A stretch of 64,000 nucleotides of DNA, taken from NCBI GenBank assembly GCA_902768975.1, contig CACXMZ010000004.1, positions 1-64,000 of the forward strand. Reading direction: 5' to 3'. This document shows positions 1-64,000 of this stretch, piece by piece. Numbering within the stretch: position 1 is the stretch's first letter; each line of letters begins with the position of its first letter. Under the pieces are notes generated by a model, which was given only the letters and a program-made list of their open reading frames with translations, searched no databases and had not been told where the DNA came from. The position numbers and the translations under genes were made by a program. This DNA comes from an uncultured Coriobacteriaceae bacterium (GTDB lineage Bacteria; Actinomycetota; Coriobacteriia; Coriobacteriales; Eggerthellaceae).

Positions 1-696
1 TTCCTGTGCGCTCCCGGCGAGGGTGCCGCGATGCTCGTCGTGGGCGACTGCACCCATGGTGTAGTTGGCGGTGGCTTTGTGTATGCCAACAAGGAAAGCG
101 TTTCGTTGGGCTTGGTTGCCACCATTTCCGAAATGGCGAAGGCCAATACCACTATCTATCAGGCTATGGACGATTTCAAAAAGCATCCGGCCGTGGCACC
201 TATTATCCGTGGCGCAAGCATGGTTGAACATTCGGGTCATATGGTTTCCGAGGGTGGCGCCAATATGACGCCAAAATACGTTCACTCAGGAGCGCTCATT
301 GCCGGTGACGCTGCCATGCTATGCATGAACTTGGGGTATATGGTGCGTGGTATGGACCTGGCTATCGCCAGCGGTCGTTTTGCTGCGGAAGCCGCCTGCG
401 ACGCCATTGACGCTGAAGATGTGTCTGAAGCTGGGCTGTCATCGTATAAGACCAAGATGGAAGAGTCCTTCATCATGAAGGATCTGAACACCTTTAAAGC
501 ATGGCCGCATACCATGGAGCACTGGGATGCCATGTTTAACGACTATCCTAAGATGGTTGGCGAAATTTTTGACTCCATGTTTATTGTGGATGGTACTCCG
601 CAGACGCACTTGCAGAAGCGCATTATGCCCATTGTGAAAAAGCGTGGTCTGTTCAAGCTGGCAGGCGATGTCCGTCGTGCCCTGAAGGCACTCTAG
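1..696 (+). CDS. fixC: FixC-like electron-transfer flavoprotein:quinone oxidoreductase, 3' part
   Basis: The reading frame is open from the first base, so this is the C-terminal 231 residues of a longer protein. The GDAA motif near 'AGDAAMLCMNLGY' is the FAD-contacting motif of the GR2/ETF-QO flavoprotein family. It is followed by a helix typical of FixC ('GMDLAIASGRFAAEAA'). FixC family members pass electrons from electron-transfer flavoprotein to quinone or ferredoxin at the membrane. The ferredoxin-like fixX follows 18 bases later, which supports FixC rather than a generic flavoprotein; fixA and fixB would be expected upstream, outside the window. The N-terminal Rossmann FAD motif is not visible because of truncation by the window edge. 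Confidence 0.88.
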   Translation, partial: FLCAPGEGAAMLVVGDCTHGVVGGGFVYANKESVSLGLVATISEMAKANTTIYQAMDDFKKHPAVAPIIRGASMVEHSGHMVSEGGANMTPKYVHSGALIAGDAAMLCMNLGYMVRGMDLAIASGRFAAEAACDAIDAEDVSEAGLSSYKTKMEESFIMKDLNTFKAWPHTMEHWDAMFNDYPKMVGEIFDSMFIVDGTPQTHLQKRIMPIVKKRGLFKLAGDVRRALKAL

Positions 697-714
697 GAAA
701 GGGGAGGTGCTACC

Positions 715-1023
715 ATGAACTTGCCCGAAATTACCGTTAATGTTGACGAACTTATTGGTGTTAATAAGTACAACGTCGATGAAGATAATGCTCATATTGA
801 ATTAGTGGGCGACAGCATCGATGCTGTGGACGACGCCGAATTTGCAAAGCTCGTGCGTGTATGCCCCGCTGCCCTCTACAAGGTGGACGCTGACGGCCAC
901 AAGACCTTTGATTATGCGGGCTGCCTCGAGTGTGGCACCTGCCGTATTGCATGCGGGGGCACTATTATTGCCAAATGGGAGCAACCTGGCCCCACCATGG
1001 GAATCCAGTATCGCTTTGGATAA
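715..1023 (+). CDS. fixX: FixX ferredoxin-like protein
   Basis: A 102-residue protein with the cysteine pattern of FixX: 'VCPAALY' in the middle and a C-terminal 'CLECGTCRIAC' cluster, which together ligate one 4Fe-4S centre. FixX works with FixC as the electron-transfer partner to the quinone pool or to a low-potential acceptor. It starts at an ATG 18 bases after fixC, preceded by a GGGGAGG Shine-Dalgarno, so the two are cotranscribed. The family length is about 90-100 residues. An intrinsic terminator follows at 1096. Confidence 0.92.
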   Translation: MNLPEITVNVDELIGVNKYNVDEDNAHIELVGDSIDAVDDAEFAKLVRVCPAALYKVDADGHKTFDYAGCLECGTCRIACGGTIIAKWEQPGPTMGIQYRFG

Positions 1024-1095
1024 GTATGGTGCGCATTGCCGCTCCATTACTCCTCGAGCGTTACGCGCGCGAAGAAGGTGCGTATGTAACACGTT

Positions 1096-1124
1096 GGGCG
1101 GGGCATTATGTCCCGCCCTTTTTA
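1096..1124 (+). terminator. Intrinsic terminator after fixX
   Basis: GGGCGGG(G) at 1096-1103 pairs with CCCGCCC at 1112-1118, and a TTTTTACT tract follows. It ends the fix transcript before the ribosomal operon promoter. Confidence 0.85.
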
Positions 1125-1203
1125 CTCGTTTTGACCATGAAACTTATGCAGCAGGGATATATGTTTGCCTACCCACAAAAAGGTGAAGACCCTGTGTGCT
1201 TGT

Positions 1204-1233
1204 TTGCATAGCCACCTGCACTTTTGCTAACAT
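1204..1233 (+). promoter_or_regulatory. Candidate promoter of the infA-rplQ operon
   Basis: TTGCAT (1204-1209), an 18-base spacer and TAACAT (1228-1233) resemble a housekeeping-sigma promoter, 44 bases before the infA start and after the fix terminator. A second, weaker candidate begins with TTGACC at 1131. This is inferred from consensus only. Confidence 0.45.
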
Positions 1234-1276
1234 TATCGGTCGCTGTGTAAAAGGCAAAACGTATGGAGGATTGCTT

Positions 1277-1495
1277 TTGAGCAAAGAAGATGTCATCGAA
1301 CTTGAGGGTACCGTTCTCGAGGCCCTCCCAAACGCAATGTTTAGGGTTGAACTGGAGAATGGCCACAAGATATTGGCACATATCTCGGGCAAAATGCGTA
1401 TGCACTACATCAAAATCTTGCCCGGTGACAAGGTGACCGTGGAACTTTCCGTATACGACTTGGAACGCGGTCGCATTACCTACCGGTACAAGTAG
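1277..1495 (+). CDS. infA: Translation initiation factor IF-1
   Basis: 72 residues, exactly the usual IF-1 length, forming a single OB-fold (S1-like) domain. The family signature '[18 protein letters not shown]' leads into '[19 protein letters not shown]', and the protein ends '[10 protein letters not shown]'. IF-1 sits in the ribosomal A site during initiation. The start is TTG at 1277: GGAGGA at 1265-1270 is 6 bases upstream, whereas the alternative TTG at 1271 touches the Shine-Dalgarno and longer starts add residues absent from the family. It is the first gene of the alpha-operon-type cluster infA-rpmJ-rpsM-rpsK-rpsD-rpoA-rplQ. Confidence 0.95.
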
Positions 1496-1683
1496 TGCCG
1501 GTTTTTGCAGGTTTTAGGGCCTGCAAACGTGCGGATTTTGTGAAGATTCACAAGGGGTTTTGGCTGCCCTTCGCACAAAAAGTCACCTGCGCTTGAGCCG
1601 AAGCGCAGCGCAACGAAGAAAGAAATCACCTGCGGCTGGGTGTGGCGATATAGAAACACATACATTACCGAAAGGAATTAACT
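1496..1683 (+). other. Structured spacer between infA and rpmJ
   Basis: 188 bases without a gene but with three clean hairpins: TTTGCAGG (1504-1511) with CCTGCAAA (1520-1527); TTGTGAA (1538-1544) with TTCACAA (1547-1553); and CTGCGCTT (1587-1594) with AAGCGCAG (1601-1608). 'TCACCTGCG' occurs twice (from 1583 and from 1626). It may be an attenuator or leader, or another member of the foldback DNA seen elsewhere in this window. Confidence 0.5.
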
Positions 1684-1797
1684 ATGAAGGTACGTCCTTC
1701 GGTCAAGAAGATGTGCGACAAATGCAAGATCATTAGGCGTCGTGGCAAGGTTCTCGTTATTTGCGAAAACCCCCGTCACAAGCAGCGCCAGGGTTAA
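1684..1797 (+). CDS. rpmJ: Ribosomal protein L36 (bL36)
   Basis: A 37-residue ORF starting '[19 protein letters not shown]' and ending 'NPRHKQRQG'. This is the standard length of bL36, with the C-x2-C...C...H zinc-ribbon residues (CDKC, then C and H near 'ICENPRH'). It is a small protein of the large ribosomal subunit. AAAGGAA precedes the ATG, and rpsM follows after 13 bases in the expected order. It keeps the zinc-binding (C+) form, so it is not a zinc-independent paralogue. Confidence 0.96.
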
Positions 1798-1810
1798 AGG
1801 AGGGTAAAAC

Positions 1811-2179
1811 ATGGCACGTTTAGTTGGTGTTGACCTTCCTCGTGAAAAGCGCATCGAGATTGGCTTGACCTACATCTACGGCATTGGCCTGACCACGGCC
1901 AAGAAGATTATTGCAGATACCGGTGTCGACCCAGACGTCCGCGTTAAGGACCTTTCTGAAGACGACCTGGCAAAACTGCGCGACTACATTAATGAAAACC
2001 TCACCGTTGAAGGCGACCTCCACCGCGAAGTCAGCCAGAACGTGAAGCGCCTGATGGAAATCGGTTGCTATCGCGGTCTGCGTCATCGCAGGGGTCTTCC
2101 TACCCGCGGTCAGCGCACCCACACTAACGCTCGTACGCGTAAGGGCCCGCGCAAGCAAATCGGCGGCAAGAAGAAGTAG
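1811..2179 (+). CDS. rpsM: Ribosomal protein S13 (uS13)
   Basis: 122 residues, the family length. It begins '[21 protein letters not shown]' and shows the helix-hairpin '[12 protein letters not shown]'. The basic C-terminal tail '[20 protein letters not shown]' reaches into the ribosomal P site and contacts tRNA. S13 sits in the head of the small subunit. It has an AAAGGAGGG Shine-Dalgarno, an ATG start and tight spacing to rpmJ and rpsK, consistent with one transcript. Confidence 0.97.
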
Positions 2180-2190
2180 GGGGCGCGTAA

Positions 2191-2586
2191 ATGGCTAAGA
2201 AAAACGTACGTTCACGCATTAAGCGTTCAGAACGCAAGAACATTGCTGTGGGTGCGGCTCACATTAAGTCCACCTTCAACAACACCATCATTTCGATCAC
2301 CGATCCTGCGGGCAACGTGATCTCTTGGCAGTCTGCTGGCACCGTTGGGTTTAAGGGCTCCCGTAAGTCCACTCCCTTTGCTGCCCAGATGGCCGCTGAA
2401 GCTGCAGCTAAGATCGCTATGGAACATGGCCTGAAGAAGGTTTCCGTGTTCGTAAAAGGTCCTGGCTCCGGCCGCGAAACCGCTATCCGTTCTCTGCAAG
2501 CTGCAGGCCTGGAAGTGGCTTCCATTCAAGATTGCACGCCCATCCCGCACAACGGTTGCCGTCAGCGCAAGCGTCGTCGCGTCTAG
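2191..2586 (+). CDS. rpsK: Ribosomal protein S11 (uS11)
   Basis: 131 residues. The core '[16 protein letters not shown]' and '[18 protein letters not shown]' are diagnostic of S11. The C terminus '[18 protein letters not shown]' is the conserved basic tail that binds 16S rRNA at the platform, where mRNA exits. It lies 11 bases after rpsM and 20 bases before rpsD, in the usual alpha-operon order. No unusual residues are evident. Confidence 0.97.
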
Positions 2587-2606
2587 TCTGAGGAGGAGTG
2601 GTAGAA

Positions 2607-3209
2607 ATGGCAATTAACAGAACTCCGGTTCTGAAGCGTTGCAGGCAGCTGGGCATTAACCCGGTAGACCTTGGCTACACTTCAAAAGCCAAGACGGAAT
2701 CTATCCGCCAGCCCCGCCGCCGCCGCAAGGAAAGCGAATACGGAATGCAGCTTCGCGAAAAGCAGAAGGCCAAGTTCATCTATGGCGTTCTGGAAAAGCA
2801 GTTCCGTGGTTACTTTAAGCGCGCCAAGAGCATGCCTGGCATTACCGGTGAAAACCTGATGGCGATCCTGGAATCCCGTCTGGACAACATCGTGTTCCGT
2901 CTGGGTTTTGCAAGCACGCGCAAGGAAGCACGCCAGACCGTTACCCACGGCCACATTACCGTGAATGGCAAGCGTGTAGACATCCCATCGTATCGCGTTC
3001 GCCCCGGCGACTTGGTTGCTGTGGCACCTAAGGCAAAAGACCTGCTGGTTATCAAGAGTGCTCTGGTTTCCAACGAGCGCGTTCAGGTTCCCGCATGGCT
3101 CGAAGTGGACATTGAAAAGCTGCAGGGCAGCGTTCTTTCCCTTCCGACCCGCGACCAAATTGACCTGGATATTAACGAGCAGCTCATCGTCGAACTGTAC
3201 TCCAAGTAG
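2607..3209 (+). CDS. rpsD: Ribosomal protein S4 (uS4)
   Basis: 200 residues with the N-terminal S4 domain ('YGMQLREKQKAKFIYGVLEKQFR') and the S4 RNA-binding fold ('RLDNIVFRLGFASTRKEARQ', 'HITVNGKRVDIPSYRVRPGD'). S4 is a primary 16S rRNA-binding assembly protein and in many bacteria the translational repressor of this operon. The start is ATG 2607, nine bases after AGGAGGAG at 2591-2598; the GTG at 2598 overlaps that Shine-Dalgarno and is rejected. The N terminus 'MAINRTPVLKRCRQLGINP' lacks the four-cysteine zinc knuckle found in many S4 proteins, so it is the zinc-free (C-) type. Confidence 0.96.
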   Translation: MAINRTPVLKRCRQLGINPVDLGYTSKAKTESIRQPRRRRKESEYGMQLREKQKAKFIYGVLEKQFRGYFKRAKSMPGITGENLMAILESRLDNIVFRLGFASTRKEARQTVTHGHITVNGKRVDIPSYRVRPGDLVAVAPKAKDLLVIKSALVSNERVQVPAWLEVDIEKLQGSVLSLPTRDQIDLDINEQLIVELYSK

Positions 3210-3259
3210 TTTCGATTTATTGACACCTGTACGCGGTATTTTAAGGAGGCTATACACCT

Positions 3260-4210
3260 ATGACAGAGTTCATGAGGCCTACTATTACAACAGAAGAAGT
3301 GAACGACACCGTTTCGCGTTTTATCGTTGAGCCGCTCGAACGTGGCTACGGTGACACGCTGGGCAACAGCATGCGTCGCGTGCTGCTGGGTTCCCTCGAC
3401 GGTGCCAAGGCTACCGCTATCCAGATCGACGGTGTGCAGCACGAGTTCACCACGGCCGAAGGCGTCATCGAAGACATCACCGACATCGTTTTGAACGTAA
3501 AAGGTCTTGTTTTCCAGGCGCTGAACGACGAAATCACGGAAGCGACCGCGCATGTTTCGGCTGAAGGCCCCTGCGTGGTAACCGGCGCGGACCTGCAGGT
3601 TCCCACCGAGTTTACGCTTATCAACCCTGAACACGTTATTGCAACGGTTGCCGACGGTGGCCAGCTCGACATGTCCATCCGCATTGGCGTTGGCCGCGGC
3701 TACGTAGACGCCGCCGACAACAAGCGCACCGAAGACCCTATTGGCGTTATTCACGTCGACAGCCTGTTTTCGCCTGTGCGCCGTTGCGCCAAGTCGGTTG
3801 ACGACACCCGTGTGGGCCAGCGCACCGACTACGACAAGCTTATTCTGGAAGTGGAAACCGACGGTTCCATCACCCCGACGGAAGCAGTGTGCCGCGCGGC
3901 AAACATTGTGTCCCAGTACATGGGCGCATTCCTGAGCCTGAACGAAACTGAAGAAGACGAAGAAGTGGAAGTTGTTTCCATCTTCGCTCCTGAAGGCCAG
4001 GAAACCAACGCCGACCTAGACAAGCAGATTGAAGACCTGGACCTTTCGGTTCGTTCCTACAACTGCCTGAAGCGTGCCGGCATCCATTCGGTGCGTCAGC
4101 TGGTCGAATTCAGCGAAAACGACCTGCTGAACATTCGCAACTTTGGTGCGAAGTCCATCGAAGAAGTGAAGGACAAGCTCATTTCCATGGAACTGAACTT
4201 AAAGCAATAA
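3260..4210 (+). CDS. rpoA: RNA polymerase alpha subunit
   Basis: 316 residues: an N-terminal assembly domain (about 1-230) with 'ERGYGDTLGNSMRRVLLGS', then an acidic linker (EEDEEVEVV), then the C-terminal domain with 'SVRSYNCLKRAGIHSVRQL' and 'NIRNFGAKSIEEVKDKL', which binds UP elements and activators. Alpha dimerises to nucleate core polymerase. The Shine-Dalgarno AAGGAGG lies about 11 bases before the ATG. It sits between rpsD and rplQ, as is nearly universal in bacteria. Confidence 0.97.
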   Translation: MTEFMRPTITTEEVNDTVSRFIVEPLERGYGDTLGNSMRRVLLGSLDGAKATAIQIDGVQHEFTTAEGVIEDITDIVLNVKGLVFQALNDEITEATAHVSAEGPCVVTGADLQVPTEFTLINPEHVIATVADGGQLDMSIRIGVGRGYVDAADNKRTEDPIGVIHVDSLFSPVRRCAKSVDDTRVGQRTDYDKLILEVETDGSITPTEAVCRAANIVSQYMGAFLSLNETEEDEEVEVVSIFAPEGQETNADLDKQIEDLDLSVRSYNCLKRAGIHSVRQLVEFSENDLLNIRNFGAKSIEEVKDKLISMELNLKQ

Positions 4211-4228
4211 GAGACAAGGTATATAAAG

Positions 4229-4780
4229 ATGAGACACTACAAGAAAGGGCGCAAACTCGGTACCGATGCCAGCCACACTAAGGCCATGAAGAAGAGCCTG
4301 TGCGTGGCGCTGTTTACCAACGACCGCATCAAGACCGTAGAAGCTCGCGCCAAGGAAATCCGCCCCGATGTTGACCGCATCATTACGTGGGCAAAGCGCG
4401 GCGACCTGCATTCCCGCCGTCTGGCCATTGCGGCCCTGGGCGACGCAGAACTGGTGCGCGAAGTGTTTGAAAAGGTCGAACAGGGCCAGTTCAAGGACCG
4501 CGAAGGCGGCTACACGCGCATCATGAAGCTGGGTAACCGCAAGGGCGACAATGCCCCCATGGTCATTCTGGAATTGGTAACCGAACCGGTAGCCAAGAAG
4601 GAAAAGAAGAAGGCAGAAAAGCCCGCCAAGGAAGAAAAGCCTGCTAAGGCTGCTGCTGCTGAAGAAGCTGCCGAGGCGGCCGAAGAAGCCACGGAAGAAC
4701 CAGCTGCCGAAGAAGCCCCTGAAGCAAGCGAAGAGGCTCCGGCTGAAGCCGCTGAAGAAGCCGAAGAAAAGGCTGAATAG
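4229..4780 (+). CDS. rplQ: Ribosomal protein L17 (bL17) with long Ala/Glu tail
   Basis: 183 residues. The first ~118 are L17 proper ('MRHYKKGRKLGTDASHTKAM', 'RDREGGYTRIMKLG'-like segment, 'GDNAPMVILELV'). The remaining ~65 are a low-complexity Lys/Ala/Glu tail (repeated EEKPAK, AAEEA, EEAPEA) that is not part of the ribosomal fold. Actinobacterial L17 proteins often carry such tails; a solvent-exposed, disordered extension is likely. It is the last gene of the operon, followed by a strong terminator at 4805. Confidence 0.95.
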   Translation: MRHYKKGRKLGTDASHTKAMKKSLCVALFTNDRIKTVEARAKEIRPDVDRIITWAKRGDLHSRRLAIAALGDAELVREVFEKVEQGQFKDREGGYTRIMKLGNRKGDNAPMVILELVTEPVAKKEKKKAEKPAKEEKPAKAAAAEEAAEAAEEATEEPAAEEAPEASEEAPAEAAEEAEEKAE

Positions 4781-4804
4781 CAACACGGCTTTATTAAGAC
4801 TGAG

Positions 4805-4838
4805 AGCGGGGGTTGGGGTTCCAGCCCCCGCTTGTTTT
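4805..4838 (+). terminator. Intrinsic terminator after rplQ
   Basis: AGCGGGGG (4805-4812) pairs with CCCCCGCT (4825-4832), followed by TGTTTT. This is a strong 8-bp GC-rich stem ending the ribosomal operon. Confidence 0.9.
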
Positions 4839-4882
4839 ATGGCCAGCCTTTCGCGTAGCTGCGCTACCATGAGTAATTCAAC

Positions 4883-5725
4883 ATGCCCGTAAACATTACG
4901 ACATACAATCCCCGTCCGACGCCGGTGCACGCGGTGGACGCACGCGTAAAGATAGTGCTCATGCTTGCCTATTCCATCGCGCTGTTCTGCGTGCATTCCT
5001 GGTGGGGTATTGGCCTATTTGCTGCCATAGCGGTACTTGTCGCCATGCTGGCCCGCCTCGACGTTCGCCGCACCGTTCATACCTTGTTGCCACTCGCTTT
5101 TATCTTGGCGGTAAGCCTGATTGCTAATTCTTTCGTGCTCGACGTGCGCAGCTACGACCCCGCAAACATGCCTGGCGCTGTTTCTGCGGGCATATTTGCC
5201 CAAAGCCCCGCCATTGCCCTTGTGGGCGCCTTTGGTTTTGTCCCTGCTGGCTTTGTGCGTGGTTGTTATTACGTCTTGCGCATTATTCTGCTGCTCGTGG
5301 CTTCGCTCGTGCTTACCACGACTACGTCTTCGACTGAAATCACCCAGGCGCTAAAAAGCTTCCTGCGGCCCCTTGAACGCTTCGGGGTTCCCACGCACGA
5401 CCTTGCCACGGTGGTTTCCATTGCTCTGCGTTTTATTCCGGTAAGCATCGACGAATTCCAGCAGATCCGAGCAGCCCAAACGTCGCGCGGGGCAAGCTTC
5501 GACACGGGTCGCATTACTGCGCGCCTTAAAAACTGGGCAACGGTCCTGGTGCCGCTGTTTGTGGGGCTTTACAGGCGCGCCGACACACTCGCCCTTGCCA
5601 TGGACGCCCGTTGTTACGGCAGTGCCCGCGCTACGCAGCTCAATGTACGCACTTTTGCTGTCGAACAAAAAGCCCTGCTCGGGGCAGGGCTCTTGTTTTG
5701 CCTGGTGGTAGCGCTTTTCGGCTAG
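4883..5725 (+). CDS. ecfT: ECF transporter transmembrane component EcfT/CbiQ family
   Basis: 280 residues with about five to six hydrophobic segments. The N-terminal 'HAVDARVKIVLMLAYSIALF' is typical of EcfT, as are two Ala-Arg-Gly-like coupling motifs near the C-terminal third ('AQTSRGASF' and 'LAMDARCYGS'), which contact the ATPases. EcfT joins a vitamin- or metal-specific S component to the EcfA1/A2 ATPases. In many Gram-positives ecfA1-ecfA2-ecfT directly follow rplQ; here only ecfT is present, so the ATPase genes must lie elsewhere. The ATG at 4883 has no strong Shine-Dalgarno. Confidence 0.88.
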   Translation: MPVNITTYNPRPTPVHAVDARVKIVLMLAYSIALFCVHSWWGIGLFAAIAVLVAMLARLDVRRTVHTLLPLAFILAVSLIANSFVLDVRSYDPANMPGAVSAGIFAQSPAIALVGAFGFVPAGFVRGCYYVLRIILLLVASLVLTTTTSSTEITQALKSFLRPLERFGVPTHDLATVVSIALRFIPVSIDEFQQIRAAQTSRGASFDTGRITARLKNWATVLVPLFVGLYRRADTLALAMDARCYGSARATQLNVRTFAVEQKALLGAGLLFCLVVALFG

Positions 5726-5828
5726 TAGGCTTTTTGAAAAGCTCCTCGCAAAGCCGCCAGTAACCTTCCTAGAAAGACTCTTAGAAACGCCTCTAGAAAG
5801 GCCTCTAGGAGTGCTTCCGGAAAGGCTC
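5726..5828. repeat. Degenerate ~12-bp tandem repeat in a convergent intergenic gap
   Basis: Between the convergent ecfT and XRE gene, from about 5765 to 5836, a unit like 'cctagaaaGgct' recurs about six times (…ctagaaagact, cttagaaacgcct, ctagaaaggcct, ctaggagtgctt, ccggaaaggct, cctagaaacg). It is flanked by GCCGCC (5752) and GGCGGC (5838), which can pair across it. It probably forms a bidirectional terminator-like foldback. It runs into the 3' codons of the XRE gene. Confidence 0.5.
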
Positions 5829-6059
5829 CTAGAAACGCGGCGGCATTTTGTTGGGTTCTACAAAAAGCAGATAGGTTTCTACGCTCAGCGCATCGGCAAT
5901 TTTTTGGATATTGTTCAGCGAAATGCTGCGCTTGTGGCGCTCAACTGCGCTGATGTAGGTACGATGTAAGCCGCATTTTTTGGCAAACGCATCCTGCGAA
6001 AGCTTTCGTTCTATGCGGTAATGACGTACGTTGTCTCCAAAAACTTCAAGAATGTTCAT
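5829..6059 (-). CDS. XRE-family helix-turn-helix regulator
   Basis: 76 residues, almost entirely one HTH_3 domain: 'FGDNVRHYRIERKLSQDAFA' (helices 1-2), then 'CGLHRTYISAVERHKRSISL' (recognition helix and following turn), then 'NIQKIADALSV'. This resembles the single-domain controller proteins of restriction-modification systems and phage repressors. No methylase or nuclease lies beside it. The start is ATG 6059 with GACGGGAT upstream; a TTG at 6089 would add ten residues without a Shine-Dalgarno. The target is unknown; it is likely a dimeric autoregulator. Confidence 0.8.
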   Translation of the reverse strand: MNILEVFGDNVRHYRIERKLSQDAFAKKCGLHRTYISAVERHKRSISLNNIQKIADALSVETYLLFVEPNKMPPRF

Positions 6060-6207
6060 GGTGTGATCCCGTCTATACTGTTCAGCCAAATTAACAGGCC
6101 TACTTACCGCTATTCAGTATAATCTGGCAGACAAAAAGCCTATATGAGAAGCGCTTTGTTTGGCTAAAGCGCACAAGTTCGCTTTTAAGTTACATTTTCC
6201 ACCTGTG

Positions 6208-6236
6208 TTCCCAGCTGGGCTTGGGGGGTTTATACT
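6208..6236 (+). promoter_or_regulatory. Candidate alr promoter
   Basis: TTCCCA (6208-6213), 17 bases, then TATACT (6231-6236), 28 bases before the alr GTG. The -10 is good and the -35 is weak. Inferred from consensus. Confidence 0.35.
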
Positions 6237-6263
6237 GAAAGCCAGCAAAAAGAAAGGCATGCT

Positions 6264-7541
6264 GTGCAAGAAGAATCTTTGAATGGTTTTACGGGTTTTG
6301 CGCGCAAGAATCAGCCGCAATTCCAGTATTCGCGCGACCAGGAAGCTGCCCAGGTGGCTGCCGAAATTGCGTTTGAAGACGCAAGCCTTGCCGCTATTCC
6401 TGCTTGGGACCGGCGCTGGGCATGGCTTGAAATAAACCTGGAAGCCATTGCACACAACGTGGTAGAGGCCAAGCGTTTCTTGCGCCCTGGGGTTAAGCTC
6501 ATGGCTGTGGTGAAGGCCGACGGCTATGGCCACGGCGCAGTTGCCTGTGCGCAAAAGGCCTTGGGTGCCGGGGCGGACCAGCTGGGCGTTGCTACGGTGG
6601 ACGAAGCGCTTGCCCTGCGTGAAGCGGGCATTACGGCACCCATTCTTATCCTTTCGGAACCACCCATAACCGCAGTGCCACTTTTGCTGGCTAAGCACAT
6701 TACCCCTTCGGTTTACACGGCTGAATTTGCCCTGGCCTATGCCGAAGAAGCGGACCGCCACAACATGAAGGCCCCCTTCCATCTGGCCTTAAACACGGGC
6801 ATGAACCGCATTGGCGTGCGAGCCGAAGACGTTATTGCCTTTGAACAGCAGGTGAATTTCCACCGCGCCTTGGTGCAGGAGGGGACGTTCACCCACTTTG
6901 CCACGGCCGACAGCACCGACACCATCGACTTCAACAGCCAGGTGCGCCGTTTCATTAATGCTATTAGTGCCCTGCGTACGGCGGGCGTTGACCCTGGCGT
7001 GGTGCATGCGGCTAATTCGGCGGCCTTGTTCCGTTACCCCGACGTGCAATTCGACATGGCGCGCCTGGGCATTGCCATGTATGGCTGCCACCCCTGCGAA
7101 CAAACGCGCGGCTTGGCGGACTTGTGGCCTGCCATGGAAGTGAAGGCGCGCATTACCGACGTGAAGACGGTGCCCATGAGCGAAGGCGTAAGCTACGGCC
7201 TGCGTTATCGTAGCCCTGGGAGCGTGAAGATTTGCACTGTGCCGCTGGGTTATGCCGACGGTCTGAGCCGCGCACTTTCGGGCAAGTGGGACTTTATCCT
7301 GGGCGGCCAGCTGGTGCGTCAGGTGGGCACCATCTGCATGGACCAATGCATGTTTGAAGTGGACATGCGCTCCTTTGGTTCGCGCGTGCGCCTGGACCCG
7401 CAGGTGGGCGACGTGGTAACCATCGTGGGGCGCGAAGGCGAAGCGATGACGACGCTCACCGAAATGGCCCGCACCATTGGAACGATCGACTACGAAGTGG
7501 CATGCAATTTTTCGCGCCGCATGCCTCGGGTTTATAAATAA
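6264..7541 (+). CDS. alr: Alanine racemase
   Basis: 425 residues. Fold-type III PLP enzyme making D-alanine for peptidoglycan. The PLP lysine is Lys84 in '[12 protein letters not shown]', and the second catalytic base is the tyrosine in '[10 protein letters not shown]'. 'LNTGMNRIG' and '[12 protein letters not shown]' are further family blocks. The usual length is about 370; the extra ~45 residues are an N-terminal extension before '[10 protein letters not shown]'. The start is GTG 6264, seven bases after AGAAAGG. It overlaps the next gene by one base (TAATG). A D-Ala-D-Ala dipeptidase (vanX) lies elsewhere in the window. Confidence 0.94.
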
Positions 7542-8104
7542 TGCCGCAAGCCCTGGAACAACTACGTGTTGAAGTGGAAGCCTGCCGGGGCTGCACTTTG
7601 TGGCAGGGCCGTGCGAACTTGGTCTTTGGCGTGGGCAACCCGCAGGCGCGCGTGCTCGTAGTGGGGGAAGCACCCGGGGCTGAAGAAGACGCCCAGGGCG
7701 AACCTTTTGTAGGCCGCAGCGGCAAGCTGCTTACCGAAATGTTCGCGCATGCAGGTCTTGCGCGCGAAGACGTCTACATTGCCAATATCTTAAAATGCCG
7801 CCCGCCGGGGAACCGCAACCCGCTGCCTGAAGAAATCCAGGCATGCACCCCCTGGTTGCGCGAACAGACGCGCATTATCAACCCGGAATTCATTGTGACG
7901 GTGGGTAATTTCGCTACGCAGTTCATCTTGAAGACGGACCTCGGGGTGACGAAGTTGCGCGGGCGCGTCCATGAAGCAGGGCGCTTTAAGGTCTACCCCG
8001 TGTTCCACCCGGCATATGCTCTGCGCAACCGCAACACCGTTTTGCCGCAACTCGAAGAAGACTTCCGCACCCTCGGCCAACTCCTTAATGCTAAAGGGGC
8101 TTAA
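7541..8104 (+). CDS. Family 4 uracil-DNA glycosylase
   Basis: 187 residues, the size of thermophile-type UDGa. The four cysteines that hold the 4Fe-4S cluster are Cys15, Cys18, Cys86 and Cys102. The uracil-binding motif '[17 protein letters not shown]' and the C-terminal 'FHPAY' (His156) are intact. It removes uracil from DNA in base-excision repair. It is translationally coupled to alr (TAATG overlap). The last codons and the stop lie inside the 5' arm of a long inverted-repeat element starting at 8096, so the element supplies the gene end. Confidence 0.93.
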
Positions 8105-8484
8105 TCCCTCTAAATCGCGACCGCTTCCGCTGTTCGTGAAAACAATTCACTGGATTGTTTGCACTCATGCGCTCTCGCTTGACGCTCGTTCACTTAGTTA
8201 AGTGCAATTTTCGGCAACAGCGAAAATTGCGATATTTGAACTCACGACATCGCTTTTAGAGGGATTAAGCCCCCAAGGTAAAAGGAGGTCGGGTGTTCTG
8301 TTGCGTGCTTTGGTCGAGCTTTTAGGCGAAAGGAAGCGCGCTTTTAAGAAGGGCGCTAGTCTAATTACTAGGCCGAGTGTGGTGGGATGTGGTGAAGAGT
8401 GCCCTAGTTATTGCGCCCTTCATTTGCGCGCTTAACTCGCCGTTAAGAAAGCGAAGCGCACGCAATAGAATACCCGTCCTTTTA
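8096..8484. repeat. Family 1 palindromic element, copy A
   Basis: A ~390-bp non-coding element between the convergent udg and phospholipase-like genes, closely related to 17616-18074. Left module: a perfect 19-bp inverted repeat, 8096-8114 with 8255-8273, enclosing further hairpins such as GCAATTTTC (8204-8212) with GAAAATTGC (8222-8230). Right module: arms 8279-8308 and 8454-8482 enclosing nested stems AAGCGCGC/GCGCGCTT (8334-8341/8426-8433) and GAAGGGCGC/GCGCCCTTC (8348-8356/8413-8421). The apical core is nearly identical to copy B, but stem sequences differ in a compensatory way. No transposase is adjacent. Small ORFs inside it are not believed. Confidence 0.85.
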
Positions 8485-8503
8485 GGCCTTGAGAAAAAGT
8501 GTC

Positions 8504-9466
8504 TTAGGCTTCAATGGTAAGGGTGGCGACGGTTGGTTCGCCGGAAAAGTTGATTTCGCGGGTGATGACGCGTGCGTCTTCGAGCGTGAAGTTCGTGGTT
8601 TCGAAGCGCTCGATTGCTTTGCCCGCCGCAACGATGGCTTCCTGGTAAATGTCCCAGAAGGAGTCGGTGCGAATTTCGCCCGTGTGGGGGTTTGACCAGG
8701 GCCTACGTTCGGAGTTTGCATACCAGGAGTCGTGGACTTCTTCGCCCTTGTAGGCCATGGCCTGCAGGAAGGAATGCGAATTGGTGCGCACCTTGCGTTC
8801 AACCATGCCCAGCAGCGCGCGCTTAATGCCCAGCGGTGAATGCAAAAACGAAAGAGCCATGCGGTAGTTCGCCACCGCCAAGGAAAACAGCCCACCCTGG
8901 ATGATTTCGCCATAGACCGTAAGCGCAATATAGGCATACATCTTTTGTACGACTTCAAGCACATACTCGTTGGCTTCGAGCGTGTTTTCAACAGGCGGAT
9001 AGACGCGCGTGGTTTGGCCGCGCTTGGCATAGAGCACCATTTCGTCCAGCTCGCGTTCAATTTCGGCATGCACTTCATGCCCGTCGCTGCGTTCCAGGCC
9101 GACTATGCCGGCGTCGCAGATTGCATGTTGGGTGGCATAAATGAGCGGGTGCTCCATGGAATCCAAAACGTAGTGGCACAAAAAACCGAGCGCGTAGGCA
9201 TGGCCAATTTCGGCTTCTTCGCCCTGCAGAATTTCAAGCGAACGAGCCAGCGCGTGGAGCAGTTCGGTCGGCTGCTTCTTGTGCATGGTCGAGCCGAGCT
9301 TGCGCCAGGGCATCTGTGTGGGTGTGAGCACCAAAAAGAACAGCGGATCGGGCCCTTGGTTGCCCAGCAAAAAGGCGTCGCGCTCGTTGAGCGTGGCCTT
9401 GTCGAGACTGCCAAAGGTTTCGAGCACGTCGCGGCCGAAAAAGTCATGTGTAAGCACTGCAGGCAT
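8504..9466 (-). CDS. Zinc-dependent phospholipase C-like protein
   Basis: 320 residues. It resembles the Zn_dep_PLPC family: 'MPAVLTHDFFGRDVLE' at the N terminus, then 'LLGNQGPDPLFF', 'GFLCHYVLDSMEHPLIYA' and 'HEVHAEIERELDE', which supply the His/Asp/Glu zinc ligands. No signal peptide is visible, so it is probably cytosolic, and its substrate is unknown. The start at ATG 9466 is chosen because a TATTAT -10 box lies six bases upstream, which would give a leaderless message; the longer frame has no Shine-Dalgarno and no family match. Confidence 0.8.
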   Translation of the reverse strand: MPAVLTHDFFGRDVLETFGSLDKATLNERDAFLLGNQGPDPLFFLVLTPTQMPWRKLGSTMHKKQPTELLHALARSLEILQGEEAEIGHAYALGFLCHYVLDSMEHPLIYATQHAICDAGIVGLERSDGHEVHAEIERELDEMVLYAKRGQTTRVYPPVENTLEANEYVLEVVQKMYAYIALTVYGEIIQGGLFSLAVANYRMALSFLHSPLGIKRALLGMVERKVRTNSHSFLQAMAYKGEEVHDSWYANSERRPWSNPHTGEIRTDSFWDIYQEAIVAAGKAIERFETTNFTLEDARVITREINFSGEPTVATLTIEA

Positions 9467-9478
9467 AGGCAAATAATA
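9467..9478 (-). promoter_or_regulatory. Leaderless-type -10 box of the phospholipase-like gene
   Basis: On the minus strand TATTAT (9478-9473), then TTGCCT, then ATG. Transcription would begin at or beside the start codon. No clear -35 and no Shine-Dalgarno. Confidence 0.45.
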
Positions 9479-9603
9479 CCCGTTTGCCCCGTATTTGTGT
9501 GCCTTTGCGCAGCAATTCCGTGAAGAAGCGCGATTCACCTGCTTGCCTGGGCGCATGCTGGTATGATTATGTGTCGCATAAGAAAAGGGGACTAGTTAAA
9601 CCA

Positions 9604-10884
9604 ATGAGTCTTATTGTTGCAAAATTTGGTGGCACGAGCGTTGCTTCGCCTGAACGTATTCAGATGGTGGCAAAGCGCCTGGTAGCCATGAAAGAAGCCG
9701 GCAACCAGGTTGTCGCGGTGGTTTCTGCCATGGGCAAGACCACCGACGAACTGGTGGGCCTCGCGCGCGCCATTTCCAAGAATCCCCCGAAGCGCGAAAT
9801 GGACCGTCTGCTTTCCACGGGTGAACAGGTTTCCATGACGTTGCTTGCCATGGCCATTGAAGTGCTGGGCCATAAGTCCATGAGTTTTTCGGGGCGCCAG
9901 GCGGGCATCCAGACGTCTGACGAACATTCCAAAGCGAAGATCGAACTGGTCCACGCCGACCGCATTAAGCAGGCCCTCGACGCGGGCTGCATTCCGGTGG
10001 TCGCGGGCTTCCAGGGCATAGACAAAAACGGCGACATTACCACGCTGGGCCGCGGCGGTTCCGACACCACGGCGGTGGCGGTGGCTTATGGCATTGGCGC
10101 CGACGTGTGCGAAATCTATTCCGACGTGGACGGCGTCTATACGGCCGACCCGCGTGTGGCTCCGCGCGCCCGCAAGCTGGACGCCATTAGCTACGAAGAC
10201 ATGCTCGAACTTTCAAGCGCGGGCAGTGGCGTGCTGCAAAGCCGCGCCGTGGAATTCGCGCGCAAATACAAAGTGGTTATCCATTCCCGTTCGGCCTTTT
10301 CGGAAAGCGAAGGCACGTATGTAAAGGAGGCCGATTCTTCCATGGAGAATGCGGTTATTTCAGGTATTGCCCACGACACCAGCGAAGTGAAGATCACCAT
10401 CCGCGACGTGCCCGACTCAACGGGCATTGCTGCGCGTGTGTTTAGCGCCCTGGCCAACAATTCCGTGAACGTGGACATGATCATTCAGAACATTTCTGAA
10501 GACGGTCGTACCGACATTACCTTTACCTGCCCCGAAGCAGACCTTGAAAATGCCGAAGAAGCCACTAAGGCGGTCATCGAAACAATTGGTGCGCGCGACT
10601 ACGTGGTAGACAACAACATTGCTAAGGTAAGCGTGGTGGGCACGGGCATGAAGAGCAGCCCCGGTGTTTCGGCCAAGGCTTTTACCGCGCTGGCCGACGC
10701 CAACGTGAACATTCTGCTTATTTCTACGAGCCCTATTCGCCTTTCGGTAGTTGTGGCGGCTGACCAGGTAGAACTGGCCGTGCGCGCCCTGCACACCGCC
10801 TTCGGCTTGGACTCCGACAAGGTCTTTGAAGAAACCATGCTTTCTGCCGAAGAACTCGAAGCCAAGAAAAATAAAGGTCGTTAA
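9604..10884 (+). CDS. lysC: Aspartate kinase
   Basis: 426 residues. The N-terminal kinase domain begins 'LIVAKFGGTSVASPERI', carries 'SAMGKTTDELVGLA' and 'LGRGGSDTTAVAVAY', and is followed by two ACT domains (from about residue 265) that bind lysine and/or threonine for feedback control. It catalyses the first step of the lysine, threonine and methionine pathway and of diaminopimelate synthesis. The start is ATG 9604 after AGGGGA; upstream in-frame codons are non-homologous. asd follows 41 bases later, forming the usual lysC-asd pair. Confidence 0.95.
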   Translation: MSLIVAKFGGTSVASPERIQMVAKRLVAMKEAGNQVVAVVSAMGKTTDELVGLARAISKNPPKREMDRLLSTGEQVSMTLLAMAIEVLGHKSMSFSGRQAGIQTSDEHSKAKIELVHADRIKQALDAGCIPVVAGFQGIDKNGDITTLGRGGSDTTAVAVAYGIGADVCEIYSDVDGVYTADPRVAPRARKLDAISYEDMLELSSAGSGVLQSRAVEFARKYKVVIHSRSAFSESEGTYVKEADSSMENAVISGIAHDTSEVKITIRDVPDSTGIAARVFSALANNSVNVDMIIQNISEDGRTDITFTCPEADLENAEEATKAVIETIGARDYVVDNNIAKVSVVGTGMKSSPGVSAKAFTALADANVNILLISTSPIRLSVVVAADQVELAVRALHTAFGLDSDKVFEETMLSAEELEAKKNKGR

Positions 10885-10925
10885 TTATTCCGTCGATATA
10901 GCCTGTACGAGAGAAAGGTAGAGCA

Positions 10926-11954
10926 ATGAAAGCTAATCCAGTTGTTGCAGTTTGCGGTGCTACCGGTGCTGTTGGGCAGGAATTTTTGAAGGTCCTGCAT
11001 GATGTTGATTTTCCTGCGAGCGAAGTGAAGGCGCTGGCAAGTGCGCGTTCCGCTGGCATGCAGGTTGAATTTGAAGGCTGCGGCCAGGTGCCTGCGGGCC
11101 CCATCACCATCGAAGAAATGAAGCCCGAAAGTTTCCAGGGCGTCGACATTGCTCTGTTTTCGGCTGGCTCCGACGTTTCCAAGGAACTGCGCCAGGCCGT
11201 GGTGGACGCCGGCGCGGTTATGATTGACAACTCCAGCGCCTTCCGCATGGACGACGACGTACCGCTGGTGGTGCCCGAAGTGAACCCCGAAGACGTGGAA
11301 TGGCACAAGGGCGTTATTGCCAACCCCAATTGCTCCACCATTGAAATGGTGGTGGCTCTGGCTCCGCTGGCTAAGATTTCGCCCATCAAGCGCGTGGTGG
11401 TTTCCACTTACCAGGCTGCAAGTGGTGCGGGTTACCCAGCCATGCTTGAACTGATGGAGCAGACGCGTGCCTACTTGGCCGACGAAGAAATGGTCGCCGA
11501 AAAGTTTGCGCACCCGCTGGCCTTTAATTGCATTCCGCGCATCGACGTGATGATGGAAGACGGTTCCACCAAAGAAGAGTGGAAGATGGTCGCCGAAACG
11601 CAGAAGATTATGCATGCTCCCAATTTGGGCGTAAATGCTACCTGCATTCGCGTGCCTTCCATTCGCTGCCACGGCGAATCTGTGAATGTGGAATTTGAAA
11701 GCCCCGTGGGCGTTAACCAGGCGAGTATGGCGCTGGCCTTTGCGCCTTCCGTTGAAGTTATGGACGACCCTGAACAGCACGTATACCCCATGCCCGCTAT
11801 GCTGGCCGGTAAAGACTATGTGTACGTGGGTCGCCTACGCGAAGACAGCAGCAACCCCAATGCGCTTTCCTTCTGGCTGGTTATGGACCAGATTCGAAAG
11901 GGAGCCGCCCTTAACGCCGTGCAAATCGCTCAGCTGCTTCTGCCGGCAAACTAG
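10926..11954 (+). CDS. asd: Aspartate-semialdehyde dehydrogenase
   Basis: 342 residues. The NADP-binding 'VAVCGATGAVGQEFLKVL' is at the N terminus, the catalytic cysteine is in 'IANPNCSTIEMV', and 'STYQAASGAG' and 'CIRVPSIRCHGESVNVE' are family blocks containing the active-site His. It reduces aspartyl phosphate to the semialdehyde. It is transcribed with lysC (Shine-Dalgarno GAGAAAGG). It converges on ppk1; the gap is filled with foldback sequence. Confidence 0.96.
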   Translation: MKANPVVAVCGATGAVGQEFLKVLHDVDFPASEVKALASARSAGMQVEFEGCGQVPAGPITIEEMKPESFQGVDIALFSAGSDVSKELRQAVVDAGAVMIDNSSAFRMDDDVPLVVPEVNPEDVEWHKGVIANPNCSTIEMVVALAPLAKISPIKRVVVSTYQAASGAGYPAMLELMEQTRAYLADEEMVAEKFAHPLAFNCIPRIDVMMEDGSTKEEWKMVAETQKIMHAPNLGVNATCIRVPSIRCHGESVNVEFESPVGVNQASMALAFAPSVEVMDDPEQHVYPMPAMLAGKDYVYVGRLREDSSNPNALSFWLVMDQIRKGAALNAVQIAQLLLPAN

Positions 11955-12079
11955 CCGCTCCGCGCTCCACTGCGCGTAACGAAGTACGTTCATTTCGCGC
12001 GTCGGGGCTATTTCGCTCGGCAGAAACAGCTGGAACTGTTGCTTCCAGTTGCTCTTCGACATCCTATATCGATAGTGCG
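11955..12079. repeat. Foldback sequence between convergent asd and ppk1
   Basis: Nested inverted repeats: TAGCC (11952-11956) with GGCTA (12006-12010); GCGCG (11972-11976) with CGCGC (11996-12000); AACG (11978-11981) with CGTT (11987-11990). A second hairpin follows, CTGGAA...TTCCAG (about 12030-12048). It is probably a bidirectional terminator, and its style recalls the repeat families described elsewhere in the window. No ORF is supported. Confidence 0.5.
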
Positions 12080-14290
12080 TTATTTGCGCTTGTGTTTTTT
12101 GGTGCCCTTAGAAGCCTTGCGTACGCGCGAAGCGGCTTCGCTGCGTTTGGCGGCTTCGGCAATTAAGCACTCTTGCGCGTTGAACGGGCGCTTGCCCTTT
12201 TTGCCGCGGGTTAAAACGCCCAGGCCCGTCCACTTTTTGTTGCTCTTCAGCTCGCGCAGCTTCACGGTGTCGGCTAGGCAGGTGTCGATGTATTCGAGCA
12301 CCTGGCCCTTTACGAAGTCGTCTTCCACAGGCCACGCAATTTCGATGCGCTTGTCGAGGTTGCGCGTCATAAGGTCGGCGCTGGAAAGGTAGACCTTGCA
12401 GTTGTCCTTGGGCCCAAACATGAAGATGCGGCTGTGTTCCAGCAGGCGCCCCACAATGGAAACCACGCGCACGTTTTCGGTATGGCCCTTCACACCAGGC
12501 ACGATGCAGGAAATGCCACGCACGAGCATTTTCACGGGTACGCCCGCACGGCTGGCATCGGCAATCTTGTTAATGACGTCTTTGTCGGTAACCGAATTCG
12601 TCTTGAAGAACAAACCGCAGGGCTTCCCGGCTTTCGCAAGCTTAATCTGCTCGTCGATTTCAGCCAGGATGTTCTGCTTAATTTGCAGCGGTGCCACCCA
12701 CAGATGCTTGTAGGCGCGGCTCGTGTTTTCCAAGTTCATGTTGCGGAAGAATTCGACCGCGTCCTTGCCAATGTGCTTGTTGGTGGTTATGAAGCTGAAG
12801 TCGGTGTAGAGGCGGGCTGTCTTTTCGTTGTAGTTGCCCGTGCCCAGCTGCGTGATGTACTGGAGGCCGTCTTCGGTGCGGCGCACGATGCTGCAGATCT
12901 TGCTGTGCACTTTGCAGTCCGCAAAACCGTAGATAATCTTGGCGCCGGCGTCTTCAAAGGCCTGTGACCATTCGATATTGTTGCTTTCGTCGAAGCGGGC
13001 GCGCAGTTCAAACAGCGCCAAAACTTCCTTGCCATTTTCTGCCGCACGAATGAGTGCGTCGGCCAGGCGGCTTTGGCTGGCCAGGCGGTAGAGCGTAATC
13101 TTGATGCTGGTAACAGCAGGGTCGACCGCGGCTTCTTCAAGCAGCTTCACGAAGGCGTCCATGCTTTCGTAGGGGTAGGAAAGCAGCACGTCTTTCTTCT
13201 GCACCTGTTCGATGATGCTCTTTTCCTTGTCGAAGGAAGCAGGCCAGGCAGGGCTGAAGGGCTTGCTCGTAAATTTGGCCGCGATGCGTTCGTCCACCAT
13301 GGAAGGCAGGCCAAAGGAATAGCCCATGTCGAAGGGCACGCCCGTCACGAACACCTGGTCTTCCCGAAGCGAAAGGCGCTTGAGCAAAAATTCGCTGACG
13401 ACTTCCGAAAGCTTACGCTTGGCTTCCAGGCGAACGGGCAGCAGGCGCGCACGCTTCTTCAGGATTTTCTTCATGTAGGAACGATAGTCGTCGTCGGATT
13501 CGTCCACGCCTTCGTTCACGTCGATGTCGGCGTTGCGCGTGACGCAAATAATGTTGGTGTGTTTCACCTGGTACATGGAATACACCTGGGGCGCGTATGC
13601 TTCCAGGGCGTCTTCAAGCAGGATGTAGTGGAAGCCCTTGCCCGGCAGTTCAACAACGCGGCTGGCCTGGTGGGGCATGGGAATAATGCCGAGCATGGTA
13701 CCTTCGGCGCCCAGTTCCTTGGCCAGGCGGCGCGCTTCCTTGCGTGCTTTTTGTTCGGCAGGCGTCATGTCCTTGGTGGGCTTGCTTTCAACGAGGCGCA
13801 CCACAATGTAGATGGCGCCATCTTCGAGGTGCGGGAAGGGGTGGCGCGAGTTAACTACCTGGGGGGAAAGGTAGGGCAGTACGTCGGTTTCCATGAAAGC
13901 GTCCAGGGTGGCGCGCTGTTCTTCGTTGAGGGTTTCAGCGGTATGGCGCACCACGCCGCCCTTGGCAAGGCGCTCTTCAACTTTGTTAAAGATTTCTTCT
14001 TGGACAGGGTAGAGTTCGTGGCAGCGCTTATAGATGGCGTCCAGCTGCTGGGCGGGAGTCATGTTCGACTTGGTGTCGCGAATGTGCTTGTTTACGATGG
14101 AAAGGTCGGTGAGGCTGCCCACGCGCACGCGGAAGAATTCGTGCAGGTTCGAACTAAAAATGCTTACGAATTGGAGGCGCTCCAACAATGGGACACAGCC
14201 TTGGCGGCCTTGGTCTAGCACGCGCTCGTTAAAGGTAAGCCAGGATAGTTCACGGTTTTGCATGTATGGTACGTAGGCTTTTTTGCTCAT
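12080..14290 (-). CDS. ppk1: Polyphosphate kinase 1
   Basis: 736 residues with the PPK1 domain order N ('NRELSWLTFNERVLDQ'), head, C1 and C2. The autophosphorylated His is in 'DCKVHSKICSIVRR', and 'LGTGNYNEKTARLYTDF' and 'SADLMTRNLDKRIEIAWP' are strongly conserved. The enzyme makes polyphosphate from ATP. The C terminus is Lys/Arg-rich. The start is ATG 14290 with GGGGGAG 5 bases upstream; a further 20 in-frame residues upstream are not family-like. A two-domain PPK2 that can use polyphosphate lies 5 kb away (19268). Confidence 0.95.
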   Translation of the reverse strand: MSKKAYVPYMQNRELSWLTFNERVLDQGRQGCVPLLERLQFVSIFSSNLHEFFRVRVGSLTDLSIVNKHIRDTKSNMTPAQQLDAIYKRCHELYPVQEEIFNKVEERLAKGGVVRHTAETLNEEQRATLDAFMETDVLPYLSPQVVNSRHPFPHLEDGAIYIVVRLVESKPTKDMTPAEQKARKEARRLAKELGAEGTMLGIIPMPHQASRVVELPGKGFHYILLEDALEAYAPQVYSMYQVKHTNIICVTRNADIDVNEGVDESDDDYRSYMKKILKKRARLLPVRLEAKRKLSEVVSEFLLKRLSLREDQVFVTGVPFDMGYSFGLPSMVDERIAAKFTSKPFSPAWPASFDKEKSIIEQVQKKDVLLSYPYESMDAFVKLLEEAAVDPAVTSIKITLYRLASQSRLADALIRAAENGKEVLALFELRARFDESNNIEWSQAFEDAGAKIIYGFADCKVHSKICSIVRRTEDGLQYITQLGTGNYNEKTARLYTDFSFITTNKHIGKDAVEFFRNMNLENTSRAYKHLWVAPLQIKQNILAEIDEQIKLAKAGKPCGLFFKTNSVTDKDVINKIADASRAGVPVKMLVRGISCIVPGVKGHTENVRVVSIVGRLLEHSRIFMFGPKDNCKVYLSSADLMTRNLDKRIEIAWPVEDDFVKGQVLEYIDTCLADTVKLRELKSNKKWTGLGVLTRGKKGKRPFNAQECLIAEAAKRSEAASRVRKASKGTKKHKRK

Positions 14291-14517
14291 AACTCCCCCT
14301 AGAGGACTCATTCCAAACACTGTTTTAGAGGAAAGGAAATGATACCACACAGGTGTTTAAATCGACGACAAAGGGTCTAAGCGGTTTGGAACAGGGGACG
14401 GGTTTTGTTCACGGGATAAAAGCCCTTGTGGGCATTCGGGGCTGGCTCATCTACGAGCCAGCCCCTTGTATTGTTCTGCGGTACAATGCTTTTCGGATCT
14501 TTTGAAGGAGCATACGA
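14291..14517. other. Divergent ppk1/pntA control region with hairpin
   Basis: 227 bases between divergent genes. A perfect 11-bp hairpin, GGGGCTGGCTC (14438-14448) with GAGCCAGCCCC (14455-14465), is followed by TTGTATTGTT, terminator-like on the + strand although no gene precedes it. TACAAT at 14482-14487 is the probable pntA -10 box. TATCAT on the minus strand near 14340 may serve ppk1. The hairpin may insulate pntA from antisense transcription. Confidence 0.45.
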
Positions 14518-16167
14518 GTGATTATTGGTATCCCTAACGACTGCGTGCGCCAGCCCCTTGCGGCGGCTACGCCCGACACGGTAGCCAAGCTCATCAAGCT
14601 TGGTTACGACGTGCGTGTGGAAGCAGGCGCGGGGGCCGCAGCCAGCTATTTTGACGCGGCCTATGAAGAAGCGGGCGCCAGCATCGTCGAGCGCGAAGCC
14701 GCCTTCGACGCCGACATAGTACTCGCGCTGGACACCCCAGCCGCCACCGACCTGGACATCATGCACGCAGGTTCGGTGCTCATTTGCCGCATGAACCCTT
14801 TCGGCAATCCTGAAATTGCCGAAGACTTTGCCCAACGCAAGATTACTGCGCTGGCCATGGACGCTATTCCGCGCTTGAGCCGCGCTCAGTCCATGGACGT
14901 GCGTTCTTCCATGATGAATATTGGTGGCTACCGTGCGGTTACGGAAGCTGCTTCGGCTTTTGGGCGCACCTTTGGCGGCCAGGTTACGGCGGCGGGTAAG
15001 ACCAAGCCCGCGCGCGTCTACGTTATAGGCGTGGGCGTGGCAGGCCTTGCGGCCATTGGCCAGGCAGCGGCCATGGGTGCGGAAGTGTTCGCGACCGACG
15101 TGCGCGCCGACGTGGCCGACCAGGTGGAAAGCCTCGGCGCGACCTTCGTGGAAATCCCCGTGAAGCAGGAAAGTGCCAACGGCTATGCGCGCCCCTTGAC
15201 CGAAGAAGAACAGGCCCAGGTCCTGCAAGTTTATGCAGACCAGGCAGCACAAAGCGACATCGTCATTACGACAGCTGCGGTGCCCGGGCGTGCTGCTCCG
15301 CTCCTGCTTACTGAAGAAGCAGTGGCAGGCATGCAACCCGGCTCGGTCGTGGTGGACATGGGTGCCAGCAGCCTTGGCGGCAACTGCGCCCTTTCGCGCC
15401 CCGACGCGCGCGTGCTCACCGAAAACGGCGTCATCATCTTAGGCCCGACGGACCTGCCCGCCACCATGCCGGCGCAGGCTTCGCAGCTTTACGGCCAAAA
15501 CATTGTGAACTTCCTGAAGCTGTGCACGCCCGCTAAAGACGGCAAGCTGGAACTCAACCAAGAAGACGACGTGGTCCGCGGCGTTACGGTGGCCCTGGAC
15601 GGTGAATCTACCTGGCCACCCCCCGAGATTTCCGTGTCTGCTCTCGCGAAAAAAGACGACAAAGCCAGTAGCGATGCCGCCGCTTCTGAAGCTGCCTCAG
15701 GGGACGGAGCAAAAGCAGGGCAGGGCGCGGAACAAGGCGCAGGGCAAGGAACCGCGCAGGACGCCGCCCTGCAAGAAGGCGCAACGAAGGGCCTAGCTGC
15801 TTCAACGGAAGCAGGCGCCATCGCCAAGCACTGGTGGAAGGTAGCCGCCGCTGCTGTTCTTGCAGCGCTCGTTCTTTTGGCACCCCCTTCCATGACGGTG
15901 CACTTTACCGTGTTTGCCCTGGCCTGCGTGGTAGGTTTCTACGTTATTACGGCGGTGGAGCACAAACTGCACACTCCGCTCATGAGCGAAACCAATGCCA
16001 TTTCGGGCATCATCATTGTGGGTGCAATTCTCCAGATTGCCATCCAGGGGAATATGCTCGTGTCCATTCTGGCCTTCATCGCAGCCACGATTGCTGCCGT
16101 CAACATCTTTGGCGGTTTCTACGTGACTGCCCGAATGCTTAAGATGTTCGAAGGGAGCTCTGAATAA
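14518..16167 (+). CDS. pntA: NAD(P) transhydrogenase subunit alpha
   Basis: 549 residues. The NAD(H)-binding domain I has '[20 protein letters not shown]', the Arg/Gln loop region '[15 protein letters not shown]' and the Rossmann motif '[13 protein letters not shown]'. A Ala/Gly/Gln-rich linker (about 375-430) leads to four hydrophobic helices of the membrane part. It is the bacterial PntA arrangement, in which domain I and the first membrane helices are fused. With PntB it couples proton entry to hydride transfer from NADH to NADP+. The start is GTG 14518 after GAAGGAG. pntB follows one base after the stop. Confidence 0.95.
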
Positions 16168-16168
16168 T

Positions 16169-17611
16169 ATGCCTTCCTTCGAAATGCTCGCTTCATTCCA
16201 AAGCCTTGCCTACATTGCCGCTGCGCTGCTGTTTATCCTTGCGCTGGCGGGCCTGTCTAAGCAAAAGACCGCGCGCCGCGGTAACATCCTTGGCGCTTGC
16301 GGCATGGGTCTGGCCCTGCTTGCCACCATTGCGGTTGCAGCAACGGGAAGCGCAAACCCAGGCTTCGTTATTGGCCTGGTTGTTGCAGCCCTCGTTATTG
16401 GTGCTGTGTTTGGCCTGTGGCGCGCGAACAGCGTCCAGATGACGCAGATGCCCGAACTGGTGGCCATGCTGCATTCCTTCGTGGGTGCTGCCGCCGTGTT
16501 CGTGGGCTGGAATTCTTTCATCACGCAGCCCGGTGGGGCCTTGCCCGACGCGGCGGAAAACGCCTTCCATCTGGGCGAAGTAGGCCTCGCGGTGTTCATC
16601 GGCGCCGTTACGCTTACCGGTTCGGTTATTGCTTATCTGAAGCTTTCGGGCAAGATGGGCGGCAAGCCCCTTATGCTGCCGGGGCGCAACTGGATCAACC
16701 TTGCGGCGCTCGTGGCATGCATTGGTCTTATCGCTTGGCTGGTGAATACCCAAGGTATGTTTGGCGCGGTGCCGCTTCTGCTTATTACCGTCATTTCGCT
16801 TGCTCTGGGCGTGCACTTGGTGGCGGCCATTGGCGGCGGCGACATGCCCGTGGTGGTTTCCATGCTCAATTCCTATTCGGGCTGGGCGGCTGCCATGGCG
16901 GGCTTCACGCTGGGTAACGACCTGCTCATTATTACGGGCGCCCTCGTGGGCAGTTCCGGCGCCTATCTGTCCTACATTATGTGCAAGGGCATGAACCGCT
17001 CCTTCATTTCCGTTATCCTGGGCGGCTTTGGCGACGGTGCGCAAGCAGCAGGTGCAGCTGAAGGCGCGGCTTCGCAAGACCTGGGCGACTACAACGAAAC
17101 GACTGCCGAAGAAGTGGCCGCCATGCTGCGCGCTTCTAAGAGCGTCGTGGTGGCGCCGGGCTACGGCATGGCAACGGCGCAGGCCCAGTTCGCTGTGGCG
17201 GACCTGGTACGCAAGCTGGCCGAACACAAGGTCGATGTGAAGTTTGGCATCCACCCCGTGGCGGGCCGCATGCCGGGCCACATGAACGTATTGCTGGCAG
17301 AAGCCAAGGTGCCCTACAGCATGGTCTACGAAATGGACGAAATCAACGACGACTTCGCCGATGTGGACACCGTCCTGGTTATTGGTGCCAACGACACCGT
17401 GAACCCGTCAGCCGAAACGGACGCGAGCAGCCCCATCGCTGGCATGCCCGTCCTGCGCGTATGGGAAGCGGGCAATGTCGTGGTGTTTAAGCGCAACATG
17501 GGGTCCACGGGCTATTCCGGCGTGGCCAACCCGCTGTTCTACAACGAAAATAGCCACATGCTCCTTGGTGACGCCAAAGCATCTGTCGAAAACATCCTCG
17601 CCGCCTTATAA
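16169..17611 (+). CDS. pntB: NAD(P) transhydrogenase subunit beta
   Basis: 480 residues. Nine or so membrane helices fill the first ~290 residues, with '[20 protein letters not shown]' typical of PntB. The C-terminal NADP(H)-binding domain III carries '[15 protein letters not shown]', '[20 protein letters not shown]' and '[12 protein letters not shown]'. It forms the proton channel and NADPH side of the transhydrogenase. Its 3' end (CGCCGCCTTATAA) is echoed at 17643-17656 as part of the adjacent family 1 repeat, suggesting that the element inserted at, and partly duplicated, the gene end. Confidence 0.96.
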
Positions 17612-17615
17612 ACAG

Positions 17616-18074
17616 CGTCGGTCGGTATGCCATTTTTCTCGGTCGCCACCTTATAAGGGGCTGGTCTCTCTAAATCGCGACCGCTTCCGCTGTTCGTGCA
17701 AACAATTCACTGGATTGTTTGCACTCATGCGCTCTCGCTTGACGCTCGTTCACCTAGTTAAGTGCAATTTTTGGCGTTCACCTAGTTAAGTGCAATTTTT
17801 GGCAACAGCAAAAATTGCGATATTTGAACTCACGACATCGCTTTTAGAGAGACCAGACCCCTTGATAAAGCGGCGGTGCGGTATGCCATTTTTCGAGCTT
17901 CTCGGAGCTTTTAGGCGCAGGAAGTGCGCTGTTACTGAAGCGCGCTAGTCTAATTACTAGGCCAAACAATGTTGGGATGTGGTGAAGAGTGCCCTAGTTA
18001 TCGCGCGCTTCATTGGCGCACTTCTCGTGCCGTTAAAAAAGCGACCGAGAAAAATGGCATACCGACCGCCGCTT
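17616..18074. repeat. Family 1 palindromic element, copy B
   Basis: Second copy of the element at 8096, again between convergent genes (pntB and capA-like). Left module: CTGGTCTCTCTAAA (17661-17674) with 17843-17856, extended outward by GGGG/CCCC and AA/TT around single-base bulges. Its inner hairpin is GCAATTTTT/AAAAATTGC (from 17790), where copy A has GCAATTTTC/GAAAATTGC. Right module: GAAGTGCGC/GCGCACTTC (17921-17929/18016-18024) and GAAGCGCGC/GCGCGCTTC (17937-17945/18003-18011). Peculiar to this copy are a 28-bp tandem duplication (17747-17802) and a third arm at 17619-17646 that is a perfect 28-bp inverted match to 18041-18068. Confidence 0.85.
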
Positions 18075-18088
18075 CCGTAGGGGCTGTT

Positions 18089-19219
18089 TTAGGTGGCTTC
18101 GTGGAGGATGCCGTTTTCGTCGATGGTGATGTTGGTTGAAATGGCTTCGATGTAGCGGAAGATGCGGTCGCGCTCTTCGACCGTGGACGCATAGGCCGTG
18201 TACACTTCCGACTGCGTGCCCGGGTGCAGCACGAGTTCAATCTTTCCTTCGCGTGGCTTGCTGCCGATTTCCCCGGTGAGGCGCACCTCCGCTACTACCG
18301 TGTCGACAACGTCGTAGTCGTCGAACCAGAAGTTACCCAGGTTGTAGAGTATGGGCTTGCCGTTGTAGTATTCCATGCCCTGCAGGTTGTGCGCGTGGGC
18401 ACCGATGACCGCGTCGGCGCCGGCGTCTATAAAGGCGCGTGCCCCTTCGGTCTGTTCCCAGGTGAGTTCCGTGGAATGTTCCGTACCCCAATGGGGAAGA
18501 GCAATAACGAAGTCGGCATTTTGGGCGGCCGTCTGAATGTCTTCGATCATCTTGGTGGTGTCGTAGCACCATGCGATGCCCGGCTCTTCACCTATGGCTT
18601 CAGGGGTGTAGATGGTGTATTCGGCGCTCGAAGCGTTTACCAGGGCAATCTTAAAGCCCTCCACGTCCAAATAAACCGGGCCGCGCGCTTCCTTTTCGTT
18701 GCGCCCCGCACCCGTGTAAGGGATGCCGGCGTCTTCGAGCGTTTGGAGGGTGTCGAAAAAGGCCGCTTCGCCGTAGTCAAACACATGGTTGTTCGCCAGG
18801 CCCACCACGTCTATGCCAAGGTCGTGCAAATAATGCACATTCTTAGGGCTTCCCTTAAACGTGAAGGCCTTGCCTTCAAGCGCTTCGCCTTGGTCGCTGA
18901 AGACAAATTCGTTGTTTGCCCACATCAGGTCCATCTTTTTCATAATCTGAATAAAGACCGGGTCGATGCCGTCTGCAATGTCGGTGGACCCAATTTCAGC
19001 CAAATGTTCCATGGGAATGTAGTTGTCGGCCAGGCAAATGTCGCCGATAAAGCCCAGCGAAAGGTGGTACGACGTGGGTTCAGATGCCTGGATGCCACTG
19101 GCCGCTGCGTCCGAACTGCTTGAAGCGCCGCCCGGCTGCGGCTGCGCACAGCCAAACAGTGTACAGATGGCGCAGAAAAGCACCACTGCCAGGTATATAG
19201 GGGCAGGTTTTTTCATCAT
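18089..19219 (-). CDS. CapA-family metallophosphatase-like lipoprotein
   Basis: 376 residues. An N-terminal lipoprotein signal ('VVLFCAICTLFGC', Cys about residue 24) precedes a Ser/Ala/Pro spacer. The PGA_cap domain has 'LGFIGDICLADNY' at its start, 'GLANNHVFDYGEAAF', 'LPHWGTEHS' and 'GAHAHNLQGMEYYNGKPILY', the metal-ligand motifs of this phosphoesterase-like family. Members include CapA of polyglutamate capsule systems, but no capB/capC is nearby, so a capsule role is not shown. It is probably anchored outside the membrane. Two adjacent ATGs (19219, 19216) lie 5-8 bases after TATCAT. Confidence 0.87.
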   Translation of the reverse strand: MMKKPAPIYLAVVLFCAICTLFGCAQPQPGGASSSSDAAASGIQASEPTSYHLSLGFIGDICLADNYIPMEHLAEIGSTDIADGIDPVFIQIMKKMDLMWANNEFVFSDQGEALEGKAFTFKGSPKNVHYLHDLGIDVVGLANNHVFDYGEAAFFDTLQTLEDAGIPYTGAGRNEKEARGPVYLDVEGFKIALVNASSAEYTIYTPEAIGEEPGIAWCYDTTKMIEDIQTAAQNADFVIALPHWGTEHSTELTWEQTEGARAFIDAGADAVIGAHAHNLQGMEYYNGKPILYNLGNFWFDDYDVVDTVVAEVRLTGEIGSKPREGKIELVLHPGTQSEVYTAYASTVEERDRIFRYIEAISTNITIDENGILHEAT

Positions 19220-19224
19220 ACGTT

Positions 19225-19253
19225 ATGATAAAGGTATCAATTAGCCTATACAA
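19225..19253 (-). promoter_or_regulatory. Promoter of the CapA-like gene, overlapping the pap upstream region
   Basis: On the minus strand TTGTAT (19253-19248), exactly 17 bases, then TATCAT (19230-19225), then AACGT and the start codon. The message would be leaderless or nearly so. On the + strand TTATGA (19223) and TATACA (19247) may form an overlapping divergent promoter for the PPK2 gene, so the two could compete. Confidence 0.6.
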
Positions 19254-19267
19254 GCGAGAAGGTATCT

Positions 19268-20971
19268 ATGCTGGGAAAAGTTGACTTTAACGTTTCTGAT
19301 ATTTCAAAAGACGAATACAAATCGGTATACGACGACCTCATCAAGCGCCTGGTGGTGTTGCAGCAGCAGGCCCACGAAAAGGGCATTGGCCTGGTCGTAC
19401 TCTTTGAAGGCTGGGACGGTGCTGGCAAGGGCGGCCGCATTTCGGACTTGCTCTACAAGCTGGACGCGCGCCATACCACGGTCCACGTAACGGAGAGTTA
19501 CAACGTTAAAACGGCCAAGAAGTTCCGCACGGGCAAGCTGGGCGCTTCGGACTTTTTCCCTCCCATGCAGCAATTCTGGAAAGCGCTCGACATGCGCGGC
19601 AACATGACCATCTACGACCGCGGCTGGTACACCACGGCCATTCAGCACGAACTGTATACGTCAGAAAAGACCTTAGCTGAAATCGACATGGACAATATCG
19701 ACCCCAAACATCTGGAACGCATTTTGGGGCGCATTAATTCCATCGAAGCATTCGAACGCCAGCTGGTCGACGACGGCTACATTGTGGTGAAGTTCTTCCT
19801 ACACATTCGCCGTAAAACGCAAAAGCAGCGCCTGAGCCGCCTGGCGGCCGACCCGCAAACGTCCTGGCGCGTAACGGCTGAAGAACTTGCCCACCTGGAC
19901 GACTACAAGCGCAACTACGAAATCTACGACCGTCTTCTGCCGCGCACCAATTTCGACTTTGCGCCTTGGGTGGTACTTAACGCCGAAGACAAGCGCCGTG
20001 CCAATCTGGGCGTGGTGCGCACGCTGGTGAACGCGCTCGACGAAGCCATCAACAAGGCACCCGACGAAGAAGCCGAAGCCGCCCTGGCGAAGGCCCAAGC
20101 CAATTCCGCAGGCCTTATCAAGCAAGACGAAAAGGACGAACGCACGCGCACTGCCAAGCAGCAGGCCAAGGTGCGTGAAGAAAACGAAAAGCTGGCAGCC
20201 ATCCAGGCGGCAGCCGCGCCTAAGGAGTCCCGCTTCAAGATTGTTTCGGGCTACCCAACGCTTAAGGGCGTGGACTACCACTTGCGTCTCGACCCCGAAG
20301 AGTACCGCCGTCAGCTCAAAGAAGAGCAAAAGAAGCTTTTCGAACTGGAAATGCAAATGTACCTGGCCCGCATCCCTATGATCTTGATGTACGAAGGCCA
20401 GGACGCGGCAGGCAAGGGTGGCTCCATCAAGCGGGTAGCCCAGGCCCTCGACGCGCGCAGCTACACCATTTTCCCCAGTCCGGCGCCTACCAAGCCCGAA
20501 CTCATGCATCCGCATCTGTGGCGCTATTGGTGCCGCCTGCCCAAGGCTGGTCATGTGGGCATTTACGACCGCAGCTGGTACGGCCGCGTGCTCGTGGAAC
20601 GCGTGGAAGGCTTTGCTTCCCCTGCAACCTGGGCGCGTGCCTACGACGAAATCAACGAATTCGAACGCGACCTGGTGGACTGGGGCGCCATCCTGCTGAA
20701 ATTCTGGGTTGAAATCGACCGCGAAGAACAGATGAAGCGCTTCACCGCCCGTGCGGAAGACCCTGCCAAGCAATGGAAGATCACCGAAGAAGACTGGCGC
20801 AACCGCGACAAATACCCGCAATATCGCGAAGCCGTGGAAGACATGTTCCGCCTCACTTCAACCGAATTTGCGCCGTGGATCATCCTGGAAAGTAACGACA
20901 AGCTGTATGCTCGTGTAAAAGCCCTGCGTATCATCAATCAAGCCCTTGAAGAGCGCCTAAAAAAGGCATAA
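19268..20971 (+). CDS. pap: Two-domain PPK2, polyphosphate:AMP phosphotransferase type
   Basis: 567 residues with two PPK2 domains in tandem, each with its own Walker A ('LFEGWDGAGKGG' near residue 45 and 'MYEGQDAAGKGG' near 375) and a lid/Walker B block ('IYDRGWYTTAIQHEL' and 'IYDRSWYGRVLVERVEG'). A charged coiled-coil linker joins them. Duplicated PPK2 proteins (class II) typically phosphorylate AMP to ADP with polyphosphate. In the first domain 'GWYTTAI' departs from the usual 'SWYGRVL', a change common in the non-catalytic half. The Shine-Dalgarno is AGAAGG. It complements ppk1 in polyphosphate turnover. Confidence 0.92.
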   Translation: MLGKVDFNVSDISKDEYKSVYDDLIKRLVVLQQQAHEKGIGLVVLFEGWDGAGKGGRISDLLYKLDARHTTVHVTESYNVKTAKKFRTGKLGASDFFPPMQQFWKALDMRGNMTIYDRGWYTTAIQHELYTSEKTLAEIDMDNIDPKHLERILGRINSIEAFERQLVDDGYIVVKFFLHIRRKTQKQRLSRLAADPQTSWRVTAEELAHLDDYKRNYEIYDRLLPRTNFDFAPWVVLNAEDKRRANLGVVRTLVNALDEAINKAPDEEAEAALAKAQANSAGLIKQDEKDERTRTAKQQAKVREENEKLAAIQAAAAPKESRFKIVSGYPTLKGVDYHLRLDPEEYRRQLKEEQKKLFELEMQMYLARIPMILMYEGQDAAGKGGSIKRVAQALDARSYTIFPSPAPTKPELMHPHLWRYWCRLPKAGHVGIYDRSWYGRVLVERVEGFASPATWARAYDEINEFERDLVDWGAILLKFWVEIDREEQMKRFTARAEDPAKQWKITEEDWRNRDKYPQYREAVEDMFRLTSTEFAPWIILESNDKLYARVKALRIINQALEERLKKA

Positions 20972-21018
20972 TAGAAGCAACACCATAAGCGTTTGCACAG
21001 AAAAGGGGCGTTGCACAT

Positions 21019-21957
21019 ATGGCTTCGCATTCAAAGGAAGGGCAGCAGGCTGAATCTGCCTACGTTCCCGTTCAGGAAGCAAATAAGAAGAAACGCGGCC
21101 GTAGCATTTGGCGGGTAATATTCTGGATTTCCTTAATTGCTTTCTTGGGGGCCATGGCAGCGCTTGGCTATATTGCCTGGGGCTATTTTTCTTCCGACCA
21201 AGGCTACAAGCAGGTTGCTTCGAGCGCCTTTGTGGTTTCCGATTCAACGGAAGAAGACGTTACCGAAGAAGGCCTTACTTTGGCGGACCTGGAAGTGGAC
21301 TGGGACTATTTGAAGTCCGTCAATTCCGACGTGGTGGCCTGGGTTTATATGCCGGGCACGCGCATTAACTACCCGGTGGTTCAGGGCAAAGACAATGAAG
21401 AATACCTCTGGACCGACTTCAACCTGCAGTCTTCGCGCAATGGCTCGGTCTTTTTGGATTCGGCCAACAACGCAGCCTTTACCGACATGAACAACGTGCT
21501 TTACGGGCACCACATGAACGACGGCTCCATGTTTGCCTGCATTTCGAACGACTTTGTGAATAGCGAAGAATTCAACAAGCATCGCACGCTCTACGTGCTT
21601 ACGCCGCACCTTAACTACAAGTGCACGTCCTTTTCCGTGGTGGTTACCGACGGCTGGGACTTGCTCGTGCAGACCAGCTTCAAAGACGAAGAAGACCGCA
21701 TGAGCTACGTGCAAGACAAGATAGACCGCAGTGCGGTTCAGCCAAGCGAAGGCATGCCGAAGGCGGCGGACGTGAAGCAGCTCTTTACGCTTTCTACCTG
21801 CGACTATACGCGCGACAATGGCCGTGCTGTTCTGTTTTCGCAGGTGGTCGACACAGCCGTGCCCAAGAGCGCGCCTGCAGGGAGCAGCGAACATGTCGAA
21901 GTTTCTTCAGAAGACCTCGAAGCGCTTGAACAGGGTGTCTCTGCTGCCGAAGAATAA
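21019..21957 (+). CDS. srtB: Class B sortase
   Basis: 312 residues. A cytoplasmic basic N terminus, one membrane helix (about 33-58, 'VIFWISLIAFLGAMAALGYI') and an extracellular sortase domain. Catalytic elements are His in 'NVLYGHHMNDGSMF', Cys in 'LFTLSTCDYTR' and the Arg shortly after ('DNGRAVLF'). The 'DWDYLKSVNSDVVAWVYMPG' segment is characteristic of class B. Sortases attach surface proteins to the cell wall or assemble pili. No substrate or pilin gene adjoins it; the giant surface protein at 41004 has only a degenerate sorting signal. Confidence 0.92.
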   Translation: MASHSKEGQQAESAYVPVQEANKKKRGRSIWRVIFWISLIAFLGAMAALGYIAWGYFSSDQGYKQVASSAFVVSDSTEEDVTEEGLTLADLEVDWDYLKSVNSDVVAWVYMPGTRINYPVVQGKDNEEYLWTDFNLQSSRNGSVFLDSANNAAFTDMNNVLYGHHMNDGSMFACISNDFVNSEEFNKHRTLYVLTPHLNYKCTSFSVVVTDGWDLLVQTSFKDEEDRMSYVQDKIDRSAVQPSEGMPKAADVKQLFTLSTCDYTRDNGRAVLFSQVVDTAVPKSAPAGSSEHVEVSSEDLEALEQGVSAAEE

Positions 21958-21964
21958 TTCTTTG

Positions 21965-21995
21965 TTCCGCCGTTCTGGCGAACGACGGAATTTTA
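21965..21995 (+). terminator. Hairpin terminator after the sortase gene
   Basis: TTCCGcCGTTC (21965-21975) pairs with GAACGaCGGAA (21980-21990), one C/A mismatch, followed by TTTTAG. The stem is almost the same as the 5' hairpin of the family 2 elements at 49381, 50934 and 53448. Confidence 0.75.
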
Positions 21996-22012
21996 GTTGA
22001 GAAAGGACTCTT

Positions 22013-23239
22013 ATGACTGAGCGAATTCAGGTGAACGCAGCTTCCCGAGACGACGCCCCCAATCTTCCCAGTTGGGTGGCTGAAGACACGGTGACCTACG
22101 CGGCTGCTGGCGTAGACACGGCCGAAGGTGCGCGCGCGGTGGACGCCATTAAAGACGCAGTGCATTCCACCTATCGCAGCGAAGTGGTGGGCGACATTGG
22201 CGGCTTTGGTGGCCTGTTTTCCATCGCGGCTGCCAAGGGCATGGAAGACCCGCTGCTTGTGTCTGGCACCGACGGTGTGGGCACCAAGCTGCAGGTGGCG
22301 CGCCTGGCTGAAAAGCACGACACCGTGGGTATAGACCTGGTAGCCATGTGCGCCAACGACATTTTGGCCACGGGCGCGGAGCCCCTGTTCTTCCTGGACT
22401 ATATTGCGGTCGGCAAGCTGCAGGCTGAAGCGGTGGCCGAAGTGGTTGCCGGCATTGCCGAAGGCTGTCGCCAGGCAGGTTGTGCCCTCATCGGTGGCGA
22501 AATGGCCGAACACCCCGGCGTTATGGAAGCCGACGACTACGACCTGAGCGGCTTTTGCGTGGGCATCGTGGACCGCAAAGCCATGCTCGACCCGGCAGCG
22601 GTGCGCGAAGGCGACGTGTTGCTGGGCCTTGCTTCGAGCGGCCTGCACTCCAATGGCTATTCGCTCGCGCGCAAGGTGTGCGTGGAAGGCAAAACGCACT
22701 ACGAACTGCGCCTGGAACGCCCCGAATTGGGTGGCGCCAGCGTGCAGGACGCCTTGCTTGAACCCACCCGCATTTACGTGAAGCAGGTGCGTGCCGCCAT
22801 TGAAGAAAACCCGGGCGCTGTGCATGCCTTTGCTCATATTACGGGCGGCGGCATTTCAGAAAACCTGAACCGCGCCCTGCCAGAAAACCTGGACGCCTTG
22901 GTGGAAGTGGGCACGTGGGACATGGCACCCATTCTGCCCTTCGTCTGCCGCGCGGCGCGCCTAGACGAAACGGAAGCCCTCAAGACCTTCAACATGGGCC
23001 TTGGCGGCGTGCTTATTGTGGCGCCTGAAGCGGCGGATGCCGTGCAAACCAGCCTCGAAGCAGCGGGCGAGACAGTCTACCGCGTGGGCAGCATTGTGCC
23101 TGGTAGCGGGGAAGTTCGCTATGAAAACATGGACGCCCTGTTTCCTGCATTAAGCGTGTCAGAAGAAGAGGCGGCACCCGCAGTTGCAGAGCGCACCACC
23201 GACCGCGACACCTTCTACGAGGAGGACGAAGATGAGTAG
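22013..23239 (+). CDS. purM: Phosphoribosylformylglycinamidine cyclo-ligase (AIR synthetase)
   Basis: 408 residues. Typical PurM blocks: 'YAAAGVDTAEGARAVDAIK', 'DIGGFGGLFSI', 'LVSGTDGVGTKLQVA', 'DLVAMCANDILATGAEPLFF', 'ALIGGEMAEHPGVM' and 'FAHITGGGISENLNRALP'. It makes AIR in purine synthesis. The family is usually about 345 residues; the surplus is a short N-terminal lead and a ~45-residue acidic C-terminal tail (EEEAAPAVAE...). The tail end overlaps purN by 8 bases (ATGAGTAG), so the two are translationally coupled. Confidence 0.95.
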   Translation: MTERIQVNAASRDDAPNLPSWVAEDTVTYAAAGVDTAEGARAVDAIKDAVHSTYRSEVVGDIGGFGGLFSIAAAKGMEDPLLVSGTDGVGTKLQVARLAEKHDTVGIDLVAMCANDILATGAEPLFFLDYIAVGKLQAEAVAEVVAGIAEGCRQAGCALIGGEMAEHPGVMEADDYDLSGFCVGIVDRKAMLDPAAVREGDVLLGLASSGLHSNGYSLARKVCVEGKTHYELRLERPELGGASVQDALLEPTRIYVKQVRAAIEENPGAVHAFAHITGGGISENLNRALPENLDALVEVGTWDMAPILPFVCRAARLDETEALKTFNMGLGGVLIVAPEAADAVQTSLEAAGETVYRVGSIVPGSGEVRYENMDALFPALSVSEEEAAPAVAERTTDRDTFYEEDEDE

Positions 23240-23876
23240 TGAAGCCAACAACAATGGTGAAGCCTTAAAGATTGGCGTCCTCATTAGTGGCGGCGGCACG
23301 AACCTGCAAAAGATTATCGACGAAATTGCTGCGGGCAGCCTAAACCTTGAAATCGTCCTCGTGCTTTCTTCGCGCCCCGACGCTTACGGCCTCGTGCGCG
23401 CTTCTGAAGCGGGCATTCCTACCATGTCGCTCAACCGTGAAGTCTACCAAGACCCCGACGTGGCCAATGAAATTATTGCCACCGAAATGAAGCGGGCGGG
23501 TGCCGAATACATCGTCATGGCAGGCTATATGCGCCTCATTGGGGAAGCGGTCTTTGCTGCCTACCCCGACCGCGTCATTAACCTTCACCCAGCGCTTCTT
23601 CCCAGCTTCCCCGGTGCCCACGGCATTCAGGACGCTTTCGAAGCGGGCGTAAAGGTGACGGGCGTTACCGTACACTTCGCCAATGAAGTGTATGACGAAG
23701 GCCCCATCATTGCCCAGCGCGCCGTTCCCATTTTGGAATCCGACACGCTCGAAAGCCTGGAAGCGCGCGTGCATGAAGCGGAATACGAAATTTATCCCTG
23801 GGTGCTGCGCCACCTGGCTGCGGGCGACATAAGCATCACGCCCGAACGCACCGTGCGCATTGCCAACGCAGACTAA
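23232..23876 (+). CDS. purN: Phosphoribosylglycinamide formyltransferase
   Basis: 214 residues of the formyltransferase fold: 'IGVLISGGGTNLQKIIDEI' (phosphate loop), 'IVMAGYMRLIGEAVFAAYP', then 'VINLHPALLPSFPGAHGIQD' with the catalytic His and Asn, and 'VTGVTVHFANEVYDEGPII' with the catalytic Asp. It uses 10-formyl-THF to formylate GAR. The start is ATG 23232, 6-10 bases after GGAGGACGAAG, inside the end of purM. XdhC-like and IMP cyclohydrolase genes follow on the same strand. Confidence 0.95.
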   Translation: MSSEANNNGEALKIGVLISGGGTNLQKIIDEIAAGSLNLEIVLVLSSRPDAYGLVRASEAGIPTMSLNREVYQDPDVANEIIATEMKRAGAEYIVMAGYMRLIGEAVFAAYPDRVINLHPALLPSFPGAHGIQDAFEAGVKVTGVTVHFANEVYDEGPIIAQRAVPILESDTLESLEARVHEAEYEIYPWVLRHLAAGDISITPERTVRIANAD

Positions 23877-23923
23877 CACCACGCTTTGTGGTGCACAACG
23901 TAAAAGCATGTAAGGGGCTGCCA

Positions 23924-24910
23924 ATGTATAGGGAAGTGGTAACACGCATTATCGACGCCTTGAAGGCGGGTGAAATTCCTGAAGTTTCAACCGAAGACTT
24001 CCGTTGCTTTTCGGAAGAAGGTCTTAAAGCTAATCCCCACCTGGGCCCCGACGCCCTCAAGTGGCTCGTGGCTTCGTGGATAGCTGAAGACATTCCCACC
24101 TTCGAACGGGCCTTGCAGGCCATAGACAACAACGAAATTGCCTGGCTTGGCTTCAAGATTGTCTACGATGAACCGGCCGCCATCGCCAACACGGGGCTGG
24201 GGAGCATGGCAAAGTTTGGCGAAGTTGGTTCGGCCGACGCCCAGGACGCAGTCTTCTTTTGCAACGACGCTAGCGAAATTGTAAGTGCACGTGAACCTTC
24301 GCCGCGCGACGTCTTCCAAATGAAGGACGCCACGCGCGGGCCCAGCATGCATGCCGACCAATTTCCTGGTTTGACCTGGGCATCTGTTGCCCTCTTTGAG
24401 TCGCCCGCGGTGTGGCTTCTGGGCGCTTCGGACATTAGTATTGAAGTGGCGCAGCTCGCCCGCCATGTGGGTTTCGACGTATTTGTCGTCGACGAAGACG
24501 CCACCTATTTAAACGAAGAGCGCTTCCCTGACTGCGGGCACATCCTTTTGGAAAACTACGAAGACATTGGCGAAATTCGCGCACGCCGTGGCGACTATGC
24601 CTGCGTGCTTACCATTGGGCACGTGCGCGACGCCGAAGCCTGCCTGTGGGCAAGCAAGCAGAACATGCACTACATTGGCATGTTGGGTAGTGCGGGCAAA
24701 AACGAAGGGGTTGCCGCGCGCTGCTTTGAAGCGGGCATGACCAACGAACAATGGGACGCCATCAAGCGCCCCATCGGCTTGGACTTCGGCGCCAAGACGC
24801 CCGCCGAATTAGCCATAGCAATTGTTGGTGAATTAGTAGATGTGCGCTACAAACAGCGTTATAGTGAACAGGAACGTGCAAGACACGATGCAGACCTCGG
24901 AAGGGAATAG
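23924..24910 (+). CDS. XdhC-family protein
   Basis: 328 residues. The C-terminal half is an XdhC Rossmann domain: '[20 protein letters not shown]', '[19 protein letters not shown]', '[19 protein letters not shown]' and '[19 protein letters not shown]'. The N-terminal half resembles the CoxI/XdhC N domain but has lost the usual cysteine motif. Such proteins insert or sulfurate molybdenum cofactor in xanthine dehydrogenase-type enzymes. No molybdoenzyme gene lies nearby; the purine genes on both sides hint at a purine-related hydroxylase. Start ATG 23924 after AAGGGG. Confidence 0.82.
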
Positions 24911-24920
24911 GAGAAAGACC

Positions 24921-25520
24921 ATGGCAGACCCAGTAGTAAAGCGTGTACTCATTTCGGTAACCGACAAGACAGGCGTGGTTGAATTCGCCCGTGCCCTGTC
25001 CGAAGAATTTGGTGCCACCATTATTTCAACGGGCGGTACAGCCCGCGCCATTGCTGAAGCCGGCGTGGCGGTTACGCCCATCGAAGACGTAACCGGTTTC
25101 CCCGAAATGATGAACGGCCGCGTAAAGACGCTGCACCCCAAGGTACACGGTGGCCTGCTGGCCCGCCGTGACGTGCCTGAACACATGCAGCAGGCGGCAG
25201 ACATGGGCATCGAAATGATAGACATGGTAGTGGTAAACCTCTATGCCTTCGAAAAGACCGTTGAGTCTGGGGCGGACTTCGCCACCTGCATTGAAAACAT
25301 CGACATCGGTGGCCCTTCCATGCTGCGTTCTTCCGCAAAGAACTTCGAAAGCGTAGCCGTGGTAACCGACCCTGCGAGCTACGACACCATTCTGGAAGAA
25401 ATGCGCGCCAACGGCGGCGCCACCACGCGTGAAACGCGCCAGAAGCTGGCCCTGCGCGTGTTCCAGACCACGGGTGCCTACGACACGGCCATCGCACAAT
25501 GGATGGAAGAGCAGATTTAA
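24921..25520 (+). CDS. purH: IMP cyclohydrolase domain protein (PurH N-terminal half only)
   Basis: 199 residues matching only the MGS-like N-terminal part of bifunctional PurH: '[20 protein letters not shown]', '[16 protein letters not shown]', '[20 protein letters not shown]', '[12 protein letters not shown]' and '[19 protein letters not shown]'. This part closes FAICAR to IMP. The AICAR transformylase half (about 300 residues) is absent, and the frame ends cleanly, followed by hisS, so it is a standalone enzyme rather than an obvious truncation. The transformylase step must be encoded elsewhere. The Shine-Dalgarno region is GGAGAAAGACC before ATG 24921. Confidence 0.88.
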
Positions 25521-25570
25521 AGGCTGCAAGTAGCTAGAAGCACCGAACAGAAGGCAGTTTAGGAACAAGC

Positions 25571-26884
25571 ATGGCAATAAAGCGACCTGAAGGAACCAAG
25601 GATCTTCTCCCAGCTGAAGCGCAGTTTTGGGCACATTTCCGCAGTACCGCATTCGAACTGTTTGCACGCTATGGCTATGTGCCCCTGGAAACGCCAGTCT
25701 TTGAAAAGACTGAATTGTTCGTGCGCGGCATTGGCGAAGCGACCGACGTGGTTAGCAAGGAAATGTATAACGCCATTTCGGGCGGCAACCTGGCGAAGTT
25801 GGTGGCGGGCGAACACGTCCGCAGCGACTCGCGCTTTTCCTTGCGCCCCGAAGGTACGGCTGGCGTGGTGCGCGCGATTGCTCAAAATGGCATGCTGCAA
25901 GAAGGCGGCGCGCCGGTAAAGGTTGCCTATGCAGGCCCTATGTTCCGAGCTGAACGTCCCCAAAATGGCAGGCAGCGCCAGTTTAACCAGGTGGGCATTG
26001 AATGCCTCGGAACGGACGACCCGAGCGTAGACGCCGAAGGCATCATCATGCTCATGCGCTTCTTTGAAGCCATCGGTATTCCTGCAAACAAGATGACGCT
26101 GCTCATTAATACCCTGGGCGACGAAAGCTGCCGCCCTGCTTACCGCGAAGCGCTCAAGCAATACATCGTGGACCACAGCGCGGAATTGTGCGAAGACTGC
26201 CAACGCCGCGCTACCACTAACCCGCTGCGTGCCCTCGACTGCAAGGAAGAAAGCTGCACGCAGGTGATGGCAGGTGCTCCCCGTATTGAAGACTTCCTGT
26301 GCGACGCCTGCAAAGAACACTATGCCCAGGTCAAGGCCTATTTAGACGCTGCAGGCATTAGCTACGTTGAAGACCAGACGCTCGTGCGCGGCCTGGACTA
26401 TTACACCCGCACGGTCTTCGAAGTGCAGGTAGGCGTGGGCATGGACAACAACCAAAATGCCATCGGTGGCGGTGGGCGTTACGACAAGCTCATGGCTGAA
26501 ATTGGTGGGGCAGACACCCCTGGTTTTGGCTTTGCTTTGGGTTATGAACGCTGCCGCATTGTCTTGGAGGCTTTGGGCATGCAGATGCCAGAGCCTGCCG
26601 CACCTGCCCTCTATATTGCTTGCGTGGACGCTGCCCAACGCGCCCTGGCTTTCCAGCTGGCCCAGCAGTGCCGCGACGCGGGCATTTCCTGCGAATTCGA
26701 CCACCAGGGACGCAGCTTAAAAGCCCAGTTCAAGCAGGCCGACAAACTTGGCGCTTCCCAGGTGGCCATACTCGGGCCCGACGAAGTTGCAGCTGGTATT
26801 GCAAAAGTGCGCGACATGGAAAGCCACGAAGAACGCGAAATCTCCCTCAGCGACTTCATTTCATCGATTAAAAAGGGCCGTTAA
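25571..26884 (+). CDS. hisS: Histidyl-tRNA synthetase
   Basis: 437 residues. Class II synthetase: motif 1 region 'YGYVPLETPVFEKTELF', motif 2 'VKVAYAGPMFRAERPQNGRQ' with 'RQRQFNQVGIECLG', His-specific 'LVRGLDYYTRTVFEVQ' and 'AIGGGGRYDKLM', and motif 3 'PGFGFALGYERCRIVLE'. The C-terminal anticodon-binding domain follows from about residue 340. Charges tRNA-His. It ends at a perfect hairpin terminator that overlaps its stop codon. Upstream genes are purine biosynthetic; the 50-base gap allows a separate promoter. Confidence 0.96.
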   Translation: MAIKRPEGTKDLLPAEAQFWAHFRSTAFELFARYGYVPLETPVFEKTELFVRGIGEATDVVSKEMYNAISGGNLAKLVAGEHVRSDSRFSLRPEGTAGVVRAIAQNGMLQEGGAPVKVAYAGPMFRAERPQNGRQRQFNQVGIECLGTDDPSVDAEGIIMLMRFFEAIGIPANKMTLLINTLGDESCRPAYREALKQYIVDHSAELCEDCQRRATTNPLRALDCKEESCTQVMAGAPRIEDFLCDACKEHYAQVKAYLDAAGISYVEDQTLVRGLDYYTRTVFEVQVGVGMDNNQNAIGGGGRYDKLMAEIGGADTPGFGFALGYERCRIVLEALGMQMPEPAAPALYIACVDAAQRALAFQLAQQCRDAGISCEFDHQGRSLKAQFKQADKLGASQVAILGPDEVAAGIAKVRDMESHEEREISLSDFISSIKKGR

Positions 26885-26896
26885 GGTCCTTTTTTT
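26870..26896 (+). terminator. Intrinsic terminator at the hisS stop codon
   Basis: AAAAAGGGCC (26870-26879) pairs with GGTCCTTTTT (26885-26894) around a GTTAA loop (one G-T pair), then more T. It separates hisS from the peptide operon. Confidence 0.85.
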
Positions 26897-26975
26897 AAAT
26901 TTAAAGACGGAATGCGAAAGTTACGCGTATAAGGTACGTAAAGTAACGGTCGTCGCAATGCATGAGGGAGCAGCT

Positions 26976-27203
26976 GTGGACGAGCAAAGGCTCGAACATA
27001 TTCTAGAAACGCATATGAAGCAGGACTTTTCGCACGGCACGGAAGCATTCCGTGACGAACTTCTTGCGCGTTGCCTAGAAGCTCTTTCCGCGAGGGGCGA
27101 CGAAGCGCGCAGTGAAAACGGCGAAGACATTGACGAAGAAGACCTCGAACTTCTTGCTGCGGCTGGCATTTATCTTCCGCCACTTTCTGAAACTACCAGC
27201 TAG
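26976..27203 (+). CDS. Candidate RiPP precursor peptide with AG-type cleavage site
   Basis: A 75-residue acidic protein. I do not recognise it as a named family. GTG 26976 is chosen because GAGGGAG lies five bases upstream; an ATG at 26958 would add six residues. Residues 1-64 look like a long leader: amphipathic 'EQRLEHILETHMKQDF', 'GTEAFRDELLARCLEAL', then an acidic stretch ending 'DIDEEDLELLAAAG'. That ending resembles the L-x-x-x-L-x-x-x-G-G/AG sites cut by C39 peptidases. The remaining core would be IYLPPLSETTS. It is the first gene before a sigma factor and a C39 exporter operon with a radical-SAM enzyme. The precursor role is inferred from context; it could also be a small regulator of the sigma factor. 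Confidence 0.6.
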   Translation: MDEQRLEHILETHMKQDFSHGTEAFRDELLARCLEALSARGDEARSENGEDIDEEDLELLAAAGIYLPPLSETTS

Positions 27204-27298
27204 ACTCGCATTTTTGCTAAACCAACAATTCTGCTTCAAGCAAAAAAACCCTACCGTTGAAGGCTATTGTTTTGTATCATGGAACAGTAGTTTTTTAC

Positions 27299-27859
27299 AT
27301 GTGGGAGCCTGTTACGAACGTACATCATAAACATCACGCCCATCTGGCAGCTTCAGCGGTCCATACTCGTTCGTCAGAGCAGGAATTTGAACGTCTTTAT
27401 TTGGACAGCTACGGCATGGTCTATGGCTATGTGCGTTCCCGTATGGGGAGCGACGCGGAAGCGGAAGACGTAGTGGCCGAAGCCTTCCTGAAGGCTGCGC
27501 GCGCCTTCGACTCCTTCGACCCTTCGCGCGCCAAATTCGGAACCTGGGTCACCACCATTGCAAAGAACTGCATGGCAAGTTACTACCGCAAGGAACGCCC
27601 TTCCTACGACCTGGAAGACGTGCCTGAATCGGTCGTAGCAATCGAAGGCGACCAGGACCATGTGGACGACGCCCTGCTCGTGCGCCAATTGCTTACCTGC
27701 CTTAATGAAGAAGAGCGTGAAATTATCGCCTTGAAATACCGTGATGGCCTGCGCAACGTAGACATCGCCGAAACTTTGAACATGAACGCATCGACCGTGT
27801 CGACCAAGCTGGCCGCTGCACTTACCAAGATGCGCAGTATGGTCCAGAAGGGTGCATAA
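27299..27859 (+). CDS. ECF-type RNA polymerase sigma factor
   Basis: About 186 residues. Region 2: 'EFERLYLDSYGMVYGYVRSR', 'DAEDVVAEAFLKAARAF', 'FGTWVTTIAKNCMASYYRK'. Region 4: 'CLNEEEREIIALKYRDGLRN', 'DIAETLNMNASTVSTKL'. Together these are the hallmarks of an extracytoplasmic-function sigma factor. The start is uncertain: ATG 27299 gives a His-rich N terminus ('VHHKHHAHL'); no clear Shine-Dalgarno precedes it, and a TTG at 27257 is possible. The stop is followed one base later by the HlyD-like ATG. It probably directs transcription of the export operon. No classical anti-sigma factor is next to it; a STAS protein lies at the operon's far end. Confidence 0.87.
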   Translation: MWEPVTNVHHKHHAHLAASAVHTRSSEQEFERLYLDSYGMVYGYVRSRMGSDAEAEDVVAEAFLKAARAFDSFDPSRAKFGTWVTTIAKNCMASYYRKERPSYDLEDVPESVVAIEGDQDHVDDALLVRQLLTCLNEEEREIIALKYRDGLRNVDIAETLNMNASTVSTKLAAALTKMRSMVQKGA

Positions 27860-27860
27860 A

Positions 27861-28370
27861 ATGGCAGAACCCGACAGCAGTATTTTTAATAAAAAGGCGA
27901 CGGAAAAACTCCGGAGCCCCGACGACCTCGACAAATACGTTCGCGTTACCAACCCCAGTGTGTGGTTGGTGCTCGTGGCATGCCTGGCCATGCTCATTGG
28001 CCTGCTTGCCTGGGGCATTTTTGGTGCCGTAACCACCAGCGTGGCCACAACGGGGACTTGCGTGGAAGGGAAGGCGGTTTGCTTCCTTTCTGCCGACGAC
28101 ACGGCTAAGGTAAGCGTTGGAAACGTTGCCATGGTTGGCGGTGAACGCATGACGGTTTCTTCGGTTTCTTCCGTTCCGCTTTCGATCAGCGAAGCTTCTT
28201 CGGTTCTGAAAAGCGACTACTTAGTGAGCACCCTTGTTCAAGAAGATTGGGCCTACCAAATTAATTTCGAAGGCGACACGTCTGAACTTTCAGAAGGGGT
28301 TCCCCTGGTTGTAAACATTACGACTGAACGCGTTGCACCCATCACGCTCATTCTGGGGGGCAACAGTTGA
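27861..28370 (+). CDS. Short HlyD-like secretion protein of the NHLM bacteriocin type
   Basis: 169 residues. The N terminus 'IFNKKATEKLRSPDDLDKYV' followed by 'RVTNPSVWLVLVACLAMLIG' is the conserved start of NHLM-type membrane-fusion proteins, with a single membrane helix (about 34-56) and a β-rich external part. Relatives are usually 250 residues or more and contain a coiled-coil and lipoyl-like domain; this protein has only a compact C-terminal domain. Start ATG 27861, seven bases after AGAAGGG, and one base after the sigma stop. It probably works with the two ABC transporters downstream. Confidence 0.78.
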   Translation: MAEPDSSIFNKKATEKLRSPDDLDKYVRVTNPSVWLVLVACLAMLIGLLAWGIFGAVTTSVATTGTCVEGKAVCFLSADDTAKVSVGNVAMVGGERMTVSSVSSVPLSISEASSVLKSDYLVSTLVQEDWAYQINFEGDTSELSEGVPLVVNITTERVAPITLILGGNS

Positions 28371-28427
28371 TCAAAGGCACTAACATGCGCGTACGCCCTG
28401 AAGTAGGAAAGGGCGGTTTTTTCTTAT

Positions 28428-30587
28428 ATGCCTAGTGGTGTGGCAAAAGTTCCCCAGGTCATGCAAATGGAGGCGCTGGAATGTGGCGCCGCCTGCCTTA
28501 CCATGATACTGGCCTACTATGGGCGTTGGGTACCGCTTGAACAAGTGCGCGCCGACTGCGGTGTTTCGCGCGACGGCTCTAAGGCTTCGAATATATTGAA
28601 GGCGGCACGTAGCTATGGGCTTACCGCCAAAGGCATGACCTTTTCTGCAAACGCTATTCGCAAAAAGGCGAACTTCCCCTGCATTATTTTTTGGAACTTC
28701 AACCACTTTGTGGTTTTGGATGGCTTCAAGGGCAAGTATGCCTACTTAAACGACCCTGCGCGTGGGCAAATCCGCGTGACCATGGAAGAGTTTGAGCAAA
28801 GCTTTACGGGCGTCGCTCTTGTGTTTGAAAAAACCGAAGCCTTCGAAGAAGGGGGCGTCAAGCCCGACCCTATTGCATTTGCGCGTAAGCGCATGGAAGG
28901 CCTTGGTGGGCCCGTGGGTTTCGTCATGCTTTCGGCGGCCATCGTTTCCTTTGTGGCGATTTTAAACACGTCCCTCGGGCAGGTTTTCCTGGACCATATT
29001 CTTACGGGCGAAGACCCTGAATGGCTGCCACCCTTCTTGGCTATCATGCTCGTGCTTGCCCTTATAACGGGCGTGGTTTCAATTATGAACGCGGTCTATT
29101 TGGTGCGCATCCAGGGCAAGATTGCCGTGGTTTCGTCTTCGCGTTTCATGCGGCATTTGTTGCACCTGCCCATAGGTTTTTATTCCCAGCGCATGGTGGG
29201 CGACCTTCAGCAGCGCCAGTCTGCCAATGAAGTTATCGCCTTTTCATTGGTGGGGCAGCTGGCACCTGTGCTCATTAACATGGTCATGCTTGTACTGTAC
29301 TTGCTTATCATGCTGAACTACAGCGTGGTGCTTACGGTCGTGGGCCTGCTCACCGTGGTAGTCAATGCCTTCCTGGCGCGCTATATTTCGAAGAAGCGCG
29401 TGAATATTGCGCGTGCCGGTGCCGCCAATGCCGGCAAGCTCTATGCAACCACCATTGGCGGTATCGAAATGATAGACACCATCAAGGCAGCGGGTGCCGA
29501 AAATGGCTATTTTAGCCGCTGGGCGGGCTACCAGGCGTCGGTCAACGAAGCGCAGGCAAACACGACGACGCTGAACACCTACCTTGGCGCGCTGCCTGCT
29601 TTCCTCACGCAGCTTGCTAACATCCTTGTGCTTGTCTTGGGCATTTTCCTTATTGTTCAAGGGAACTTTACTCCGGGCGCCTTGCTGGCATTCACGGGCT
29701 TCCTCACCGCGTTCATGAACCCCATGAACCAGATGATCAACCTGGGTCAAACCATCCAAGAAATGCAGACGCAAATGGAACGCGTGGAAGACGTTATGCG
29801 CTACCCCGTGGACGTTCCCGAAGACCATGAAGATGCGGGCGACGTCGAAGACTTTGAAGGCGAAAAACTAAGCGGCCAGGTAGATTTGGAAAACATCACC
29901 TTTGGCTATTCACCACTGGAGCCGCCGCTTATCAAGGACTTCAGCCTTCACCTGGAACCCGGCCAGTGGGTTGCCCTGGTGGGTGGTTCCGGTTGCGGTA
30001 AGAGTACCATCGCCAAGCTGGTGAGCGGTTTGTATGAACCATGGGAAGGCGAAGTGAAGTTCGACGGCATTCCCATTAAAAAAATACCGCGTTCCGTTTT
30101 GCGCGGTTCGCTGGCGGTGGTCGACCAAGACATTGTTATTTTCGACGATACGGTTTCGAACAATGTCATGCTGTGGGACAAGTCCATTGAAGACTACGAA
30201 GTTATTCTTGCCTGCCGCGACGCGGGTATTCACGACGTTATAGCCCAGCGCGAAGGCGGTTATTCGAGTACCGTTTTGCCTGGTGGGCGCAACTTTAGTG
30301 GCGGGCAGCTCCAGCGTTTGGAAATCGCACGCGTCCTTGCCCAGGACCCGACGGTCATCATTTTGGACGAAGCCACGAGCGCCCTCGACGCCCAAACGGA
30401 AGCCGAAATCATTACGCGTATTCGCGACCGCGCCATTACCTGCATTGTGGTGGCGCATCGCCTTTCTACCATTCGCGACTGCGACGAAATTATCGTGCTC
30501 GAAGACGGCGAGGTTGTCGAACGCGGGACCCACGATGAACTGCTTAAAAAGAGTGGTGCATACGCCGAATTGGTGAGGAACGACTAG
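28428..30587 (+). CDS. Peptidase-containing ABC exporter (C39 peptidase/permease/ATPase)
   Basis: 719 residues. The N-terminal C39 peptidase has Cys in 'MEALECGAACLTMILAYYG', His in 'FWNFNHFVVLDGF' and Asp in 'YLNDPARG', so the triad is present. Six membrane helices span about 165-440. The ATPase has Walker A 'GGSGCGKST', signature 'NFSGGQLQRLEIARVL', Walker B 'VIILDEATSALD' and the H-loop 'VVAHRLSTI'. It cuts a leader after a GG/AG-type site and exports the core. It resembles the first subunit of NHLP/NHLM bacteriocin exporters. The next gene starts two bases after its stop. Confidence 0.93.
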   Translation: MPSGVAKVPQVMQMEALECGAACLTMILAYYGRWVPLEQVRADCGVSRDGSKASNILKAARSYGLTAKGMTFSANAIRKKANFPCIIFWNFNHFVVLDGFKGKYAYLNDPARGQIRVTMEEFEQSFTGVALVFEKTEAFEEGGVKPDPIAFARKRMEGLGGPVGFVMLSAAIVSFVAILNTSLGQVFLDHILTGEDPEWLPPFLAIMLVLALITGVVSIMNAVYLVRIQGKIAVVSSSRFMRHLLHLPIGFYSQRMVGDLQQRQSANEVIAFSLVGQLAPVLINMVMLVLYLLIMLNYSVVLTVVGLLTVVVNAFLARYISKKRVNIARAGAANAGKLYATTIGGIEMIDTIKAAGAENGYFSRWAGYQASVNEAQANTTTLNTYLGALPAFLTQLANILVLVLGIFLIVQGNFTPGALLAFTGFLTAFMNPMNQMINLGQTIQEMQTQMERVEDVMRYPVDVPEDHEDAGDVEDFEGEKLSGQVDLENITFGYSPLEPPLIKDFSLHLEPGQWVALVGGSGCGKSTIAKLVSGLYEPWEGEVKFDGIPIKKIPRSVLRGSLAVVDQDIVIFDDTVSNNVMLWDKSIEDYEVILACRDAGIHDVIAQREGGYSSTVLPGGRNFSGGQLQRLEIARVLAQDPTVIILDEATSALDAQTEAEIITRIRDRAITCIVVAHRLSTIRDCDEIIVLEDGEVVERGTHDELLKKSGAYAELVRND

Positions 30588-30588
30588 C

Positions 30589-32778
30589 TTGGGTTGGATG
30601 GAATCACAGATCGAAACGCGGGAACGCTTAGATGCGCAGCTGACGGAGCGCGCCTACGCTGAACTTGCGGCAAGTGTGTACGACTCGAATCGTGCCATTG
30701 CGTTTACGGTCGACGACATCGAACAGGCCGACGGCGCCATTAAGACCTGCCTCAAGCACTGCCGTGTTGAAGCGGGCGTGGTGCCAGCGGGCGACCTAAG
30801 CCTTGAAGACCGCATAGACTGCCTGTGCCGCCCTTCGGGAACCATGCATCGCAATGTGACGCTCGACAAGGGTTGGCATTTGCGCGCGTTCGGCGCCATG
30901 CTGGGCAAGCTTGAAAGCGGGGAATCCATTGCGCTTTTGCCGTGGGGTGTGCGCGGTTATTACTACCTGGAACCCGGCACGGGGCGCAAGGTTAAGGTGA
31001 CCGACGAAGTCGCCAAGCAAATTAGCGAAGAAGCCGTTTTGTTCTATCGGCCCCTTCCCGCGAAACCCTTGGGCATTACCGACTTGGTGCGTTTCATCTT
31101 TAGCATTTTCGACCGCAACGACTACTTGCTTGTGTTTGCCGCTGCCATAGCCATGATGGTTATTGGTTTGGTACCGGCGTGGGCCCACCAGATAGCCTTC
31201 GGTACGGTGGTTCCCAGCGGGCATGTGGGCCTGGTCCTTCCCGTAGGTATTTTGCTGCTTGGCGTGGCCATTTCGACCGCGCTCATTGGTGCAACACGCG
31301 CCCTCATTATGAGCCGCATTACCATTAAGCTTGACGTCATAACCCAGGCAGCTACTTTTTCGCGTTTGCTAGCCCTGCCTTCAAGCTTCTTTAAGCAATA
31401 TTCTTCGGGTAATTTGGGCAACCGCGTTGCCAGCGTTGCCATGCTTGCCCAGGAACTGGCTTCGGTTTTGTTGGGCAGCGGCCTCACGGCTTTGCTTTCT
31501 TTAATATACGTGGTCCAGATTGGCATTTTCGCACCTGCGCTGGCAGTTCCCGCCTTGGTGATCATGCTGGTACAGGGCGGCTTGACGGTGGCAGCAGCCA
31601 TGCTTATAAGGCGTTACGAACAGGCAACCATGAAGGCCAACGCGGCCCTTTCGGGTACCGTGACGGCCCTTCTTAATGGCATTCAGAAGATCAAGCTTGC
31701 TGGTGCAGAAGACCGCGCTTTTGCCCGTTGGGCCCGCGGCTATTCCGAATATGCCCGCACCGCCTATAACCGCCCAGCGCTTCTGCTTGCTCTTCCGGCA
31801 ATCGTGGCCTTGGTGGCTTTGCTTGGCAATATTGTTTTGTACTACTTGGCGGGAACGACGAATGTTTCGGTGGCAAATTACATGGCCTTTACCGCTGCGT
31901 ATGCCCAGGCTTCGGGCGCTATTGCGGCACTCGCGGCTATCGCTGGGCAGGTAGCGCAGATCCAGCCCATGCTCGAAATGATAGCGCCCATCCTGGAAGC
32001 AACGCCGGAAACGGCAGAAGACAAACCCGTGGTAGCTTCGCTTTCGGGTGCCATTGAAGTTTCCGGTGTGTGGTTTAGCTACGGGGAAAACAGCCCCGCC
32101 GTAGTGAAGGACCTTTCCTTTAAAGTGAAGCCAGGTGAATACGTGGCCTTGGTGGGCAAGAGCGGTTGTGGCAAGTCCACCATCATGCGCCTGCTTCTTG
32201 GTTTTGAAACCCCCGACCGCGGTACCATTTTCTATGGCCCGCACGACGTGCAAAAGGTCGACCTGCGCAGCCTGCGCCAGCATATTGGCGTGGTTATGCA
32301 AGACGGCAAACTCTTCATGGGCGACATTGCGAGCAACATTACTATTTCTTCGCCCCAGGCGACGGTCGACGACGCGTGGGAAGCCGCCGAAATTGCTGGC
32401 ATTGCGGAAGACATTCGCAAGATGCCCATGGGCATGCACACCTTTGTGACCGAAGGCGGCGGCGGTGTTTCGGGTGGTCAGCGGCAACGCCTGATGATAG
32501 CGCGCGCCGTGTGCGGCAAACGCAAGATTCTTATGCTTGACGAAGCCACGAGCGCCCTCGACAATAAGACGCAAAAGCATGTGTCGGATTCGCTCGAAGC
32601 CCTTCAGTGCACGCGCGTGGTAGTGGCGCATCGCCTGAGCACCGTGCGTCATTGCGACCGTATTATGGTGGTGGACGAAGGGCGCATCGTTGAACAGGGG
32701 ACGTACGACGAGCTCATTGCGAAGAACGGCATCTTTGCTGAACTGGTAGAACGCCAGCGCCTGGACAAAGACGCCTAG
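30589..32778 (+). CDS. Second ABC exporter subunit (NHLM-type permease/ATPase)
   Basis: 729 residues. The N-terminal ~165 residues lack a C39 catalytic triad and look like the degenerate domain of NHLM second subunits. About six membrane helices (180-450) are followed by an ATPase with Walker A 'GKSGCGKST', signature 'GVSGGQRQRLMIARAV', Walker B 'ILMLDEATSALD' and H-loop 'VVAHRLSTV'. It probably pairs with the upstream peptidase-containing subunit as a heterodimer. The start is TTG 30589: GAGGAA is eight bases upstream. ATG 30598 is the alternative. It is tightly coupled to the preceding gene. Confidence 0.9.
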   Translation: MGWMESQIETRERLDAQLTERAYAELAASVYDSNRAIAFTVDDIEQADGAIKTCLKHCRVEAGVVPAGDLSLEDRIDCLCRPSGTMHRNVTLDKGWHLRAFGAMLGKLESGESIALLPWGVRGYYYLEPGTGRKVKVTDEVAKQISEEAVLFYRPLPAKPLGITDLVRFIFSIFDRNDYLLVFAAAIAMMVIGLVPAWAHQIAFGTVVPSGHVGLVLPVGILLLGVAISTALIGATRALIMSRITIKLDVITQAATFSRLLALPSSFFKQYSSGNLGNRVASVAMLAQELASVLLGSGLTALLSLIYVVQIGIFAPALAVPALVIMLVQGGLTVAAAMLIRRYEQATMKANAALSGTVTALLNGIQKIKLAGAEDRAFARWARGYSEYARTAYNRPALLLALPAIVALVALLGNIVLYYLAGTTNVSVANYMAFTAAYAQASGAIAALAAIAGQVAQIQPMLEMIAPILEATPETAEDKPVVASLSGAIEVSGVWFSYGENSPAVVKDLSFKVKPGEYVALVGKSGCGKSTIMRLLLGFETPDRGTIFYGPHDVQKVDLRSLRQHIGVVMQDGKLFMGDIASNITISSPQATVDDAWEAAEIAGIAEDIRKMPMGMHTFVTEGGGGVSGGQRQRLMIARAVCGKRKILMLDEATSALDNKTQKHVSDSLEALQCTRVVVAHRLSTVRHCDRIMVVDEGRIVEQGTYDELIAKNGIFAELVERQRLDKDA

Positions 32779-32828
32779 GCACGGGCAGTTTTAATGCTTG
32801 GAAAAACTTTCGGTAAGAAAGGGTAGAT

Positions 32829-33131
32829 ATGGAAATCAGGACAACGGTTGAAGGGACTCAGGCAACACTTGAAGCTGAAGGAAAGCTAACGGTTAATACG
32901 TCACCAGACCTGACCGCTGCCGTTGAAGCACTCCCTGAAGAAGTGTGCGACGTGAATATCGACCTTTCGAAACTGGACTATATCGCGTCTGCCGGCTTGC
33001 GTGTTTTTGTGGCAACAGAAAAACTTGCGGCTGCGCGCGGTGGTGCACTCCATTTGCTGCATCCTGTCGACGAAGTTATGGAAGTGCTTGAAATGACGGG
33101 GCTTACCGAAGTCTTCGACATCGTTCGCTAG
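32829..33131 (+). CDS. STAS-domain anti-sigma factor antagonist
   Basis: 100 residues forming one STAS domain. The phosphorylatable Ser lies in 'KLDYIASAGLRVFVATEKL', and the N terminus 'VEGTQATLEAEGKLTVNTSP' matches SpoIIAA/RsbV-like proteins. Such proteins control sigma factors by binding a kinase-type anti-sigma factor. No kinase is in the window. Its place in the exporter operon suggests a regulatory link to the ECF sigma factor at 27299, although the two classes are not usually partners. Confidence 0.85.
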   Translation: MEIRTTVEGTQATLEAEGKLTVNTSPDLTAAVEALPEEVCDVNIDLSKLDYIASAGLRVFVATEKLAAARGGALHLLHPVDEVMEVLEMTGLTEVFDIVR

Positions 33132-33169
33132 AGCAGAAACGTTACGCATGGTACCGATGAGGCAAAACT

Positions 33170-33730
33170 ATGAACTACGAAGAACTTCTTGCTAACGACG
33201 CAACTTTAACCGACGAACTTATTTTGGTTGACGGGCTCGACCGCGCCATAGGTGCAGCCAGCAAGTGGCAGACTCATGTGGACGGCGCCTTGCACCGCGC
33301 GTTTTCGGTAGTGCTTGTGCGCGAAGGGGAAGAAGGCCCCGAACTTCTGGTGGCTAAACGTTCTTTGCTCAAATATCATTCGGGTGGCCTGTGGGCGAAT
33401 TCCTGCTGTTCGCACCCGCGTGTGGGCGAAGAAATCATTGAAGCTGCCTACCGTCGCGTGCCCGAAGAACTGGGTTGCACGGCGGCTGAACTGCATGAAA
33501 TTGCCGCCTTTGTATATCGCGCCGAATTCGAAAATGGCTTATGCGAATACGAATATGACCATGTGGTTGTGGGGCAGTGCGCCAGTGAATTGGAGCTGAA
33601 CCCAAACGAAGTGAGCGAAGCGCGTTGGATGAGTTTCGACGCCCTGGCGGAAGAGCTCGCGCAAGAGCCAAAGCATTTTGCCGCTTGGGCCCCAACGGTG
33701 TTCACCTTAACCATGAATCATTTACGTTAA
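33170..33730 (+). CDS. idi: Isopentenyl-diphosphate delta-isomerase, type 1
   Basis: 186 residues of the Nudix-like type 1 IDI. The active-site Cys lies in 'LWANSCCSHPRVGEEI'; 'AFVYRAEFENGLCEYEYDHV' carries the metal-binding Glu residues, and 'HRAFSVVLV' opens the Nudix fold. It interconverts IPP and DMAPP. The host already makes both through the MEP pathway (dxr, ispD, ispF and ispG are in this window), so Idi is not strictly needed. It sits between the STAS gene and the radical-SAM gene (16-base gap), so it may supply DMAPP for a prenylated product, or be incidental. Confidence 0.92.
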   Translation: MNYEELLANDATLTDELILVDGLDRAIGAASKWQTHVDGALHRAFSVVLVREGEEGPELLVAKRSLLKYHSGGLWANSCCSHPRVGEEIIEAAYRRVPEELGCTAAELHEIAAFVYRAEFENGLCEYEYDHVVVGQCASELELNPNEVSEARWMSFDALAEELAQEPKHFAAWAPTVFTLTMNHLR

Positions 33731-33746
33731 CACGGACGGAGGAAGC

Positions 33747-35099
33747 ATGACTACTGCAGGCGAAGCGGGCTGGCATGCATCGCGTTACAATTTGCAGGCT
33801 CCAATGCCCGACGGAAAGTACGTGGCTATTGCAAATATCTTCAAGGGCAATTGCGCCCTTTATACGCCCATCGAACTCTATTTACTTTCCGTTGTTGAAG
33901 AGCTCGACGAAAATCACCCTATAATCGAGCGCTTTGCGAAGCGCGGGGTAATTTGCAATTTCGACGAACGCGCCGCCTTGCAAACCATGTCGCGCGCTGC
34001 TTGCGCGGCTGTGCACGGAATAGGTTTGACCATCTGCCCGACCATGGGTTGCAACTTCGACTGTCCGTACTGTTTTGAAGACCATGGCCGTGGGAAAATG
34101 TCGCCCGAAGTCCAAGACGACGTTGTGGCGCTTGCCGAACGCATGCTGGAAGCTTCCAAAGCCACCGACCTGAGTGTGACTTGGTTTGGGGGCGAACCCT
34201 TGCTTGCCCCCGACGTTATTGAGTCGCTTACGCAGCGCCTGATGGCCCTGGTTGAAGAACGCGGGGGAACGTATTCTGCGGGCGTTATTACGAATGGCTA
34301 CTTGATGGACCAGGCCATGGTAGACATGCTCGAACGCTGCAAGGTCGAAACGTGCCAGGTTACCATCGACGGCCTTGAAGACACCCATAATGCCACGCGC
34401 GTTTTGGCAGGGGGTGGCCCCACCTTCGAACGCATCGTGGCCAATCTGCGCAATTGCAAGATTCCTTTTAAGGTGAACATTAGGCACAACGTTCATGAAA
34501 ATAATCGCGCCGAAATGGAACCCCTTAAGGAATTCATCGACCAGCTGGCAGAAGAGTCGGGCAATACCCTCCAGTATTACCCTGCGCCTGTTTCAGGAAG
34601 CGAAACAGCCGACGAGCGTGGCAGGCAGGTCAACTTGCTCTGTGAAAGCAACGAAAGCGAAGTGAGCATTACCCAGGAGTCTCAGCGTTTCCATAAGGGG
34701 CGCGGGCATTACTGTGGCGCCCATACCCTGTGGAGTCTGGGCATTGACGACGCAGGCAACTTGCAAAAATGCTGGGAAAGCGTGGACAAGGCCGACCATT
34801 CTTTCGGCACGGCACACGACTGGGACCCTGCCGACCCGTTTGAGACTGCGGCGCATGCCGACAAGCTCACTAGCTGGCTGAATACAGCGGGTGCCCTGGA
34901 CGACGAAGAATGCCAGGAATGCATATGGCTGCCCACGTGCGTAGGCGGCTGCCCGTACAAGCGCTTGTACGTAGAACGCAAATGTATTGCTTTCAAGGAT
35001 AATCCTGAAGAATACGTGCTTGCCCTTGCTGCCCGCATCGGTGAAGAAAAATCAGAGCCTGAAAGCGTCGAGGAAACTAAGGACGATTCAGACGAATAG
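33747..35099 (+). CDS. Radical SAM/SPASM peptide-modifying enzyme
   Basis: 450 residues. The 4Fe-4S radical-SAM motif is Cys102-x3-Cys106-x2-Cys109 ('GCNFDCPYCFED'), followed by 'SVTWFGGEPLLAPDVIESL', 'VITNGYLMDQ' and 'CQVTIDGLEDTHNATR'. The SPASM region carries further cysteines at 'GHYCGAHTLW', 'LQKCWESV', 'DEECQECIWLPTC' and 'VGGCPYKR', enough for auxiliary clusters. The N terminus ('SRYNLQAPMPDGKYVAIANI') matches peptide maturases that read a leader. It would install a carbon-based crosslink or related change in a peptide. The chain ends with an acidic tail. It lies in the operon of the C39 exporter. Confidence 0.9.
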   Translation: MTTAGEAGWHASRYNLQAPMPDGKYVAIANIFKGNCALYTPIELYLLSVVEELDENHPIIERFAKRGVICNFDERAALQTMSRAACAAVHGIGLTICPTMGCNFDCPYCFEDHGRGKMSPEVQDDVVALAERMLEASKATDLSVTWFGGEPLLAPDVIESLTQRLMALVEERGGTYSAGVITNGYLMDQAMVDMLERCKVETCQVTIDGLEDTHNATRVLAGGGPTFERIVANLRNCKIPFKVNIRHNVHENNRAEMEPLKEFIDQLAEESGNTLQYYPAPVSGSETADERGRQVNLLCESNESEVSITQESQRFHKGRGHYCGAHTLWSLGIDDAGNLQKCWESVDKADHSFGTAHDWDPADPFETAAHADKLTSWLNTAGALDDEECQECIWLPTCVGGCPYKRLYVERKCIAFKDNPEEYVLALAARIGEEKSEPESVEETKDDSDE

Positions 35100-35112
35100 T
35101 TGGGTTTTTCGC

Positions 35113-35769
35113 TTAGGCGCGGATGCTATCCATGGCAACCGGGAAGCTGAAGTAAGTGTCGGGGTAGGGTTCGTCAGCCAGCGTGAAGTGCCACCACTCA
35201 TTTACCATGGGCACAAAGCCACCACGCTCCATGGCGTGGGCCAGCAGCGTGCGCATGCGGCACTGTTCTTTAGTAACGGCTTCGCCTTCATAGTCAGGGT
35301 GCGAAACTTCGTCGAACAAGTCGAAGGGGCTGCCCATGTCCACTTCGCGGCCCGTCGTCATGTCGAGCAGCGTTAAGTCAACCGTGCTGCCGCGGCTATG
35401 GCTGGACTGTGAAGCAATGTAGCCCAGCTTGAAGGTGTCGGTCTTGTCGATATTGGGGTAGAAGAATTCCTTCATGCGCTGGTCGCTGTCTTCGATGCCC
35501 CAGAGCATAAAATGCTTGACCGCCGTGGTGGGGCGGTAGGCGTCGAAAATCTTCAGGCGGAAACCTTGTACGGCCAGTTCGTTGGCAACCACCTTCAGCG
35601 CGCGGGCGCATTCCAGGGTGCATAACGCAATAGGCTCTTCATAACCATCGATACGTTCGCCGATAAAGTTGTAGGTGGTGTAGTAGCGAATCTCTTGAAC
35701 GATGCTTGGGACGTAGTCGGCCAGAAGAACAAAGCCAGATGCATCGAGTTCGAGTTCAGGTTTCTTCAT
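35113..35769 (-). CDS. D-Ala-D-Ala dipeptidase (VanX family)
   Basis: 218 residues. The zinc site of VanX/DdpX enzymes is present: 'QSSHSRGSTVDLTLLD' (His and Asp ligands) and 'NEWWHFTL' (catalytic Glu and His ligand), with 'FDAYRPTTAVKHFMLWG' holding the conserved Arg. It hydrolyses D-Ala-D-Ala. No vanH/vanA or VanR/S genes are present, so this is probably cell-wall recycling or nutrient use rather than vancomycin resistance. No signal peptide is seen. The start follows AGGAGG by about 13 bases. It converges on the radical-SAM gene with a 13-base gap. Confidence 0.92.
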   Translation of the reverse strand: MKKPELELDASGFVLLADYVPSIVQEIRYYTTYNFIGERIDGYEEPIALCTLECARALKVVANELAVQGFRLKIFDAYRPTTAVKHFMLWGIEDSDQRMKEFFYPNIDKTDTFKLGYIASQSSHSRGSTVDLTLLDMTTGREVDMGSPFDLFDEVSHPDYEGEAVTKEQCRMRTLLAHAMERGGFVPMVNEWWHFTLADEPYPDTYFSFPVAMDSIRA

Positions 35770-35920
35770 AATATGCGTTGCCTCCTACGTACATACCTAC
35801 GTGCTGTTGCCTGCTTCAATACGTTAATTTGTTCGTTACAAGCATACCATTAAAAGCACTCTAAGATGCACTCGAAGCGGGGTAGTTTGCTTTTGCCTGG
35901 CGTGCTTTTGGGCGGGTGTT

Positions 35921-36451
35921 TTATTGGATAAAGATGACGTCTGTTCTGCGCAGCGAAGTGGCAATGTGGCGAATGGCCGAATAGGCCATACCAATACTGA
36001 AGACAGTCATAATTATGTCGTCATTGCCAATCGAAACAACGCAGGCAATAACCAGCAGGAGGCTCACAATACCATGGGCTAGGCTCGTGCCCCATTTCAG
36101 CCCAAAGCGTCTGCCTTCGATAGCGCGTAGAATGCCCGATACTCCCATAATGCCGAAATACGAAATGAGATAGATAACAATCGGAATATGCGGTTGATCA
36201 AGAAGCGTAAGGGAAAAGGCGCCCAGGTCAATGGCGATAATGCCCACAAATAAAAGTGAATATCCGCCTACCATGTGCCGTGCCATGGTGAAGTAATAGA
36301 TAATCTTTTGAATACCGTACACGACCAACATCGAACTGAGGATAGCGGCAACAAGCGTGGCCCCTTCTTTAGGAATGGCAGCAAGTAACAAGGCGCACAG
36401 CAACATTATGATGCCCAGTAAGGCATGTCCAAGACGCGCAATCCTACCCAT
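35921..36451 (-). CDS. DUF308/HdeD-like membrane protein
   Basis: 176 residues with about six membrane helices and very little else; conserved features are short turns such as 'VVYGIQKIIYYF' and 'GVSGILRAIEGRRFG', reminiscent of HdeD-type proteins. Function is unknown. The start is ATG 36451, whose reading frame overlaps the stop of the upstream gene (ATGGGTAG), indicating translational coupling. A longer version from 36505 would add a basic 18-residue lead but overlaps the neighbour by 62 bases and is less likely. Confidence 0.65.
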   Translation of the reverse strand: MGRIARLGHALLGIIMLLCALLLAAIPKEGATLVAAILSSMLVVYGIQKIIYYFTMARHMVGGYSLLFVGIIAIDLGAFSLTLLDQPHIPIVIYLISYFGIMGVSGILRAIEGRRFGLKWGTSLAHGIVSLLLVIACVVSIGNDDIIMTVFSIGMAYSAIRHIATSLRRTDVIFIQ

Positions 36452-37679
36452 TTTCGCCACCAACTTCACTTGTTTCGGCGCAGACCTTTTCTTGCGCCTG
36501 TTCACGGGCGGCGCTTATGGGGGCAACGCGTCCGTGCGCAGCGTTTTCAGGGGTAAGGCTTTCAAAGGCAGTGTCGCTAAAACCAGACGAACGTCCTGCC
36601 AGGGGGTTGCCCGAAGTGAAAATGCGGTCGACCACCATGCCCTTATGGGCAAGCGCTGCCTGGAAGAAATTGTCGAGGAAGGTGCCCGCTTTTTCGTTTT
36701 TCGGTGCCTGTTCATATTCTTCGCGGTAGGCGTCGAGGTCGAAATCGGGTATTTCTTGCCCGGAAAGCTTTTGCGCCAGAGCACACCAGTCGGCGCAGGC
36801 ACCGTCTTCATGCTGGCGCCTTTCCAGCATGAGCATGATTTCGTCCTTCAGGTCTTCCACGGATTCGGTGTCGTAGGTGTTGGTAGTAAAGCTGTCCTGT
36901 TCACCATGCAGGTATTTAAGTGCGTAGACCATTTGAGTAAAGGCATGGTAGAAGTCCGATGGATTGTCCTTCAGTATTTCTTCGTAGTTGCCCCAGGCAG
37001 GCGCATAGCGGTAGCGTATAAAACTCAAGTCGGGCAGGTGCCCTGCGCGCCCATGCCCCAGGTTCATAACGGCCTCTTCGTTTACCTGGAAGACCGAATT
37101 GGTGTATAAGCCTTCTTCGTAGTCGTCTTCGGCCGTTGGGTTGTGCCTAAACTTCACCGGGCGTTCTATGAAAGCGCCTGTTCCATCGGGTACAAGTTCC
37201 ACGAAGAAGCGGTTTGTATTATTAATGACCAATGAAGGCGTGCCAGCGAAATAGCTGTGCGCCCAGGTGTCGGCAAGCACGTGCATGGCAATGCCTGCTG
37301 CCTGCAAGCTTTTACCCTTCGCCAGATGTACTGTGTCGGCAACCAGGCTGCCATTGGGGCCGCAGATCAGGCGGAACTTGTTGCGGTAGCGCTTGCCGCC
37401 CTTGCCTGGGTTAGCATACAGGTCGTGAGGCAGGAAGTGGAACGAAGCCCAGATGCGCGTGACCTCGCGAATGCCGAAGGGGTCGTTTTTGGCCCGCGCC
37501 ATTTCCGACGTGAGCTGTGTGGTGGCAGCATCCTGCGGACCACCCACATCTTTAAGGAAGGTTTTCGAGCAGCGGTCGACCAGCTGGGAGCAATAGCCAA
37601 TAGCAAGGCATTCTTCGTGTGAATATCCTGCCAGGTAGGCGGCGCAATAGGTGCCATAGTAGTGGAAACTCTTCTGCAT
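36444..37679 (-). CDS. Conserved protein resembling DUF6765
   Basis: 411 residues. The N terminus 'MQKSFHYYGTYCAAYLAGYS' and 'EECLAIGYCSQLVDRCS' recall the DUF6765 family, and 'LQAAGIAMHVLADTWAHSYF' looks like a metal-dependent, phospholipase C-like helix with His and Asp ligands. No signal peptide or membrane helix. The C-terminal ~60 residues are low complexity. Function is unknown. It lies between two membrane-protein genes on the same strand, starting ten bases after the upstream stop, so the three probably form one operon. Confidence 0.65.
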   Translation of the reverse strand: MQKSFHYYGTYCAAYLAGYSHEECLAIGYCSQLVDRCSKTFLKDVGGPQDAATTQLTSEMARAKNDPFGIREVTRIWASFHFLPHDLYANPGKGGKRYRNKFRLICGPNGSLVADTVHLAKGKSLQAAGIAMHVLADTWAHSYFAGTPSLVINNTNRFFVELVPDGTGAFIERPVKFRHNPTAEDDYEEGLYTNSVFQVNEEAVMNLGHGRAGHLPDLSFIRYRYAPAWGNYEEILKDNPSDFYHAFTQMVYALKYLHGEQDSFTTNTYDTESVEDLKDEIMLMLERRQHEDGACADWCALAQKLSGQEIPDFDLDAYREEYEQAPKNEKAGTFLDNFFQAALAHKGMVVDRIFTSGNPLAGRSSGFSDTAFESLTPENAAHGRVAPISAAREQAQEKVCAETSEVGGENG

Positions 37680-37688
37680 GCTGGCCGC

Positions 37689-38195
37689 CTATTCTGTTTC
37701 CTGTGCTGCTTTTCGGGTAAGCAGTTTTAAACGAATTGAATTCACTATGAGCAGGACCAATATGAATACCGAAGTAGCTTCAATGGTTAAGGTAACGATG
37801 CGTTCGAAAAAGCTTGCATCGAGTGCAGCGAGGGCTCTTGCAGACGTAATAACCGAAAGTGTGCTCAGAAGAGCCATAAAGCCTGCGATAACCAGGTAGG
37901 CGTAGCCCTTGCGACGGCCGAAGCCTTCTGCACGTGCTGAAATGCAAACGAAAATGCGGGACACAAGGTCGAAGAAGGCGATGATGCCAACGGCAAGATA
38001 CATGGCGTATACGGGCACTTCTTCCTGGTCGAGGCCGAAGAAATGAGACTGCGTTGCCGTGTCTTGCGTGTAAATGAGTAGGATAACTTTAATAAGCGAC
38101 CAAGCGCCAAAAACGAGGATGCCACTCCCAATTATGACCAGGGAATCCTGAAGGCGTCGCTTCGCTGCTTCCTGTGTTGGCTTTGCTATTTCCAC
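37689..38195 (-). CDS. Small membrane protein of unknown function
   Basis: 168 residues with about four hydrophobic helices ('DSLVIIGSGILVFGAWSLI', 'YAMYLAVGIIAFFDLVSRIF', 'YAYLVIAGFMALLSTLSVI', 'TSVFILVLLIVNSIRLK'). I do not recognise the family. The start is placed at GTG 38195 because further upstream the frame runs into a tandem repeat (38241-38340) whose translation is low-complexity and unlikely to be protein. AAAGGT lies about 12 bases upstream. It is probably cotranscribed with the two downstream genes. Confidence 0.55.
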   Translation of the reverse strand: MEIAKPTQEAAKRRLQDSLVIIGSGILVFGAWSLIKVILLIYTQDTATQSHFFGLDQEEVPVYAMYLAVGIIAFFDLVSRIFVCISARAEGFGRRKGYAYLVIAGFMALLSTLSVITSARALAALDASFFERIVTLTIEATSVFILVLLIVNSIRLKLLTRKAAQETE

Positions 38196-38240
38196 GTGGC
38201 GAAATACCTTTGTCCTAGATACTTGTTGTATGAAATACCT

Positions 38241-38340
38241 TGTGCTTGTACGTGTGCTGCCTTGCTTAATACGCTGTGTCTGTATGTGTGCCGCCTTGCT
38301 TAATGCGCTATGCCTATACGTGTGCCGTCTTGCAAAAAAT
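38241..38340. repeat. 34-bp tandem repeat, about 2.8 copies
   Basis: Units 38241-38274, 38275-38308 and a partial 38309-38340, each starting T(G/A)TG(C/T)(C/T)T(G/A)TA and containing GTGTGC(T/C)G(C/T)CTTGCTTAAT. It lies between the divergent membrane-protein gene and aspS. It could hold repeated regulator sites, or simply be slippage-prone DNA. Confidence 0.75.
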
Positions 38341-38453
38341 GTGTTCACATAGATACATTGTACTCCCCATGTCAAACATTTCTGCAAATGCTTTTCCTGC
38401 TGGGTAAAAGTAGTACAATATCTAGGTTTTATTTAGTTGGAAAAGGAAGCATA

Positions 38454-40232
38454 ATGACAGACTTTGTGAACCAAAATTGCATGCACGACCATACTTGCGG
38501 CCAGCTGCGTGCCGCCGACTGCGACGCGCAAGTTACGCTGACCGGCTGGGTGTGGCATAACCGCGACCATGGTGGTCTTATTTTTATCGACCTGCGCGAC
38601 CGCGACGGTTACACCCAGGTTGTGGTGGACCCAGACTGCGTAACGCCTGAAGAATTTGCGATTGCCGAACACCTGGGCCGCGAATACGTGTTGCAGGTTA
38701 CGGGCAAGGTGCGCATGCGTGGCGAAGACGCCGTGAACCCCAATATGGTCACGGGCGAAATCGAAGTGCTTGCCAGCAGCCTTTCTGTTTTGAATACGTC
38801 GGTCACGCCGCCGTTCAGCATTGAAGATGGCATCGAAACCGACGAAACTACGCGTATGAAGTGGCGTTATATGGACTTGCGCCGCCCGGAAATGTATGCG
38901 AATTTGAAGCTGCGCCACGACGTGGCCCAGGCCATGCGCAAGGCTCTTAACGAACGCGGCTTCCTGGAAATTGAAACGCCCATCCTGGCGAATTCCACCC
39001 CCGAAGGTGCGCGCGACTACATTGTGCCTTCGCGCCCCAACCCCGGGAAGTTCTACGCGCTTCCACAGAGCCCGCAGCAGTTCAAGCAGATGCTTATGTG
39101 CGGCGGCGTGGAACGCTACTACCAGATCGCCCGCTGCTTCCGCGACGAAGACCTGCGTGCGGACCGTCAGCCCGAATTTACCCAGCTCGACGTGGAAATG
39201 AGCTTCGTGAAAGACGAAGAAGTCATGGAAGTCATGGAAGGCGTTATGGCCGAAGTGCTTGCTGCCGTGGGTGTGGAACACGAATTCCCCCTGCAGCGTA
39301 TGCAGTGGAAGGAAGCCATGGACCGCTTTGGCTGCGACCGCCCCGACGTGCGCTTTGGCATGGAACTTATCGACATTACCGAAGAAGTAAAGGACTGCGA
39401 CTTCAAGGTGTTCACGGGTCCAGCGAACAACGGCGGCGTGGTGAAGTGCATTTGCGCGAAGGGTGCAGGCGACTGGAGCCGTGGCGACGTTGAAAAGCTG
39501 GCCGAAGTGGCTGCCGAAAATGGCGCCAAGGGCATGGCTTGGATCGCTTATACCAGTTCAGGGGAAGAAAAGAGCCCCATCATCAAGTTCCTGGGCGACG
39601 AAGTACATGCCGCCATCAAGGCGAAGGCAGGTGCCGAAGCGGGCGACCTGCTGCTGTTTGCGGCGGATACCTTCCCCGTTGCCAGTGCGGTGCTGGCTGC
39701 CCTGCGCCTGCGCATGGCGGAACTGCTCAACATTCCGCGTGAAGGCCACGCCCTGCTGTGGGTAGTGAACTTCCCCATGTTTGCTTATGACGAACAGGAG
39801 CAGAAGTATTCTGCGGAACATCACCCCTTCACGATGATCCGCGAAGAAGACATCGACAAGATTGAAGATGCGCCGCTCGAGTGCGGAAGCTACTCATATG
39901 ACCTGGTCATGGACGGTTTTGAAGCCGGCGGTGGCACCATTCGTATTCATACGGCTGAACTGCAGCGCCGCGTTTTGAAGCGCCTGGGCCTGGCCGACGA
40001 AGAAATCGACGAAAAGTTTGGTCATTTGCTGCGCGCACTGGAACTGGGTGCGCCGCCTCATGGTGGTATTGCGCTGGGCCTGGACCGCGTAATTATGCTC
40101 CTGGCGGGCAAGGACAGTATCCGCGACGTTATTGCCTTCCCGAAGACGAGCAGCGCCGCCGACCCCATGACGGGCGCCCCGAACGAAGTTTCGCAACGTC
40201 AACTTCAAGAAGTCAGCCTGAAGACCTTGTAG
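38454..40232 (+). CDS. aspS: Aspartyl-tRNA synthetase
   Basis: 592 residues, the bacterial-type length. The N-terminal OB domain has 'VTLTGWVWHNRDHGGLIFID'. The class II core has 'GARDYIVPSRPNPGKFYALP', motif 2 'ARCFRDEDLRADRQPEFTQL', the bacterial GAD insertion domain in the middle, and motif 3 'ALGLDRVIMLLAGKDSIRDV'. It charges tRNA-Asp, and possibly tRNA-Asn if the host uses the amidotransferase route. The start is ATG 38454 with AAAGGA upstream, after a TACAAT -10 box (38414-38419). acpP follows eight bases later. Confidence 0.96.
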   Translation: MTDFVNQNCMHDHTCGQLRAADCDAQVTLTGWVWHNRDHGGLIFIDLRDRDGYTQVVVDPDCVTPEEFAIAEHLGREYVLQVTGKVRMRGEDAVNPNMVTGEIEVLASSLSVLNTSVTPPFSIEDGIETDETTRMKWRYMDLRRPEMYANLKLRHDVAQAMRKALNERGFLEIETPILANSTPEGARDYIVPSRPNPGKFYALPQSPQQFKQMLMCGGVERYYQIARCFRDEDLRADRQPEFTQLDVEMSFVKDEEVMEVMEGVMAEVLAAVGVEHEFPLQRMQWKEAMDRFGCDRPDVRFGMELIDITEEVKDCDFKVFTGPANNGGVVKCICAKGAGDWSRGDVEKLAEVAAENGAKGMAWIAYTSSGEEKSPIIKFLGDEVHAAIKAKAGAEAGDLLLFAADTFPVASAVLAALRLRMAELLNIPREGHALLWVVNFPMFAYDEQEQKYSAEHHPFTMIREEDIDKIEDAPLECGSYSYDLVMDGFEAGGGTIRIHTAELQRRVLKRLGLADEEIDEKFGHLLRALELGAPPHGGIALGLDRVIMLLAGKDSIRDVIAFPKTSSAADPMTGAPNEVSQRQLQEVSLKTL

Positions 40233-40240
40233 GAGGAACC

Positions 40241-40459
40241 ATGGATTCGATGCAAACCATTAAGGATATTCTGCAGGAAAACCTCGATATCGACCCAAGT
40301 ACTGTTAACGAAGAATCCACCTTCGAGTCGCTCAATATCGATTCGCTCGACATGGTGGAGCTAATTTGCGAGCTTGAAGACCGCGCAGAAATCGACCTGG
40401 GCGAACCTGAAGGCCTAGAAAACCTGGGTGACCTGGTCAAATACATCGACAGTTTGTAA
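40241..40459 (+). CDS. acpP: Acyl carrier protein
   Basis: 72 residues, an acidic four-helix bundle. The phosphopantetheine-carrying Ser is in 'SLNIDSLDMVELICELED'. The Shine-Dalgarno AGGAGGAACC lies just before ATG 40241. It sits directly behind aspS with no fatty-acid synthesis genes around it and is followed by a terminator. It could be the primary ACP or a specialised carrier; sequence alone does not decide. Confidence 0.9.
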   Translation: MDSMQTIKDILQENLDIDPSTVNEESTFESLNIDSLDMVELICELEDRAEIDLGEPEGLENLGDLVKYIDSL

Positions 40460-40463
40460 TACC

Positions 40464-40488
40464 AAAGGGCCGCATATGCGGTCCTTTT
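40464..40488 (+). terminator. Intrinsic terminator after acpP
   Basis: AAAGGGCCGCA (40464-40474) pairs with TGCGGTCCTTT (40477-40487), one G-T pair, followed by T and A. Ends the aspS-acpP transcript. Confidence 0.85.
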
Positions 40489-40546
40489 AGGAATGGAAAG
40501 CGGCGCAGCGCTAGCTTAGGTGCGTCGCACCAGGTTGGTTTGTGGC

Positions 40547-40843
40547 ATGGGCAGCAGGAAGCCTTCGGCAAAAGCGAAACGTTTGGAAGAATTTCGGTCG
40601 CAATTGGGTGGCATGGACGATGTGTTTGCGCGCGAAGAACGCCGCAAAGAATCCGATGCCGCCAAGCGCGATGCCGCCCAACTTGAAAAAGCATGTTTGT
40701 CTAAGAATCGCTACGCTAGTTACGCTGAAGCGCAGGACGCGCAGGCAGCATGTGCAGAATATGGCACTACGGGCTTGCATATCTATCAATGCCCCCATTG
40801 CAAGGGTTGGCATCTAACCTCTCACCCCTGGGAAAACCAGTAA
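40547..40843 (+). CDS. Small zinc-ribbon protein of unknown function
   Basis: 98 residues. A basic, helical, Lys/Arg/Glu-rich N-terminal part (1-55) is followed by 'YQCPHCKGWHLTS', which with an upstream Cys could bind zinc. The C-x2-C-x-x-WHLTS ending is seen in small uncharacterised bacterial and phage proteins. The start is ATG 40547; a GTG at 40520 would add nine residues. No strong Shine-Dalgarno. Function unknown. Confidence 0.6.
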   Translation: MGSRKPSAKAKRLEEFRSQLGGMDDVFAREERRKESDAAKRDAAQLEKACLSKNRYASYAEAQDAQAACAEYGTTGLHIYQCPHCKGWHLTSHPWENQ

Positions 40844-40884
40844 CGTAAAAGCTGCGAAAGCCCATGTAATTCGCCGTTTTTCCC

Positions 40885-40912
40885 TTTACAAGCCAGGTAT
40901 GAAGCCTATAAT
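40885..40912 (+). promoter_or_regulatory. Promoter of the giant surface protein gene
   Basis: TTTACA (40885-40890), 16 bases, TATAAT (40907-40912). A ~85-base untranslated leader would precede the GTG/ATG region with GGGGGAG at 40991. One of the best consensus promoters in the window. Confidence 0.65.
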
Positions 40913-41003
40913 AAATTTTTGGTACCAGACGGGCCATTTTTGACGCGCCATGATACCCCATGCAAACGAATATAAATTGGTAGGTTATTCGGGGGAGAAC
41001 TGC

Positions 41004-44000
41004 ATGAACACAATGCAATACGGTAGGAATTCTGTCCAGGTTTCAAAGCGCTGGCTGGCAGTGCTTTTGGCATGCGTTTTAGCGCTTGCTGCTGCATTCG
41101 CCTGGAGCACGCACGAGACGCTTGCATACGCTGCAGCCGTAGGCCAAAAGAACAAGCAAGCTTGCGACGACTGCGATAGGGTGGTGAAAGAAACGCCACC
41201 AGAGGGATATACGGGCGTTGCGAGTACGCAGGTAGGAAATAAATACAGCGTATATTCAGGCGGCAATTCGTATTCAAAGGCTAATAAACTTGAGCTCGAT
41301 ACCGATACAACAGACTTTGCCAATCCGCTTCCCTATGGCGATGTGTATGTGGATGCAAATAAGCTGAATTGGGACAACCCCGAAGGCTTCATTATTGACA
41401 TCAAGGATGACCGTTTCCAGTGGGTGAGCATAGGTGATACTCCGCTCAAGGACGCAAAGGGCAATACATCGACTAACGACCCAATGGGGGTAGATGGTGC
41501 TGGGCCTCTTGTTTACACGGGTAATAGTCCATTTAGAGGAATTTGCTACGTGGGCCCACTGAAGAGCTACCATGACGATATTAAAGCTGCTGCAAGCGGT
41601 AGTGGATTCACCAACGATATCACACCACAAGGCGGTGCTGAGTACCTGTACCGCATTACCTATTTGAACGCGGTGACTCTTCCCGACGGAACCAAGGGAA
41701 ACCTGGTTCTTACCATGAAGAAGGTCCAGATTGAAACCTCTGTAACCGTTGATGCGGACCATCTCTACACGCCAGCAGGGGCAAACTATTCGTATGCCAA
41801 TGCCTTCATGAAGGTTCAAGGGGAAAATCAGCTTTCAAATGACACGGCCTACAACGTTACAGACGCCAATGGGAATAGAGTTAACCAACAAGAAACTCAG
41901 ATCATGACGGCGGCTGAAGCTGCTGCTATCCGAGCGGCGATAAATAAAAAGTATCCCAACTTGATACCAGAAGATTGGGAACAGGCTAAAAGTATTCGTA
42001 ATGCAACAGGAGATATTCTTGATCTTGATATCGAAGTCACTGATGTAGAGGGCAATGCGGTAAACGGCACTATTTCCTACGCTGCCCACGACATGGACTT
42101 CGAAAGCGCTCAGAATACATGGGGGCGCCCCGTAGGTAGCGAATATGCTGAGGCGATGACCATAGTTAGCGGGTCCCAGTCCTATGCGTTGGTACCGAAC
42201 TATAATCATCTAAATGCCACTACGCGTGATACGGGATGGTTGCCGGTAGGTCCTGGGCAGTCCCAACTTGATAGAGCCTTGAAGATCGAGAAAACTTCTG
42301 GCGCTACAGGGAGCCATGCAGACGGCATTCGTTTCGCGTCGCCATTCCTCCTAAATTATAGAGATGCAAATGGAAAATTTGATGATGTCATATTCAGCAA
42401 TACGGCGGTTACTACATTCCAAGGCGATGGTTCAGCTGCGAATAAATATGAACTTGTCAATAAAAACGGAGGAAACAGTATCAATAGCCTTTCGAAGAAG
42501 CAGCTCTATGCCAAGCTGAAGGCGAAAGGGCATACGGTTTCTAGGTGGCAGGATGTTACAGCGGAAATGGCATGGGCAACCCTTGGAAATTATTCCTGGA
42601 AGACCTATCGAAACGATGATGATGCTAGCTTTGACAGTGGCTTTGCCGTACTCCTAGATTCGAGAAAGAGCCAAATTCAGTGGTCAGGGTCCAGAGTGAT
42701 GGGTGCAAATGTAAATACCACGCTGTTTGACCCAACCCTGTTCACCTATATTGAGCAGACTCACGGTACTGGTGGTGGCATTTATTTCGAGACCTACGAT
42801 ATTACAGATGAGTGCAAGGTAACACGTCGTGAAGGTGTCTCTACCATGGGTAGGGGCGTGGAAGCTACCGTTACTGCGGTGCCTGAAGACGGGTACCGCG
42901 TAAAGACGCTCATGGTTGGCGGGGAAGGCCTTTCCAATCCGAAAACATACGATGTATCGAAGCTGCCGTTCTTGGATGATGGTACTGGTCACTTCTACTA
43001 TTTCGATTCCGCAAATGACCTTCGCATAGAAGATAACCAGGACGGTACTTATGACGTATGTTTCCTTGAAATACAGGACCCGCGCCACGTGCACGTAGAT
43101 TTCACGGCCGACTTCCATTTCTACAAAGTCTGGAAGGGCGAGAAAGATCCTACTACCCTCAACATGACGGCTACTCCGTATGCCTTTGTATTCAGAGATG
43201 TAACTATCGAGGGCACGAAGTATACGATTAGCGACAAAGGAAACAAATTTACTGATCCTAGCGGCAATGCCTACACGCTGGAAAACAATGCATTTTCAGT
43301 GGGTGAGCCACCGAACATGACTACCTACTATCTGGAAGGAAATAGCTTGGTTACGTATACCGTGGACCAAGCCACAGGAAAGAGGACGAAGGACAAAGAA
43401 TACCCAATTCGTCTCGACTATGTTCAGAATGGTGACCCGGTAGAGTTTACGGTAACGAAAGCAGATGCAGACAAAGCTTCTGAAACCCATGTAACTAAGG
43501 GCGAAGAAGACGGGTATACGACGTGGGAAATCACCTATCCTGCTGAAGGATATACGACAGCATCAGGGGAAGTATGGCCCGCTCTTGCTATTGAATCCAC
43601 GCCTCCTGCGCACAATATCAACCACGTAGAAAGAAACTACTGGTTTGTGACAGAAGAAGCTCCGGGCTGGTCCTTGGCCTACTACGACAACAGCAAGGCA
43701 GAGGCTCCAGGCAAGATTGATGCCGCCACCGTCCGAGAAGAAGTCTATAAAGAAGGAGACAGTGGAGACCTGACTGCTTGGGCCCATGCGTCCACCAAGG
43801 ACTATGCTCAGGCTGAAGCGGTTATTAGGAGCGCTGCGGATAACGACCATGCCTATATGTCAGTCTTTAACAGCGACGATGGCGGCTACTCATGGGGTGG
43901 AAAGATTGTTAACGTTCCTGCCGTTGTCGTGAATGCCGAAAAGACTTGGAAAGACTTCTCTAATGCATATAAAACCAGGCAGGACGTATGGTTCCATATC

Positions 44001-47000
44001 GACGCACAGCTTGAAGGTGAACCTAAGATCGAGGACTTCCTTCCACCGCAAAAACTGGCAGGAACTGCAACTGACGGAAAAGATAATGCCGACGGGGACA
44101 AGAACAGCAAGTTCACCTTAACCTGGGGTAACAAGAAGGCCTACGGAGACGGCTATCTGAAGGATTATAAGAAAATTGATTACAGTAAGGTTAAGGTTGT
44201 AGGAAAGGCCGCAGATATTCCAAGAACAGACTCAGAGGGCAATCCCCTGTACTACCAGCAGGATGAAAAAGATAGCCATAAATACCTGCCCATGAAGGTT
44301 GGAGGCTTTGATGACGACGGAAAGCCAGTATATGTTTCCGATCCTGATGGAGTGACATATTACGTTAACGAGCTGGAAGATAAGAATGGGGCAGATAAGA
44401 AGTATACGTTCACAATTCGCGAGACCGATGCTGCCGGTAATGAACTCGATAAAGCTGATCCGACAAAATACCTCTATGGCTATAAATCTGACGTTGGCAA
44501 GGTAGCAAAGGATGGCGAACAGGCTACGCTCGACGGCGTAAAGGTTGACAGCTATACCGGCAAGGTGAAGAACACCCTTGAAACCGTAGACTTCACAGTT
44601 AAAAAGGTATGGGTCGACGGGAACAACGCGGACAGCAAACGCCCGGCGGATGGCGCCGTAACATATCTCGTCAAGAAGAAGTCGGGGGACAGTGAAGCTA
44701 CGTCGCTTGAATCTTTACCTGTGAAAGAATCTGCTACGCAGGGTACCGCTGATGTAACACCTGATTATAAGAATGGAAAGATTACGGTAAAGACAGACAA
44801 TGGCGACACCGTCAAATTCTCCAAGCTTCCTAAGTATGACACCACGGGCAAAGAAATTGTGTACAGCGTTGAAGAAACCGCCATCGCCGGATACCGTACG
44901 GAAATCACAGGCGATATGAGCGCTGGCTATACCGTAACCAACACTCAGAAGACCGAAGTTTATGTTGAAAAAGAATGGGACGACGCGAACAACCAGGACG
45001 GCGTGAGGCCAACTGCGGTTGAATTTGAGCTTCTGAAGGGCGGCACTGCAACCGGAACAACGGTTGAGCTGAGCGAATCCACCGTTTGGAAGGGCAAGTT
45101 TGCTGATCTGGATAAATACGACGGTAATACCGAGATTGTCTACAGCATTCAGGAAGTGCCATTTGATGCTCCAAATACAGACATTGAATACACCGCTAGC
45201 GCAACAACCGGTACTGGTACAAAGGATGATCCATTTAAGATTACGAATTCCAGAACTCCTGAAACGATAGAAATAAGGGCAACCAAGGTATGGGACGACG
45301 AAACGGATAATCCTGGCAACAAGCACGATATCCGATTCGATGCAGTGTTCGCGCTTTATGGCGACAGCCAGCTGGTTACTAAGCTTGGCGATGGCCAATC
45401 TAACCCAGCAACGGTAGCTACGGTAGAACCGCTTCACACGGATGTCATGACAGCTACCTGGACGGTAGATAAATATCGTAACGGCGGAGTTGAAATTGTG
45501 TACAACGTTACTGAAGACAAGCCGGTAACAAGCCCGTATGAAGCAAGAATTACAGGTGATGCGCAAACCGGCTTTACGGTTACCAATGTATATCCGCCTG
45601 TAAAAGAGGAAATAACGGTAACACGTACCATTACCTATACCTATCTTACAGAAGATGGACAAACCGCGTCTGCAACAGTTACCCAGACCGTAACACTAAA
45701 GAGGACTCCTAAGTCAATCGATAAAGATAATGCAGTGGTCGAATGGACTGATTGGGAAATTGTTAGCGGAAAACAGGACGAGGTCACATCGCCTAGTATA
45801 AATGGATGGGAGACCGACGAGCCAGTTGTTCCTGAATGGGTAGTCGAATTTGACAGCAATGGCAACCCGATGAACGCCTATGAAAACGTTATCTACACGC
45901 CACTTCCACCGGTAGGTGAGCCTGACGAGACATGGGGTGCGCCGGGACAACAGCAGACAGGTGCGCCAACGTTTACGACGAGCACCCCGACCACGCCCAA
46001 TGGGGGCGAGAACATAATTGTTGATTATGTTCTTCTGGATGCAGAGGGCAACCCTGCAACGACCGTAGAAGTTCCCGAGGGTACCTATGTGCTTAACGAC
46101 GACGGCACGATTACCTTCACGCCGAACGACCCCACGTTTGTTGGCGATCCAACGCCAGTTAACGTAAGGGGCACCGACAGCAACGGCAAGTCTGCTGAAA
46201 CGTATTATCAGCCGCATATAGTTGACAACACCAAGACCGTCAAACGTACTATCACATACGAGTATGAAGACGGTACGCCAGTTACGGACGACAAGGGTAA
46301 CCCGCTTACCAAAGAGCAGACGGTCACATTCACGGGAGGCATTGTTGATCCCGATACGGGAGAGGTTACCTTCCCAGATGATGCCCAAGATACTATGCCG
46401 CAGGTAGACAGCGACGAAATCGCTGGCTACACGCCAGACAGACCAAATGTTCCTGCTGTAACCGTTAAACCAACGGATGATGACATCTTTGAAAGGGTCG
46501 TATATAAGAAGAATGCGAGCCCGTCGTACAACATCAACTACGACCCCAACGGTGGTACGGGCAGCATGGCGGACGACAACTATTCGGCCGGCGACCCAAC
46601 CATGAAGGACAAGAAGAATACCTTCACCAGGAAGGGCTACCACTATGTTGGGTTCCTGGGCTTTTTGACCAACCCTGAAACGGGCAAGGAAACCCCCATC
46701 GTGGACGAAAACGGCGACCCCATTATTTTCACCGACGTGGATGACATGAAGAAGTACTTCGAAGGCATGCCCGACGGCACGAGCATTCGTTTGCAAGCGC
46801 AGTGGGAGCCCGACAAGTACACCATTAAGTACGACGCCAACGGTGGAAGCGGCACGATGGATCCGCAATACATTGGTGGCGACGCTGGTACTGCCGTTTC
46901 AAAGACCAACGAATTCACGCGCGAAGGCTACACCTTTAAGGGCTTTAAGGCACAGCTGCCCGACGGTTCGTTCCTGACCGACGAAAACGGCAATGAACTC

Positions 47001-47249
47001 ATCTTCACCAGTGCTAAGGAATTCTTTGACTACCTGGCAGAATTCGGTGATGGCGCCGAAATCACCCTCATTGCCCAGTGGGAACCTGTGGCTGGCCCCA
47101 ACAAGACGGCGTCGCCCACGAAGGGTTCGCCTGAAAAAGCTACGGCCAAGACGGCCGACGGCGCTCCGCTGCTGCCCATTGCTCTGTTTGCACTCCTGGG
47201 CCTGGTGGGTGCAGGTGTTTCCCTCCGCCTTGGGAAGCATGGTGCATAG
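41004..47249 (+). CDS. Giant cell-surface protein with Cna-B, MucBP-like, CshA-like and InlB-type repeats
   Basis: 2081 residues. Signal peptide at 1-43 ('WLAVLLACVLALAAAFA', cleavage near 'LAYA'). A long N-terminal region of unknown fold (about 45-1160) follows. Three Cna-B-like modules ('FTVKKVWVDGNNADSKRP', 'VYVEKEWDDANNQDGVRP', 'IRATKVWDDETDNPG') come next, then MucBP-like repeats ('VTRTITYTYLTEDGQ', 'VKRTITYEYEDGTP'), a CshA-like segment ('NDDGTITFTPNDPTFVGDP') and two InlB/Flg_new repeats ('INYDPNGGTGSM', 'IKYDANGGSGTM'). The C terminus has 'AKTADGAPL', a hydrophobic helix and a short basic tail, but no LPxTG. It is probably a wall-anchored adhesin. The Shine-Dalgarno is GGGGGAG. The middle has weaker host codon bias than the ends. 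Confidence 0.85.
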   Translation: MNTMQYGRNSVQVSKRWLAVLLACVLALAAAFAWSTHETLAYAAAVGQKNKQACDDCDRVVKETPPEGYTGVASTQVGNKYSVYSGGNSYSKANKLELDTDTTDFANPLPYGDVYVDANKLNWDNPEGFIIDIKDDRFQWVSIGDTPLKDAKGNTSTNDPMGVDGAGPLVYTGNSPFRGICYVGPLKSYHDDIKAAASGSGFTNDITPQGGAEYLYRITYLNAVTLPDGTKGNLVLTMKKVQIETSVTVDADHLYTPAGANYSYANAFMKVQGENQLSNDTAYNVTDANGNRVNQQETQIMTAAEAAAIRAAINKKYPNLIPEDWEQAKSIRNATGDILDLDIEVTDVEGNAVNGTISYAAHDMDFESAQNTWGRPVGSEYAEAMTIVSGSQSYALVPNYNHLNATTRDTGWLPVGPGQSQLDRALKIEKTSGATGSHADGIRFASPFLLNYRDANGKFDDVIFSNTAVTTFQGDGSAANKYELVNKNGGNSINSLSKKQLYAKLKAKGHTVSRWQDVTAEMAWATLGNYSWKTYRNDDDASFDSGFAVLLDSRKSQIQWSGSRVMGANVNTTLFDPTLFTYIEQTHGTGGGIYFETYDITDECKVTRREGVSTMGRGVEATVTAVPEDGYRVKTLMVGGEGLSNPKTYDVSKLPFLDDGTGHFYYFDSANDLRIEDNQDGTYDVCFLEIQDPRHVHVDFTADFHFYKVWKGEKDPTTLNMTATPYAFVFRDVTIEGTKYTISDKGNKFTDPSGNAYTLENNAFSVGEPPNMTTYYLEGNSLVTYTVDQATGKRTKDKEYPIRLDYVQNGDPVEFTVTKADADKASETHVTKGEEDGYTTWEITYPAEGYTTASGEVWPALAIESTPPAHNINHVERNYWFVTEEAPGWSLAYYDNSKAEAPGKIDAATVREEVYKEGDSGDLTAWAHASTKDYAQAEAVIRSAADNDHAYMSVFNSDDGGYSWGGKIVNVPAVVVNAEKTWKDFSNAYKTRQDVWFHIDAQLEGEPKIEDFLPPQKLAGTATDGKDNADGDKNSKFTLTWGNKKAYGDGYLKDYKKIDYSKVKVVGKAADIPRTDSEGNPLYYQQDEKDSHKYLPMKVGGFDDDGKPVYVSDPDGVTYYVNELEDKNGADKKYTFTIRETDAAGNELDKADPTKYLYGYKSDVGKVAKDGEQATLDGVKVDSYTGKVKNTLETVDFTVKKVWVDGNNADSKRPADGAVTYLVKKKSGDSEATSLESLPVKESATQGTADVTPDYKNGKITVKTDNGDTVKFSKLPKYDTTGKEIVYSVEETAIAGYRTEITGDMSAGYTVTNTQKTEVYVEKEWDDANNQDGVRPTAVEFELLKGGTATGTTVELSESTVWKGKFADLDKYDGNTEIVYSIQEVPFDAPNTDIEYTASATTGTGTKDDPFKITNSRTPETIEIRATKVWDDETDNPGNKHDIRFDAVFALYGDSQLVTKLGDGQSNPATVATVEPLHTDVMTATWTVDKYRNGGVEIVYNVTEDKPVTSPYEARITGDAQTGFTVTNVYPPVKEEITVTRTITYTYLTEDGQTASATVTQTVTLKRTPKSIDKDNAVVEWTDWEIVSGKQDEVTSPSINGWETDEPVVPEWVVEFDSNGNPMNAYENVIYTPLPPVGEPDETWGAPGQQQTGAPTFTTSTPTTPNGGENIIVDYVLLDAEGNPATTVEVPEGTYVLNDDGTITFTPNDPTFVGDPTPVNVRGTDSNGKSAETYYQPHIVDNTKTVKRTITYEYEDGTPVTDDKGNPLTKEQTVTFTGGIVDPDTGEVTFPDDAQDTMPQVDSDEIAGYTPDRPNVPAVTVKPTDDDIFERVVYKKNASPSYNINYDPNGGTGSMADDNYSAGDPTMKDKKNTFTRKGYHYVGFLGFLTNPETGKETPIVDENGDPIIFTDVDDMKKYFEGMPDGTSIRLQAQWEPDKYTIKYDANGGSGTMDPQYIGGDAGTAVSKTNEFTREGYTFKGFKAQLPDGSFLTDENGNELIFTSAKEFFDYLAEFGDGAEITLIAQWEPVAGPNKTASPTKGSPEKATAKTADGAPLLPIALFALLGLVGAGVSLRLGKHGA

Positions 47250-47282
47250 GTAGGGCGCATAAGCTGCTAGCCAGCTGAACCT

Positions 47283-47340
47283 AAAGCTCCTCTTGCGCGC
47301 TCGTTTTTGAATATGCGAGCGAATGCAGGAGGAGCTTTTT
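47283..47340 (+). terminator. Large hairpin terminator after the surface protein
   Basis: AAAGCTCCTC (47283-47292) pairs with GAGGAGCTTT (47329-47338), with an inner GCTCG/CGAGC stem, followed by a T run. Strong. Confidence 0.88.
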
Positions 47341-47522
47341 TATGCTTTCCTTCAGGTTCAATACAGTTTTCCTCCAAAGTCATGTAACGGATATACAGCA
47401 CGTGGTTTACGTGTTTTGACAGGCGTGTGACGAGCGTAACGGCTTAGTGAAGAAATGCCAAAACGTGTTTTGCGCATGATAAAGTTACGGTGAGCCACAA
47501 GAGACATGAAGGAGTATTTCTT
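47341..47522 (+). other. Upstream region of the HtrA gene
   Basis: About 180 bases without an ORF. TTGACA at 47416-47421 could be a -35 box, but the expected -10 position is poor. CACGT...ACGTG near 47400 is a short inverted repeat that may be an operator. AAGGAG at 47508-47513 is the Shine-Dalgarno. Confidence 0.35.
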
Positions 47523-49373
47523 ATGGCAGAGAACACAAACAACAACCTTGGTGGAAATAAGGACTGGCAGGCATGGCTTGCTGAACAGGGCATGGGCACG
47601 CACATGGAAGCGGGCCAGCAGGCTGGGGCAACGCCCGAGCCGCAGGTAGGCCAACAGGGTATGCCCAACGCTGGCCAGCAGGCGGCATATACCCAGCCCA
47701 CGCAGCCTGTCCAGCCCGCAACTTCTGCTGCATATACGGCTGCGGGTGGTGCTAGCCAGCCTAGCCAGCCTGGGCAGACAGCGCCGGCGGTTCAGGCAAC
47801 ACAGCCTACCCAGCCAACGCAACCTGCGCAGTCTACGCAAGCCTACCATGCGCCTGCCCATGTGGCGTCTACGGCACCTACGGCTACCGTGGCACCCGTG
47901 GCTACCTCCACTAAAGAGCAGCAAAAACAGCAAGCGCGAGCAGCCAAGGCAGCCGCCAAGCAAGCAGCTAAAGCCAACAAGAGCGGCGGCGGTGGCTTCA
48001 AGACATTCGCCCTCGGTTTTTTGGGCGCAGCCTGCGCTTTTGCGATTGGCGCGGGCGTGCTGGCAGCCAATGGCGTTCTTACCAAACCCGTGGTCACCGA
48101 AACCGTTTCTGAAGGCGGCACTGTGGTGCTGGGTTCGGACACCAACACGACCATCAGCGCCGTGGAAAACCACACGGAAAGCCTGGCCGAAGCCGTGGCC
48201 GACAAGGTCCTGCCTTCCATCGTAGGTATAGACGTGTATGCCAAGACTTCGGGCGAAGCGGGCGGCTTCTGGGGCGGCAGTACGTCCGACTCCGAAACGC
48301 TTTCGGGCCTGGGCAGCGGCGTCGTCATTTCCAAGGACGGCTATATTCTGACCAATTACCATGTGGTTGAAGGCTCTTCTAAGCTCATGGCAAACGTGGG
48401 CGGCGAAGAACGCGAAGCCACCGTGGTGGGCACCGACGAAAGCAGCGACCTGGCGGTTATCAAGGTCGATGCCAACGACTTGGTGCCTGTTGAAATTGGT
48501 TCTTCAGACGGGCTGAAGCCTGGCCAGTGGGTCATGACGCTTGGTTCGCCCTTCGGGCTGGAACAGAGCGTGGCCACGGGCATTATTTCGGCCATCGACC
48601 GTACCGTTGTGGTGCAAAATTCGAACAGCATGTACAGCTATGGTCAGCAGGTTCAGCCGTCCATTTATTCCAATATGATCCAGACCGACGCGGCCATTAA
48701 CCCTGGTAATTCGGGTGGCGCGCTGGTCGACGAAAACGGCAAACTAATTGGCATTAATTCGGTTATCGAGTCGTATTCGGGCAGCTATTCGGGCGTTGGC
48801 TTTGCCATTCCGGTGGACTATGCCATGAATATTGCAACGCAGATTATCGACGGCAAGACGCCTACGCATGCACAGCTGGGTGTTTCTGCGACCACTATCG
48901 ACAAGGACATTGCCGAACGGTACAGCCTGGGCACCAATTCGGGCGCCTATATTAACAAGGTTTACGAAGACAGTGGCGCGCAGGCAGCAGGCCTGGAACA
49001 GGGCGACATTATTACGAAAATCGCAGGTCATACGGTTGAGTCGTCGACCGACCTGGTGGGCCAGGTGCGTGCGCATAACCCCGGCGAAGTTGTGACAGTA
49101 ACCTTTGTGCGCGGCACCGAAACCATGGAAGTTGAAGTGACGCTGGGTTCCGACGAAGGCATGGCTACGATTGCTGAACCAAACGAACAGCAGTACCAGC
49201 AAATGCCCAACGACGGCTACCATAACTGGGGTCAAGGCGAAGGCCAGGACGGCCAGGGCTACGACCTGAACGACCTGTTTGGCAACGGACAGGGTGAAGG
49301 CCAAAGCGAAGGCGGCCAAGGCTTTACCTACGAAGACTTGGAAGAACTGTTTAATTACCTCAACCGTCGCTAA
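47523..49373 (+). CDS. htrA: HtrA/DegP-like membrane-anchored serine protease
   Basis: 616 residues. The N-terminal ~155 residues are cytosolic, Gln/Ala/Pro/Thr-rich (QPTQPTQP-type repeats), followed by one membrane helix (about 160-183). The external trypsin-like domain has His280 ('YILTNYHVVEG'), Asp309 ('ESSDLAVIKVD') and Ser397 ('NPGNSGGALVDENG'). A PDZ domain follows ('AGLEQGDIITKIAGHTVESS'), then a Gly/Gln/Glu-rich tail. HtrA proteases deal with misfolded envelope proteins. Start ATG 47523 with AAGGAG nine bases before it. A family 2 repeat begins eight bases after its stop. Confidence 0.93.
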   Translation: MAENTNNNLGGNKDWQAWLAEQGMGTHMEAGQQAGATPEPQVGQQGMPNAGQQAAYTQPTQPVQPATSAAYTAAGGASQPSQPGQTAPAVQATQPTQPTQPAQSTQAYHAPAHVASTAPTATVAPVATSTKEQQKQQARAAKAAAKQAAKANKSGGGGFKTFALGFLGAACAFAIGAGVLAANGVLTKPVVTETVSEGGTVVLGSDTNTTISAVENHTESLAEAVADKVLPSIVGIDVYAKTSGEAGGFWGGSTSDSETLSGLGSGVVISKDGYILTNYHVVEGSSKLMANVGGEEREATVVGTDESSDLAVIKVDANDLVPVEIGSSDGLKPGQWVMTLGSPFGLEQSVATGIISAIDRTVVVQNSNSMYSYGQQVQPSIYSNMIQTDAAINPGNSGGALVDENGKLIGINSVIESYSGSYSGVGFAIPVDYAMNIATQIIDGKTPTHAQLGVSATTIDKDIAERYSLGTNSGAYINKVYEDSGAQAAGLEQGDIITKIAGHTVESSTDLVGQVRAHNPGEVVTVTFVRGTETMEVEVTLGSDEGMATIAEPNEQQYQQMPNDGYHNWGQGEGQDGQGYDLNDLFGNGQGEGQSEGGQGFTYEDLEELFNYLNRR

Positions 49374-49380
49374 TGGTTTA

Positions 49381-49535
49381 TTCCGCCGTTCTAACGAACG
49401 GCGGAACTGTCGACGCTGCGGTTTAATTTCGCTTCACACGAGGCCCTAACTATGGCTTTGCCCGTACCAAAGTACGGGTACTGCGCCAAGAGCGGGCCTA
49501 TTGTTTTGCGAAATTAAACCTCGCTGACCTTTTGA
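49381..49535 (+). repeat. Family 2 palindromic element, copy 1
   Basis: 5' hairpin TTCCGCCGTTC/GAACGGCGGAA (49381-49391/49396-49406); then CGACGCTGCG; then stem GGTTTAATTTCGC/GCGAAATTAAACC (49420-49432/49508-49520), inner stem AGGCCC/GGGCCT (49441-49446/49494-49499) and tip CCCGTAC-caaa-GTACGGG (49461-49478); then TCGCTGAC. Copies 2 and 3 have the same plan with different but still paired stems. It lies between htrA and pyrH. Confidence 0.85.
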
Positions 49536-49560
49536 ACATCTGTAAGTCTTCTTTCGTTGA

Positions 49561-49586
49561 AAAAGGCTGCTCCGTGCGGCCTTTTC
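49561..49586 (+). terminator. Intrinsic terminator before pyrH
   Basis: AAAAGGC (49561-49567) pairs with GCCTTTT (49579-49585). It ends the htrA/repeat transcript. Confidence 0.7.
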
Positions 49587-49637
49587 GCGTACTTTGGGCT
49601 AATATAGGGGGAGTACTTTTTGAAGAAGGGAGCGCGC

Positions 49638-50354
49638 ATGCCCGAAGGTTACAAATATCATCGTGTTTTGCTGAAGCTTTCTGGTGAAGCTTTAATGGGC
49701 GACACGGGTTACGGCATCGACCCGAAAGTGGTCGATAGCCTGGTCAAGCAGATAAAAGAAGTCGTTGACGACGGTGTACAGGTGGCCATCGTGGTGGGCG
49801 GCGGTAACATCTTCCGCGGCTTGGCGGGTTCGGCTTCCGGTATGGACCGTGCCCAGGCCGACTACATTGGTATGCTGGCAACCTGCATGAATGCGCTGGC
49901 GCTGCAGGACGGCTTCCGCCATGCTGGTTTGGAAAGCCGCGTTATGAGCGCCATCGAAATGAAGCAGGTGGCCGAAACCTATATCCGCGGTCGCGCCATT
50001 CACCACTTGGAAAAGGGCCGCGTAACCATTTTTGCCGCTGGCACGGGCAGTCCCTATTGCACCACCGACACCACCGCGGCGCTGCGTGCGCTTGAAATTA
50101 ACGCCGAAGTGCTCATGAAGGCCACGAAGGTGGACGGCGTCTACGACAGCGACCCCATGAAGAACCCCGACGCGGTGCGCTTCGACACCATCTCTTACAA
50201 GGATATTTTGGCCAACGAACTGCACGTTATGGATTCGACCGCTACCAGCTATTGCATGGAAAACGGCATGCCCATGATCGTGTTTGACCTTACGGTGCCC
50301 GGCAACATCAAGCGTGCCCTGCAGGGTGAAGATGTGGGTACCACCATTAGTTAA
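49638..50354 (+). CDS. pyrH: UMP kinase
   Basis: 238 residues. Amino-acid-kinase fold: '[20 protein letters not shown]', '[20 protein letters not shown]', '[20 protein letters not shown]', '[19 protein letters not shown]' and '[16 protein letters not shown]'. It phosphorylates UMP to UDP and is usually hexameric and GTP-regulated. The start is ATG 49638, five bases after AGAAGGGAG; the upstream TTG at 49620 precedes that Shine-Dalgarno. It heads the conserved pyrH-frr-uppS-cdsA-dxr-rseP-ispG string. Confidence 0.96.
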
Positions 50355-50378
50355 GCCAGGTAAACGAGGAGGATTCTT

Positions 50379-50933
50379 ATGGTAGAACAGATTAAAAAAG
50401 AAGCCGAAGAACGCATGCAGCGTGCGCTGGACAACCTGGCTGAAGCCTTTGCCGCCGTGCGCACGGGCCGCGCAAACGCCATGGTGCTCGACCGCATTAC
50501 GGCCGACTATTACGGCACACAAACGCCTATCAACCAGATGGCGGCCATCAAGACGCCCGATGCCCACATGCTGGTCATCGAGCCCTGGGACAAGAGCGCC
50601 TTGCGCGCCATCGAACAGGCTATCCAGAATTCAAACCTGGGCATTAATCCCAGCAACGACGGCACGGCCATTCGTCTGGCTTTCCCGCAGCTGACGGAAG
50701 AACGCCGCGTGGAACTGGTGAAGCAGTGCAAGACCTATGCCGAAGAAGCCCGTGTGGCTATTCGCAATGCGCGCCGCGACGCAAATGAAGCGCTCGAAAA
50801 GGCCAAGAAGGACGGCATGAGCGAAGACGACCAGACCCGTGGCGAAAAGGAAGTTCAGAAGTTGACTGACGACCATGTAGCCAAGGTCGAAGAAGCCTTC
50901 AAGAAAAAAGAAGCCGAAGTCATGGAGATCTAG
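50379..50933 (+). CDS. frr: Ribosome recycling factor
   Basis: 184 residues, the standard length. Conserved blocks are 'LDNLAEAFAAVRTGRANAMV', 'YYGTQTPINQMAAIKTPDA', 'ILGINPSNDGTAIRL'-type ('NLGINPSNDGTAIRLAFPQL') and 'LTEERRVELVKQCKTYAEEA'. With EF-G it splits post-termination ribosomes. Shine-Dalgarno GAGGAGG, ATG start, 25 bases after pyrH. A family 2 repeat begins at the base after its stop codon. Confidence 0.97.
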   Translation: MVEQIKKEAEERMQRALDNLAEAFAAVRTGRANAMVLDRITADYYGTQTPINQMAAIKTPDAHMLVIEPWDKSALRAIEQAIQNSNLGINPSNDGTAIRLAFPQLTEERRVELVKQCKTYAEEARVAIRNARRDANEALEKAKKDGMSEDDQTRGEKEVQKLTDDHVAKVEEAFKKKEAEVMEI

Positions 50934-51092
50934 CGTTTCGTCGTTCTACGAACGACGAAACGGGCCGATGCTGCGCTTGGTTCTGGCACTTCATCTTGCC
51001 CCTTGTTTTGTCCTTCGTGTACCAAAGTACACTTCAGGCCAAAGGCGGGGCAATCTAAGGCACTAGAACCAATGCTCGCTGATACTTCGACT
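50934..51092 (+). repeat. Family 2 palindromic element, copy 2
   Basis: 5' hairpin CGTTTCGTCGTTC/GAACGACGAAACG (50934-50946/50950-50962); CCGATGCTGCG linker; stem TTGGTTCT/AGAACCAA (50977-50984/51065-51072); stem TTGCCCC/GGGGCAA (50996-51002/51047-51053); tip GTGTAC-caaa-GTACAC (51017-51032); then GCTCGCTGAT. It starts at the base after the frr stop and sits between frr and uppS. Compared with copy 1 both strands of each stem have changed together. Confidence 0.85.
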
Positions 51093-51130
51093 ACTTGCTT
51101 GTCCACAATTGCTGAAAGAGTTTAACCTAC

Positions 51131-51913
51131 GTGTTTCAGAAGCCGCTGACAGAGATTTTTCCCGAGCCCCCCGCGGGGCTCGACCCCTCTGCGCTCGATG
51201 AAGCCCGTATCCCGCAGCATGTGGCCGTGATTATGGACGGCAATGGTCGTTGGGCGAAAAAGCGTGCGCTGAACAGGCTTAAGGGCCACAAGGCGGGCAT
51301 CGAAGCCGTGCGCGAAACCATCCGCTGCGCCAACGACTGCGGCGTGCGCTACCTGACCATCTATTCCTTCAGCACCGAAAATTGGAAGCGCCCTAAAGAA
51401 GAAGTTACGGGGCTTATGGAACTGTTCGCCAAGACCATGTTGGCTGAAGTGGACGGCCTCCATGAAGAAGGCGTGCGCGTGCGCACCGTGGGCGACATTA
51501 GTGCGCTGCCTGCGGAAACGCGTGCGGCCTTTGAAGAAGCTTGGGAAAAGACGCGCGACAACACGGGCATGACGCTAAACGTGGCCGTGAATTACGGTTC
51601 GCGCGACGAAATGCTTCATGCGGTGCGTGGCGTGGTGGGCGACCTTATGGCCACGGCGCATGAAACTGGCTCCATGCCAGAAATTACCGAAGAACTATTC
51701 GCGAGCCACTTGTACACGGCGGGCCAGCCGGACCCTGAACTGCTTATCCGCACGAGTGGCGAACTACGCATTTCTAACTTCCTGTTGTGGCAAATTGCCT
51801 ATTCGGAAATCTATGTGACCGACGTGCTCTGGCCCGACTTTAACCGTTATGAATTCTTGCGCGCGCTGCTGAACTATCAGGCGCGCGACCGCAGGTTTGG
51901 GGGTTTGAAGTGA
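51131..51913 (+). CDS. uppS: Isoprenyl transferase (undecaprenyl diphosphate synthase)
   Basis: 260 residues of the cis-prenyltransferase family: 'HVAVIMDGNGRWAKKRALNR' holds the catalytic Asp and the diphosphate loop, 'GHKAGIEAVRETIRCANDCG', 'LTIYSFSTENWKRPKEEV' and the C-terminal 'DPELLIRTSGELRISNFLLW' with the conserved RTSGE...R. It builds the lipid carrier for cell-wall synthesis from IPP and farnesyl diphosphate. Start GTG 51131 is weakly supported (AAAGAG about 13 bases upstream). It overlaps cdsA by four bases (GTGA). Confidence 0.95.
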   Translation: MFQKPLTEIFPEPPAGLDPSALDEARIPQHVAVIMDGNGRWAKKRALNRLKGHKAGIEAVRETIRCANDCGVRYLTIYSFSTENWKRPKEEVTGLMELFAKTMLAEVDGLHEEGVRVRTVGDISALPAETRAAFEEAWEKTRDNTGMTLNVAVNYGSRDEMLHAVRGVVGDLMATAHETGSMPEITEELFASHLYTAGQPDPELLIRTSGELRISNFLLWQIAYSEIYVTDVLWPDFNRYEFLRALLNYQARDRRFGGLK

Positions 51914-52977
51914 GCATAGAGCGCCTCGAACCTGAATATTACGACACGGAAAGTGAAGCCATTCCGAGTGTTAACGAAGTGCCCGAAGCTTCGTTTGAAG
52001 ACGTGCCGGACGCCCTCGACAATCCAGTTCCCGCAGGGGAAGCTGCTGCTACCGCTAGTGCTGCGCCTGCTAAACCGACGGTAAAAGAGCGCGTGCGCGA
52101 AAAGCAGCACGCGGCCAAGCAAAAGGTCTACGACAAAACCCCCGACCGTTTCAAGAACGCTAATGCCTTGCAGGTGCGTTTCCGCACGGGCTTTGTGTAC
52201 GTAGCCGTTTCGGTTATTTGCGTGCTTGCGGGCAATATTCCTACCATGGTGTACCTGTCCTTGGTGTCGGCAATTTGCGCGGGCGAATTTTTCTACATGA
52301 TGCGCGTGGACGCGAAGCTGCCTAACGAAGTTATTGGCATTATTGGCGCGGCAGCGTACCCCATTGCCATGTGGCGCTGGGGCTTCCCGGGCGTGGGCCT
52401 GGTAACCATCGGGCTTATGCTGGCGCTGCTGGTGTGGTACGTGTATTACATGCGCGCACGCATCCCCGACCTGGGCGTGAGCTTCTTTGGCGCCGCTTAC
52501 ACGGGCATGCTTATGTCGAGCCTTATTCTGGTGCGCCAGGCGGTGCCGAGCCCCTGGGGTGGGGTACTCGTGCTGCTGCTGTTCTGCAGCGTGTGGTTCA
52601 ACGACGCAGGTGCCTACCTGGTGGGCAGTCGCTTTGGCAAGCACAAGCTGGCGCCCTTGACTAGCCCGAAGAAAAGCTGGGAAGGCTTCATTGCGGGCTT
52701 GGTAGTTTCGGCGGGCTTCTGGTGTTTGATGACGCTCGTGCCTGGTGTGACCATGTCAATTCCGCAGGCTATTGTGTTTGGCCTGCTGTGCGGGGCTGCA
52801 GGTGTGCTGGGCGACCTAGCCGAAAGCCGCATTAAGCGCAACGTGGGCGTGAAGGATTCAGGTACTATCATGCCTGGTCACGGTGGCCTTTTGGACCGTT
52901 GCGATTCTATGTTTTTGGCTGCGGTGGTGGCCGCGGTGTTGCTCTTTGGCGCGGGGTGCATTCCCTATGTTTGGTAA
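51910..52977 (+). CDS. cdsA: Phosphatidate cytidylyltransferase
   Basis: 355 residues. A ~95-residue acidic then basic cytoplasmic N-terminal extension precedes about eight membrane helices. The CdsA signature 'RIKRNVGVKDSGTIMPGHGG' followed by 'LLDRCDSMFLAA' is intact at the C terminus, as is 'LTSPKKSWEGFIAG' (metal/CTP site). It makes CDP-diacylglycerol for phospholipids. Start GTG 51910 overlaps the uppS stop (GTGA), showing translational coupling. The core without the extension is normal length. Confidence 0.94.
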   Translation: MSIERLEPEYYDTESEAIPSVNEVPEASFEDVPDALDNPVPAGEAAATASAAPAKPTVKERVREKQHAAKQKVYDKTPDRFKNANALQVRFRTGFVYVAVSVICVLAGNIPTMVYLSLVSAICAGEFFYMMRVDAKLPNEVIGIIGAAAYPIAMWRWGFPGVGLVTIGLMLALLVWYVYYMRARIPDLGVSFFGAAYTGMLMSSLILVRQAVPSPWGGVLVLLLFCSVWFNDAGAYLVGSRFGKHKLAPLTSPKKSWEGFIAGLVVSAGFWCLMTLVPGVTMSIPQAIVFGLLCGAAGVLGDLAESRIKRNVGVKDSGTIMPGHGGLLDRCDSMFLAAVVAAVLLFGAGCIPYVW

Positions 52978-53046
52978 CTTCGCACTCAGCCTCCCTCTTT
53001 TTTCTACACCGGTTATAACCGTCGAACTGGGTAAGCAGGGGTAGAT

Positions 53047-54372
53047 ATGAAACGTATTGTTGTGCTTGGATGCACAGGTTCCATTGGTGAACAGACTTTG
53101 GACGTGGTGCGCCGCCACTCCGACCAGCTGCAGATTGTGGGCCTGGCATGCGGGCGTCGCGTGGACGCTATGTTGGCTGCCGCTGCCGAATTTGGTGTAG
53201 CAGTTTGTGCAACTAATTCTGAAGAAGCCGCCGCTGAAGCGCGCGCTGCGGGCATGGTGCCCGAGGGCGTGGCGCTTGAAGTGGGTAGTGCGGCCGTTGA
53301 AGCCCTCGTGCGCATGCCTGAAGTGGACCTGGTAGTGAATGCCCTCGTGGGTGCTGCCGGTCTGCGTGCTTCCTACGAAACCCTGCGCGCGGGCAAGGTG
53401 CTCGCCCTGGCGAACAAGGAATCCCTCGTAGTCGGGGGCGATCTTCTCTGTTCCGCCGTTTTTACAAACGGCGGACAGGCCGATGCTGCGGCTTCCGCTG
53501 GCACCCAATCTGCCGCTGCTGCGAGCGGCTCACCTACCGAAGTAGGCTTCGCCTCCGCAGACAGCGCCATCTTGGGCACCAGCGAAACCCTCGCTGACTT
53601 TGGTGGACCTGCGGTTTCGTGCCTAGATCCTGCCTCGCTCATTCGCCCCATCGACTCTGAACACGGGGCCATTTACCAGTGCCTGCTGGGGGAGCGCGCC
53701 GAAGAAGTTACGGCGCTGTGGGTGACTGCTTCGGGCGGCCCTTTCCGCGGGCGCACGCGCAGCGAACTGGAGCACGTTACCCCCGAAGAAGCGCTTGCTC
53801 ACCCCACGTGGAACATGGGTCCCAAGATCACCATCGACTCGTCCACGCTTATGAACAAGGGCCTGGAAGTTATTGAAGCCCACCACTTGTTTAATATGCC
53901 CTACGAAAAGATTCGTGTGGTGGTTCAGCCGCAAAGTGCCATTCATTCTATGGTCGAATTTTCCGACGGCAGTGTGAAGGCTCATTTGGGAACCACCGAC
54001 ATGCGCATTCCTATCCAGTTTGCACTTTCGTACCCCGATCGCTGGGACGCCCCCGTGGCGCCGCTCGATTTTACCCAGCTGGGTAGCCTGGAATTTGCGG
54101 CGCCCGACACTGAAACCTTCCGCTGCCTGGCCTTGGCACGGCAGGCGGGCGAAGCGGGCGGCACGCTTCCGTGCGTTATGAATGCGGCTAATGAAATTGC
54201 GGTAGCGGCTTTTTTGGACAAGCGCCTGAGCTACTTAGGGATTGCCGACTGTGTGGAAGCCGTTATGAATGCTCACCATGGAGAAAAGGTTACAAGCGTT
54301 GAACAATTGCTTGAAGTGGACGCCTGGGCGCGCAAACAGGCGCAACAATTAATACAAGAAAAGGATTTTTAG
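53047..54372 (+). CDS. dxr: 1-deoxy-D-xylulose 5-phosphate reductoisomerase with in-frame repeat insertion
   Basis: 441 residues against about 385-400 usually. The NADPH site 'IVVLGCTGSIGEQTLDVVRR' is at the N terminus. Catalytic blocks are 'LANKESLVVGGDLL' (123-126 NKES) and 'RPIDSEHGAIYQCL' (203-206 DSEH), then 'HPTWNMGPKITIDSSTLMNK' and 'VVQPQSAIHSMVEF'. In E. coli Dxr the NKES and DSEH motifs start 26 residues apart; here 80. The extra segment is Ala/Ser/Gly-rich and maps onto a family 2 palindromic element (53448-53600, residues 135-185). All key residues remain, so the enzyme may be active. First committed enzyme of the MEP pathway. Confidence 0.95.
   Translation: MKRIVVLGCTGSIGEQTLDVVRRHSDQLQIVGLACGRRVDAMLAAAAEFGVAVCATNSEEAAAEARAAGMVPEGVALEVGSAAVEALVRMPEVDLVVNALVGAAGLRASYETLRAGKVLALANKESLVVGGDLLCSAVFTNGGQADAAASAGTQSAAAASGSPTEVGFASADSAILGTSETLADFGGPAVSCLDPASLIRPIDSEHGAIYQCLLGERAEEVTALWVTASGGPFRGRTRSELEHVTPEEALAHPTWNMGPKITIDSSTLMNKGLEVIEAHHLFNMPYEKIRVVVQPQSAIHSMVEFSDGSVKAHLGTTDMRIPIQFALSYPDRWDAPVAPLDFTQLGSLEFAAPDTETFRCLALARQAGEAGGTLPCVMNAANEIAVAAFLDKRLSYLGIADCVEAVMNAHHGEKVTSVEQLLEVDAWARKQAQQLIQEKDF
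53448..53600 (+). repeat. Family 2 palindromic element, copy 3, inside dxr
   Basis: 5' hairpin CTGT-t-CCGCCGTTT/AAACGGCGG-ACAG (53448-53461/53466-53478); linker CCGATGCTGCG; outer stem 53490-53508 with 53572-53589 (CGCTGG/CCAGCG and CCCAA/TTGGG); TCTGC/GCAGA (53509-53513/53557-53561); tip CCTAC-cgaa-GTAGG (53533-53546); CCTCGCTGAC. Same plan as the intergenic copies, but fully open in the dxr frame. Confidence 0.82.
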
Positions 54373-54392
54373 GTTGTCGAAGAGTCAGTGAA

Positions 54393-54508
54393 AACTAGTA
54401 TGCTGGGATAGATTGCCCCGCCTTTGCCCGAGCGTACTAGGCGTACGCGCAAGAGGGCAAAACAAGGGGCAAGATGCCCAGCATAATAGTTTGCAACGTC
54501 AGGACGTT
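54393..54508 (-). repeat. Family 2 palindromic element, inverted copy
   Basis: Stem AACTAgTATGCTGGG/CCCAGCATAaTAGTT (54393-54407/54477-54491, one mismatch); TTGCCCC/GGGGCAA (54413-54419/54466-54472), identical to copy 2; tip GCGTAC-taggc-GTACGC (54432-54448). Read on the minus strand, CATCTTGCCCCTTGTTTTG matches copy 2 base for base, and the downstream CACTGACTCTTCGAC resembles its CGCTGATACTTCGAC. The adjoining AACGTC-AG-GACGTT (54495-54508) may be its 5' hairpin and holds the rseP Shine-Dalgarno. Confidence 0.78.
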
Positions 54509-54509
54509 T

Positions 54510-55730
54510 ATGGATATTCTTATAATGATAATATGCACCACCATCGTCTTAGGACTGCTGGTGTTTATTCACGAAGGTGGGCACTACCTGGCGGCCCGTG
54601 CCTTTGGCGTGCGCGTAACCGAATTTATGCTGGGCTTGCCAGGCCCGCACATCGGCTTTAAGCGTGGCGAAACCAAGTTTGGTGTGACGGCCATTCCGCT
54701 GGGTGGCTATGCGCGTGTGTGTGGCATGGGCGTGGGCGAAGAAAGCCCGCACCTGGCGCGTGTCCTGCGTTGCGTCTATGCGCGCGGTACGGTAGTGATG
54801 GAAGACGTGGCCCATGAACTGGGCATTTCTGAAGACGATGCCTACACGGCGCTCGAAGAACTGGTTGAGTGGGGCAGTATTACTGGTCCTAATAAGAAGG
54901 ACAAGTACAACACCTATCGCACTCCCGAAGCCCTCGATTACAACAAGCATGCGGCCGAAGCATCTGCGGAGCAGGTAAAGCTTCCCGTAAAGCTTGAAGC
55001 TGGCTGGAACGTGGAAGCGGCCCCGGGTGCCTCTGCCGCGGCGGGTATCCCCGTTGCGCCTAATCCCGCTACCCAGGCGATGCTTGCGCATATTCCTGCA
55101 GGCGCAGAAGGCAGCCCGCGCCCCTTGGAAGACGCGCAGGCATTCTTTGAAGCGGAACGTGCGCGCACCTATCGCAGTCTGCCGTTCTGGAAGCGTTGCG
55201 TCATTTTGGTCGCAGGCCCTGGCATGAACGTGCTGTTCGCGCTGCTGGCTTTCGTGCTTATTTATTCCGTCATTGGCTACGACGTGCAAAACACCGAAAC
55301 AGGCGAAATCACTCATATTATTGTGGACCCATGGACGTCTATTAAGGCGGGCTTTAGCTATATTGGCATGGTGTTTGTGGCTATCTTAGGGCTGTTCAAC
55401 CCGCAGACGGCGGCAGAAACCGTTTCGAATTCCACGTCGCTTGTGGGCATTGCCGTGCTTTCAAAAACGGCCTTTGAACAGGGCCTGGTTACGGCACTCA
55501 GTTTTTCGGCCATGCTTTCAGTTTCACTGGGGCTTATGAACATGCTGCCCATTCCGCCGCTCGACGGCGGCCGCTTCGTGGTGGAAATCTATCAGAAGAT
55601 CCGCGGCAAGGCTATTTCGCCCAAGGTCCTCAATTCTTTGTCGCTGGCAGGTGTGGCCTTGTTCATGCTCTTCTTTATTTTCATGGTGAACCAAGACGTC
55701 CAACGCTTTGTCTTTGGAAATTGGAGTTAG
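54510..55730 (+). CDS. rseP: RseP-family site-2 metalloprotease with unusual insertion, no evident PDZ
   Basis: 406 residues. M50 protease: the zinc motif HEGGH is at 21-25 in the first membrane helix, and 'NMLPIPPLDGGRF' near residue 345 supplies the third ligand. After the first two motifs ('LGGYARVCGMG') comes a ~135-residue insertion. Residues 82-128 read as a winged helix ('VVMEDVAHELGISEDDAYTA', 'LEELVEWGSI'), followed by an Ala/Pro-rich linker. The usual PDZ domain after the second membrane helix is not apparent; only ~25 residues separate it from 'GFSYIGMVFVAILGLFNP'. It would cleave membrane-bound anti-sigma factors or signal peptides. Start ATG 54510, six bases after AGGA. Confidence 0.88.
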   Translation: MDILIMIICTTIVLGLLVFIHEGGHYLAARAFGVRVTEFMLGLPGPHIGFKRGETKFGVTAIPLGGYARVCGMGVGEESPHLARVLRCVYARGTVVMEDVAHELGISEDDAYTALEELVEWGSITGPNKKDKYNTYRTPEALDYNKHAAEASAEQVKLPVKLEAGWNVEAAPGASAAAGIPVAPNPATQAMLAHIPAGAEGSPRPLEDAQAFFEAERARTYRSLPFWKRCVILVAGPGMNVLFALLAFVLIYSVIGYDVQNTETGEITHIIVDPWTSIKAGFSYIGMVFVAILGLFNPQTAAETVSNSTSLVGIAVLSKTAFEQGLVTALSFSAMLSVSLGLMNMLPIPPLDGGRFVVEIYQKIRGKAISPKVLNSLSLAGVALFMLFFIFMVNQDVQRFVFGNWS

Positions 55731-55737
55731 CGCAAGA

Positions 55738-55756
55738 AACCAACCTCGCTGACTTC
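55738..55756 (+). repeat. Remnant of a family 2 element 3' end
   Basis: AACCAACCTCGCTGACTTC lies between rseP and ispG. CCTCGCTGACTT is the same as the 3' boundary of copy 3. No matching 5' part is present, so it is a relic or a bare insertion boundary. Confidence 0.45.
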
Positions 55757-55764
55757 ACCAGACT

Positions 55765-55776
55765 TATAATATAGCT
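55765..55776 (+). promoter_or_regulatory. Leaderless-type promoter of ispG
   Basis: TATAAT (55765-55770), six bases (ATAGCT), then the ispG ATG. No Shine-Dalgarno. RNA would start at or next to the A of the start codon. No good -35 box. Confidence 0.55.
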
Positions 55777-56832
55777 ATGACCGCAAGAGATAATACACGA
55801 CAAGTAAACGTGGGTGGGGTGCCGCTGGGTGGTGGCGCGCCCTGTGTGGTGCAGTCCATGCTGTGCGTGGCACCCGACGACGTGGCCGCTAACCTGGCGC
55901 AGGCCCAGGCTTTGGCCGATGCGGGCTGCGAAGTGGTGCGCATGGCCATTCCGCGCAAGGACTGCCTGGACGCCTTTGAAGCCGTGTGCAAGCAGTCGCC
56001 CCTGCCCGTGGTAGCCGACATTCATTTTTCGGCAGACATTGCTATTGAAGCCGCGCGCCGTGGGGCTGCTAAGTTGCGCATCAACCCGGGCAACATTGGT
56101 GGCCTGGAAGCTACTAATCCTGTGATTGACGCGGCTGGCGCTGCGGGTATTCCTATTCGCATTGGCGTGAATGCGGGCTCTTTGGACGATGCGCTGGCTG
56201 CTCGCGAAGACTTAACGCTGCCTGAAAAGCTAGCGGAGTCGGCGGCGGGTTATGTGGACTATTTTGAAGGCCGCGGTTTTACCGACCTGGTAGTAAGCGC
56301 CAAGGCATCCGACGTCACGACCACCGTGGAAGCCTATCGTTTGCTGGCCAAGCGCATTCCGCATGTGCCGCTGCACATTGGCATAACGGAAGCGGGTACC
56401 TTGTTCCAGGGCTTGGTAAAAAGCGCCAGTGGTCTGGGTATTTTGCTGGAAGAAGGCATTGGCGACACCCTGCGCATTTCCTTAACTGACGACCCCGTGC
56501 AGGAAATTCGTGCGTGCTGGACCCTGCTTTCAGCGCTTGACCTGCGCCGTCGCGGGCCCGAAATTATCAGTTGCCCTACGTGTGGGCGCTGCCAGGTGGA
56601 CTTGATTGGCCTGGCCAAGCAGGTGGAAGATCGTCTGCAAACGGTGGCCAAGCCCATTAAGGTGGCGGTCATGGGTTGCGTGGTGAATGGTCCGGGCGAA
56701 GCGAAGCATGCCGACATTGGCGTGGCCTGCGGGCAAGAAAGCGGCGTCATTTTTGCGCATGGCGAAACCCTGCGCAAGGTAACCGAGGCCGAAATCGTCG
56801 ACGCCCTCATGGACGAAATCGCCAAACTCTAA
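55777..56832 (+). CDS. ispG: 4-hydroxy-3-methylbut-2-enyl-diphosphate synthase
   Basis: 351 residues. The TIM-barrel part runs from 'VNVGGVPLGGGAPCVVQSML' through 'VVADIHFSADIAIEAARRGA' and 'KLRINPGNIGG'. The C-terminal 4Fe-4S domain has 'ISCPTCGRCQVDL' and 'VAVMGCVVNGPGEAKHADIG', with the three cysteines and the Glu ligand. It converts MEcPP to HMBPP near the end of the MEP pathway. It ends four bases into the convergent mmcQ-like gene. A perfect -10 box close to the ATG suggests its own leaderless transcript besides read-through from rseP. Confidence 0.95.
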   Translation: MTARDNTRQVNVGGVPLGGGAPCVVQSMLCVAPDDVAANLAQAQALADAGCEVVRMAIPRKDCLDAFEAVCKQSPLPVVADIHFSADIAIEAARRGAAKLRINPGNIGGLEATNPVIDAAGAAGIPIRIGVNAGSLDDALAAREDLTLPEKLAESAAGYVDYFEGRGFTDLVVSAKASDVTTTVEAYRLLAKRIPHVPLHIGITEAGTLFQGLVKSASGLGILLEEGIGDTLRISLTDDPVQEIRACWTLLSALDLRRRGPEIISCPTCGRCQVDLIGLAKQVEDRLQTVAKPIKVAVMGCVVNGPGEAKHADIGVACGQESGVIFAHGETLRKVTEAEIVDALMDEIAKL

Positions 56833-57281
56833 GCTGTTAGTTCGAAGCTTGCTTCTAGGAGTTCTTCAATAAGGGGTAGAGGAACGCTGCGGTCGAGCAG
56901 GATAGAAATCCAATGTTTCTTATTCATGTGGTAGCCCGGGAAGATGTCGGCCTGCATGCAGAGTGCAGGGGAGTCATCGGGGTCGACCTTCACGTTCATT
57001 ACGCTGATTAGTTCGTCGCCCACACTCGCACTGCCCGCATTGCCCGTATCACTCATGCCGCTTGCGCCACTCACTCCACTTGCGCCACTCACGCCGTTCG
57101 CGCCACTCGCTTCGCCCGTCACACCAAACTTTTTGGCGGGCACGTCCATGAAGATGGCGTACCACTTGCGGTTGCCGGCGTGGCGCAGAATGCACGTATC
57201 TGGCGAACTCGCAAACAAGTACTCTGGCTTGCTGCCAAAGTGTTCCAGCGCATAGGTAAGTAATTGATCTCGCATGTTCAT
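56829..57281 (-). CDS. MmcQ/YjbR-family protein with internal minisatellite
   Basis: 150 residues. The family blocks are 'MRDQLLTYALEHFGSKPEYL', 'RHAGNRKWYAIFMDVPAKKF' and, after an insertion, 'ISVMNVKVDPDD', 'ADIFPGYHMNKKHWISILLD' and 'LIEELLEASFELTA'. YjbR-type proteins are small, with a DNA-binding-like fold but no firm function. The insertion (about residues 56-88) is Gly/Ser/Ala-rich ('SGASGVSGASGM') and is encoded by an 18-bp tandem repeat at 57043-57114. Start ATG 57281 lies six bases after a TAGAAT -10 box on the minus strand; 57275 is possible. Confidence 0.85.
   Translation of the reverse strand: MNMRDQLLTYALEHFGSKPEYLFASSPDTCILRHAGNRKWYAIFMDVPAKKFGVTGEASGANGVSGASGVSGASGMSDTGNAGSASVGDELISVMNVKVDPDDSPALCMQADIFPGYHMNKKHWISILLDRSVPLPLIEELLEASFELTA
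57043..57114. repeat. 18-bp tandem repeat inside the YjbR-like gene
   Basis: Units 57061-57078 (CTTGCGCCACTCACTCCA), 57079-57096 (CTTGCGCCACTCACGCCG), 57097-57114 (TTCGCGCCACTCGCTTCG) and a diverged 57043-57060. The 18-bp period keeps the reading frame and encodes six-residue Ser-Gly-Ala units. Confidence 0.85.
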
Positions 57282-57390
57282 AAGCAAATTCTAGCAAAAA
57301 GCTAAGCCCTGACGCTTTCTTGCTACTGAGCAAAATTACTCAATAGAACTACCGTGGCTAACATTTGCTTTGAGTGCTAGGATAGTGCAC
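57282..57390. promoter_or_regulatory. Divergent leaderless-type promoters of the YjbR-like and Nudix genes
   Basis: Minus strand: TAGAAT (57293-57288), six bases, ATG 57281. Plus strand: TAGGAT (57378-57383), seven bases, ATG 57391. Neither gene has a Shine-Dalgarno, and no -35 box is evident. Confidence 0.5.
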
Positions 57391-57801
57391 ATGAAGACTA
57401 TTCAAGTAGTGGCAGCCATTATTTGCGATACGCCTGAAGCGCCCACGCGCATTTTTGCTACGGCGCGCGGTTATGGCGCGTTCAAGGGCATGTGGGAATT
57501 CCCCGGGGGCAAGATAGAGCCTGGTGAAGCGCCCGCCGACGCCCTTGTGCGCGAAATTCGCGAGGAATTGGGTTGCACGGTAGCTGTGGGCGACCTGGTC
57601 CACACGGTTGAGTATGACTATCCCGATTTTCACCTAAGCATGGATTGCTTCTGGTGCACCGTGGCAGAAGGCGAAATCGAACTGCGCGAAGCTGCCGAAG
57701 GTCGTTGGCTAACACGCGACGAACTCCACTCCGTTAACTGGCTGCCCGCAGACGTGACGTTGGTTGAAGATCTAGCAAAACAGATGTCGCCAGTTGGGTA
57801 G
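57391..57801 (+). CDS. Nudix hydrolase, MutT/8-oxo-dGTPase type
   Basis: 136 residues with a complete Nudix box, 'GGKIEPGEAPADALVREIRE' continuing into 'ELG'. 'ARGYGAFKGMWEFPGGK' and 'LHSVNWLPADVTLVEDL' are as in MutT proteins that hydrolyse oxidised dGTP and protect against mutation. Start ATG 57391 is preceded by TAGGAT at -13 and by no Shine-Dalgarno. It converges on the nuclease-helicase gene with two bases between the stops. Confidence 0.9.
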   Translation: MKTIQVVAAIICDTPEAPTRIFATARGYGAFKGMWEFPGGKIEPGEAPADALVREIREELGCTVAVGDLVHTVEYDYPDFHLSMDCFWCTVAEGEIELREAAEGRWLTRDELHSVNWLPADVTLVEDLAKQMSPVG

Positions 57802-57803
57802 AA

Positions 57804-59942
57804 TTAGATTTCTTCGAGACCCAAGCCCTTTAGATAGTTATACGTGCCGTCATAATACTCGGGTAGACGTGTGCTGTCTTCGGGGAAGCCGCTTAGGGTC
57901 TTGTTGGCGTTACCTTCTGGTATACAAATGACCATCCCCATGCGTGCCCTTGTCAGCAATACCCTGTAAGCGTTAAGCATATATTTCAACTGCTCTTGCT
58001 TATTTTCGGTATCGCCTATTACTTCTTTCCATTCTGTCTTGCCGTTGAATTTATAGAAGCACCACCTGCCGTTTTTATAGCGCATATCGGCGTCCCAAAG
58101 CAGACACGTGTAATCCAGTTCGAGACCTTGTACCTGGATTTCCGTTGCTGCATCTTCTAGATAATTCGATGATCTTGTGTCTATCTTATCCTCAAGGAAC
58201 CAGTGAACTGCATTGTCGTCGCCAGCTGGTAAAACATGTATACCCAAGGGCTTGTAGCGGGCCGCTTCCTTTGTGATAAGGACACCAGTTCTTTCAGTAC
58301 CTCGGACTTTTTCATGTAGCCAAGTTTTTGCCTTTTCCATATCTCTGGTTAGAACAATGGGGTACTTTTCTTTTATTTCTTCGTAAATCAGAGGGGCTTG
58401 CTCGTCCATTTCTAGGAGTGCATGAACAAAGGCCGAAAGTTTTTCTGCCCTGAATGAACGCAAAGAAACACCTAAATGTAAGTTTTCAGCATACGTGACA
58501 TTTTTATTGTCTTTAAGGAGTTCGTTCACCATGCCTTCAGCGTACTCAGGCTCAACAAGTTGCGGGGAGATATATACCTTCCAGTGAGTAAATGTTTCAT
58601 TGAGCGACTTAATCCACTCTGTTATTCCAGCTTCGCCAGTGTGAATCTCCTGGCCTCCGCCAACAAGACAAATAATGGTTGCCCAGTCTTCGCGCTGGTC
58701 GAGAGACCATATTAAGAAAGAAGCCTCAGACATGGGGAAGTTGGGCACCTTGAGTTTATTGCCGTAGGTCCCACCTCTTTTTAGGTAGTCGGCGAGCCTC
58801 TTGTGTGTCCACGACCGCTGGGCTTCATCGAAAATGGCAACATGTTCAACTTCGCCATAGCCAGCAGCCTGTAGTTTGACGGCCTTTTCTGGATCGATTT
58901 CAAGAACGCCGTTTTCAACAGGATTCTTTATTTTGGCAAGCATGTTATCTCGATAGCGATGGATGATTTGGATAAATTTACCCACTTCACGCTTGGTGTC
59001 CGTCTTTTTCTTCTTTTCGCCTCGCGCCTTACATTTTTCGTAATTGTCCCGAGCGAGTGCTTCAGTTAACACCGCTACCAAGGGTCCATTGCCAGAAAGA
59101 TACACGGCCCCTTCGTCTTCAACAGGCGTGTCGGAGCCCTGGAATGTTTGTTTTACTGCGACGTCGAGCCCGACCAATGTTTTCCCAGCGCCAGGCACGC
59201 CCGTTACGAAGCAAATACTTTTTTCTCCGCGCTCTTTGCTCTTCTGAATAACGTCCAAGATATATGCGATGGTGGCATCGGTCGAGACTTTGTCGGCTTC
59301 ATGTCTTGTGATGTCTTCTACCGAATGACTCTCGTAGAGCGTACGAGCTGCTTCGATGATTGTAGGTGTTGGTGCATAGGGGCTTATAGTCCAGCTTGGA
59401 TTAACCGGTGTTTCATTTGGGAACAGTATAAGCACTTCATTGATTATGGCTTGAAGACCGTTTTCTCCAGTTACAAGAGGGTTTACCACTCTGTCATCGT
59501 AGACAGAAGGCTGAACAATCGTGGAAGCGTTTTTGTACTTTGTTGCTATCAGAATGGGAACAATCAACCTATCTTCGCTGAACTTGTGGAAGTTTTTAAG
59601 GTCCAAGGCGTAGTCAAGTACTTGGTCAATGTCATTCTCAAGAACACGCGTTTCGCCGACTTTGAATTCAAGACAAAAAACGATGCCCTGTAGTAGCAGT
59701 ACCACATCGATTCGTTTGCCGAGGCGCGGGATATCGTATTCGAAAATAATGCGACCATCGGATTCTTCCCACGGTGCTATAACGGTCTGCAGAATTTCAA
59801 TTTCTCTCATCCAGGCTTCTCTGGATGTAGTGAGTGCATCGCCGTGGTAGTTGTCGCAGAGCGCCCCAAAAATAGCGTCTTTATCCTTCTGGATGAAGGA
59901 GCTAAAACTACTATCGTATAAGCATCTGTTGTTTTCCTTCAT
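57804..59942 (-). CDS. PD-(D/E)XK nuclease-like plus DUF2075 (Schlafen-type) helicase protein
   Basis: 712 residues. The N-terminal ~200 residues contain 'RIDVVLLLQGIVFCLEFKVG', fitting an Asp...Glu-x-Lys nuclease core. The helicase has Walker A 'FVTGVPGAGKTLVGLD', a DExx-like 'HVAIFDEAQRSW' and C-terminal 'NAYRVLLTRARMGMVICIP' with 'EIQVQGLELDYTCLLWDADM', as in DUF2075 proteins. It probably acts on nucleic acid. It is clearly more AT-rich than its neighbours and follows a Fic gene in the same operon, which suggests horizontal transfer and perhaps a defence role, though this is not shown. Confidence 0.85.
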   Translation of the reverse strand: MKENNRCLYDSSFSSFIQKDKDAIFGALCDNYHGDALTTSREAWMREIEILQTVIAPWEESDGRIIFEYDIPRLGKRIDVVLLLQGIVFCLEFKVGETRVLENDIDQVLDYALDLKNFHKFSEDRLIVPILIATKYKNASTIVQPSVYDDRVVNPLVTGENGLQAIINEVLILFPNETPVNPSWTISPYAPTPTIIEAARTLYESHSVEDITRHEADKVSTDATIAYILDVIQKSKERGEKSICFVTGVPGAGKTLVGLDVAVKQTFQGSDTPVEDEGAVYLSGNGPLVAVLTEALARDNYEKCKARGEKKKKTDTKREVGKFIQIIHRYRDNMLAKIKNPVENGVLEIDPEKAVKLQAAGYGEVEHVAIFDEAQRSWTHKRLADYLKRGGTYGNKLKVPNFPMSEASFLIWSLDQREDWATIICLVGGGQEIHTGEAGITEWIKSLNETFTHWKVYISPQLVEPEYAEGMVNELLKDNKNVTYAENLHLGVSLRSFRAEKLSAFVHALLEMDEQAPLIYEEIKEKYPIVLTRDMEKAKTWLHEKVRGTERTGVLITKEAARYKPLGIHVLPAGDDNAVHWFLEDKIDTRSSNYLEDAATEIQVQGLELDYTCLLWDADMRYKNGRWCFYKFNGKTEWKEVIGDTENKQEQLKYMLNAYRVLLTRARMGMVICIPEGNANKTLSGFPEDSTRLPEYYDGTYNYLKGLGLEEI

Positions 59943-59963
59943 GAGTGCAATACCTTTAGCGCT

Positions 59964-60737
59964 TCATTGTTTCTCTCGCCCTGCCTGCAGGGAATTACTA
60001 GTCAATAACAATCCATCTGCCAGGTTTGTACAGAAGAATTTCGCGAATGGAAATGGATCGTCGGCGTCTTGGAAGGCCCTGAGCGACATAATGTATCGAC
60101 TGCGCGATTCTGCCTGGATATTAATTGGTTCATAACCCGCGCTCATGAGAAGGAAATTACTCATAAGCCTTCCCGTGCGGCCGTTGGCGTTAATAAATGG
60201 ATGAATGCTTTCGAACTCTAGGTGGAACAGCGCCGACGTTATAACAGGGTGAACCTTTGACCGCTGGCAAGAGGACACAATTTCCGCCATGCGCTCCGCG
60301 ATATAAGCAACAGGGGTGGGCTGGAAATTTGTGCCTGTAATTTCAACTTCGACCGTACGATACGTACCTCGTGTGCTGGGGTCTTTTGCTTCGGCAAAAG
60401 CAAGTTCATGCGCTCGCTTGATTAAGGCTTCGCTGAATTCCTCGTCTTCCGCAATTGCTTTATTCAGGAATCGGAGAGCCGCAAAACCACCTTCTGCCTG
60501 CTGGATGTCTTCAGCGGGGCCTTCGACTTGCGCTCCTTCGTAGAGTAGGGCAGTGTCGCCAAGCGAAAGGGTGCTTCCTTCGATATTGTTAGAGTTGTAG
60601 GTTGACTCGATTGCCCATGATTCCATAATTCGCTCGTAGGCGTCGGGGTGGGCATTCTTTATGCCATCGATGCGCTCCTGCATGGTGTCGATGTGCTGCA
60701 GCAGCGGATTAAGTTCTTTTAGCTGGTCAAAGCTCAT
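59964..60737 (-). CDS. Fic-domain protein (AMPylase family) with N-terminal inhibitory motif
   Basis: 257 residues. The active site 'ESIHPFINANGRTGRLMSNF' matches HPFx(D/E)GNGRxxR, except that Asn replaces the usual acidic residue and Ala the Gly before Asn-Gly-Arg. An (S/T)xxxE(G/N) motif, 'SNNIEGSTLS' near residue 54, is the N-terminal inhibitory helix of class II Fic proteins. Fic enzymes transfer AMP or other groups to protein targets. The start is ATG 60737, five bases after GGAGG. The nuclease-helicase gene follows after 21 bases; both are AT-rich compared with the rest. Confidence 0.88.
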   Translation of the reverse strand: MSFDQLKELNPLLQHIDTMQERIDGIKNAHPDAYERIMESWAIESTYNSNNIEGSTLSLGDTALLYEGAQVEGPAEDIQQAEGGFAALRFLNKAIAEDEEFSEALIKRAHELAFAEAKDPSTRGTYRTVEVEITGTNFQPTPVAYIAERMAEIVSSCQRSKVHPVITSALFHLEFESIHPFINANGRTGRLMSNFLLMSAGYEPINIQAESRSRYIMSLRAFQDADDPFPFAKFFCTNLADGLLLTSNSLQAGREKQ

Positions 60738-60743
60738 CTTCAC

Positions 60744-61045
60744 CTCCGGGTCTTACTATGACTAGTGCTTGTGCATGAATTGCATGACCATATTGTACCC
60801 GCTTAGTAACCCGAAACTCCGCAACATATGTTTTGCCATAGCAGTTTTTGGCGCGTTGAACGTAATCCTAGCAAAATACTAGGTATTCGCGGGCGATTTC
60901 ATACCGTTTGCCAGAGTTAGTGACAAAGTCGCAGATAATCAGCCGTTTTCTACTTACTATGGGCAGCGCAAACTCGGCAATGTAAGCACCGCATGTGTAT
61001 TGGCAGCTTGCAAATGCCAGCACATGCCCCATGAAAGGAACTGCA
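60744..61045. other. Intergenic region before the CC-motif gene
   Basis: About 300 bases without a convincing ORF. It contains TGCATGA twice (60770-60786), a TACAAT on the minus strand near 60797 that may be the fic promoter, and a CCTAG-caaaata-CTAGG hairpin (60868-60884). AAAGGAA at 61034 serves the next gene. Nothing else is recognised. Confidence 0.4.
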
Positions 61046-61360
61046 ATGAAGATTGAGTACAGCGAAGACCTGCGTAGCTATATGGAAAAGAAGGGTCGCA
61101 ACAACGTGCTGCTGCACACCATTTCGCCTGCGGGTTGCTGCGGTGGTGCGCCGGAACTGATTATCGACCTTATTAAGAGCGACGAAGTGGAAGACGCAGC
61201 TGCCAAGCCGGGGCGCCGCACGTTTGAAGGCGAACTTGGCACGGTCATTATGGAAAACACGCTCATTCCCCTGGAAGAGGATGCCACCATTTCGCTGGGT
61301 CTGAAGCGCTTTATCGGCCTGACCGACATTACCGCCACTGGTCTGCGCCAGCTCGCATAA
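61046..61360 (+). CDS. Small CC-motif protein, HesB/IscA-like (CC/Se family candidate)
   Basis: 104 residues. 'MKIEYSEDLRSYMEKKGRNN' and 'SPAGCCGGAPELIIDL' recall the small family of anaerobe proteins with a CC or Cys-selenocysteine motif related to Fe-S scaffold folds; the vicinal cysteines are at about 31-32. No further cysteines, so it cannot bind a cluster alone in the usual A-type way. Function unknown, perhaps redox or sulfur transfer. Shine-Dalgarno AAAGGAAC, ATG start, terminator at 61406. Confidence 0.65.
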   Translation: MKIEYSEDLRSYMEKKGRNNVLLHTISPAGCCGGAPELIIDLIKSDEVEDAAAKPGRRTFEGELGTVIMENTLIPLEEDATISLGLKRFIGLTDITATGLRQLA

Positions 61361-61405
61361 AGGCCTTTGTTTCGCACGAAGCAACAGGAAAGAGAAGCCC
61401 CCTAA

Positions 61406-61440
61406 AAAGCCGCCGAGGAACTGCCCGGCGGCTTTCGTTT
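61406..61440 (+). terminator. Intrinsic terminator after the CC-motif gene
   Basis: AAAGCCGCCG (from 61406) pairs with CGGCGGCTTT (ending about 61435), followed by CGTTT. Strong GC stem. Confidence 0.82.
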
Positions 61441-61445
61441 GCTGT

Positions 61446-61458
61446 TACACTTTTACCC
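61446..61458 (+). promoter_or_regulatory. Leaderless-type -10 box of the GNAT gene
   Basis: TACACT (61446-61451), seven bases, ATG 61459. No Shine-Dalgarno. Confidence 0.4.
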
Positions 61459-61959
61459 ATGAATATTCGGCGGCCAACATACGACGATCTTCCCGAAATC
61501 CTGCGGGTGTACGCCGCGGCGCGCCAGACCATGCGCGAAAACGGCAATCCAACGCAGTGGCGGGACTACTGGCCGCCCGAAGACGTGGTGCGTGAAGACA
61601 TAGAAACAGGGCTCAACTACGTTATTGAAGACGAAACGGGTATTCACGGGGTGTTCGTTATGCTCATGGAGTCCGACCCCATGTACGACGTTATTGTGGA
61701 TGGCGCCTGGCCAAACGACTACCCCTATGCCACAATCCATCGCATTGCAAGCGACGGGCAGATGCGCGGTATTTTTAGCGCGGCAGTGCAGTTCGTGCGC
61801 GAGCAAGCAACGCAGGCGGGCATACATGAAATGCGCGTGGACACGCACGCCAATAACAGCATTATGTTGCACAGCATTGAAAAGGCTGGCTTTGTGCGCT
61901 GTGGCACCGTCTTCAACTTCGACGACACCCCGCGCACCGCCTTCCAACTTTCCTGGTAG
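61459..61959 (+). CDS. GNAT-family N-acetyltransferase
   Basis: 166 residues: 'IRRPTYDDLPEILRVYAAAR' at the N terminus, a central β-sheet ('IHGVFVMLM'), 'YATIHRIASDGQMRGIFSAA' for the acetyl-CoA loop and 'MRVDTHANNSIMLHSIEKAG' typical of GNAT enzymes. The substrate cannot be told; small-molecule or peptide amines are usual. The start has no Shine-Dalgarno and a -10 box seven bases upstream. It converges on yjbQ. Confidence 0.85.
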   Translation: MNIRRPTYDDLPEILRVYAAARQTMRENGNPTQWRDYWPPEDVVREDIETGLNYVIEDETGIHGVFVMLMESDPMYDVIVDGAWPNDYPYATIHRIASDGQMRGIFSAAVQFVREQATQAGIHEMRVDTHANNSIMLHSIEKAGFVRCGTVFNFDDTPRTAFQLSW

Positions 61960-61988
61960 GGCAGCCGCACAAGTTTCCTGCCACCCGC

Positions 61989-62381
61989 TTATGAACCAAT
62001 AACCTGCACGTAGAATTTGCGTGTGCGTGGGCCGTCGAACTCGCAGAAATAAATGCCCTGCCAGGTACCCAACACCAGCTTGCCGCCGCTTATGGGGATA
62101 AGCTCCGAAGTGCCCACGACGCTCGACTTCATATGTGCGTGGCTGTTGCCTTCCGCGTGCAGGAATTCCTCGCGGTTGGGGAAGGTGTCCGAAAGCGCCA
62201 TCTTCAGGTCGTGTAATACGTCGGGGTCGGCATTTTCGTTGATGGTAATGGCGGCCGTGGTGTGGGGGCAATACACGCAGCACAGGCCTTCTTCCACGCC
62301 CGCCGCCGCAACTGCTTCGCGCACCTGCGCCGTGATATTTACAAATTCAAAAGATTTGGTCTGTAATTCAAAGGTCTTCAT
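61989..62381 (-). CDS. YjbQ/UPF0047 family protein
   Basis: 130 residues. 'GLCCVYCPHTTAAITINENA' with the conserved His-Thr-Thr-Ala, 'EGNSHAHMKSSVVGTSELIP' with His residues, and 'LGTWQGIYFCEFDGPRTRKF' are the family hallmarks. Some members show weak thiamine phosphate synthase activity; the in vivo role is unclear. The start is ATG 62381 with GGAGG eight bases upstream; seven more in-frame residues upstream are excluded. Confidence 0.9.
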   Translation of the reverse strand: MKTFELQTKSFEFVNITAQVREAVAAAGVEEGLCCVYCPHTTAAITINENADPDVLHDLKMALSDTFPNREEFLHAEGNSHAHMKSSVVGTSELIPISGGKLVLGTWQGIYFCEFDGPRTRKFYVQVIGS

Positions 62382-62478
62382 TTTTAACCTCCAATTCTGC
62401 ATTTTATTATCCCACTTTTACCATTAAAACAGGCGTTTCTCCTGGTATTATGGAAAAAATGAAACGAAGGGGGTTGCC

Positions 62479-63369
62479 ATGGTGCAACAGAACGAAACAA
62501 GCAAAACGGCTAACGCAGCTACTGCGGTTGAAGCATCTTCTGTTGCCACGCCACCCATCGACGCCACCGAAGTGGTCGTTCCGCCCGACCTTCTGGCGGA
62601 AATCGACATCGACGCCATTACGCAAAACCTCGCAGGCCTTGAAGGCAAGGTGGACCCAAAGGCCAAGACGGCTGCTGTTATCTTGGCTGGTGGTTCAGGC
62701 GAACGCTTCGGGCGCGACGGTGGCAAGCAACTCGTTGAAATTGCGGGCAAGCCCATGCTCACCTGGGCGGCGGAAGCCTTCGACGCGGTGGGCGACATTG
62801 GCTTAATCGTGGTGGTGTGCCCCGAAGAACGCATGGACGAATACCTGGCTACGGCCATAGACCCGTTCCCCTTTGTAACGCCCGTTACTATGGCGCCTGC
62901 GGGTAGTATCCGTCAGGAAAGTGCCTTTTCAGGCCTGGAATTTGTGCCGGAAACGTTTGAATTCGTGGTGGTGCACGACGGCGCGCGCCCCTTGGTGCGC
63001 CCCGCGCTTATCGAACATACCATCAATACGCTTAAGGGCAATATCGACGCCGACGGTGCCGTGGTGGCGCACCCGTCTATCGACACGCTGAAGGTGGTTG
63101 AAGACGGCGTTATCGTGGGTACACCCGACCGCACGGTGTTCTGGAATGCGCAAACGCCGCAGGTGTTCCGCGCAGGTATTCTGCGCCGTGCCCATGCCAG
63201 TGCTTTGTCCGACGGTTTCGTGGGTACCGACGACTCTTCGCTTATTGAACGCTTGGGCGGGCGCGTGCTGGTAGTGGAAGGCAAGCGCGACAACATCAAG
63301 CTTACTGTGCCGGAAGACTACTTGATGCTCGCTGCGGTTGTGCGCCGCGTGATGAAAGAAGAACAATAA
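62479..63369 (+). CDS. ispD: 2-C-methyl-D-erythritol 4-phosphate cytidylyltransferase
   Basis: 296 residues. A ~62-residue acidic N-terminal extension precedes the nucleotidyltransferase core: '[20 protein letters not shown]', '[20 protein letters not shown]', '[20 protein letters not shown]' and '[16 protein letters not shown]'. It joins CTP and MEP. It overlaps ispF by one base (TAATG). With dxr and ispG it shows that the MEP pathway is complete or nearly so. The extension is not needed for catalysis in relatives. Confidence 0.94.
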
Positions 63370-63863
63370 TGGCTGGTATTCAAGGTTTGCGCATAGGGCT
63401 TGGCTTCGACGTGCACGCGTTGGTTGAAGGCCGCGCGCTTATTATTGGTGGGGTGGAAATCCCTTACGAAAAGGGCTTGCTGGGTCATTCCGATGCGGAC
63501 GTGCTAGCCCATGCCGTGGCCGATGCCGTGCTGGGCGCCGCGCGTGCGGGCGACATTGGCAAGCTGTTCCCCGACACCGACCCTACCTTTAAGGACGCCA
63601 ATTCAATGAAGCTGTTGGCGGCTGCGGCTACCCATGTGCGCGACTTAGGTTTTGAAATCCTCGACATAGACAGCGTAGTAATGGCCCAGGCTCCGAAGCT
63701 GACGCCACATCGCGAAGCCATGCGCACGAACTTGGCGCAGGCCCTAGGCATTCCTGCGGCAAACGTGGGGGTTAAGGCCACGACAACTGAGCATCTGGGT
63801 TTTGAAGGGCGCGGCGAAGGCATTTCCGCGCAGGCCATTGCCCTGTTGACGACGAAAGATTAA
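63369..63863 (+). CDS. ispF: 2-C-methyl-D-erythritol 2,4-cyclodiphosphate synthase
   Basis: 164 residues, standard length. '[20 protein letters not shown]' carries the zinc-binding Asp and His, '[20 protein letters not shown]' the third ligand, and '[20 protein letters not shown]' the CMP site. It cyclises the CDP-ME phosphate to MEcPP, the substrate chain leading to IspG. Translationally coupled to ispD. cysS begins 81 bases later, an order (ispD-ispF-cysS) common in Gram-positives. Confidence 0.96.
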
Positions 63864-63943
63864 GCAGGGCTTGAAACACTCGGCACTGCGAGGGAATATT
63901 TGAAAAGACCGAAAGCATTTAGAAGACCAGGAAAGACAAAACG

Positions 63944-64000
63944 ATGATCCGAATTTACAACACGCGCACGCGCACCAAGGAAGATTTCGAGTCCAAAGAA
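63944..64000 (+). CDS. cysS: Cysteinyl-tRNA synthetase, 5' end only
   Basis: The first 19 codons read 'MIRIYNTRTRTKEDFESKE', which matches the start of CysRS (usually M-x-x-Y-N-T-x-T-x-x-K-E-x-F). ATG 63944 has AGGAAAG upstream. The rest is beyond the window. The position behind ispD-ispF supports the call. Confidence 0.8.
   Translation, partial: MIRIYNTRTRTKEDFESKE

Follow-up and report, generated by a model that had tools for sequence, protein, structure and literature searches.

The small gene considered here lies at positions 26976–27203 of the window, the 64-kb stretch of DNA that was analysed as a whole. It is the first of a series of genes in the order small protein, ECF sigma factor, HlyD-like stub, first NHLM-type ABC subunit with a C39 peptidase domain, second ABC subunit, STAS-domain protein, IDI-like Nudix protein, and radical-SAM/SPASM enzyme, after which a VanX-like gene lies on the opposite strand. 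The features are as follows.

26904–26932, forward strand: ECF-type promoter AAGACGG-N15-CGTATAA, its −35 and −10 boxes a fixed distance apart, with 43 nt between the promoter and the GTG start codon (EM motif).
26976–27203, forward strand: small leader-like protein of 75 aa (translation, alignment A3, dN/dS, AF2 helices, C39 register).
27284–27859, forward strand: ECF sigma factor, which accompanies the small protein more constantly than any other neighbour (TIGR02937, E 3.1e-28; PF04542, E 2e-19).
27852–28370, forward strand: HlyD-like membrane stub, matching only the N-terminal 70 positions of TIGR03794.
28428–30587, forward strand: NHLM-type exporter subunit with C39 peptidase (PCAT; TIGR03796, 945 bits, cut-off 853).
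30589–32778, forward strand: second NHLM-type ABC exporter subunit (TIGR03797, 701 bits, cut-off 709).
32829–33131, forward strand: STAS-domain protein of the anti-sigma antagonist type (TIGR00377, E 4.8e-17).
33170–33730, forward strand: IDI-like Nudix protein (NF002995, above cut-off).
33747–35099, forward strand: radical-SAM/SPASM peptide maturase (TIGR04463/Clo7bot-like, below cut-offs).

The first-pass annotation took the gene following the small protein to be the exporter and overlooked the sigma factor, the most constant neighbour; the exporter is in fact third, behind the sigma gene and the HlyD-like stub. The sigma factor has region 2 and region 4 domains (TIGR02937, 98.5 bits with a cut-off of 42.9; PF04542 and PF08281). 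The stub, 172 aa in length, covers positions 1–70 of the 421 of TIGR03794 with 47.9 bits against a cut-off of 156.2 and is not a full-length subunit; related loci number 48. The best solved relative of the exporter C39 domain is LahT (6mpz, E 1.9e-64), whose catalytic triad is Cys27/His101/Asp117 (PMC6363468), and the segments ECGAA, NFNHFVVL, and NDPA align with the catalytic segments of LahT, bearing out the intact C39 triad noted at first reading. The STAS gene follows the second ABC subunit in many related loci and is a frequent member of the operon. Where the small protein and the sigma factor occur, STAS and SpoIIE-type phosphatase-like proteins are often found behind the exporter (L033, L035, and 32829–33131 in the window), suggesting a partner-switching input. 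Two more NHLM-type exporters are encoded in G000: the one at L069 (C5:20000-34000) is flanked by genes for a STAS protein and for a SpoIIE-type phosphatase-like protein, and the one at L070 (C7:132000-146000) has a second radical-SAM enzyme (32% identity) and a Nif11 precursor in its vicinity. An isopentenyl-diphosphate isomerase-like Nudix gene stands between the exporter and the radical-SAM gene, and elsewhere in the window an ORF of 2099 aa occupies 40950–47249.

The small ORF, described at first reading as ending in IYLPPLSETTS, translates to a protein of 75 aa, VDEQRLEHILETHMKQDFSHGTEAFRDELLARCLEALSARGDEARSENGEDIDEEDLELLAAAGIYLPPLSETTS, with the C-terminal end DIDEEDLELLAAAG-IYLPPLSETTS. 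Its GTG start codon at 26976 is immediately preceded by a Shine-Dalgarno-like GAGGGAG, and the in-frame codons 5′ of this GTG vary among the nearest relatives. Since homologues exist and dN/dS is low, the ORF is beyond chance: it is a real gene under purifying selection. A helical N-terminal block (residues 1–34) is followed by a variable linker (35–50), a C39-docking helix (51–63), G64, and a variable tail (65–75). Relative to the two closest relatives, and over few sites, dN/dS is ∼0.05 for residues 1–34, ∼1 for residues 35–50, and 0.5–0.7 for the tail; for residues 51–64, likewise few sites, it is near 0 relative to L088, and dS is saturated relative to L089 (identical in sequence to G284). 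An AF2 model built from 24 sequences places helices at 3–15, 22–44, and 54–63 with a disordered tail, at low confidence (pTM 0.30), and no transmembrane segment is found in the small protein.

Direct searching followed by profile searching of Coriobacteriia genomes and a scan of public contigs yielded 38 distinct family members; public genome contigs were scanned once, with the HlyD stub as anchor, and contribute part of this set. The nearest genome among those searched encodes a homologue 75% identical to the small protein. The named loci belong to MAGs of Eggerthellaceae, Coriobacteriaceae, and Atopobiaceae, mainly from ruminant and deer gut; most genomes are MAGs, and contig ends cut some loci. 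The small protein has no match in Pfam or NCBIfam, and comparison of 24 aligned members with library families gave no convincing match, with nothing significant in Pfam or the PDB. A search of the open-access literature found no paper on this family, which by these comparisons is an undescribed one of the Coriobacteriales. In alignment A3 the N-terminal block and an acidic helix that ends in AAAG are conserved, whereas the linker between them and the tail vary.

The comparison of leader and tail proposed with the original annotation comes out as expected for a precursor-like protein: residues 1–34 and 51–64 are conserved, the tail varies from 8 to 29 aa, and AAAG or SAAG is retained across the family. 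On these grounds the C-terminal helix is likely a C39-docking leader end, and the pattern of a conserved leader with a variable core that typifies double-glycine peptides is seen in both the alignment and dN/dS. Substrates of LahT and PCAT1 carry hydrophobic residues at −12, −7, and (in LahT) −4, and usually Ala at −3 (PMC6363468, PMC6959990). The spacing of I52, L57, and L60 equals −12/−7/−4, which places A61 at −3, A62 at −2, A63 at −1, and G64 at P1′. In this register the three docking positions are hydrophobic in all 38 family members, and P2-P1 is Ala-Ala in all 38, whereas the known C39 pairs at −2/−1 are Gly-Gly, GA, or GS (PMC10885120) and Gly-Gly is found in all 20 Nif11-type precursors of the same genome set. 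It follows that the previously proposed cleavage at Ala-Gly was one residue off and that the double-glycine feature is lacking, although the docking hydrophobics are present. The motif given at that time as LxxLxxxAG is correct in describing a leucine-spaced leader end but is really LxxLxxAG (L57-xx-L60-AA-AG), the canonical C39 form being LxxLxGG. The C39 cleft is described as very narrow at the cleavage site, which would explain the requirement for Gly-Gly (PMC6959990); on Ala at −2 in C39 substrates, the literature yielded only the statements on GG/GA/GS usage and on the narrow cleft.

Of the 38 family genes, 32 have a sigma gene within 1 kb, 27 of them on the same strand; the remaining six have none at this distance, and two of the 38 have none in the locus sequence covered. 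Of 48 exporter loci, 22 contain both genes, 1 contains only the sigma gene, 0 contain only the small-protein gene, and 25 contain neither (Fisher p 8e-13, uncorrected for shared ancestry); at L113–L115, three of these 22 loci, the closest sigma gene is on the opposite strand at a distance of ∼3 kb. A PCAT gene is found within 8 kb in 22 of the 38 family loci, and at least 10 family loci have a sigma gene with no adjoining exporter. The only other clear ECF sigma gene of the genome is adjoined 3′ by a gene for an anti-sigma-like membrane protein, whereas the window sigma gene has none. By eye, a helix with the pattern S..EA..R.L had hinted that the N-terminal block is homologous to anti-sigma N-termini, but this is unsupported by hhalign, which assigns a probability of 1.5% in comparison with such N-termini from the same clade.

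Unsupervised pair counting followed by EM in the regions 5′ of family genes gave the motif RRGAYRRA-N13-GCGTATAA with a fixed gap. Scores of at least 8 are reached by 26 of the 38 upstream regions, on which the motif was trained, and by 0.5% of shuffled regions; the site at 26904–26932 is the top match in the 64-kb window (17.06, against 9.58 for the second), and for more distant pairs of small protein and sigma factor the motif is different or not found. Exact sites number 34 in the 12 genomes having the family: seven in G000 and 27 in the other 11, of which 10 have at least one. None occurs in 9 genomes in which profile searching found no member and whose total sequence is similar to that of the 11; with the pattern reversed as a control, the 11 genomes give 6 sites and the 9 give 1. 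By eye, the first ORFs behind these 27 sites are 6 family members, 10 Nif11-like precursors, 2 radical-SAM enzymes, 3 MCFRPS proteins, 1 IDI-like protein, and 5 others. The seven exact sites found genome-wide in G000, in sequence outside the motif training, precede the small-protein gene, three xGG-leader precursors, the MCFRPS protein of ∼80 aa, a membrane protein of 151 aa, and a protein of 451 aa, and among the sites with one mismatch are some in front of further Nif11 precursors, at C1:19227, C1:19546, C2:122038, C2:124167, C2:154761, and C7:133668. The promoter also precedes the radical-SAM orthologue in G337, a more distant homologue of it in G275, and the orthologue of the IDI-like Nudix gene in G363 (L205).

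Several genes behind promoter copies may be recorded separately. The ∼80-aa protein containing MCFRPS, which is zinc-ribbon-like, lies directly behind the promoter in three genomes (L170, L202, L207, L211; G000 C7:135346, G302, and G275). The 451-aa protein (L168, G000 C6:262718), behind an exact copy, resembles by eye a condensation-type acyltransferase. About a dozen Nif11-like or xGG-leader precursors are dispersed in G000, many with Cys-rich cores and several behind the sigma promoter (for example L164, L165, L167, L171, L172, L175–L178, and L185).

Position, co-conservation, and the pattern of presence and absence make the window sigma factor, by inference, the one that recognises this promoter. 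Because the same promoter stands before dispersed Nif11 precursors and some radical-SAM maturase genes, the sigma factor is likely a master switch of a RiPP regulon whose products would be exported by the NHLM/C39 system. The best reading of the small-protein gene is therefore as the first cistron of an apparently autoregulated ECF-sigma operon that would drive this dispersed regulon. The same search of the open-access literature found no paper in which an ECF sigma factor is connected with a Nif11/NHLM RiPP regulon. The regulon itself is a firmer result than either of the two leading readings of the small protein that follow.

The reading that we tentatively favour is that the small protein is a regulator of the sigma factor that docks on the C39 exporter and is encoded by the first gene of the regulon operon. 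The N-terminal helical block would engage the sigma factor, and the C-terminal helix would occupy the C39 groove of the exporter in the manner of a precursor leader, with Ala-Ala in place of Gly-Gly at P2-P1 resulting in slow cleavage or none. Sigma activity, and hence precursor synthesis, would be coupled to free export capacity, and the tail would be what is left over, under light constraint. This reading is favoured because residues 1–34 are constrained without a constant modification enzyme, because the gene is paired with the sigma gene and not the exporter, and because both glycines are uniformly lost. The absence of an anti-sigma-like neighbour at the window sigma gene points the same way. 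Against it, a target of the sigma factor would equally be expected as the promoter-proximal gene next to the sigma gene; the negative hhalign comparison, the six family genes with no sigma gene within 1 kb, the missing motif at more distant pairs, and a tail that is not fully neutral also count against it. A more specific version, in which the protein is a substrate mimic whose N-terminal domain holds the sigma factor while the docking helix lacking glycines senses free C39 exporter, so that export capacity switches precursor synthesis, is a rather doubtful conjecture.

The two foremost readings are close, and it is nearly as likely that C39 genuinely cleaves the small protein, which would make it the sigma-driven precursor of a short, unmodified, secreted peptide of pheromone or bacteriocin type. 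Cleavage would follow AAA or AAAG, and the tail would be the product, leaving the cell through the NHLM transporter. The conserved leader and variable tail, the acidic helical leader end with −12/−7/−4/−3 residues like those of LahT and PCAT1 substrates, the occurrence of PCAT near 22 of the 38 genes, and the promoter held in common with real precursor genes are all consistent with secretion. The tail elements LPP and ET are retained in three close relatives, so the tail is partly conserved and not fully neutral. However, the uniform Ala-Ala at P2-P1 is at odds with both the known pairs and the very narrow cleft; the tails are acidic and have no residue class in common across the family; it is the sigma gene, and not the exporter, that the gene accompanies; and the strongest constraint falls on residues 1–34, which are dispensable for C39, 13 residues being sufficient for LahT (PMC6363468).

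An unlikely role for the small protein is that of a leader-like exporter chaperone or adaptor, encoded in the same operon but unconnected with sigma activity. A docking helix with an uncleavable-looking site and the presence of the exporter in the same operon at many loci would suit such a function, whereas the 25 exporter loci without a small protein and the family loci that have a sigma gene and no adjoining exporter argue against it.

The original proposal that the 11-residue core with its Tyr, Pro, Ser, and Thr residues is crosslinked at Tyr or Ser by the adjoining radical-SAM enzyme is very improbable: although the enzyme belongs to the operon in the window and in L088 and a contig-end fragment of it (79% identical) lies beside the small-protein gene in G302 (L129), it is within 9 kb in only 2 of 38 family loci, and the tails near related enzymes (IYLPPLSETTS in the window, IILPPLDETTR in L088, DIEARLMNGEYDERRTKK in L129) have no common pattern. 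The nearest relative, L088, shares the operon and has an enzyme 84% identical, and its tail contains neither Tyr nor Ser; the constant maturase neighbour and conserved core residues expected of a ranthipeptide-like radical-SAM substrate are not seen. In G284 a tail of the same type (LILPPDLETPC) is kept with the radical-SAM orthologue elsewhere in the genome behind its own promoter copy. Some orthologues occur in genomes in which no family member was detected (G136, G130), and those of G300, G193, and G302 (there a second copy) adjoin Nif11 precursors with Cys-rich cores (L155, L156, L161). Because the orthologues adjoin such precursors and rarely the small protein, the likely substrates of the enzyme are the Cys-rich Nif11 precursors, of which G000 has about a dozen candidates.

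Among known systems, the small protein has the exporter family in common with the Nif11/NHLP leader precursors (Haft et al., 2010, PMC2887384; TIGR03793/03798 and TIGR03794/03796/03797), as well as an acidic end of the leader carrying L(−12), L(−7), V/L(−4), A/S(−3), and often G(−15), and, in the window genome, the promoter. It differs in having an unrelated N-terminal half, Ala-Ala for Gly-Gly, a link to a sigma factor, no constant modification enzyme, and a tail that is not Cys-rich; membership in Nif11 (TIGR03798) or NHLP was considered and rejected, since no model matches and hhalign aligns only 20 columns of the leader end. The word "sigma" is absent from Haft et al. (2010). The docking residues match those of the double-glycine peptides of LahT150, PCAT1, and ComA, and the window C39 domain is nearest to LahT, but P2-P1 is AA rather than GG, GA, or GS. 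Like the genes of ECF sigma/anti-sigma pairs, the small gene is constantly paired with an ECF sigma gene and lies behind a seemingly autoregulatory promoter; unlike them, it is located 5′ of the sigma gene and encodes a protein without a transmembrane segment or detectable homology to anti-sigma N-termini that ends in a putative exporter-docking helix. FlgM is an anti-sigma factor that, by being exported, links the expression of flagellar genes to assembly. The logic proposed here would similarly tie sigma activity to export capacity, but the exporter at the small-protein locus is of the ABC/C39 type rather than flagellar, and FlgM serves as a working analogy with no claim of homology.

RiPP gene clusters are usually viewed as locally regulated. 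Across this group of gut Coriobacteriales, one dedicated ECF sigma factor appears to govern dispersed Nif11 precursors, maturases, and the exporter, and its recognisable promoter provides an easy way of locating their orphan RiPP genes by sequence. Through the decoy-like C39 site of the small protein, the idea of feedback from peptide export to RiPP transcription could be put to a concrete test.
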